Shown one piece after another: positions 1-24,800 of a stretch of 24,800 nucleotides of DNA. Location of the stretch: positions 1 through 24,800 of the IMG/VR virus record IMGVR_UViG_3300022752_004741, one strand, 5' to 3'. A program made the translations under genes and the position numbers. Each line of letters begins with the position of its first letter. Positions within the stretch are counted from its first letter, which is position 1. A model generated the notes under the pieces. That model made no database searches. It saw only the letters and a program-made list of their open reading frames with translations, and was not told the DNA's origin. The stretch comes from a virus.

Positions 1-961
1 TCATGATTATATTGATAATTCTAGCGATCGCTTTGAATATTATCATCGTGTCGAATCTCGCATACCATTCGACTTGGACTTTTTTAATAAGATCACTAAC
101 GGAGGCCTTCCGAATAAGACATTGAATGTCGTATTGGCAGGTACAGGTGTTGGTAAATCTTTGTTTATGTGCCATGTGGCAAGTTCGGTTCTAACTCAAG
201 GTAAAAATGTATTGTATATTACACTTGAGATGGCAGAAGAAAGAATCGCGGAAAGAATAGATGCCAATTTAATGAATGTCACTTTAGATCAGTTGAAAGA
301 ATTAACTAAGCCTTTATTTGATAATAGAATTGAAAAGATCAAAAATAAGACACAAGGCAAATTAATTGTAAAAGAATATCCTACAGCAAGCGCTCATGTC
401 GGGCATTTTAAATCTTTAATAAACGAATTGCAATTAAAAAGAAATTTTAGACCAGAAATAATTATAATAGATTATCTAAATATCTGTGCTAGTTCTAGAT
501 TTCGTGCTGGAGCTAATGTAAACTCTTATACATATATTAAAGCCATTGCTGAAGAACTTAGAGGCCTAGCCGTAGAGATGAATGTTCCTATTCTTAGTGC
601 TACTCAGACTACTAGAGGCGGATATGGTAATACTGATGTAGAACTAACAGATACTTCTGAGTCTTTTGGTCTTCCAGCGACAGTTGATTTTATGTTTGCT
701 TTGATTGCATCTGAAGAACTGGATCAATTAAATCAGATATTAGTTAAACAACTTAAGAATAGATATAACGATCCTACCTTAAATAAAAGATTCGTAATAG
801 GTGTGGATAGGGCGAAGATGAAATTATATGATTTGGAACAGTCAGCTCAAAGAAACTTGTCTGACTCTGGGATAAAGTTGAATGAGGAAAAACTAGATAA
901 CTATGATCTAAGTAGTGTATTTAAGAAACCAGCTAGAGATTTCTCTAGTATAAAAATTTAG
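1..961 (+). CDS. 41: Replicative DNA helicase, T4 gp41 / DnaB-like (5' partial)
   Basis: Hexameric 5'-3' helicase that unwinds DNA ahead of the phage replisome and works with primase. The frame is open from base 2 to the stop at 959-961, so the true start lies upstream of the window and the in-frame TTG at 74 is internal. The visible part begins just before the RecA-like core: an IPFDLDFFNKITNGG segment typical of gp41, a Walker A motif (AGTGVGKS, about 45 residues in), then YITLEMAEE (DnaB-type catalytic-Glu region) and a hydrophobic strand ending IIIIDYLN (Walker B), followed by an ATQTTRGG segment (sensor-like). About 319 residues are visible, consistent with most of the C-terminal ATPase domain. 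The next gene's Shine-Dalgarno overlaps its stop codon, so the two are probably translationally linked. Family assignment is firm; phage lineage is inferred. Confidence 0.95.
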   Translation, partial: HDYIDNSSDRFEYYHRVESRIPFDLDFFNKITNGGLPNKTLNVVLAGTGVGKSLFMCHVASSVLTQGKNVLYITLEMAEERIAERIDANLMNVTLDQLKELTKPLFDNRIEKIKNKTQGKLIVKEYPTASAHVGHFKSLINELQLKRNFRPEIIIIDYLNICASSRFRAGANVNSYTYIKAIAEELRGLAVEMNVPILSATQTTRGGYGNTDVELTDTSESFGLPATVDFMFALIASEELDQLNQILVKQLKNRYNDPTLNKRFVIGVDRAKMKLYDLEQSAQRNLSDSGIKLNEEKLDNYDLSSVFKKPARDFSSIKI

Positions 962-969
962 GAGACAAT

Positions 970-1122
970 ATGCTTTTCACTCCAGAACAATTAAAATTAC
1001 AAGAGGAACAGAAGCCCGAGAAGGTAGTTCTTCAAGAAGTGGTAATGGACAAGCCAAAGAAACTAACTAAAGAAGAGGAAGAGATATTCTTCGGGAAAGA
1101 ACCCGCGGCATTTTCTGACTAA
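970..1122 (+). CDS. Small acidic/charged protein (50 aa), unknown function
   Basis: A 50-codon gene starting MLFTPEQLKL and ending PAAFSD. It has a clear GGAG Shine-Dalgarno at 961-964, five bases before the ATG, that overlaps the helicase stop, which argues strongly that it is translated. The sequence is rich in Glu and Lys (KLTKEEEEIFFGKE) with no membrane segment, signal peptide or known motif. Position directly behind the helicase suggests a replication accessory role, but this is only context. A late-promoter-like AATAAATA (1121-1128) overlaps its end. Confidence 0.7.
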   Translation: MLFTPEQLKLQEEQKPEKVVLQEVVMDKPKKLTKEEEEIFFGKEPAAFSD

Positions 1123-1128
1123 TAAATA
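1121..1128 (+). promoter_or_regulatory. Possible late promoter (AATAAATA)
   Basis: Seven of eight bases match the T4 late promoter octamer TATAAATA. The context CTAATAAATA recurs ahead of the virion genes at 15237-15246. It could drive the small gene at 1175. One mismatch and AT-rich surroundings keep confidence low. Confidence 0.35.
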
Positions 1129-1174
1129 CTAGTACCTATGAAAATAAAAATTAACCTGCCAATAAGGGGGTGGG

Positions 1175-1336
1175 ATGGAAAAATTAGTATTTACAATAAA
1201 CGATCTGATTCAAATAGGTCTGTTCGTTGCAGCATGTTACGGGTGCTATAGAGCAGGGATTGATAGAGGAGTATCAGATACTCTTGAATTTTTAGAATCA
1301 GAAGGACATATAGAATTCAAATCAGAGGAGAAGTAA
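1175..1336 (+). CDS. Small protein (53 aa) with hydrophobic N-terminal half, unknown function
   Basis: Starts MEKLVFTIND behind a purine-rich AAGGGGG (about 1164-1170) at good spacing, and ends EFKSEEK. Residues 10-23 (DLIQIGLFVAACYG) form a short hydrophobic stretch that could be a membrane-associated helix, followed by a charged tail. It sits directly on a strong terminator whose stem begins inside the stop codon. An ATG at 1138 opens a different, compositionally poor frame and was not chosen. No family recognised. Confidence 0.6.
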   Translation: MEKLVFTINDLIQIGLFVAACYGCYRAGIDRGVSDTLEFLESEGHIEFKSEEK

Positions 1337-1363
1337 AATAGGGGGTTTAGGCCCCTATTTTTA
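1335..1363 (+). terminator. Rho-independent terminator
   Basis: A 10-bp perfect stem (AAAATAGGGG with CCCCTATTTT, 1335-1344 and 1352-1361) with a 7-nt loop, ending in a T run. It closes the helicase-containing transcription unit. Confidence 0.9.
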
Positions 1364-1388
1364 CCTTTTGTAAATCAATAACCTACAA

Positions 1389-1408
1389 GTGTTGTTCTTT
1401 CACAACAC
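1389..1408. repeat. Inverted repeat upstream of the SWIM gene promoter
   Basis: GTGTTGT / ACAACAC, 7 bp around a 6-nt spacer, about 14 bases before the -35 box at 1422. It could be an operator or simply a hairpin between the terminator and the promoter. Confidence 0.4.
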
Positions 1409-1421
1409 CAATACCGAGCAT

Positions 1422-1457
1422 TTGACACGGAATACAGTTGGTTATATAATAATGGTA
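1422..1457 (+). promoter_or_regulatory. Sigma70 promoter for the SWIM gene
   Basis: Perfect TTGACA (1422-1427), 17-bp spacer, perfect TATAAT (1445-1450). The predicted start is A1457, seven bases past the -10 box, inside GGTATG (1454-1459). Two other promoters here (1837 and 2627) carry the same hexamer in the same register. The predicted start coincides with the first ATG of the gene, so the mRNA may be leaderless. Confidence 0.85.
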
Positions 1458-1840
1458 TGATGAAATTAAATATTGGACAAACAGTAGACCTTAAGGTCAA
1501 GGCATACTCTCATCTGTATAAGCAAGAGGGTTGGATTGAGCGACAGGTTAAGGGTCAAGTAGTACAAAAACCAAAATGGTTGGATGATGACTATGTATCC
1601 GTGATGACTGGCAACCCCAATTATCCGGTATCGCATATTTACAAGCCAAATATTGTTGGATTCGACTTGACACAGGATCGTATTGATAGTAGAATGTTCA
1701 TTGTTAGGTCAAAGTCTAAGGGCAAAACCTACAATGTAATCTCGCAAAACGGTAGTGTCCAATGTGATTGTATTGGTTATCAGTATCGTAAGTATTGTAA
1801 ACATAGCACCGCGGTTAAGAAATTTATCCAAAATGCTTGA
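1457..1840 (+). CDS. SWIM-type zinc-finger protein (127 aa)
   Basis: Small protein with a C-terminal SWIM-like zinc-binding motif: C103-x-C105, then C114-x-H116 within QCDCIGYQYRKYCKH. SWIM domains bind DNA or mediate protein contacts. The N-terminal 90 residues are basic and beta-rich in appearance, with no recognised domain. The start is ambiguous (ATGATG at 1457 and 1460). No Shine-Dalgarno precedes either codon, and a consensus promoter puts the mRNA 5' end at or next to 1457, so leaderless initiation is likely. Its own strong promoter suggests early expression. The SWIM assignment rests on the cysteine/histidine spacing only. Confidence 0.8.
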   Translation: MMKLNIGQTVDLKVKAYSHLYKQEGWIERQVKGQVVQKPKWLDDDYVSVMTGNPNYPVSHIYKPNIVGFDLTQDRIDSRMFIVRSKSKGKTYNVISQNGSVQCDCIGYQYRKYCKHSTAVKKFIQNA

Positions 1841-1872
1841 CATGCGATTCTAACGATGTTAATATTATGGTA
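1837..1872 (+). promoter_or_regulatory. Sigma70 promoter for the gene at 1912
   Basis: TTGACA (1837-1842), 17-bp spacer, TAATAT (1860-1865), then GGTATG at 1869-1874 with predicted +1 at A1872. The -35 box overlaps the last codon and stop of the SWIM gene. Confidence 0.8.
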
Positions 1873-1911
1873 TGGTAGTAATTAAATTTAAATATGAGAG
1901 GTAATTTTATT

Positions 1912-2307
1912 ATGTCGATTCAATATTTTACAGTTGCAGGTGTTTCAACCCAGCATGGTGTTACTAAGGTTCGGTTCGCCAATGATATCGTGTCTCGTAC
2001 TAAGCTACTGGCTAAGGGCGGACATAGTCCATTGGAACTGATTGAGCTTCCTAAAGCAATGACAAAGTCTGAAGCATGCCAGCATTTGCTTTCAGTTGGC
2101 GGAGTGTTCGAGCAGTGGACCGACCTTATTAATGAGACAATGGGTAAGAAATCAGGCAACACTGCAGCGCCGAAAGTTGCTAAGGCGCCGGCCAAGGTTA
2201 AGGCTCCTGCTAAGACCAACGCTGTTAAGCAACCCAAGGTTACAGTCGCTCCAAAAGCTGAGGACGAGGATCTTGAGATTGAAGAGCTGAAGCAAATCGC
2301 AGCTTAA
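1912..2307 (+). CDS. Hypothetical protein with Lys/Ala/Pro-rich tail (131 aa)
   Basis: The start at 1912 (MSIQYFTVAG) is preferred over an in-frame ATG at 1894, because the bases after 1894 (AGAGG) form the Shine-Dalgarno for 1912. Residues 1-75 look like a small globular domain. Residues 80-115 are a low-complexity Lys/Ala/Pro linker (repeated APAK/KAPAK units), followed by an acidic end (EDEDLEIEELKQIAA). The composition resembles nucleic-acid-binding or scaffold-linker tails but no family is recognised. Its base composition is GC-richer than the metabolic genes downstream, like its SWIM neighbour. The sigma70 promoter at 1837 gives it its own transcript of about 40 nt leader. Confidence 0.75.
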   Translation: MSIQYFTVAGVSTQHGVTKVRFANDIVSRTKLLAKGGHSPLELIELPKAMTKSEACQHLLSVGGVFEQWTDLINETMGKKSGNTAAPKVAKAPAKVKAPAKTNAVKQPKVTVAPKAEDEDLEIEELKQIAA

Positions 2308-2398
2308 ACGTCGGGAGACGAATACGTGGGGGAGTGAGCGAGACATGAGAGCTCGCCTATTCTTAAACGACAATATGCGCCCCTTAGTAATAACGAGG
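2308..2398 (+). other. Non-coding, hairpin-rich spacer
   Basis: No plausible gene. Small hairpins include CGTC-GGGA-GACG just after the stop codon and GCGAG...CTCGC around 2338-2356. There is no T-run terminator. It may be the 3' UTR of the preceding gene or part of a structured RNA. Confidence 0.4.
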
Positions 2399-2424
2399 TT
2401 GTCTAGTGTATAAATAATAGACAA
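2399..2424 (+). promoter_or_regulatory. Late promoter TATAAATA inside a 7-bp inverted repeat
   Basis: An exact T4 late promoter octamer at 2409-2416, flanked symmetrically by TTGTCTA (2399-2405) and TAGACAA (2418-2424). The repeat could be an operator or form a 5' RNA hairpin. It precedes a self-contained unit ending at the terminator at 2566. Confidence 0.6.
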
Positions 2425-2435
2425 CAGGAGAAGTT

Positions 2436-2537
2436 ATGTTTTGTATGTTACATTCCTTTAGAATTAGTACGGTATCAGGCTATGATAAGCCAGAGTGCCG
2501 TGCCACACAAAATCCATGGAGTGTGCTAGAGGGCTAG
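2436..2537 (+). CDS. Possible 33-aa small protein inside a structured RNA
   Basis: An AGGAG Shine-Dalgarno (2426-2430) sits five bases before an ATG that opens 33 codons (MFCMLHSF... ending SVLEG). The ORF lies almost exactly inside a 15-bp stem: the 5' arm (2437-2451) begins in the start codon and the 3' arm (2538-2552) begins right after the stop. Such a stem would hide the initiation region, giving possible self-limited translation. The alternative is that this is a non-coding RNA and the Shine-Dalgarno is coincidental. The peptide has two Cys and two Trp/Tyr-containing turns but no recognisable family. Confidence 0.4.
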   Translation: MFCMLHSFRISTVSGYDKPECRATQNPWSVLEG

Positions 2538-2565
2538 GTAACATACAAAACACAGTTTTTACCTG

Positions 2566-2605
2566 AAACCCTCGTAGCAGAAATGTTCCGAGGGTTTTTT
2601 TATTT
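2566..2605 (+). terminator. Rho-independent terminator
   Basis: A 9-bp stem AAACCCTCG / CGAGGGTTT (2566-2574, 2589-2597) with a 14-nt loop and a seven-T run. Confidence 0.92.
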
Positions 2606-2626
2606 TAGAATTGAATATCCTTACAG

Positions 2627-2662
2627 TTGACTCGGGTATCATTAGATGTTAATATAAGGGTA
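2627..2662 (+). promoter_or_regulatory. Sigma70 promoter of the tRNA array
   Basis: TTGACT (2627-2632), 17-bp spacer, TAATAT (2650-2655), GGTATG at 2659-2664 with predicted +1 at A2662. The first 60 nt of the transcript include a hairpin GAACGA-TACG-TCGTTC before tRNA-Ile. Confidence 0.8.
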
Positions 2663-2724
2663 TGGTGAAGAACGATACGTCGTTCGAAGCAGTAAAAAGT
2701 TCATTAATAATTTAGCGTACCAAT

Positions 2725-2799
2725 ACCAGGTTAGCTCAGAGGTAGAGCAGTGGATCGATAATCCATTGGTCAGTGGTTCAATCCCACTACCTGGTACCA
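2725..2799 (+). tRNA. tRNA-Ile(GAT)
   Basis: Acceptor ACCAGGT/ACCTGGT, D stem GCTC/GAGC, anticodon loop TCGATAA, canonical T-arm, encoded CCA. Its terminal ACCA (2796-2799) is also the first four bases of the long-stem element at 2796-2899. Confidence 0.95.
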
Positions 2800-2899
2800 T
2801 ATTGAAGCACACTTGAAGACCCGTCAAGGACCAACGCTACGATGCATAGACATATAAGCCGGGGCGAAAAAGTTTGGTATTAGTGTGTTTCAATATGGT
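2796..2899 (+). ncRNA. Long-stem RNA element 1
   Basis: Arms ACCATATTGAAGCACAC (2796-2812) and GTGTGTTTCAATATGGT (2883-2899) form 17 bp with one G-U wobble. The 70-nt interior contains CTTGA/TCAAG with a 7-nt loop, and an ACCAA...TTGGT helix. It overlaps the 3' ACCA of tRNA-Ile and ends five bases before tRNA-Ala. It belongs to a family of five. Confidence 0.75.
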
Positions 2900-2904
2900 A
2901 ATTT

Positions 2905-2979
2905 GGGGGATTAGTATAGTTGGGAAAACACCGCGCTTGCACCGCGAAGTCATCGGTTCGATGCCGTTATCCTCCACCA
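2905..2979 (+). tRNA. tRNA-Ala(TGC)
   Basis: Acceptor GGGGGAT/ATCCTCC, anticodon loop CTTGCAC, T-loop TTCGATG, encoded CCA. Confidence 0.92.
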
Positions 2980-2980
2980 A

Positions 2981-3043
2981 GTTGTGTTGCAACTGATCTG
3001 AGGAACTCCCGTACACCTCAGTGAGAATAACAAAAAAACGGGG
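2981..3043 (+). ncRNA. H-type RNA pseudoknot between tRNA-Ala and tRNA-Asp
   Basis: Stem 1 is CTGAGG/CCTCAG (2998-3003, 3016-3021). Its loop contains CCCGT (3008-3012), which pairs with ACGGG (3038-3042), extended by a T3007-G3043 wobble. Linking loops are 3 nt, 3 nt and a 16-nt A-rich strand (3022-3037), which is classical H-type geometry. A small hairpin GTTG/CAAC precedes it. The overall plan recalls preQ1-I riboswitches and the T4 gene 32 leader pseudoknot, but no family match can be claimed. Confidence 0.6.
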
Positions 3044-3051
3044 CCAAATTT

Positions 3052-3126
3052 GGTCTCAAAGTGTTCATGGACGCACGTTGGCTTGTCACGCCAAAAGAAG
3101 GGGATCGTTACCCCTTGGGACCGCCA
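3052..3126 (+). tRNA. tRNA-Asp(GTC) with unusual T-loop
   Basis: Acceptor GGTCTCA/TGGGACC, D stem GTGT/GCAC, anticodon stem TTGGC/GCCAA with loop TTGTCAC, T stem AGGGG/CCCCT, discriminator G, encoded CCA. The T-loop is ATCGTTA instead of TTCRANY, so the usual T54-A58 pair is replaced by A54 and T58. Bases 8 and 14 also read A and T rather than T and A. Confidence 0.88.
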
Positions 3127-3132
3127 GTATTT

Positions 3133-3206
3133 GCGGGTATAACTTAGTGGTAAAGTAACTGGCTTTTAACCAGTAAATCGGAGTTCGATTCTCCGTGCCC
3201 GTACCA
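3133..3206 (+). tRNA. tRNA-Lys(TTT)
   Basis: Acceptor GCGGGTA/TGCCCGT (G1-U72 wobble), anticodon loop CTTTTAA, T-loop TTCGATT, encoded CCA. Confidence 0.95.
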
Positions 3207-3212
3207 GTATAT

Positions 3213-3287
3213 GCACCGTTCGACTATCGGTTAGGTCGCCACCCTTTCAAGGTGGAAAGATGGGTTCGATTCCCATACGGTGTACCA
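3213..3287 (+). tRNA. tRNA-Glu(TTC)
   Basis: Acceptor GCACCGT/ACGGTGT, anticodon stem CCACC/GGTGG with loop CTTTCAA, T-loop TTCGATT, encoded CCA. Confidence 0.95.
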
Positions 3288-3295
3288 AGTTTTAT

Positions 3296-3368
3296 GCGGG
3301 TGTTCTCCTGGGAGAGGACTCAGCCTTCCAAGCTGATGGAGAGGGTTCGAATCCCTTCGCCCGCTCCA
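3296..3368 (+). tRNA. tRNA-Gly(TCC)
   Basis: Acceptor GCGGGTG/CGCCCGC, anticodon loop CTTCCAA, T-loop TTCGAAT, encoded CCA. Confidence 0.95.
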
Positions 3369-3376
3369 AGTATTAT

Positions 3377-3454
3377 CCGTCATTAGCTCAGTGGACTTAG
3401 AGCATTCGGCTACGAACTGAAGGGTCGGGAGTTCAAATCTCTCATGACGGTCCA
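3377..3454 (+). tRNA. tRNA-Arg(ACG)
   Basis: Acceptor CCGTCAT/ATGACGG, D stem GCTC/GAGC, anticodon loop CTACGAA, T-loop TTCAAAT, encoded CCA. A34 would need deamination to inosine by the host TadA to read all CGN codons. Confidence 0.95.
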
Positions 3455-3460
3455 ATATAT

Positions 3461-3534
3461 CTCGGTGTAGTATAATGGCATTACGTTGGTCTCCAAAACC
3501 AGTTATGGCGGTTCGAATCCGTCCACCGAGGCCA
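3461..3534 (+). tRNA. tRNA-Trp(CCA)
   Basis: Acceptor CTCGGTG/CACCGAG, anticodon loop CTCCAAA, discriminator G, encoded CCA. Confidence 0.95.
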
Positions 3535-3541
3535 GTATTAT

Positions 3542-3619
3542 TGGGGGTTAGCTTAGTTAGGTCTAAAGCACTAGTCTTTGAAATTAGGATCACTGGTTCG
3601 AATCCAGTACCCCTTGCCA
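3542..3619 (+). tRNA. tRNA-Gln(TTG)
   Basis: Acceptor TGGGGGT/ACCCCTT with an unpaired U1/U72, matching the weak first pair expected of tRNA-Gln. D stem GCTT/AAGC, anticodon loop CTTTGAA, T-loop TTCGAAT, discriminator G, encoded CCA. Confidence 0.92.
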
Positions 3620-3625
3620 ATCAAT

Positions 3626-3701
3626 GGTGGTTGTAGCACAATGGCAGTGCCCCGGTTTGTGAGACCGTTAAGTGTGAGTTCGAATCTCATCAACCACCCC
3701 A
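3626..3701 (+). tRNA. tRNA-His(GTG)
   Basis: Acceptor GTGGTTG/CAACCAC with an extra G at -1 (3626) opposite discriminator C73, the hallmark of tRNA-His. Anticodon loop TTGTGAG, encoded CCA. Confidence 0.95.
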
Positions 3702-3707
3702 GTATTA

Positions 3708-3783
3708 GCTGGATTAGCTCAGTTGGTAGAGCGGCACGTTTACACCGTGTAGGTCGGCAGTTCGAGACTGTCATCCAGCACCA
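3708..3783 (+). tRNA. tRNA-Val(TAC)
   Basis: Acceptor GCTGGAT/ATCCAGC, D stem GCTC/GAGC, anticodon loop TTTACAC, T-loop TTCGAGA, encoded CCA. Confidence 0.95.
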
Positions 3784-3788
3784 GTTAT

Positions 3789-3862
3789 GCCTTCGTCGGT
3801 TAGTGGTAAACCAACGGTTTTGTAATCCGTGACTGTCTGTTCGATTCAGACCGAAGGCACCA
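3789..3862 (+). tRNA. tRNA-Thr(TGT)
   Basis: Acceptor GCCTTCG/CGAAGGC, anticodon loop TTTGTAA, T-loop TTCGATT, encoded CCA. Confidence 0.95.
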
Positions 3863-3868
3863 AAATAT

Positions 3869-3944
3869 ATCACCGTGGTCTAATGGATAAGGCAACGCTC
3901 TTCTAAAGCGTCCGATGGGGGTTCGAGTCCCTCCGGTGGTACCA
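3869..3944 (+). tRNA. tRNA-Arg(TCT)
   Basis: Acceptor ATCACCG/CGGTGGT, anticodon stem ACGCT/AGCGT with loop CTTCTAA, T-loop TTCGAGT, encoded CCA. Confidence 0.95.
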
Positions 3945-3967
3945 ATTGTAGATTAGACGAAGTATTA

Positions 3968-4056
3968 GGAAGGTTGGCAGAGTGGTAATGCACCGGATTG
4001 CTAATCCGCCGTTCACGAAAGTGGGCGCACAGGTTCGAATCCTGTACCTTCCGCCA
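3968..4056 (+). tRNA. tRNA-Ser(GCT)
   Basis: Class II tRNA with a long variable arm. Acceptor GGAAGGT/ACCTTCC, anticodon loop TTGCTAA, T-loop TTCGAAT, discriminator G, encoded CCA. Confidence 0.95.
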
Positions 4057-4061
4057 GTAAT

Positions 4062-4155
4062 GGAAGCGTGGCAGAGTCTGGTTTATTGCGCTAGTCTTGA
4101 AAACTAGAGGATCTAGGAATAGGTTCCGTGAGTTCGAATCTCACCGTTTCCTCCA
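4062..4155 (+). tRNA. tRNA-Ser(TGA)
   Basis: Class II tRNA. Acceptor GGAAGCG/CGTTTCC, anticodon stem CTAGT/ACTAG with loop CTTGAAA, long variable arm, T-loop TTCGAAT, encoded CCA. Confidence 0.95.
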
Positions 4156-4170
4156 AGTTGTACAAAATGC

Positions 4171-4206
4171 TTGACATATATAACTACAGCATATATAATA
4201 ATGAAA
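4171..4206 (+). promoter_or_regulatory. Consensus sigma70 promoter inside the tRNA array
   Basis: TTGACA (4171-4176), 17-bp spacer, TATAAT (4194-4199). Predicted start near 4206, about 18 bases before tRNA-Asn. It would drive tRNA-Asn, the endonuclease, tRNA-Cys, tRNA-Tyr and the structured region. It lacks the GGTATG start motif of the promoters at 1422, 1837 and 2627. Confidence 0.88.
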
Positions 4207-4223
4207 ATAAAGTAAAAGACAAT

Positions 4224-4299
4224 TCCGCGGAATTCGAGCATGGTGCACGGACCTGCCTGTTAAGCAGAGATTAGCTGAGATCGTTACTCAGACGCGGAG
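4224..4299 (+). tRNA. tRNA-Asn(GTT), divergent
   Basis: Acceptor TCCGCG/CGCGGA (6 bp; seventh position G-A), D stem TTCG/CGGA with an 11-nt loop containing GG, anticodon loop CTGTTAA on a 4-bp stem plus a C-A mismatch, T stem CTGAG/CTCAG directly abutting the acceptor strand, discriminator G. The T-loop is ATCGTTA, the same non-canonical loop as tRNA-Asp. The 3' sequence is CCC rather than CCA, so the host would need to finish the end. U1, C2 and G73 fit bacterial tRNA-Asn. Standard tRNA models may miss it. Confidence 0.72.
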
Positions 4300-4304
4300 C
4301 CCTA

Positions 4305-4321
4305 GAGTCTCGTCAAGACTC
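4305..4321 (+). ncRNA. 6-bp hairpin after tRNA-Asn
   Basis: GAGTCT-CGTCA-AGACTC, perfect stem with a 5-nt loop, not followed by a T run, so not a terminator. It lies in the leader of the endonuclease gene and may mark a processing site. Confidence 0.45.
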
Positions 4322-4360
4322 GAACTCTTATATATACTAGTATACAGTTAGGAGATAACT

Positions 4361-4993
4361 ATGTACTATACAATTTATAAGATAACAAATCAAATTAATG
4401 GCAAAATCTATATAGGATCACATAAGACCAAAAATTTGAATGACGATTACATGGGGTCGGGTAAGTATCTTAGATATTCCCAGAAAAAATATGGGATGCA
4501 TAATTTTTCTAAAGAAATTTTATTTATCTTCGATAATCCTGATGATATGTTTAAAAAAGAAAAAGAACTTGTTTCCGAAGATTTTTTATCCTCAGAAAAT
4601 ACATATAATTTAAAACAAGGTGGTTTCGGTGGGTTTGATCTAGTAAATAAAACAGGTAAAAATTTATATGGAAACAATGGAAAATTAGGATTTGGTGGTG
4701 AAAACCTTATTAAAGGTAGATTCAGAAAAATGACACAAGAAGAAAAAAATAAAATATCCAATACTATGAAAGAAGGGTATAAATCGGGTAAACTTTTGCC
4801 AACTTTCAAAGGCAAAACTCACTCAGATGCTACTAAAAAATTAATAGGAAGTAAAACCTCTGTGCATCAAGCAGGAAATAAAAACTCTCAGTATGGGACA
4901 ATGTGGATTACAAATGGATTACAAAATTTAAAAATACAAAAAACTGCCGAGATACCTGACGGATGGGTGAAAGGTAGAAAATTAAAAAAGTGA
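4361..4993 (+). CDS. GIY-YIG endonuclease, Seg-like homing enzyme (210 aa)
   Basis: Free-standing homing endonuclease expected to cut phage genomes lacking it and so spread itself and flanking DNA. The N-terminal domain carries the GIY-like TIY (4-6) and YIG (17-19, KIYIGSHKT) motifs, then a KEKELVSE segment typical of the catalytic-Glu helix. The middle and C-terminal parts (about 120-170) look like nuclease-associated DNA-binding repeats (FKGKTHSDATKKLIGSKTS). The last 40 residues (MWITNG...DGWVKGRK) resemble the tail module common in phage homing enzymes. A clear AGGAGA Shine-Dalgarno precedes the ATG. Its stop codon (4991-4993) lies inside tRNA-Cys, which starts at 4990. T4 SegB likewise sits in that phage's tRNA cluster. 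Lower GC than the surrounding tRNAs fits insertion as a mobile gene. Confidence 0.92.
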   Translation: MYYTIYKITNQINGKIYIGSHKTKNLNDDYMGSGKYLRYSQKKYGMHNFSKEILFIFDNPDDMFKKEKELVSEDFLSSENTYNLKQGGFGGFDLVNKTGKNLYGNNGKLGFGGENLIKGRFRKMTQEEKNKISNTMKEGYKSGKLLPTFKGKTHSDATKKLIGSKTSVHQAGNKNSQYGTMWITNGLQNLKIQKTAEIPDGWVKGRKLKK

Positions 4994-5064
4994 AGGTGGC
5001 AGAGTGGCCCAATGCAAGAGTCTGCAAAACTCTAAAACCGTGGGTTCGAATCCCACCCTTCACT
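4990..5064 (+). tRNA. tRNA-Cys(GCA)
   Basis: Acceptor GTGAAGG/CCTTCAC, anticodon stem AGAGT/ACTCT with loop CTGCAAA, T arm GTGGG-TTCGAAT-CCCAC, discriminator T. The next bases are CAA, so CCA is not encoded. The 5' end overlaps the endonuclease stop codon by four bases. Confidence 0.93.
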
Positions 5065-5072
5065 CAAGATAT

Positions 5073-5161
5073 GGGAGCTGTTCCCTACGGCGGACTGTAA
5101 ATCCGTTGCCATAATTTGTAGGGTGGTTGGCAGTTAGGTTCAATTCCTTCAGTTCCCACCA
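5073..5161 (+). tRNA. tRNA-Tyr(GTA) lacking a normal D hairpin
   Basis: Acceptor GGGAGCT/AGTTCCC, anticodon stem GCGGA/TCCGT with loop CTGTAAA, T-loop TTCAATT, encoded CCA. Only about 10 nt (5080-5089) separate acceptor and anticodon stems, too few for a D arm. Instead CCCTAC (5083-5088) can pair with GTAGGG (5118-5123) in the long variable arm, whose own stem is TGCCA/TGGCA (5107-5111, 5128-5132), giving a possible pseudoknot. The T stem has only three good pairs. Confidence 0.75.
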
Positions 5162-5351
5162 GTATCCCCGGCCCTACGCCGGTCATCAAGTAGGCGGTTA
5201 GACTTCCGTGAGTAGTCTAGGTTAGCTATACGACCTCCCTCCGGGCCCTACATCCGGAAGGGTAAAAGACTGTGGCGGGGTTTGACCAGCCCGAAGATGG
5301 TACGGACAGGGTAACAACTCAAGTTGGGGCAGGTGGGAATCTGTAGCCGAC
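5162..5351 (+). ncRNA. GC-rich structured non-coding region after tRNA-Tyr
   Basis: No credible ORF. Many local helices exist: CCGGC/GCCGG, AGACT/AGTCT around 5202-5220, and CCCTCCGG with CCGGAAGGG near 5235-5262. CCCTAC followed by CGG within five bases occurs twice here and once in tRNA-Tyr, and the first copy can form CCTAC/GTAGG. Base composition is close to that of the tRNAs and far from the AT-rich genes. It ends at the ACCA that starts long-stem element 2. No known RNA family, group I or group II intron core recognised. Confidence 0.5.
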
Positions 5352-5431
5352 ACCATATTGAAGTACATTCTTTAAGGTCTTGGTCGTTACCAGCGTAGCA
5401 AAAACGGCGACAGAGTGTGCTTCAATATGGT
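5352..5431 (+). ncRNA. Long-stem RNA element 2
   Basis: Arms 5352-5370 (ACCATATTGAAGTACATTC) and 5413-5431 pair over 19 positions with two G-U wobbles. The 42-nt interior has a T-arm-like hairpin TTGG-TCGTTA-CCAG whose loop shares TCGTTA with the T-loops of tRNA-Asp and tRNA-Asn. Confidence 0.75.
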
Positions 5432-5494
5432 AAAGTAAAGGTCGAAGTGGACCCGATCATTTTTAAAGGTCACTGACACATCGGAAAGACGGTG
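5432..5494 (+). ncRNA. Hairpin-bearing spacer between elements 2 and 3
   Basis: Contains GGTC-GAAGTG-GACC and a GGTCAC/GTGACT stem that ends against the 5' arm of element 3. No ORF. Confidence 0.4.
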
Positions 5495-5565
5495 ACTATA
5501 TTCTAGCACATTAGTTGTCCCACAGAGGCCCAAGCTAATATCTGAGTAGTGTGCTAGAATATGGT
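5495..5565 (+). ncRNA. Long-stem RNA element 3
   Basis: Arms ACTATATTCTAGCACATT (5495-5512) and AGTGTGCTAGAATATGGT (5548-5565) form 18 pairs including two G-U. The interior is 35 nt. The central CTAG/CTAG replaces the GAAG/CTTC of elements 1 and 2, a compensatory change. Confidence 0.75.
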
Positions 5566-5673
5566 CAAACAGACTTAGTGAGGTGGCAGACTAAAGACCA
5601 ACTTCAACCGCGTAGATAGTCCGGACTATCGTTTGAAACGGAAGATGCGTCCATCCCCTGCCCTGTTTGACCA
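5566..5673 (+). ncRNA. tRNA-like segment with 7-bp acceptor and ACCA end
   Basis: CAAACAG (5566-5572) pairs with CTGTTTG (5663-5669), followed by ACCA (5670-5673): a perfect 7-bp acceptor-like stem with discriminator and CCA. A second helix GGCAG/CTGCC (5585-5589, 5658-5662) stacks directly under the 3' strand. A perfect palindromic hairpin GATAGT-CCGG-ACTATC lies inside. No canonical T-arm or anticodon arm could be fitted, so it is not called a tRNA. Confidence 0.45.
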
Positions 5674-5767
5674 TATTGAAACACATTACATGCCGGGTAG
5701 TTGGCGGTGGTAGCCCAACGAAGGATGCTTCTCCTACCAAGAAGTTTATAGTGTGTTTCAATATGGT
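5670..5767 (+). ncRNA. Long-stem RNA element 4
   Basis: Arms ACCATATTGAAACACATTA (5670-5688) and TAGTGTGTTTCAATATGGT (5749-5767) form 19 pairs with one G-U. The interior (60 nt) has GTTGG/CCAAC, GGTAG/CTACC and GAAG-GATG-CTTC alternatives. Its first four bases are the ACCA of the preceding tRNA-like segment. Confidence 0.75.
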
Positions 5768-5912
5768 GAGTAAGTGGGGACCGAAAAGTCCTCGGGCTGA
5801 TCCCAGAACACGGAGACCTGAAGCGTGTATAAAGGTGGCGAGCCTTAAACGATGACACAGGCGTGATTCGAGCGACAACTACGATAAGGTTGTGCTGGAG
5901 TCGTAACCAGCA
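5768..5912 (+). ncRNA. Structured spacer between elements 4 and 5
   Basis: No ORF of note. Hairpins include GGGGAC-CGAAAA-GTCCTC, ACAAC/GTTGT, and TGCTGG-AGTCGTAA-CCAGCA ending one base before the 5' arm of element 5. Confidence 0.45.
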
Positions 5913-6011
5913 ACTATATTCTAGCACATTTGCTCCCAATAGCAAGCGGGTCGGTTTGTAGTCCTAATGCTGGACGAAGGGTTCGAATCCCAGAGTGTGC
6001 TAGAATATGGT
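5913..6011 (+). ncRNA. Long-stem RNA element 5
   Basis: Arms 5913-5930 and 5994-6011 repeat the arms of element 3 exactly (18 pairs, two G-U). The interior has TGCT/AGCA, a GTCC-TAATGCT-GGAC hairpin with a 7-nt loop, and a perfect T-arm-like GGG-TTCGAAT-CCC. The 3' arm ends six bases before the start codon of the next gene. Confidence 0.75.
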
Positions 6012-6017
6012 AATTAG

Positions 6018-6659
6018 ATGAAAAAACAACGTATAGCTATATTTCATAATCATCCGGAGTGTAGTTTACAATGTGCCCATGGTATAATCAGAGCACTTGG
6101 GTTAACCTACGATATTGATTGCTTTAACAAAGACGAAATAACAGATTCTTACTTCAAAAAATATCAATTAATAGCTTTTCCTGGTGGTATAGGTGATAGC
6201 AATCGTTATATAAAATTGCTTAAAGATAAAGAAGATATTATACGGAATCATATATCTAAAGGTAAAAGATATCTTGGCATTTGTATGGGAGCATATTGGG
6301 CAGGCCCTCATTATTTTAATTTACTTAATGATGTAAATCCTGTACAATATATAAAAAGACCTAATGCTGAGACAAATAGAAGTTATGGAACAGTTGTTAA
6401 TGTAAATTGGTTAGGGCATGATGAATCAATGTTCTTTTACGATGGATGCAGCTTATTAAGTAATACTAATAATTTTGAAACTATTGCTACTTATAGTAAT
6501 GGTGATGCTGCAGCAATTATACAAAATAACATTGGAGTAATCGGTCCTCATCCTGAAAGTGATATCTATTGGTACAAGAAAAAGTATCTACATCCTTATT
6601 GGCATGAATATAGACATCATCTTTTATTGTTAAAGTTTGTAAAAAGATTATTAAGATAA
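6018..6659 (+). CDS. Class I glutamine amidotransferase-like protein, BPL_N type (213 aa)
   Basis: Resembles the GATase1-fold domain at the N-terminus of eukaryotic-type biotin protein ligases and free-standing relatives. Visible features: an N-terminal strand RIAIFHNHP, LIAFPGGIGDS around 51-61, the nucleophile-elbow-like YLGICMGAYWAG (Cys near 89), and a C-terminal PHPES that supplies His and Glu in GATase triads. The substrate is unknown; BPL_N members are often of uncertain activity. No strong Shine-Dalgarno precedes the ATG, and long-stem element 5 ends at 6011, so that RNA structure would lie in its 5' leader. tRNA-Pro begins one base after the stop. AT-rich coding bias matches the following metabolic genes rather than the tRNA region. 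Confidence 0.72.
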   Translation: MKKQRIAIFHNHPECSLQCAHGIIRALGLTYDIDCFNKDEITDSYFKKYQLIAFPGGIGDSNRYIKLLKDKEDIIRNHISKGKRYLGICMGAYWAGPHYFNLLNDVNPVQYIKRPNAETNRSYGTVVNVNWLGHDESMFFYDGCSLLSNTNNFETIATYSNGDAAAIIQNNIGVIGPHPESDIYWYKKKYLHPYWHEYRHHLLLLKFVKRLLR

Positions 6660-6733
6660 CTCGGATTGGTGAAATGGTATCATTCGTGCTTTGGGAGCAT
6701 GAGGCGCAAGTTCGATTCTTGCATCCGAGACCA
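6660..6733 (+). tRNA. tRNA-Pro(TGG)
   Basis: Acceptor CTCGGAT/ATCCGAG, anticodon stem CGTGC/GCATG with loop TTTGGGA, T-loop TTCGATT, encoded CCA. It lies immediately between two protein genes, away from the main array. Confidence 0.94.
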
Positions 6734-6746
6734 CAAGGAGATAAAT

Positions 6747-6944
6747 ATGCCTAAAAAACCTGCAGTTAAAAAATCTGAACCCAAGAAAAAAACTACCTCT
6801 AATAAAGTAATAGAACCTACTGTAGCTCCTATAACCACGGGTGTTATCGAAGGAAACTACACTAAAACGGTCTATGAAAATGGGGAAAAAATTAGTTTTG
6901 AAATAGATTGGGATAGATTAAAAGAATATATGCGTACTGTTTAA
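6747..6944 (+). CDS. Small Lys-rich hypothetical protein (65 aa)
   Basis: Starts MPKKPAVKK behind AAGGAG (6735-6740) at proper spacing. An earlier in-frame ATG lies inside tRNA-Pro and was rejected. The first 20 residues are Lys/Pro/Ser/Thr-rich and probably disordered. The C-terminal part (YENGEKISFEIDWDRLKEYMRTV) looks like a small folded unit. No family recognised. Confidence 0.7.
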   Translation: MPKKPAVKKSEPKKKTTSNKVIEPTVAPITTGVIEGNYTKTVYENGEKISFEIDWDRLKEYMRTV

Positions 6945-6953
6945 TTTTAGATT

Positions 6954-7616
6954 GTGAATAAGATAATTCATAATACATTTCCTTTTAATTATTGGATTAT
7001 AGATAATTTTTAAGATGACATACTTGTTGAAAAATTATCCAACGATTTTTTAGATTATAATGACCCTAATTGGTATGTCTATGATAATCCTCTTGAAAAT
7101 AAAAAAACAATTTCTAATTATTATTTGTTTCGTTCAGAAACATATAAAATATTTCATTACTTGAGTAGTAATAAATTCTTAAAATTTCTAAAAAATTTAA
7201 CTAACATAAAAAATTTAATACCTGATGTTGGATTACATGGCGGAGGTTTGCATATTCATGGTTCAGGTGGTAAATTGAATATTCATTTAGATTATTCTAT
7301 TCATCCAAAACTTAAATTACAAAGAAAATTAAATCTAATTCTTTATCTAAATCCTAATGCTCCTATAGAGTGTGGAACTATGCTTTTAAAATCTAGAATA
7401 ACCGGATCAAGGCATACAGATGATTTATATCATGAGGGAAGTTTTTCTGGAGGATATTATGATAAAACTAAATTTGATGTTGTAGATGTAATAGGCAATA
7501 TTTATAATAGACTTATAATTATGGATGCACAATGTATCCATGCTGCGAGTCAATATTTTGGTCAAGATAAAGATGATTCAAGACTAACACATTTATTTTT
7601 CTTTGATAATGTATAA
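6954..7616 (+). pseudogene. 2OG-Fe(II) oxygenase interrupted by an in-frame TAA
   Basis: The frame from GTG 6954 reads HNTFPFNYWIIDNF, then TAA (7011-7013), then DDILVEKLSNDF and on to the normal stop at 7614-7616. Both halves are in the same frame and match the expected N-terminus of a prolyl-4-hydroxylase-like 2OG oxygenase. The downstream half has the facial triad: HLDY (HxD) preceding a RKLNLILYLN strand, then IHAAS (distal His) and an Arg in SRLTHLFFF. With the stop read through it would be about 220 residues. After the TAA the only in-frame start is TTG 7125 with no Shine-Dalgarno, which would drop part of the fold. It could be a true pseudogene, a sequencing error or a recoded stop. 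The 3' end overlaps the next gene by eight bases. Confidence 0.75.
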
Positions 7617-8874
7617 CTATTCTTTTAGTATTATAACACCTACACATAGTAGAGCTAACTTACCTTATCTTATAGAATTATATGAAAGTATAATATCTCA
7701 AACCTATAAACATTGGGAATGGATAATTTATCTAAACGGTGAACTGAAAAAAACAGATCTACCTTTAACTATTCTAAATAATAAAAAAATAAGAGTTTTT
7801 AGATATGACGGTGAAAATACTAATATTGGATTCTTAAAATCCAATGCTTTTAGTTTAGCTGTGAATGATATTTTTGTCGAGGTAGATCATGATGATATGA
7901 TCACTTTCGATTGTTTGCATGAATTAAATGTTGCCTACCAAAATAAAGAATATGGATTTGTCTATAGTAATAATGCAATTTATCATATGGACAATGCCTT
8001 TATACCTTACGATAATTCGTATGGTTGGACATATACTAATTTTGACTATAAAGGGAAAAAACTTATAGCCATGAACAGTTTTGAGCCATCAAGTCATTCT
8101 GTAGGTTTGATATGGTATGCTCCAGATCACATAAGGTCATGGAGAAAAGAAGTTTACTATGAAGTAGGAGGTTATGATCCAAATAGATATATCTGTGATG
8201 ACCATGATATTCTACTTAGAACTTTTCTCAAAACTAAATTTTATTTTATACCGAAAGTGCTTTACATTTATAGAGTGACCGGCAACAACACCTATCTAAA
8301 AAGAAATGAAGAAATACAAACTACTACTGTAAATTTATTTTTAGAATATGCCCAAAGATTAGCTGAAAAAGAAGCTGACGATTTAGGCTTGCTTAAGATA
8401 GATTTAGGTGGGGGTATTAATGGAAAAAATGGATATACTACGATTGATTTAGAAAACGGTGACATTATACATGATCTAAATAAAGGTATTCCTTTGGAGG
8501 ACAATAGTGTTTATGTAGTAAATGCTAGCCATATTATAGAACATTTACATGATAAACATTTTACTATGAAAGAAATTCACAGAGTTCTCGCACATGGAGG
8601 TTGGGTTTTTATAGAAGTACCTAGTACCGATGGCAGAGGCGCATTTCAAGATCCTACTCATGTTAGTTATTGGAACGAAAATAGTTTTTTATATTATACT
8701 AGTGCATATCTAGGGAATTTTATTAAAAATACAGATATTCGTTTTCAAGAATTTAGACGACATACGTGGTTTCCTAATGAATGGCTTAAATCTTTAAATG
8801 TATGCGTAACATCGTGGTGGGCTGTAGCCAATAAACCTGGGGGCAAAAGACTACCAGGGAAATTAGAAATTTAG
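7609..8874 (+). CDS. Bifunctional GT2 glycosyltransferase - SAM methyltransferase (421 aa)
   Basis: The first 230 residues form a GT-A family 2 glycosyltransferase: FSIITPTHSR at the N-terminus, the metal/nucleotide-sugar motif DHDD at 93-96, WRKEVYYEVGGYD, and CDDHDILLR near 196-204. Residues about 255-400 form a class I SAM-dependent methyltransferase: IDLGGG (264-269, motif I), an acidic IDLENGDIIHDLN, NASHIIEHLHD (around 306-315) and HRVLAHGGWVFIEVP. The fusion suggests that a sugar is transferred and the product or acceptor is then methylated, as in polysaccharide or glycan synthesis; the acceptor is unknown. ATG 7609 is preferred over TTG 7603 and overlaps the oxygenase gene's end. Expected cytoplasmic; no membrane segments. 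Confidence 0.88.
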   Translation: MYNYSFSIITPTHSRANLPYLIELYESIISQTYKHWEWIIYLNGELKKTDLPLTILNNKKIRVFRYDGENTNIGFLKSNAFSLAVNDIFVEVDHDDMITFDCLHELNVAYQNKEYGFVYSNNAIYHMDNAFIPYDNSYGWTYTNFDYKGKKLIAMNSFEPSSHSVGLIWYAPDHIRSWRKEVYYEVGGYDPNRYICDDHDILLRTFLKTKFYFIPKVLYIYRVTGNNTYLKRNEEIQTTTVNLFLEYAQRLAEKEADDLGLLKIDLGGGINGKNGYTTIDLENGDIIHDLNKGIPLEDNSVYVVNASHIIEHLHDKHFTMKEIHRVLAHGGWVFIEVPSTDGRGAFQDPTHVSYWNENSFLYYTSAYLGNFIKNTDIRFQEFRRHTWFPNEWLKSLNVCVTSWWAVANKPGGKRLPGKLEI

Positions 8875-9018
8875 ATTAAAATTAGATTACACCTTATAGA
8901 TATAAAATAACCCTATTCAGGTAACTTCCCCCAATTATACAACATTACATGAGTAATGACTATACTTTCAGTACAACTGGAATTGTGAATTAGGGCAAAA
9001 GAATACCTGATCATACAA

Positions 9019-9792
9019 ATGTATTATAAGTCTATTTTTATATCCGATATTCATCTAGGTAGTAAAGGATGCAAAGCAGATTTACTGGTCAATTTTCTTA
9101 AAAATAATACAGCAGAAAAACTATACCTTATAGGGGATATAGTAGACGGCTGGAAAATACAACAAAATAAATGGGCTTGGAAACAAGCCCATACCAATGT
9201 TGTGCGTCGAATTTTGGGGCATGCCAAGCAAGGAACAGAAGTGTTCTATATCGCAGGAAATCATGATGAATTTCTAAGACCTATGATTCCATATGGAATT
9301 TCTTTTGGAAAAATACACGTTCTAAATCAAACTGTGCATATGGGTCTAGACGGAAAACGTTATCTAGTTATACACGGAGATTTGTTTGATGGCATAACCA
9401 GGTTGGCGCCTTGGATAAGTTTTCTGGGCGATAAAGCTTATGATGTTTTAATTGTACTTAATTCCTCTTTTAATCGTTGGAGGCATAGATTTGGATTCGG
9501 TTATTGGTCTCTTTCTCAATTTCTTAAACAGCGTGTCAAGCGGGCTGTGGATTTTATATTTCATTTTGAGCGCAATCTTGTTAACTATAGTCGTAAGCGT
9601 GGTTTCGACGGAGTTATATGCGGACACATCCACAAGGCAGAAATTAAAAAAATAGATGGTTTTGTATACATGAATGATGGGGATTGGGTAGAATCATGTA
9701 GTGCTTTAGTAGAACATCATGATGGTCGCTGGGAAATTGTTTATTGGACAAAAGAATTACCAGATGTGGACATTGTTTCTTATAGTAGTTAA
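9019..9792 (+). CDS. UDP-2,3-diacylglucosamine diphosphatase-like metallophosphoesterase (257 aa)
   Basis: Calcineurin-like phosphoesterase closest in appearance to LpxH-like (COG2908) enzymes, which hydrolyse UDP-2,3-diacylglucosamine in lipid A synthesis. All metal-binding blocks are visible in order: D10-x-H12 (SDIHLGSK), GD40 (GDIVDGW), GNHDE 80-84, HGD 119-121 and GHIH 202-205, followed by YMNDGDWVESCS, characteristic of this subfamily. Length is close to that of LpxH (about 240). In a phage this is a host-derived accessory gene. It could alter host lipopolysaccharide, or act on another UDP-linked or phosphorylated substrate. The upstream gap (8875-9018) shows no terminator. Substrate is inferred from family only. 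Confidence 0.82.
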   Translation: MYYKSIFISDIHLGSKGCKADLLVNFLKNNTAEKLYLIGDIVDGWKIQQNKWAWKQAHTNVVRRILGHAKQGTEVFYIAGNHDEFLRPMIPYGISFGKIHVLNQTVHMGLDGKRYLVIHGDLFDGITRLAPWISFLGDKAYDVLIVLNSSFNRWRHRFGFGYWSLSQFLKQRVKRAVDFIFHFERNLVNYSRKRGFDGVICGHIHKAEIKKIDGFVYMNDGDWVESCSALVEHHDGRWEIVYWTKELPDVDIVSYSS

Positions 9793-9946
9793 CATTTATG
9801 ATGCCAGTGATGTACCAGGGCGAATTCAATTGCAATTTAAAGATCAACCTAGTTGCGAATATGCTTTGCAAACTATGACAAGTTATGTTAAGTTTCCATG
9901 GTTTAGAGTTGACGGAAATTGTGTATTTGTAAAACCGAAACAATAG
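9773..9946 (+). CDS. Small hypothetical protein (57 aa), TTG start
   Basis: The frame encodes NIYDASDVPGRIQLQFKDQ...YVKFPWFRVDGNCVFVKPKQ, compact and protein-like, and its stop at 9944-9946 leads straight into the Shine-Dalgarno of the next gene. No ATG is available after the phosphoesterase stop, so the best start is TTG 9773 inside that gene, overlapping it by 20 bases. The start is uncertain. No family recognised. Confidence 0.5.
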   Translation: MFLIVVNIYDASDVPGRIQLQFKDQPSCEYALQTMTSYVKFPWFRVDGNCVFVKPKQ

Positions 9947-9954
9947 GAGAAAAT

Positions 9955-10092
9955 ATGTTTAATCTTTACAATCCTTTTTATTGGTATAATTTAGTAGCTG
10001 AATCTAAAGTTTCAGACCAAGAAACAGATCTTAGTGATAATATTGAAGAAGATCCCCAAGATTTTGATATAGAAGAATTAAATTACGAATGA
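9955..10092 (+). CDS. Small acidic protein (45 aa)
   Basis: Starts MFNLYNPFYWYNLVAES behind AGGAGAAA and ends in a very acidic tail (DNIEEDPQDFDIEELNYE). It has an aromatic N-terminus and no recognised motif. It overlaps rimK by ATGA (10089-10092), suggesting translational coupling. Confidence 0.65.
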   Translation: MFNLYNPFYWYNLVAESKVSDQETDLSDNIEEDPQDFDIEELNYE

Positions 10093-10982
10093 AAACTGTT
10101 TGGATATTTCATTATGATGCTTTAACGGTTGAAAAAGACACAGAGACTTGTGCTTTAGTGACTCAATTTAAAAAAAATAATATTGATTGTAAAGTTTATC
10201 AACCAAAAAATTTCGATATAATTACCAGTAGAAAAAGCCATAAAAGTATAAGATATCAAGGCAACAAAATTGATTTACCTAATGCTGTGCTTGTACGGAC
10301 TGGCGCAGGCACTAATTATTTTACACTAGCTTTGCTAAGACAATTAGAAAATTTTGACATACCTATTGTTAATAATAGTCAAAGTATATTGCATAGTAGA
10401 GATAAAATGATTAGCAGCCAAATTTTGGCAAAAGCAAAATTGCCTACACCGAGAACTATGTTAGTGAGCCATCCGATTAATGTTGATATAGTCGAACAAG
10501 AGATCGGTTTTCCATGTGTTGTAAAAATGGTTACAGGTAGCCAAGGTAAAGGAGTTTATCTTTGTAAAGATAAAGATATGTTTATTAACTTTATGGACCT
10601 TACCGACAATCTTAAAAGCAGAAAAACGTTAATTATACAAGAATTTATTAATAGTGGAGAATTATTTGATCTCAGAGTTTGGGTTATTGGGGGCAAAACT
10701 GAAGTAGCCATGAAAAGAATACCTCCGAAGGGCGATTTTAAAGCTAATATTACTAGGGGTGGAATTGGTGAACCATTTCAATTAAATGATGAAATTAGTG
10801 AATTAGCTAGTAAGACTGCCAGAGCATTTGATCTTGAAATAACAGGTGTAGATCTACTGTTTAATGGTGAAAAATATCTAGTTTGTGAAGCTAACAGTAG
10901 TCCAGGTTTTGAAGGCATAGATAAATACTGTTGCACTGATATGGCTGACCAAATAGTCAGATACGTAAGGAAACAAATATGA
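10089..10982 (+). CDS. rimK: RimK-family ATP-grasp ligase (297 aa)
   Basis: ATP-grasp enzyme of the RimK type, which adds glutamate to a carboxyl end; E. coli RimK modifies ribosomal protein S6. The sequence shows the N-terminal pre-ATP-grasp domain (VLVRTGAGTNYF around 67-78), NSQSILHSRDKM (96-107), the nucleotide-binding strand FPCVVKMVTGSQGKGV (141-156, Lys146 and a Gly-rich loop), DLRVWVIGGK (194-203), an ITRGG segment (221-225) and the metal-binding end GVDLLF...CEANSSPGFEGI (about 253-277). Length is that of E. coli RimK (300). It is coupled by 4-base overlaps to the genes on both sides. Possible roles are modification of the host translation apparatus or of a phage protein or peptide; neither is shown by the sequence. 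Confidence 0.9.
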   Translation: MKTVWIFHYDALTVEKDTETCALVTQFKKNNIDCKVYQPKNFDIITSRKSHKSIRYQGNKIDLPNAVLVRTGAGTNYFTLALLRQLENFDIPIVNNSQSILHSRDKMISSQILAKAKLPTPRTMLVSHPINVDIVEQEIGFPCVVKMVTGSQGKGVYLCKDKDMFINFMDLTDNLKSRKTLIIQEFINSGELFDLRVWVIGGKTEVAMKRIPPKGDFKANITRGGIGEPFQLNDEISELASKTARAFDLEITGVDLLFNGEKYLVCEANSSPGFEGIDKYCCTDMADQIVRYVRKQI

Positions 10983-11764
10983 ATTTTGATTTAGTTAGTG
11001 ACCTACACATCGATCATTGGGGTCGCAATTTTCAAACCGATTGGTTGTATAATCAGAATAGTGATATAGTTGTTGTAGCCGGTGATGTTAGTGATAGTAT
11101 CGATATTACTTGTGAATTTTTACATAAACTTACTAATTATTACTCCTATGTTCTAGTTGTTGATGGAAATCATGAGCATCAAAATTCAATGGAGGAGTTA
11201 GAAGAGTCAATACAATATTGGAAATCCTGTATTTCTCAAACATTGGCAATTTATCTTGGTGATCAGCAGCCTTTAATAAAAGGTGTAAGATTTATAGGGG
11301 TATGTGGTTGGTGGAGTTTTGATTTTGGGTTACCAAATATAAACCCCGAACTTACTATATCGACATGTAAAAATAAATATGGACTTACCGATAATATTAT
11401 AAAAAATCAGTTTAATCAAAGTTTATTAGATGCAAATAATCTAACCAATATGATGGTAGACGCAACATTGGATCCAAATGTGAAAGATATCGTTGTTGTT
11501 ACCCATAGTTTACCTCATACTAGTTGTATTAGTTGGAATAGATATCCTCCCGATCACAACATTGTCGGTTGTTATGGAAATTCTAGATTCCAATGGACTT
11601 TAGATGCAGATATCAATAAAAAATGCCGCTATTGGGTATTCGGGCACAATCATGATACAAAAAATATACCTTATAAGTATTTAAATTTTATTAGTAATCC
11701 TCGTGGTCGTAGAGAAGATTGGAATCGTGAAGAATATTCCGCTCAAACTTTAGAGATTGTTTAA
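10979..11764 (+). CDS. Calcineurin-like metallophosphoesterase (261 aa)
   Basis: A second, distinct phosphoesterase. Motifs: SDLHID (7-12), AGDVSD (34-39), DGNHEH (62-67), VVTHSLPH about residue 175, and FGHNHD near 222, which together give the two-metal site. It is not closely like the LpxH-like gene: it lacks the NDGDWVES end and has GNHE rather than GNHD. Phage members of this class include protein phosphatases, nucleases and cyclic-nucleotide phosphodiesterases, and the sequence does not decide between them. Its ATG overlaps the rimK stop by four bases, so the two are probably made together. Confidence 0.85.
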   Translation: MNFDLVSDLHIDHWGRNFQTDWLYNQNSDIVVVAGDVSDSIDITCEFLHKLTNYYSYVLVVDGNHEHQNSMEELEESIQYWKSCISQTLAIYLGDQQPLIKGVRFIGVCGWWSFDFGLPNINPELTISTCKNKYGLTDNIIKNQFNQSLLDANNLTNMMVDATLDPNVKDIVVVTHSLPHTSCISWNRYPPDHNIVGCYGNSRFQWTLDADINKKCRYWVFGHNHDTKNIPYKYLNFISNPRGRREDWNREEYSAQTLEIV

Positions 11765-11770
11765 GTATAA

Positions 11771-12352
11771 ATGGATTTTATTACAGATGGGGATATTTTA
11801 AATTCTATAGATATTGATGATATTTGGATTATTGATAAATTTATTTTATCAAAAAAATTAGGTTATATTTGTGGTCCTGCTGGTGTTTTACCTCCAAAGG
11901 AAACAAAATATATAGTACGCCCTTGTATAAATGTAAGAATGTTATCTAAGGGTGCTAAATTTATGTATTTAAATGTGAGCGACGACATAATACCTGATGG
12001 ATTTTTTTGGTGCGAGGTGTTTGAAGGGCGCCACAGAAGTTTTGATTACAACTGGGGTAAACAAACTCTAGCGGTTGAAGGTTTTAGGGATGATCCTAAT
12101 AGATTGGACAGATTTAGTTATTGGGCCAAGATTAATGATGTATTTATACTACCAAATTTTTTACAGGAAATAGCTAATAGATACGAATGGTTTAATGTAG
12201 AAACTATAGGCGATAAAATTATAGAAGCGCATTTTAGATACAATGATGATTTTAAAAACCATACCGCAAACGTTATTATTCCTATTTGGAAGGAACATTT
12301 TTATGCCAGCCAGGAAGGTGATAGAATAGGTTTTTTATTAAAAAATGAATAA
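11771..12352 (+). CDS. Hypothetical protein (193 aa)
   Basis: Begins MDFITDGDILNSIDIDDIW six bases after the phosphoesterase stop. Features: ICGPAGVLPPKETKYIVRPCINVRMLSKGAK near residues 33-63, and a C-terminal mixed region ending GDRIGFLLKNE. The YIVRPCINV...GA pattern is reminiscent of ATP-grasp-associated or phage carbohydrate-metabolism proteins, but I cannot assign a family. No signal peptide or membrane segment. Its place between rimK/phosphoesterase and a glycosyltransferase suggests it belongs to the same accessory pathway. Confidence 0.7.
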   Translation: MDFITDGDILNSIDIDDIWIIDKFILSKKLGYICGPAGVLPPKETKYIVRPCINVRMLSKGAKFMYLNVSDDIIPDGFFWCEVFEGRHRSFDYNWGKQTLAVEGFRDDPNRLDRFSYWAKINDVFILPNFLQEIANRYEWFNVETIGDKIIEAHFRYNDDFKNHTANVIIPIWKEHFYASQEGDRIGFLLKNE

Positions 12353-12512
12353 TAGAATAGAAAACTATACATGGTCAATAATCTTTTCACCTTTTCATTT
12401 TTAGAATATTATTTTAAAAATTTAGATATCTGTGGTAGCAATTTTATAACAGGAAAAATGTAGTCATGTATTTTTGTATGGGTTTAGCATCTATTCCTTT
12501 AAATAAACTATT

Positions 12513-13523
12513 ATGCAAAAAAATATATTAATAGTAACTGATAATTTACCAGATCAAATAAATGGTGTTGTCACAACCTATAAAAATATTGAATTATATG
12601 CACAACTTGACGGATTTAATATAATTTATATTACACCCAATGATTTTCGTCACGTAGACTGCCCAATCTATAATGAAATCAAATTAGCTTATCCGAGAGC
12701 AATGGGAAAGAAGATTGAGGAAACACGTTCAGATTATATTCACATCGCGACAGAAGGACCGGTTGGACTTTGGGCTCGCGCTTATCTTACTAAACACAAT
12801 CTTAATTATAATACTGCCTATCATACTAAATTCCCCGAAGGACTTAAAACTTTAGTTGGGCTTCCTGAAGTCATTACATGGCGATACATAAAATGGTTTC
12901 ATAAACATACTGGTAAAGTTTTGACTACTACTGATAGTATGGTTCAACAACTTAAGAAACATGGACTAGTAGCAGATATAATCCCCTGGACTCGAGGTGT
13001 TGATAGAACTATATTTAACGATTCTCTACGTAGTAAACTGACAAAAAAAATTAATTTGGTTTGTGTTAGTAGAATAAGTAAAGAAAAAAATCTTGACGAA
13101 TTTTGTAAAATAGATTATTTAAATGCGAATAAGATACTGGTGGGAGATGGTCCTTATAGAGAAGAATTGGAAAAAAGATATCAAGATGTAAAATTCGTAG
13201 GTTTTAAAACTGGAACAGATTTGTCATATTTTTATGCAAATGCAGATGTTTTTGTTTTTCCTTCTATATGGGAAACATTTGGAATAGTTATGATAGAAGC
13301 CATGGCATGCGGTACACCCGTAGCTGCGTTTCCTTGCCAAGGACCATTAGATGTGGTTGATCAAGGAATAACAGGATTTTTAGAAAAAGATTTAAATTTA
13401 GCAATCACAAAATGTTTAACACTTGATAGATATGATGTAATGAAGGCAAGTAATAAATGGAGCTGGAAAGAAGCTTGGAATATTTTTAAAAATAATTTAA
13501 CACCCATAAGGAGAAATAAATGA
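12513..13523 (+). CDS. GT4 family glycosyltransferase (336 aa)
   Basis: GT-B glycosyltransferase of family 4, close in pattern to the SQD2/MgtA mannosyl- and sulfoquinovosyl-transferase branch. N-terminal domain: ILIVTDNLPDQINGVVTTY (5-23) and YHTKFPEG (103-110), typical of this branch. C-terminal domain: RGVD (161-164), VCVSRISKEKN (183-193), LVGDGPY (209-215) and the EX7E motif E254...E262 in WETFGIVMIEAMACGTP. The sugar donor is unknown. It is expected to act at the cytoplasmic face on a lipid or saccharide acceptor. The 160-nt gap upstream holds only poor short ORFs. It overlaps the next gene by ATGA. Confidence 0.9.
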   Translation: MQKNILIVTDNLPDQINGVVTTYKNIELYAQLDGFNIIYITPNDFRHVDCPIYNEIKLAYPRAMGKKIEETRSDYIHIATEGPVGLWARAYLTKHNLNYNTAYHTKFPEGLKTLVGLPEVITWRYIKWFHKHTGKVLTTTDSMVQQLKKHGLVADIIPWTRGVDRTIFNDSLRSKLTKKINLVCVSRISKEKNLDEFCKIDYLNANKILVGDGPYREELEKRYQDVKFVGFKTGTDLSYFYANADVFVFPSIWETFGIVMIEAMACGTPVAAFPCQGPLDVVDQGITGFLEKDLNLAITKCLTLDRYDVMKASNKWSWKEAWNIFKNNLTPIRRNK

Positions 13524-13732
13524 AACTCGAATTAAAAACAAATAGTTTGGAAGTAGTATTTGAATGTGCTGATGAAGATGCAGACCATGTTATAATTCTA
13601 GATAAAATACGAGGATTGATAGAAGAACTTGATTTTCATCAAGATGTAAAGTTATCCATAGTTTCTATTCCCGTAGATGAAAGTGACGATTTAGATTCAG
13701 AAGAACTGCCGGATGCTGACCCATTGGAATAA
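13520..13732 (+). CDS. Small acidic hypothetical protein (70 aa)
   Basis: Starts MKLELKTNSLEVVFE with AAGGAG upstream, overlapping the glycosyltransferase stop. Alternating hydrophobic/charged strands are followed by a strongly acidic tail (DESDDLDSEELPDADPLE). No family recognised. A terminator follows closely, so it ends the accessory operon. Confidence 0.7.
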   Translation: MKLELKTNSLEVVFECADEDADHVIILDKIRGLIEELDFHQDVKLSIVSIPVDESDDLDSEELPDADPLE

Positions 13733-13742
13733 ATGAATAAAT

Positions 13743-13768
13743 GGGCGCTTGACACAGCGCCCTTTTCA
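13743..13768 (+). terminator. Rho-independent terminator overlapping a promoter
   Basis: GGGCGC (13743-13748) pairs with GCGCCC (13757-13762), followed by TTTT. The 8-nt loop is TTGACACA, which contains the -35 box of the next promoter. Confidence 0.75.
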
Positions 13769-13784
13769 TTATATAATAGAATAA
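13749..13784 (+). promoter_or_regulatory. Consensus sigma70 promoter for the mazG-rpoZ operon
   Basis: TTGACA (13749-13754), 17-bp spacer, TATAAT (13772-13777), predicted start about 13784. The -35 box sits in the loop of the preceding terminator hairpin, so one 35-bp stretch ends one operon and starts the next. Confidence 0.9.
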
Positions 13785-13798
13785 AATTGTGAGGATAT

Positions 13799-14110
13799 AT
13801 GAATAAACAAGTAGAAGAAATACTAAGCATTCTACAGGAAGAATGTGCTGAGGTAATTCAAATTATAAGTAAAATTCGCCGGTTCGGGGAGTATAATGTG
13901 CATCCAAATACCCCAACCTCCACCAATCTTCTTAGACTTCATGAAGAACTCGGCGATGTTATAGCTATGATTGAACTTCTTTCTGCTAACGATTACATAA
14001 ATGTCAAACATATTCACATGTTAAAACATAAAAAGTTTACAAAACTTAAACAATGGTCAGGTATTGATATTAACTACGATAAACTAGATAATGCCCGGGT
14101 GGTGAAATAG
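13799..14110 (+). CDS. mazG: MazG-like nucleotide pyrophosphohydrolase (103 aa)
   Basis: All-alpha NTP-pyrophosphatase fold, single domain. The metal-binding pattern is visible as EECAE (14-18) and LHEELGD (47-53, ExxD). Members hydrolyse (d)NTPs to monophosphates. Phage MazG proteins have been linked to nucleotide pools and host (p)ppGpp-like signalling, although their real substrates are debated. GAGG precedes the ATG at good spacing. The last six codons and stop (through 14110) lie within the 5' end of tRNA-Leu (starting 14093), so the same 18 bases encode protein and tRNA. The C-terminal DNARVVK is therefore constrained by the tRNA acceptor stem. Confidence 0.85.
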   Translation: MNKQVEEILSILQEECAEVIQIISKIRRFGEYNVHPNTPTSTNLLRLHEELGDVIAMIELLSANDYINVKHIHMLKHKKFTKLKQWSGIDINYDKLDNARVVK

Positions 14111-14181
14111 GTAGACACAATGGGCTTAAAACCCATCGACTCGAAAGAGTCGTGCCGGTTCGAATCCGGCTCCGGGCACCA
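14093..14181 (+). tRNA. tRNA-Leu(TAA)
   Basis: Class II tRNA. Acceptor GCCCGGG/TCCGGGC, anticodon stem ATGGG/CCCAT with loop CTTAAAA, variable arm GACTC/GAGTC, T arm GCCGG-TTCGAAT-CCGGC, discriminator A, encoded CCA. Its 5' 18 bases overlap mazG, and its last base begins the AGGGA Shine-Dalgarno of the next gene. Confidence 0.95.
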
Positions 14182-14190
14182 GGGATTAAA

Positions 14191-14664
14191 ATGAAAAAGA
14201 AAATTAATTTAGAAGTAGTAAAAGAATTTATAGAAGTACAAGGCCCGGAAACTAAGATTTACATTGGTTGCGATTCTGAAAGATATCGAAAAAATAATAT
14301 ATGGTATGCAGATTATGTTCTTGCCATAGTAATACATAAGGATGGTAAACATGGTTGTAAAATTTTTGGTGAAATAATCACTGAAAAAGACTACGATCAA
14401 AAGGCAAATAGGCCAACCTTTAGATTGATGACTGAAGTTTATAAGGTTTCAGAATTATATCTTAGATTGGCAGAAGTGCTCGATGGTCGGAAAGTGGAAG
14501 TTCATTTAGACATAAATTCAGACGATGACTATATTTCTAATGTGGTCTTGTCCCAGGCAGTTGGTTTTATTAAAGGAACATGCAATGTAGTACCTATGGT
14601 TAAACCTAATGCTTTTGCTGCCAGTTATGCAGCAAATCGTCTAAAAGAACTTCATGTTGCATAA
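14191..14664 (+). CDS. YkuK/DUF458-like RNase H-fold protein (157 aa)
   Basis: Resembles the YkuK family of predicted RNase H-fold proteins. IYIGCDSERYR (23-33) gives the first catalytic-like Asp (D28), followed by beta strands YVLAIVIH, a long helix segment FRLMTEVYKVSELYLRLAEVL, then VEVHLDINSDDDY (second acidic cluster) and a C-terminal NAFAASYAANRL helix. The function of YkuK is unproven; nuclease or resolvase-like activity is inferred from fold. Start 14191 has AGGGA upstream. An earlier in-frame ATG at 14152 lies within tRNA-Leu and was rejected. Confidence 0.78.
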   Translation: MKKKINLEVVKEFIEVQGPETKIYIGCDSERYRKNNIWYADYVLAIVIHKDGKHGCKIFGEIITEKDYDQKANRPTFRLMTEVYKVSELYLRLAEVLDGRKVEVHLDINSDDDYISNVVLSQAVGFIKGTCNVVPMVKPNAFAASYAANRLKELHVA

Positions 14665-14671
14665 GATAAAC

Positions 14672-14878
14672 ATGGCTAAAATCACTTCGCAAATAGCAGC
14701 ACAAAAAATTGGTAACATATACGATATGGTTTTAATTGCTTCTACCAGAGCAAGAGAAATTAGTAAAGGTAAAAAACCTTTAATTGATAGCTCAAATAAA
14801 CCTTCCATTACTGCTATTCGAGAAATAGAACAGGAAAAAATTGGACGTGAATATTTGAGAAAACTGCGAAAGAAATAG
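14672..14878 (+). CDS. rpoZ: RNA polymerase omega subunit homologue (68 aa)
   Basis: Clear RpoZ-like sequence: MAKITSQIAAQKIGN, YDMVLIASTRAREISKG and SITAIREIEQEKI follow the order of bacterial omega (KIGNRFDLVLIAARRARQL and ALREIE segments). Omega binds the beta-prime C-terminus, helps assemble the enzyme and is part of a ppGpp site. At 68 residues it is shorter than E. coli omega (91) but keeps the conserved core. ATG 14672 is preferred over ATG 14654 because omega proteins begin here. It follows the YkuK-like gene closely in a sigma70-driven operon. A phage-made omega could compete with the host subunit and so change promoter choice or ppGpp response; this is inference. Confidence 0.85.
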   Translation: MAKITSQIAAQKIGNIYDMVLIASTRAREISKGKKPLIDSSNKPSITAIREIEQEKIGREYLRKLRKK

Positions 14879-14887
14879 TTTATCTTA

Positions 14888-14914
14888 GACGAAACCGCTC
14901 GTCATTTTTAGCGG
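14888..14914 (+). promoter_or_regulatory. Overlapping alternative hairpins upstream of the winged-helix gene
   Basis: GACGA/TCGTC (14888-14892, 14899-14903) followed by ATTTTT looks like a weak terminator. CCGCT/AGCGG (14895-14899, 14910-14914) is an alternative stem that would exclude it. This could be an attenuator, or a coincidence of short repeats. Confidence 0.35.
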
Positions 14915-14932
14915 AAATAAAATGGAGTTATT

Positions 14933-15181
14933 ATGCTTAAATCACGTGTTTTAAAAGTACTACAATCTGGTCGTCAATTTACTCCTGCACAACTTGCAGG
15001 ATTGACTAATTCCAATGAAGATAGCATTCGTGCTCGTATAAGTGAATTACGTGCTGAAGGTCACGCTATCTACACAAACACTACAAAGAATGATAAGAAT
15101 GCTTATCGTCTCGGCACCCCAAGCCGCAAGATGGTAGCAGCTGCTTATAAATCTACCGGTGTTTCAGCTTTCACTGCGTAA
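14933..15181 (+). CDS. Small winged-helix DNA-binding protein (82 aa)
   Basis: Starts MLKSRVLKVLQSGRQFTPAQLA behind GGAG. The helix-turn-helix reads QFTPAQLAGLTNSNEDSIRARISELRAEGHAI (15-46), the standard winged-helix pattern, followed by a wing-like IYTNTTKNDKNAYRLG. It is probably a transcriptional regulator or DNA-binding architectural protein. It is GC-richer than its neighbours, and it is followed by the strongest terminator in the window. Target unknown. Confidence 0.8.
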   Translation: MLKSRVLKVLQSGRQFTPAQLAGLTNSNEDSIRARISELRAEGHAIYTNTTKNDKNAYRLGTPSRKMVAAAYKSTGVSAFTA

Positions 15182-15197
15182 GCTTTAATAAAGCAAC

Positions 15198-15225
15198 AAG
15201 GGCACTTCGGTGCCCTTTCTTTTTG
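15198..15225 (+). terminator. Rho-independent terminator with UUCG tetraloop
   Basis: AAGGGCAC-TTCG-GTGCCCTT, an 8-bp stem with an extra-stable tetraloop, then TCTTTTT. It separates the sigma70-driven operon from the late genes. Confidence 0.95.
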
Positions 15226-15238
15226 ACTTTTTAGAACT

Positions 15239-15246
15239 AATAAATA
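15239..15246 (+). promoter_or_regulatory. Probable late promoter (AATAAATA) for virion genes
   Basis: Seven of eight bases match TATAAATA, in the same CTAATAAATA context as 1119-1128. It lies directly between the terminator and the first late gene, where a promoter is needed. Confidence 0.5.
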
Positions 15247-15274
15247 TTATGAAATTCGTTCCAATGGGGTTAAA

Positions 15275-16447
15275 ATGACCAAAAAATTTAAAGAATTTAG
15301 AATAGATAATTCTATTTTAGAATCTTATCTAGAAGAAGATATATCTGTAGATTTATATGAGTCTAAAGATGATCCTACCAAAATAGGAGGTGTTTCTAAT
15401 AACACTAAAGGTGTGTTGCACGAACTACTAGTAGGAAAGTTTTTAAATAATGGTCAACCTATGGACAAACATGAGGATGAGAATAAGTTAAGTCCCCAAC
15501 AAGTTCATGATAATCTTAAAGCACAAATTCATCCAGAAGATTATAAAAAAATTGAAGCTAAAGCTAAAAGTGCTGCTGAAGATATAAGAAAAAATTTAAC
15601 ATCATCTTATCCAGATCATTCAATACATGAAGTAGTTTGGACATCAAAACCTGGTGATACGAAGAAAGTGACCGGAGTATCAGCATCTCAAAAAGAGGAT
15701 TCATCTGATATCTATGTAACAACAAAACATAAAAAAACCGGCAAATTATTACATCATGGTATAAGTTTAAAAGTAAGCGATAAACCTTCTAAAGAGGTAC
15801 CTTCATCAAGTTTAGGTATGAAATCATCTGGTTCACAAGCTGAGGCATTATTTAGAAAACATCAGCAAAAAATAAAACAAAAATATCCAGAATTAGCAGG
15901 AAAGACTTATAGCAATAGCGAAAAAAGAAAACAATGGGCACAGGAAAATCCAGAAAAGCATGCTGAAATAAAAAAGGAAAACTATAATTTACTTAAAGCA
16001 GTTGCGGAAAGTCATGCTAAGGAACTACAACAGAAAATAGATTCAGGCAATCATAAGTCAGTTATAGATCATCTCCGAGACGTCTTAGCAGCTAAAACTA
16101 CACCAGCAGAAGAATCTGGTGTAGCTACTTTTCAAAAGCATACAACATATGTTACAGCTAAAGGCGCTCAACATAATACTTCTAAACCTGGACAAGAATA
16201 TGAAGGTATTTTTAATGATCCTTCCAATATAGAAGTAAAATCTAGCGGCGGATCGGTACATTTTTATCACAAAGGCAAAAAGTTTGCTAGCCAATCCCAA
16301 AAGTTTGATTCTCAAAGTGATCCTTTAAGTAATTTAAAAAGTGCGGGCAAATCTACAGGATATAAACTTGCAACTAGCCCTGCATCTACACCATCATCCA
16401 AAACTGGCGCTCCAAAACAACCATATGAAGTGAAAATTCACGGATGA
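15275..16447 (+). CDS. Phage protein, virion-associated or nuclease-like (390 aa)
   Basis: Hydrophilic, Lys/Ser-rich protein without membrane segments. The first half contains GVLHELLVGKFLNNG (46-60) and later SSDIYVTTKHKKTGKLLHHGISLKVSDK (about 143-170). An upstream Glu, then Asp, then a strand with S-x-K is reminiscent of PD-(D/E)xK nuclease folds, but this is only a hint. The C-terminal 100 residues are low-complexity Ser/Gly/Lys. Its place at the head of the late cluster and the 4-base overlap with the KxDG protein gene suggest a virion or assembly role. A nine-codon ORF (15249-15278, MKFVPMGLK) ends in the ATGA that contains its start. Function not known. Confidence 0.65.
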   Translation: MTKKFKEFRIDNSILESYLEEDISVDLYESKDDPTKIGGVSNNTKGVLHELLVGKFLNNGQPMDKHEDENKLSPQQVHDNLKAQIHPEDYKKIEAKAKSAAEDIRKNLTSSYPDHSIHEVVWTSKPGDTKKVTGVSASQKEDSSDIYVTTKHKKTGKLLHHGISLKVSDKPSKEVPSSSLGMKSSGSQAEALFRKHQQKIKQKYPELAGKTYSNSEKRKQWAQENPEKHAEIKKENYNLLKAVAESHAKELQQKIDSGNHKSVIDHLRDVLAAKTTPAEESGVATFQKHTTYVTAKGAQHNTSKPGQEYEGIFNDPSNIEVKSSGGSVHFYHKGKKFASQSQKFDSQSDPLSNLKSAGKSTGYKLATSPASTPSSKTGAPKQPYEVKIHG

Positions 16448-17625
16448 TTAATAAATTTGTAAGTTTTCTTGCTGAAGAAAAGAATGCGTCAATACCACAC
16501 CTTCGACATTTAGCAGGGGAAAGTCATTTCTATAGTAAAAATGAATCTGATAAAGAAATAGATAGATTAGAACAGCTACATAAGTATCTAAATAACGAAC
16601 CATCTAAAGTAGAAAGTATTAGTATTAAGGCAGATGGGTCACCTGCATTTAATATTGGTCATTTAGTTGATCCAAATGATGGAAAATTTAAATTTGGAAT
16701 AGCGTATAAAGGTGCTGCTAGAGGGTGGGCATTTAGCCATGAGGATGTAGATAGATTATATTCTCATAATCCTACACTACAGAATAAGATGCATCAGTTA
16801 TTAGATCATGGAAGTAAAGTTGTTCGCCCGCAACATGGTATTATTCAAGGCGATTTCATGGGATCTAAGGAAAATGGAACTATTGCCGATGAAGGGAATA
16901 AGGTAAAATTTAAAGAAAACACAATAAAATATGGTATAGATAAAAATAGCGACGAAGGCAAAAAATTAAAAAAAGCAAAGATTAGCTTAGCTTTACACAC
17001 TAGAATTGATGATGGTCATCAAGAATATAACTTGTTACCAGATAAATTTCCGTTTCATAATGATGTTCATATTTTTAATAACAGAGCTACTAGGTCAATG
17101 TTCAATTACGATGACCAAAAGAAAAATACATTTAATCTGCACTTTAATAAAGCAAAACAACATTTAGATCAAATAGAAGACCATGATAATTTAGTTGCAG
17201 GGCATACAGATCATCTGCAAACTTATATTAATAATACAGTAAAAGAAAATGTTAATCCAACCGTTTCTGGTTATAGAAAACACGTAGCTGAAAAATTACA
17301 AAAAGAAGTTGATAAAGTAAAAAGACCTGGGACAAAAACAATAAAGAAAAAAGCATTAGATGAAGCAGTGATGCATGTAGATTTGAATAATGAAAATTTC
17401 AAACATTTATTCAAAGCACATCAACATTTAGATACTGCTAAAAATGCCTTAGTATCTGCGATGGACGAGGGACAGCAACATTATGAACATACTATTAAAA
17501 ATGAACCAACTAAACCCGAAGGATATGTTGTTAAATTTCAAGGTGGTAATAGTTTAGATAACGTAGCTAAGGCTGTTAATAGAGGCGAATTTTCAAGAAA
17601 GAATTTCTTAGATGAAAGCATTTAG
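16444..17625 (+). CDS. KxDG ligase-like phage protein, DUF6267-type (393 aa)
   Basis: Resembles a family common in marine T4-like phages (DUF6267) with a nucleotidyltransferase/ligase-like signature. ISIKADGSPAF (60-69) has the motif-I form K62-A-D64-G65. IIQGDFMG and, near the C-terminus, PEGYVVKFQG resemble motifs III and IV. In ATP-dependent ligases the motif-I Lys is adenylylated. Whether this protein is active or structural is unknown, and the 390-residue length includes a long Lys-rich helical middle (about 230-340) not found in ligases. The start overlaps the upstream stop by ATGA and the end overlaps the metallopeptidase gene by 14 bases. Confidence 0.68.
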   Translation: MINKFVSFLAEEKNASIPHLRHLAGESHFYSKNESDKEIDRLEQLHKYLNNEPSKVESISIKADGSPAFNIGHLVDPNDGKFKFGIAYKGAARGWAFSHEDVDRLYSHNPTLQNKMHQLLDHGSKVVRPQHGIIQGDFMGSKENGTIADEGNKVKFKENTIKYGIDKNSDEGKKLKKAKISLALHTRIDDGHQEYNLLPDKFPFHNDVHIFNNRATRSMFNYDDQKKNTFNLHFNKAKQHLDQIEDHDNLVAGHTDHLQTYINNTVKENVNPTVSGYRKHVAEKLQKEVDKVKRPGTKTIKKKALDEAVMHVDLNNENFKHLFKAHQHLDTAKNALVSAMDEGQQHYEHTIKNEPTKPEGYVVKFQGGNSLDNVAKAVNRGEFSRKNFLDESI

Positions 17626-18025
17626 AAACTTCATTAAAGAGGATAAGTCAAAGAAACATCTTGACGACTTTCTTTCTCATGTATCCTCTGAATTAGGACT
17701 ACAAAATCTACCTAAAATTACTCTTATAAATGATAAGAAGTATTCAGTAGAAAATAGAAGCTTTGGTGGTTATTCGCCTGGGGCTAAAAGTATTACTGTT
17801 AATACTGCTGACAGACATGTCGTAGATGTTTATCGAACACTAGCACATGAACTAGTACACTATAAACAAGATATACAAGGAAGATTAACACCTGATAATG
17901 TTGCTGAAGCTGGTGCTACAGGAAGTGAATTTGAAAATGAAGCAAATACTTTAGCAGGAATAATAATGAGGAATTACGGTAGAAGAAATCCTAAGTTATT
18001 TGAGTCTTATCATATAGGCTCATAG
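17612..18025 (+). CDS. Zincin-type metallopeptidase (137 aa)
   Basis: Contains a canonical HExxH: H79-E80-L-V-H83 within TLAHELVHYKQD, preceded by a strand SITVNTADRHVVDVYR and followed by SEFENEANTLAGIIM (105-118), where an acidic third ligand is expected. Small size and lack of signal peptide fit phage-encoded minimal zincins found among structural genes, possibly for virion maturation or as a virion-carried protease. No secretion signal. Substrate unknown. The start lies inside the preceding gene. Confidence 0.82.
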   Translation: MKAFRNFIKEDKSKKHLDDFLSHVSSELGLQNLPKITLINDKKYSVENRSFGGYSPGAKSITVNTADRHVVDVYRTLAHELVHYKQDIQGRLTPDNVAEAGATGSEFENEANTLAGIIMRNYGRRNPKLFESYHIGS

Positions 18026-18056
18026 AGAATAATAACACCTTGTCTATACTGTGTCA

Positions 18057-18824
18057 ATGAAGAATATTAAAGAAACAGCTATATTGGTTAACTTAGCCAA
18101 ACAATTTGGTCAGGATGTCGACACCAAAGATTTGGAAAAAGTTAATAGATATATACAAATTCAAAATAATATTAAAGATTCAGTTAAAACAAATGCTAAA
18201 AAAGATTTGGTTGAGGCTTTTTCAAACTTGAATAATCAAAATAAGAAAACTATAGAATATTCTAAACCTTTAGCTATAGATAAACCACAACACATATCAG
18301 AGTCAACGGATATTAGCACAAAACAGAACGAGGTAAAAAAAGATTTAGACATACCAAAATCACTAGCAGAACTTGCTGCAGAATCAATTAGCACAGCGAC
18401 TCATCTTGAAGGATTTTTTAATAATCCAGATCCCGCTGAAGTAAATCCCGAATTAAAAGCTGTAACTCAAAAATTAAAATATATAGAGCAATGGATTAGT
18501 AAAATATCCATGCATGGTTCCGGTGGCGGGGCAGGGTCTATTGCCTTTTTAGACCATGAAACAAAATTAATAAATTTTCCTTCATATAATATTACAACTA
18601 AAGATTTTTATTTGGGCGTTAACTATGCTGGTAATGTTTCTTTAACTTTGCCTTCTATTGTTAAAAATGGTAGAATATATGTTATAAAGGATGAATCTGG
18701 TAATTGTGCATTTAATCCAATAACAGTTATAGGAAATGTAGACAATGATGCTGGGGGATTTATTTTGGCACAAAACAATGGCGGAATACAAATAATTTAC
18801 AGAGATGGATGGAGAATAGTATGA
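18057..18824 (+). CDS. Tail-fibre or neck-type structural protein (255 aa)
   Basis: The N-terminal 110 residues are helical and charged (KNIKETAILVNLAKQFGQD...). Residues about 110-150 include a helix LKAVTQKLKYIEQWISKI that may trimerise. After a Gly-rich hinge (GSGGGAGS) the last 85 residues form a beta-domain: LGVNYAGNVSLTLPSI, GRIYVIKDESGN, NPITVIGN and IQIIYRDGWRIV. That pattern is widely shared at the C-termini of marine T4-like phage fibre and virion proteins. ATG 18057 is chosen over GTG 18051; neither has a strong Shine-Dalgarno. It overlaps the next gene by ATGA. Confidence 0.75.
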   Translation: MKNIKETAILVNLAKQFGQDVDTKDLEKVNRYIQIQNNIKDSVKTNAKKDLVEAFSNLNNQNKKTIEYSKPLAIDKPQHISESTDISTKQNEVKKDLDIPKSLAELAAESISTATHLEGFFNNPDPAEVNPELKAVTQKLKYIEQWISKISMHGSGGGAGSIAFLDHETKLINFPSYNITTKDFYLGVNYAGNVSLTLPSIVKNGRIYVIKDESGNCAFNPITVIGNVDNDAGGFILAQNNGGIQIIYRDGWRIV

Positions 18825-20134
18825 CATTTCTTTTTAATAGTGGTTCGGTCATTACTAACGAGGTTGAAATAAAGAACGATGCAGGAAATGCTCTTCCTGT
18901 AGTATTTGTAGAAGGATCACCCGCAATAACCACAACATTTCCTACTACCAATTATGATTCTTTTGGTAGATTCAGAACCACAACCCCTTATACTTTATTT
19001 GATTCATCACAAAGATATGCAGATAATGGAAAATTTGCAACATCTAATACATCGACTACAAGTTATTCTTTTCAAGCAAATACTGCTAGTATAGACATGG
19101 TAGTTGACACAACATCTTCGGCAAAAGTTTATAGAGAAAGCTATAGAGTTTTTGCCTATCAACCTGGTAAATCCTTGCAAATTATTAATACGTTTGTTAT
19201 GAATACTAGCAAGGCAAATCTCAGGCAACGTGTTGGGTATTTCAGCACAGACAATGGTATTTTTCTGGAACAATCAGACAATGTGTATTTTGTAAAACGA
19301 TCTAAAGTTACTGGATCAGTTGTAGATACAAAAATTGCTCAATCTTCCTGGAACATAGACCCTATGGATGGAACAGGACCTTCTGGATTGACTTTAAATC
19401 TGGCCTATCCTCAAATCTTTTGGATAGATATAGAATGGTTGGGTGTTGGCACAGTTAGAATGGGGTTTGTTATCAATGGGCGTTTTATTCATTGTCATTC
19501 CATACACCATGCAAATCTTTCTAGCTCGCCTGCTGGCGCTTATATGCAAACAGCATGTCTGCCAGTAAGATATGAAATAGAAAACACATCGATAACTGCA
19601 AGTTCTTCTACACTTAAACAAATATGCTCTACGGTGATTTCAGAGGGAGGATATGAACTATCAGGAAAAATGCGAACTGTAGGAATGCAACCACTTACAG
19701 CCACTAATTATAATCTTGCAACAGCCAATGTATTCTACCCAGTGGCCAGTATTAGATTAAAATCGACTCATTTAGATGCTATAGTCATTCCTAAAAATAT
19801 AGCTTTGGTTGGCACAACACAAAGCGATTTTAGATATAAAATTATTTCGGGTGCCAATGTTACTGGGGGTACGTGGGTTTCTGATGGAGCAGATTCTGCT
19901 GTAGAATATAACCTTTCTGGTACTTCTGTTACTGGTGGAACAGATTTAAGATCTTCTTATCTGATATCTACAGGTAGTCAGAGTTTAACTGTAGACCTCA
20001 GAGATGGTGATTTTAAATTTCAATTGGAAAGAGATAGTTTTACTGTTACTCCTATAACCTTTACTTTAGTAGCAACTGCTAAAAATAATAACGATAAAGT
20101 ATTAGCTTCCATAGATTGGGAAGAAATTACTTAG
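18821..20134 (+). CDS. Virion structural protein, receptor-binding/tail type (437 aa)
   Basis: Ser/Thr/Asn-rich, beta-rich protein without Lys-rich helices, starting MTFLFNSGSVITNEVE. The segment DSSQRYADNGKFATSNT...VYRESYRVFAYQPGKSLQI (about 60-118) is typical of structural proteins in marine T4-like phages. The C-terminal 100 residues (ANVTGGTWVS, TSVTGGTDL) look like repeated beta-sandwich strands. Start 18821 has GGAG at 18811-18814; an in-frame ATG at 18809 overlaps that Shine-Dalgarno and was rejected. Its place next to a fibre-like gene suggests a baseplate or fibre component. Exact virion position unknown. Confidence 0.75.
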   Translation: MTFLFNSGSVITNEVEIKNDAGNALPVVFVEGSPAITTTFPTTNYDSFGRFRTTTPYTLFDSSQRYADNGKFATSNTSTTSYSFQANTASIDMVVDTTSSAKVYRESYRVFAYQPGKSLQIINTFVMNTSKANLRQRVGYFSTDNGIFLEQSDNVYFVKRSKVTGSVVDTKIAQSSWNIDPMDGTGPSGLTLNLAYPQIFWIDIEWLGVGTVRMGFVINGRFIHCHSIHHANLSSSPAGAYMQTACLPVRYEIENTSITASSSTLKQICSTVISEGGYELSGKMRTVGMQPLTATNYNLATANVFYPVASIRLKSTHLDAIVIPKNIALVGTTQSDFRYKIISGANVTGGTWVSDGADSAVEYNLSGTSVTGGTDLRSSYLISTGSQSLTVDLRDGDFKFQLERDSFTVTPITFTLVATAKNNNDKVLASIDWEEIT

Positions 20135-20150
20135 TTATTAATTTGTATAT

Positions 20151-20158
20151 TATAAATA
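20151..20158 (+). promoter_or_regulatory. Late promoter TATAAATA
   Basis: Exact T4 late octamer in the only gap (20135-20189) of this late cluster, 32 bases before the next start codon. Confidence 0.7.
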
Positions 20159-20189
20159 ATTTATCCTTTTATATTTTAATGGAAAATCA

Positions 20190-21476
20190 ATGTCAATAGC
20201 AGTAGTAGCTTGGGGTAGAGCTAATCCCCCAACCGTTGGCCATGAAAAATTATTTGATAAAACACTAGAACACGCAAAAGAAGTGGGTGGAAAAGCCCAC
20301 ATCTTTGTCTCTCATTCTCAGGATAATAAGAAAAATCCATTATCTTCATCTGAAAAAGTAAATTTTTTAAAGAAAGCATATACAGGTAAACAAGTACAGA
20401 TCGGATCTTCCTCCCCAACTAAACCTAGTCTATTGCATATTGCTAGCCAATTACATGATGCTGGACATACAGAATTACATATGTTGGCTGGGTCTGATAG
20501 AGTACCAGAATATGAAAGATTATTGAATCAGTATAATGGTAAAGAAGGTCCTCACGGTTACTATAATTTTAAGAAAATTAAAGTTATTTCTGCAGGTGAA
20601 AGAGATCCAGATTCTGAGGGTACAGAAGGCATTTCTGGCACTAAGATGAGATCGCATGCTATTTCAGCCAATAAGTCTGAATTTATGAATAATGTTATAT
20701 CTAAATTATCAGACGAAGATAAAGAAAAAGTATATAAAAGAACAAGAGCCGGTATGGGATTCAATGAGGACTACGAAAATCCATACAGATTCGATGACGG
20801 TACTCCTCAGGGAACTGAATATATGAAAAAAATGACACCTAATTTTGAAATCAAATGTCCTGTAGGAGAAAAATTTAATACAAATACTGGAAAATGTGAA
20901 CCCATAGGCATAAAAATGGAAATAAGAGAAAGATTTTTAACAGGTGAAATATTAAATCTTGGAGAAAAAGTAACTACTATAGATGGAGTTACTGGAGAAA
21001 TAGTTTATAGAGGTTCAACCTACGTTACTCTAAAATTGGAAAATGATAGCACAGTGAAGAGATGGATTAAAGATATAAAATTAGAACAAGCATATGAAGG
21101 CGAACCTAAAGAAAAAACAAGTAAAAAATTGTTTAAAGATTTTTCTAAGGTTAAACAAGAAAAATCTATGGTTGAAAGCTATTCTAAAGTATTTAAAGAA
21201 AGACATGGCATACCATTAAACGAAAAACTTCCTTATCTTTTAATGAATGAGCAACAGAAACAGGAACTAAAAGAAGAAAAATCACAACTTGAATATGCTG
21301 GATATACTACAAAGAATTTTGATCGTTCAGATAAAGCTTTTCAAATGTTCCAAAAACTTATTAAAGAAGCTGGGCCTCAAAAAAATGTAACACCTGTAGC
21401 TCAAGTACAAGCAGGTATTGATATGAAACCCAAAACATTGAAACAAATGCAATTTAAACAATATTTAGGAATTTAG
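20190..21476 (+). CDS. Nucleotidyltransferase (TxGH/ISxTxxR) fused to a phage C-terminal region (428 aa)
   Basis: Residues 1-190 form an adenylyl/cytidylyltransferase-like Rossmann domain: GRANPPTVGHEKL with T15-x-G17-H18, GSDR (101-104), and ISGTKMR (148-154), equivalent to ISSTxxR. This superfamily includes NMN and pantetheine-phosphate adenylyltransferases; the substrate here is unknown. Residues 200-300 add CPVGEKFNTNTGKCEP (two Cys) and a small beta-barrel-like segment LGEKVTTIDGVTGEIVYRG...WIKDI, KOW-like in pattern. The remainder is Lys/Glu-rich helical with a KQYLGI end. Such fusions of an enzyme domain to a virion-type tail suggest the enzyme is packaged. The stop directly abuts the next ATG. 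Confidence 0.8.
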   Translation: MSIAVVAWGRANPPTVGHEKLFDKTLEHAKEVGGKAHIFVSHSQDNKKNPLSSSEKVNFLKKAYTGKQVQIGSSSPTKPSLLHIASQLHDAGHTELHMLAGSDRVPEYERLLNQYNGKEGPHGYYNFKKIKVISAGERDPDSEGTEGISGTKMRSHAISANKSEFMNNVISKLSDEDKEKVYKRTRAGMGFNEDYENPYRFDDGTPQGTEYMKKMTPNFEIKCPVGEKFNTNTGKCEPIGIKMEIRERFLTGEILNLGEKVTTIDGVTGEIVYRGSTYVTLKLENDSTVKRWIKDIKLEQAYEGEPKEKTSKKLFKDFSKVKQEKSMVESYSKVFKERHGIPLNEKLPYLLMNEQQKQELKEEKSQLEYAGYTTKNFDRSDKAFQMFQKLIKEAGPQKNVTPVAQVQAGIDMKPKTLKQMQFKQYLGI

Positions 21477-21911
21477 ATGAACCCCTTAGCTGAAATCCTT
21501 AAAAAATTATTAGCAGATGTTATAGCATTTTCTATGAAAGTGCAAAAATATCATTGGAATGTAGAAGGACCCAATTTTCCTCAGTACCATGAATTTCTTG
21601 GTAATTTATACGAAGAGGTACACGCATCAGTGGATTTTATTGCTGAACTTATTAGAACGTTAGATGTAAAATCGCCTGGGGGGTTAAAAGAATTTTTAGA
21701 AATGTCATCTATAGATGAGAATACTAATGATTCTGATGCTTTAACTATGTTTAAAAATCTATTGAATGAAAACGATAAACTAATTGCAATATTGTATATT
21801 TCATATAAAGCATCTGATGAGACTGGAGAGATCGGCATAGCTAATTTTTTACAAGATAGAATTCAAGCTCATGAAAAACATCGTTGGATGTTGAGGGCTA
21901 TCACCAAATGA
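21477..21911 (+). CDS. dps: Dps-like ferritin (144 aa)
   Basis: Ferritin-fold DNA-protection protein. In bacterial Dps, dodecamers oxidise Fe(II) with peroxide and may bind DNA. The inter-subunit ferroxidase signature is largely kept: H26-W-N-V-E-G-P-N-F and H38 (12 apart, as E. coli H51/H63), D53 and E57 at the expected spacing. The position of E. coli D67 is Gly42 here, so iron chemistry may be altered. The C-terminus has FLQDRIQAHEKHRWMLRA. It is short at both ends, without a Lys-rich DNA-binding N-terminus. It sits between structural genes with no gap on one side and an ATGA overlap on the other, so it is co-expressed with virion proteins. Confidence 0.85.
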   Translation: MNPLAEILKKLLADVIAFSMKVQKYHWNVEGPNFPQYHEFLGNLYEEVHASVDFIAELIRTLDVKSPGGLKEFLEMSSIDENTNDSDALTMFKNLLNENDKLIAILYISYKASDETGEIGIANFLQDRIQAHEKHRWMLRAITK

Positions 21912-22993
21912 TGAATGAAAAACAACAACAACTAGTATTAGCTGCACTAAAATCCACGGATTCTTATCTTGGGGTGTTAAAGGATGCTGAGAAAAAAGGT
22001 GGCAGTGAAATGCATATACATGATTTTACACAACACTATACAAACGCGCACAATGCTTTAACTGCACTAAATAAAATTAATCAACATGAGCCATACATGA
22101 AAGAGCATGTAGGCGATATGATTAAAGTTGCTAACGATGAGGATACTTCTCTTGCAGATGAACCATATGCCCATGCACTTAAAGGGGCAGGCGAAGAAAT
22201 GGATGAAGATTTTGGCGGGGAAAGAAGTTACACCAATACAACAGATTACATAATAAATCCTAGAACAGGTAGAAAACAAAGAGCAGGTAAGATATATTTT
22301 TATACTGAAACTGATCCAGAAAAAGAAGCAGAAAAAGCTAAAAGAAAGCGAGAAATAGAAAAGAATAAGCAAATGGATGCTGGACAACAAGTTACTGAAA
22401 TTAATAATTTTTTAGAAAACAAATCAAAGTTATCAGGCATACCTGTGGATGTATTATTTGAAGTGTATTCTAGAGCGTTTGACGAAGGTATAGACCCAGA
22501 ACTTAGAGTTAATTCCTTTATAGTTAAAGGAAAAGCATACCATGCAGATAAAGATTTACAAGAAAAACGTATTATAATATCTGATTCTGATATGGATAAA
22601 ATGGTAGAGGATTTAAAATGGGAAGATATAGAAGATATATTTAAAGAAAATGTGGAAGAACTAGATGAGGCAATTTCAGCCACTACTAGAATTAAAAAAG
22701 GCCAGCAATTAAAACGAAGAACACCAAGACTAGGCCAACAGAAAGATATTAAGTTAGCTAGATCAGCTGATCTAGATACATTAAAAAACAGGGCCAAGAT
22801 TGCTGCTAGAAGAGCAATAATGAAAAGTCTTTTAAAAGGAAGGAAGAAGCACCAATTATCTGCTCAAGAAAAAGATAGGTTGGAACAACAAATAAGAAAT
22901 ATGAAAACTGTTGTTAATACCTTATCAATAAAAATGTTACCTAAAGTAAGAGACCTGCAAAGCAAAAGATTATCAGGTAAGGGTAAAAAATGA
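21908..22993 (+). CDS. Modular phage virion-associated protein (361 aa)
   Basis: Starts MMNEKQQQLVLAALKS at ATG 21908, overlapping the Dps stop; the frame is open further upstream but that part lies inside dps. The N-terminal 110 residues form a His-containing helical domain. The middle (ENKSKLSGIPVDVLFEVYSRAFDEGIDPELRVNSFI, about 182-217) matches a module repeated in marine T4-like virion proteins. The C-terminal 100 residues are highly basic and helical (RRTPRLGQQKDIKLARSADL, RRAIMKSLLKGRKKH). It is probably a structural, core or scaffold-type protein; the basic tail could contact DNA. No enzyme motif seen. Confidence 0.68.
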   Translation: MMNEKQQQLVLAALKSTDSYLGVLKDAEKKGGSEMHIHDFTQHYTNAHNALTALNKINQHEPYMKEHVGDMIKVANDEDTSLADEPYAHALKGAGEEMDEDFGGERSYTNTTDYIINPRTGRKQRAGKIYFYTETDPEKEAEKAKRKREIEKNKQMDAGQQVTEINNFLENKSKLSGIPVDVLFEVYSRAFDEGIDPELRVNSFIVKGKAYHADKDLQEKRIIISDSDMDKMVEDLKWEDIEDIFKENVEELDEAISATTRIKKGQQLKRRTPRLGQQKDIKLARSADLDTLKNRAKIAARRAIMKSLLKGRKKHQLSAQEKDRLEQQIRNMKTVVNTLSIKMLPKVRDLQSKRLSGKGKK

Positions 22994-23379
22994 AACAATT
23001 CAGTCAATTCAAAATACAACTACAAGAAGAAGTTTGCCCTGTTGCGACAAGAGACCTTCATGTCAATGTAGAAAATAGACAACATGCTATTGATGAGTAT
23101 GTATATGGTCCTGCTAATCCCAATGAACCGGGGGATTACTGGGAAAGATTGGCAAAAATTTGGGACATACCTGTTGCTGAAGCAAGTACTATGAAATGTC
23201 TTAATTGCGCTGCATTTAATGTAACACCTAAGATGAAAAAATGTATTGCTGATGGTATTGGGCCTAATGGTATGGATGTTGTAGATCAAGCAAATTTAGG
23301 ATATTGCGAAATACTTCAATTTAAATGTGCTGGGGATAGATCTTGTAGCGTTTGGCTAACCAATGGTCCATTAAAATGA
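22990..23379 (+). CDS. Cys-rich conserved phage protein (129 aa)
   Basis: A compact protein with seven cysteines: C17, then MKCLNCAAFNVTPKMKKC (about 75-92), LGYCEILQFKCAGDRSCSVW near the end. The spacing suggests metal binding or disulfide bridges. The pattern (CP-A-T-DL...NRQ, YGP-NP, C-NCAAFN, LGYC, FKC, C-W) is familiar from proteins of unknown role in marine T4-like phages. It overlaps both neighbours by four bases (ATGA), placing it in the late operon. Probably a small virion or assembly protein. Confidence 0.7.
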   Translation: MKQFSQFKIQLQEEVCPVATRDLHVNVENRQHAIDEYVYGPANPNEPGDYWERLAKIWDIPVAEASTMKCLNCAAFNVTPKMKKCIADGIGPNGMDVVDQANLGYCEILQFKCAGDRSCSVWLTNGPLK

Positions 23380-24800
23380 ATGAAGATTTAAGAAAGTGGT
23401 TTAAAGAAAAATGGGTTCGCATGGACACCAAGGGCAACATCAAAGGTGATTGTGCAAGAGAAGAGGGTGAAGGCAAACCTAAGTGCCTACCATCATTCAA
23501 AGCATACTCTATGAGTAAAAAAGATAGAGCATCTGCAGCAAGAAGAAAGAGAAGAGAAGACCCGGTAGCTGATAGACCAGGCAAAGGCGGCAAACCAATT
23601 AATGTTAGAACAATGGAAGAACAAATGGATATTTTCGAAGGTAACAAACCTACAAATCCTGAATTATGGTCTAGAGCTAAAGCTTTAGCTCGTTCTAAAT
23701 TTGATGTTTATCCTTCAGCTTATGCTAATGGCTGGGCAGCTAAATGGTATAAGTCTAAGGGTGGTGGCTGGAAATCTGTAAGCGAAGGTACTGACGATGA
23801 AGGCGGTATGGCTAAAGGTGAACTGCAAACAATCGCATCTAAAGCAAAAGAACTTGCTAAGATGATGAAAAAGAATAAACAATTAGATGCTTGGGTTCAA
23901 TCCAAGATCACTAAAGCCGACGATTATGTCGGATCGGTTCATGATTTTCTGAAAAATGGGAGACAAGAAGTGGACGAAAGTAGAGTATCTTTTAGGGATT
24001 TTCTCGAGGAAACTTCATGTTGCGAAGAATGCACTGACGATGCATTCTACGGATCTGTGGAAGAAGATTTTGACCCAACAGGTAATGAACAGTATGAGGA
24101 TTGGGGGGATGATGAGACCATTCATATTTCTACAGTAATGGAAAAATATTTGCCTATTCTTAACAATATTCAAGAAACAGTATTTAGTTATAACCCATTT
24201 AAATCTACTTCCAGTACTTCTAAAGGACACACGGTAGTTGGAATAACTAAAGATGAACAAGGTCGTAAAGGCGCTAATATTTTAAAACATAAAAGTGGTG
24301 GTTATTTCGCAGCACCTGGTTCATTAACTAGACAGGAGGGCGATATTCATAATACACCAGAAGCAGCGGCCAAGGCATTTCATGCTAAAAGAAAAGAAAA
24401 TTTAGCTGAGGCAGATACCCCCTTATCTTTTATACTCAAAAATCCAGGTAAAAAATTGCCCATGCATCTAGATCCCAACAGACCTTTCGACCCGGATATG
24501 CCCAAGAAAAATCCAGTGGCTAAAGCAGGCAAATATGGACAAGGGTTTTCTATAGCAAACCATTTAGCTAAGCAAGGAATGGCAAGTGTAAAAGAAGACG
24601 AAACTTATGAAGCTGCAAATCTTGCACAACAGGCAGCTATTGCTATAGCCATGAAGAAAGCAGGTAAAAAACCCAAGAATGTTGACGAAGCTAAATATCA
24701 AAAATTAACTCCTCGACAAAAATTTACTAATTCTTTGGCACGTGCAGGCTATGATGTAAATGCCAGCTCAAAACGAATACAAGATCTATTAGACAAGCAA
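23376..24800 (+). CDS. Modular virion-type protein with DUF5872-like N-terminus (3' partial)
   Basis: Open from ATG 23376 (overlapping the previous TGA) to the window end, 475 residues visible and no stop. Modules in order: LRKWFKEKWVRMDTKG...PKCLPSFKAYSMSKK (1-50, DUF5872-like with two Cys), LWSRAKALARSKFDVYPSAYANGWAAKWYKSKGGGW (about 96-131), ELQTIASKAKELAKMM...WVQSKITKADDYVGSVHDFL (about 149-192), then an acidic Cys pair CCEEC, and Ala/Lys-rich segments. These modules recur in several virion proteins of marine T4-like phages in different combinations. No catalytic motif is seen. Likely structural or packaged. Confidence 0.78.
   Translation, partial: MNEDLRKWFKEKWVRMDTKGNIKGDCAREEGEGKPKCLPSFKAYSMSKKDRASAARRKRREDPVADRPGKGGKPINVRTMEEQMDIFEGNKPTNPELWSRAKALARSKFDVYPSAYANGWAAKWYKSKGGGWKSVSEGTDDEGGMAKGELQTIASKAKELAKMMKKNKQLDAWVQSKITKADDYVGSVHDFLKNGRQEVDESRVSFRDFLEETSCCEECTDDAFYGSVEEDFDPTGNEQYEDWGDDETIHISTVMEKYLPILNNIQETVFSYNPFKSTSSTSKGHTVVGITKDEQGRKGANILKHKSGGYFAAPGSLTRQEGDIHNTPEAAAKAFHAKRKENLAEADTPLSFILKNPGKKLPMHLDPNRPFDPDMPKKNPVAKAGKYGQGFSIANHLAKQGMASVKEDETYEAANLAQQAAIAIAMKKAGKKPKNVDEAKYQKLTPRQKFTNSLARAGYDVNASSKRIQDLLDKQ

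Follow-up and report, generated by a model that had tools for sequence, protein, structure and literature searches.

Viral tRNA arrays contain a family of hairpin elements, in which a constant stem of ~18 bp closes a diverse loop, and the elements begin directly on the 3' ends of tRNAs and other array RNAs. We found at least 457 elements in at least 180 fetched IMG/VR loci, including five in the window, which is the whole 24,800-nt stretch of DNA that was analysed. We read the element as a removable spacer hairpin that is related to the intervening segment of permuted (two-piece) tmRNA, occurs at many RNA 3' ends and carries exchangeable loops, termed payloads here; we regard this reading as evenly poised. 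The family seems to be undescribed so far. No paper describing it was found in a literature search, and the 11 matches to the element pattern in bacterial genomes included, among the five matches listed, no element hairpin. The array of the window had no match in isolated phages; two other arrays did match isolated phages, over 3-6% of the query, and among the matches listed the named features were tRNAs.

The hairpin family and its junction with RNA 3' ends

The window comes from a virus record of IMG/VR and contains a tRNA array. ARAGORN called 18 tRNAs in it and missed a probable tRNA-Tyr at about 5071-5161. An Rfam scan of the window returned tRNAs and no other family; matches in 5060-6030 at E up to 5 were all weak and under the family gathering scores, and the covariance model of GOLLD RNA (RF02032) had no match in the window. 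The five elements, E1 to E5, have stems of 18-20 bp, each closing a different loop, and they separate different RNAs rather than the two ends of one tmRNA.

2725-2799, + strand: tRNA-Ile(GAT), called by ARAGORN and Rfam; E1 begins on its four 3'-terminal bases, ACCA (2796-2799)
2796-2899, + strand: element E1, with an 18-bp stem and its payload at 2814-2881
2905-2979, + strand: tRNA-Ala(TGC), called by ARAGORN and Rfam; the next RNA after E1, behind a 5-nt spacer
5166-5355, + strand: alpha RNA, unannotated and structured, ending in GTAGCCGAC-ACCA; 5' limit uncertain
5352-5431, + strand: element E2, starting with ACCA
5432-5498, + strand: beta RNA, ending in GGAAAGACGGTG-ACTA
5495-5565, + strand: element E3, with a CTAG-type stem, starting with ACTA
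5566-5673, + strand: gamma RNA, with a 7-bp acceptor-like stem (5566-5572/5663-5669) and then ACCA
5670-5767, + strand: element E4, whose ACCA comes after CTGTTTG (5663-5669)
5768-5916, + strand: delta RNA, ending in TAACCAGCA-ACTA
5913-6011, + strand: element E5, with a CTAG-type stem, starting with ACTA

The first-pass annotation had noticed that E1 shares its first four bases with the CCA end of tRNA-Ile, that E2 begins with ACCA after structured RNA, and that the ACCA of E4 follows a perfect CAAACAG/CTGTTTG stem. All three observations hold at these coordinates, and the start on an RNA 3' end proved to be a family-wide rule. Three reading frames were noted in the window as well: a GIY-YIG frame within the tRNA array (4361-4993; SegE-like, below the Pfam cut-off), possibly a homing endonuclease; a BPL_N/glutamine-amidotransferase-like protein directly after E5 (6018-6659); and a RimK-like ATP-grasp protein (10089-10982).

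The family count is a lower bound that covers contigs fetched by pattern scans of viral contigs. The detector reads stem positions 5-18 only and leaves the first four bases unconstrained, so that element counts, all from metagenomic contigs, are conditional on the stem core. It gave 10 raw matches on reversed sequence against 501 on real sequence. The records are not independent, as the 457 elements comprise 384 unique sequences. Of 23 large element-bearing contigs, 9 had Gp23-type capsid genes that scored above the cut-off, suggesting that T4-like phages make up many of the carriers but not all of them.

Elements are 53-171 nt long. The unit reads UAUU...AAUAUGGU and lies directly 3' of the RCCA end of a tRNA or other array RNA. 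The conserved stem core reads 5' ARYRYAYU and favours a U.G pair; pair 17 is U.G in 296 of the 384 unique copies. Pairs 7-10 and 12-15 covary, with both-sided changes at pairs 8-10 and mostly transitions at pairs 12-15. Pair 11 is always A-U, which is partly a detector effect because that A is required, although it was also A-U in 327 of 327 copies found with an earlier detector that did not require it. Copies with the U.G wobble lie in the tRNA orientation at a ratio of 250:1, and the sole exception is an inverted copy in locus L184. The conserved wobble and the fixed orientation therefore point to a function as RNA. The stem is A+T-rich and the base after it is mostly A, in place of the GC-rich stem and U run of an intrinsic terminator.

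Of the 166 elements that have the end of an ARAGORN tRNA in the 60 nt upstream, 149 start exactly on its discriminator base (offset -3), while any other distance within 60 nt accounts for about 17. At the 149 junctions, bases 1-4 of the element are N73-C-C-A of the tRNA, and therefore the CCA pairs with the element's own UGG. The earlier proposal that the CCA end is buried in the long stem agrees with the ViennaRNA prediction, in which the CCA-UGG pairing probability has a median of 0.999 over these junctions. The same boundary is seen at empty sites (L059 compared with L008 and L035, and L037 with L092), where the inserted unit begins right after RCCA and brings TGGT. Over the whole family, bases 2-4 are CCA in 348 of 457 elements and fit neither CCA nor YYA in 52. 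The first base tracks the discriminator, which is A or G and at times U or C, and the last base is mostly U, which makes G.U commoner than G-C at the base of the stem. The 3' GGT of 39 elements doubles as the opening three bases of the tRNA that follows, so that RNase P would cut inside the stem. The tRNAs that most often carry elements are tRNA-Glu (39 of 128) and tRNA-Lys (37 of 104), and several isotypes almost never do. Elements had at first seemed to be wholly absent from tRNA-Gly, tRNA-Cys and tRNA-His. This impression was rejected, as it came from demanding a purine at position 1; the set free of that bias contains two elements after tRNA-Gly, one after tRNA-Cys and none after tRNA-His.

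The first-pass annotation had held that elements lying away from tRNA ends in relatives would speak against such a tie. This is partly what was found, as ARAGORN called no tRNA in the 60 nt before 291 of the 457 elements. Most of the elements that lack a near tRNA still begin with RCCA or RYYA, and of 304 non-ARAGORN cases, 205 have a terminal hairpin directly before the element, compared with 104 expected from shuffles.

RNAs other than tRNA ahead of the elements

The alpha, beta, gamma and delta RNAs, which stand ahead of E2, E3, E4 and E5, respectively, are conserved. Homologous 3' ends of alpha RNA occur in L005, L033, L099, L148, L189 and L191; those of beta RNA read GGAAAGACCGTC-ACCA in L131, L142 and L147; and delta homologues end in TAACCGGCA-ACCA in L013, L019, L041 and L186. 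Across the four RNAs, homologues end in RCCA or its wobble variants (ACTA, ATCA), and an element comes next, so the ACTA elements do not form a separate class. This overturns the earlier view that the two ACTA-type elements, E3 and E5, follow no RNA 3' end, since the RNAs upstream of them end in ACCA before an element in relatives. The proposed split between ACCA and ACTA types also fails on the payload of E3, which sits on the CCA end of tRNA-Glu in L116. Elements follow large RNAs too: in L145, a GOLLD RNA with a tRNA inside (2411-2870) is directly followed by an element of the family.

The acceptor-like stem of gamma RNA covaries in relatives (CAAACAGG/CCTGTTTG, AGTAGG/CCTACT, ATGTAGG/CCTACAT). 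Homologues have a stem of 6-8 bp, followed by RCCA in most and by ATCA in five, and these five run into another RNA. Such a stem before RCCA had led to the suggestion that 5566-5673 is a highly aberrant tRNA, namely the missing tRNA-Phe or tRNA-Met. We consider this very improbable: the segment has an acceptor stem and NCCA but no cloverleaf with an anticodon arm, it gave no ARAGORN tRNA and no Rfam tRNA match at E up to 5, L019 has a gamma homologue alongside its own tRNA-Phe and tRNA-Met genes, and an ATCA end running into another RNA, as in the five relatives, does not fit a tRNA. A different CCA-ended RNA, unannotated and with a covarying acceptor-like stem, was found in the isolated Limnohabitans phage DC31 (PQ492658; L216, about 6024-6130) and in L156 (about 9970-10090). 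It has two T-arm-like hairpins, making it a double-T-arm tRNA-like RNA.

Stems of neighbouring elements are more alike than those of distant ones. The idea that neighbours avoid cross-pairing was thus rejected, as the opposite holds, and an alternative fold may enclose the RNA between two elements; neighbouring elements could pair across the intervening RNA (inverted repeat I2). In the window, the E3 3' arm plus CAAACAG (5546-5572) can pair with CTGTTTG plus the E4 5' arm (5663-5689), giving an alternative long stem around gamma RNA.

Payload exchange and the link to permuted tmRNA

Payloads form at least 237 clusters among the 457 copies, of which 152 are single. Several clusters show compensatory changes in the loop, with nine covarying pairs in the cluster from L022, L029, L213 and L215. 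A T-loop motif is present in 22 of 268 unique payloads, compared with 0.4 in shuffles, and the payload of E5 contains a T-arm-like GGG-TTCGAAT-CCC at 5979-5991. The same payload can occupy different sites. The E1 payload follows tRNA-Ile in L013, L019, L023 and L104 and alpha RNA in L206, L211 and L212, and the tRNA-Ile site of L215 has another payload. The E2 payload is also found after phage tRNA-Gly, tRNA-Asn, tRNA-Lys and tRNA-Leu (L085, L179, L143), and that of E4 recurs after gamma RNA in L018 and L205 and also in L178. Exchange is seen between nearly identical genomes as well. L131 and L213 align over ~10.6 kb with an overall identity of about 99.8%, in one stretch of 530 nt (100%) and another of 10,079 nt (99.78%). 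The interval between these stretches, 37 nt compared with 84 nt, holds the payload of the element, in which the two differ. Similarly precise swaps occurred between L107 and L181 and between L037 and L091. Because the breakpoints lie at the stem, the swaps may result from short recombination between the arms.

Permuted tmRNA scored above the family cut-off in 18 of 32 element-bearing contigs. Its transcripts are cut by tRNA processing enzymes (PMC11915505). The linkers read ACCA-GAAACACATT...AGTGTGTTTC-TGAT-GGG, and in the 14 examined, 13 from element-bearing contigs and one from Xanthomonas phage X1, the segment that separates the CCA from the 5' GGG usually forms a hairpin. Seven of the 14 match the 8-nt element core ARYRYAYU at the same place, where chance would give about 1 in 2,000 per linker, and several others diverge. 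The linker payload in L217 is 93% identical to an element after tRNA-Ser in L014 (E 8.5e-20), and that in L227 is related to an element following tmRNA in L188. The tmRNA of phage X1 (OQ427096; L270, about 601-900) is unannotated in its record and has an element-like linker.

The intervening segment of tmRNA (Rfam RF04321, RF01849-RF01851) thus resembles the elements in lying directly after RCCA with CCA opposite UGG, in its core ACATT...AGTGT, and, in one case, in a payload common to both; it belongs to a precursor that tRNA-processing enzymes cut. It differs in joining two halves of one RNA and in having an unpaired UGA in place of the UAUU/AAUA pairs. In bacteria it is known as an idiosyncratic spacer, not as a repeated, swappable tRNA cassette, and the linker of only 4 nt (CTAT) in the bacterial permuted tmRNA of L229 indicates that permuted tmRNAs do not all have the hairpin.

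Possible roles of the elements

These likenesses underlie our reading of the element as a removable spacer. The CCA of the neighbouring RNA and the UGGU supplied by the element form the predicted base of the ~18-bp stem, and the element would be removed during RNA processing, by analogy with the tmRNA intervening segment. Host RNase P would cut at the 5' end of the RNA that follows, and a host nuclease plus trimming would act on the CCA side, separating the neighbouring RNAs, leaving CCA ends and freeing the hairpin with its payload. Such a stem would allow varied RNAs to stand in series and to be swapped with their ends unharmed. We assign processing to the host because, in the 23 large element-bearing contigs, which may be incomplete, RNase III, Y1 transposase (PF01797) and reverse transcriptase were each found in 0 of 23, and RNA ligase was rare (PF09414 in 4 of 23, PF09511 in 1 of 23).

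A different emphasis is that the payload RNAs themselves are selected in an arms race, whether they act as decoys, as regulators or in counter-defence, and that an RNA 3' end with its stem only gives them a safe place to land and be processed, which makes them swappable. The number of payload clusters, the covariation within payloads, the swaps between near-identical genomes and the excess of T-loop motifs over shuffles all fit this. However, no payload function or target was found, and the CCA junction is conserved whatever the payload, which suggests that the stem itself matters. We hold selection on payloads to be a real possibility, though not the expected one, and it is compatible with the removable spacer rather than exclusive of it. 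The first-pass annotation instead proposed that element folding competes with tRNA 3' maturation and times it. The predicted pairing of CCA at essentially all tRNA-element junctions, together with the 5' GGU of the downstream tRNA lying in the stem in 39 copies, would suit such a gate, but some elements come after GOLLD or other RNAs that are not tRNAs, in which case maturation of a tRNA does not come into play, and no regulatory input was identified; we find a gate quite unlikely.

It is also unlikely that the elements are DNA-level mobile hairpins inserting after RCCA, either resembling a product of a single-strand transposon or marking the landing site of a phage recombinase. Clean empty sites, insertion directly 3' of RCCA, one payload at many sites and the inverted copy would be expected of such hairpins, but the conserved U.G wobbles and the strong orientation bias argue for RNA, and the enzyme counts above give them no cognate Y1 transposase or reverse transcriptase and few RNA ligases. 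Phage-encoded circularisation, transposition and retro-mobility were rejected on the same counts. Integron attC sites and IS200/REP hairpins do share palindromic arms, a variable centre and modular arrays with the elements, but the elements differ in their RNA wobbles and fixed orientation, and an integron cassette lies between sites, whereas the variable part of an element lies inside the hairpin. That the elements serve as linkers in circularly permuted tRNA genes is hardly credible outside tmRNA, whose linker in these phages does have the element core: among elements without an ARAGORN tRNA directly upstream, pairing of downstream bases with the upstream acceptor strand was found once, compared with 1.9 in shuffles. 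Introns of tRNA were rejected too, as excision restores no tRNA and no ARAGORN tRNA spans the element in 117 cases. Among known structured RNAs, GOLLD and ROOL likewise occur in phage tRNA arrays and have unknown function, but they are large single RNAs, whereas the elements combine a constant stem with diverse loops. Intervening sequences of rRNA and RNase III processing hairpins are similar in being long precursor stems and plausible excised spacers, but they do not sit on CCA ends.

Beyond the spacer role, we tentatively propose, with somewhat less conviction, that phages of this type possess a system of modular RNA cassettes: a standard hairpin clamp, to which the neighbour's CCA contributes, would hold an exchangeable library of hundreds of payload RNAs that spreads between phages and between tRNA-array sites, co-opting the processing route of two-piece tmRNA. 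The family shows that long stretches of phage tRNA arrays that look empty are densely filled with modular structured RNAs, ties these to a processed precursor, the two-piece tmRNA, and makes hundreds of natural payload RNAs available for testing. It also raises the question of which nuclease releases the CCA end from so long a stem, both in tRNAs and in the precursors of tmRNA.

Other long-stem hairpin classes also start on tRNA CCA ends (L015 5852-6005, L043 2843-2994, L143 3047-3174, L100 725-851), with the stem ACCATTTGTTTAGTGTTATC or with stems closing on TGTA...TGCA. Several further long stems are ordinary phage tRNAs whose acceptor stems are lengthened by their flanks to about 20 bp (L099 10142-10242, L176 13075-13175, L116 2005-2102, L100 3460-3555).
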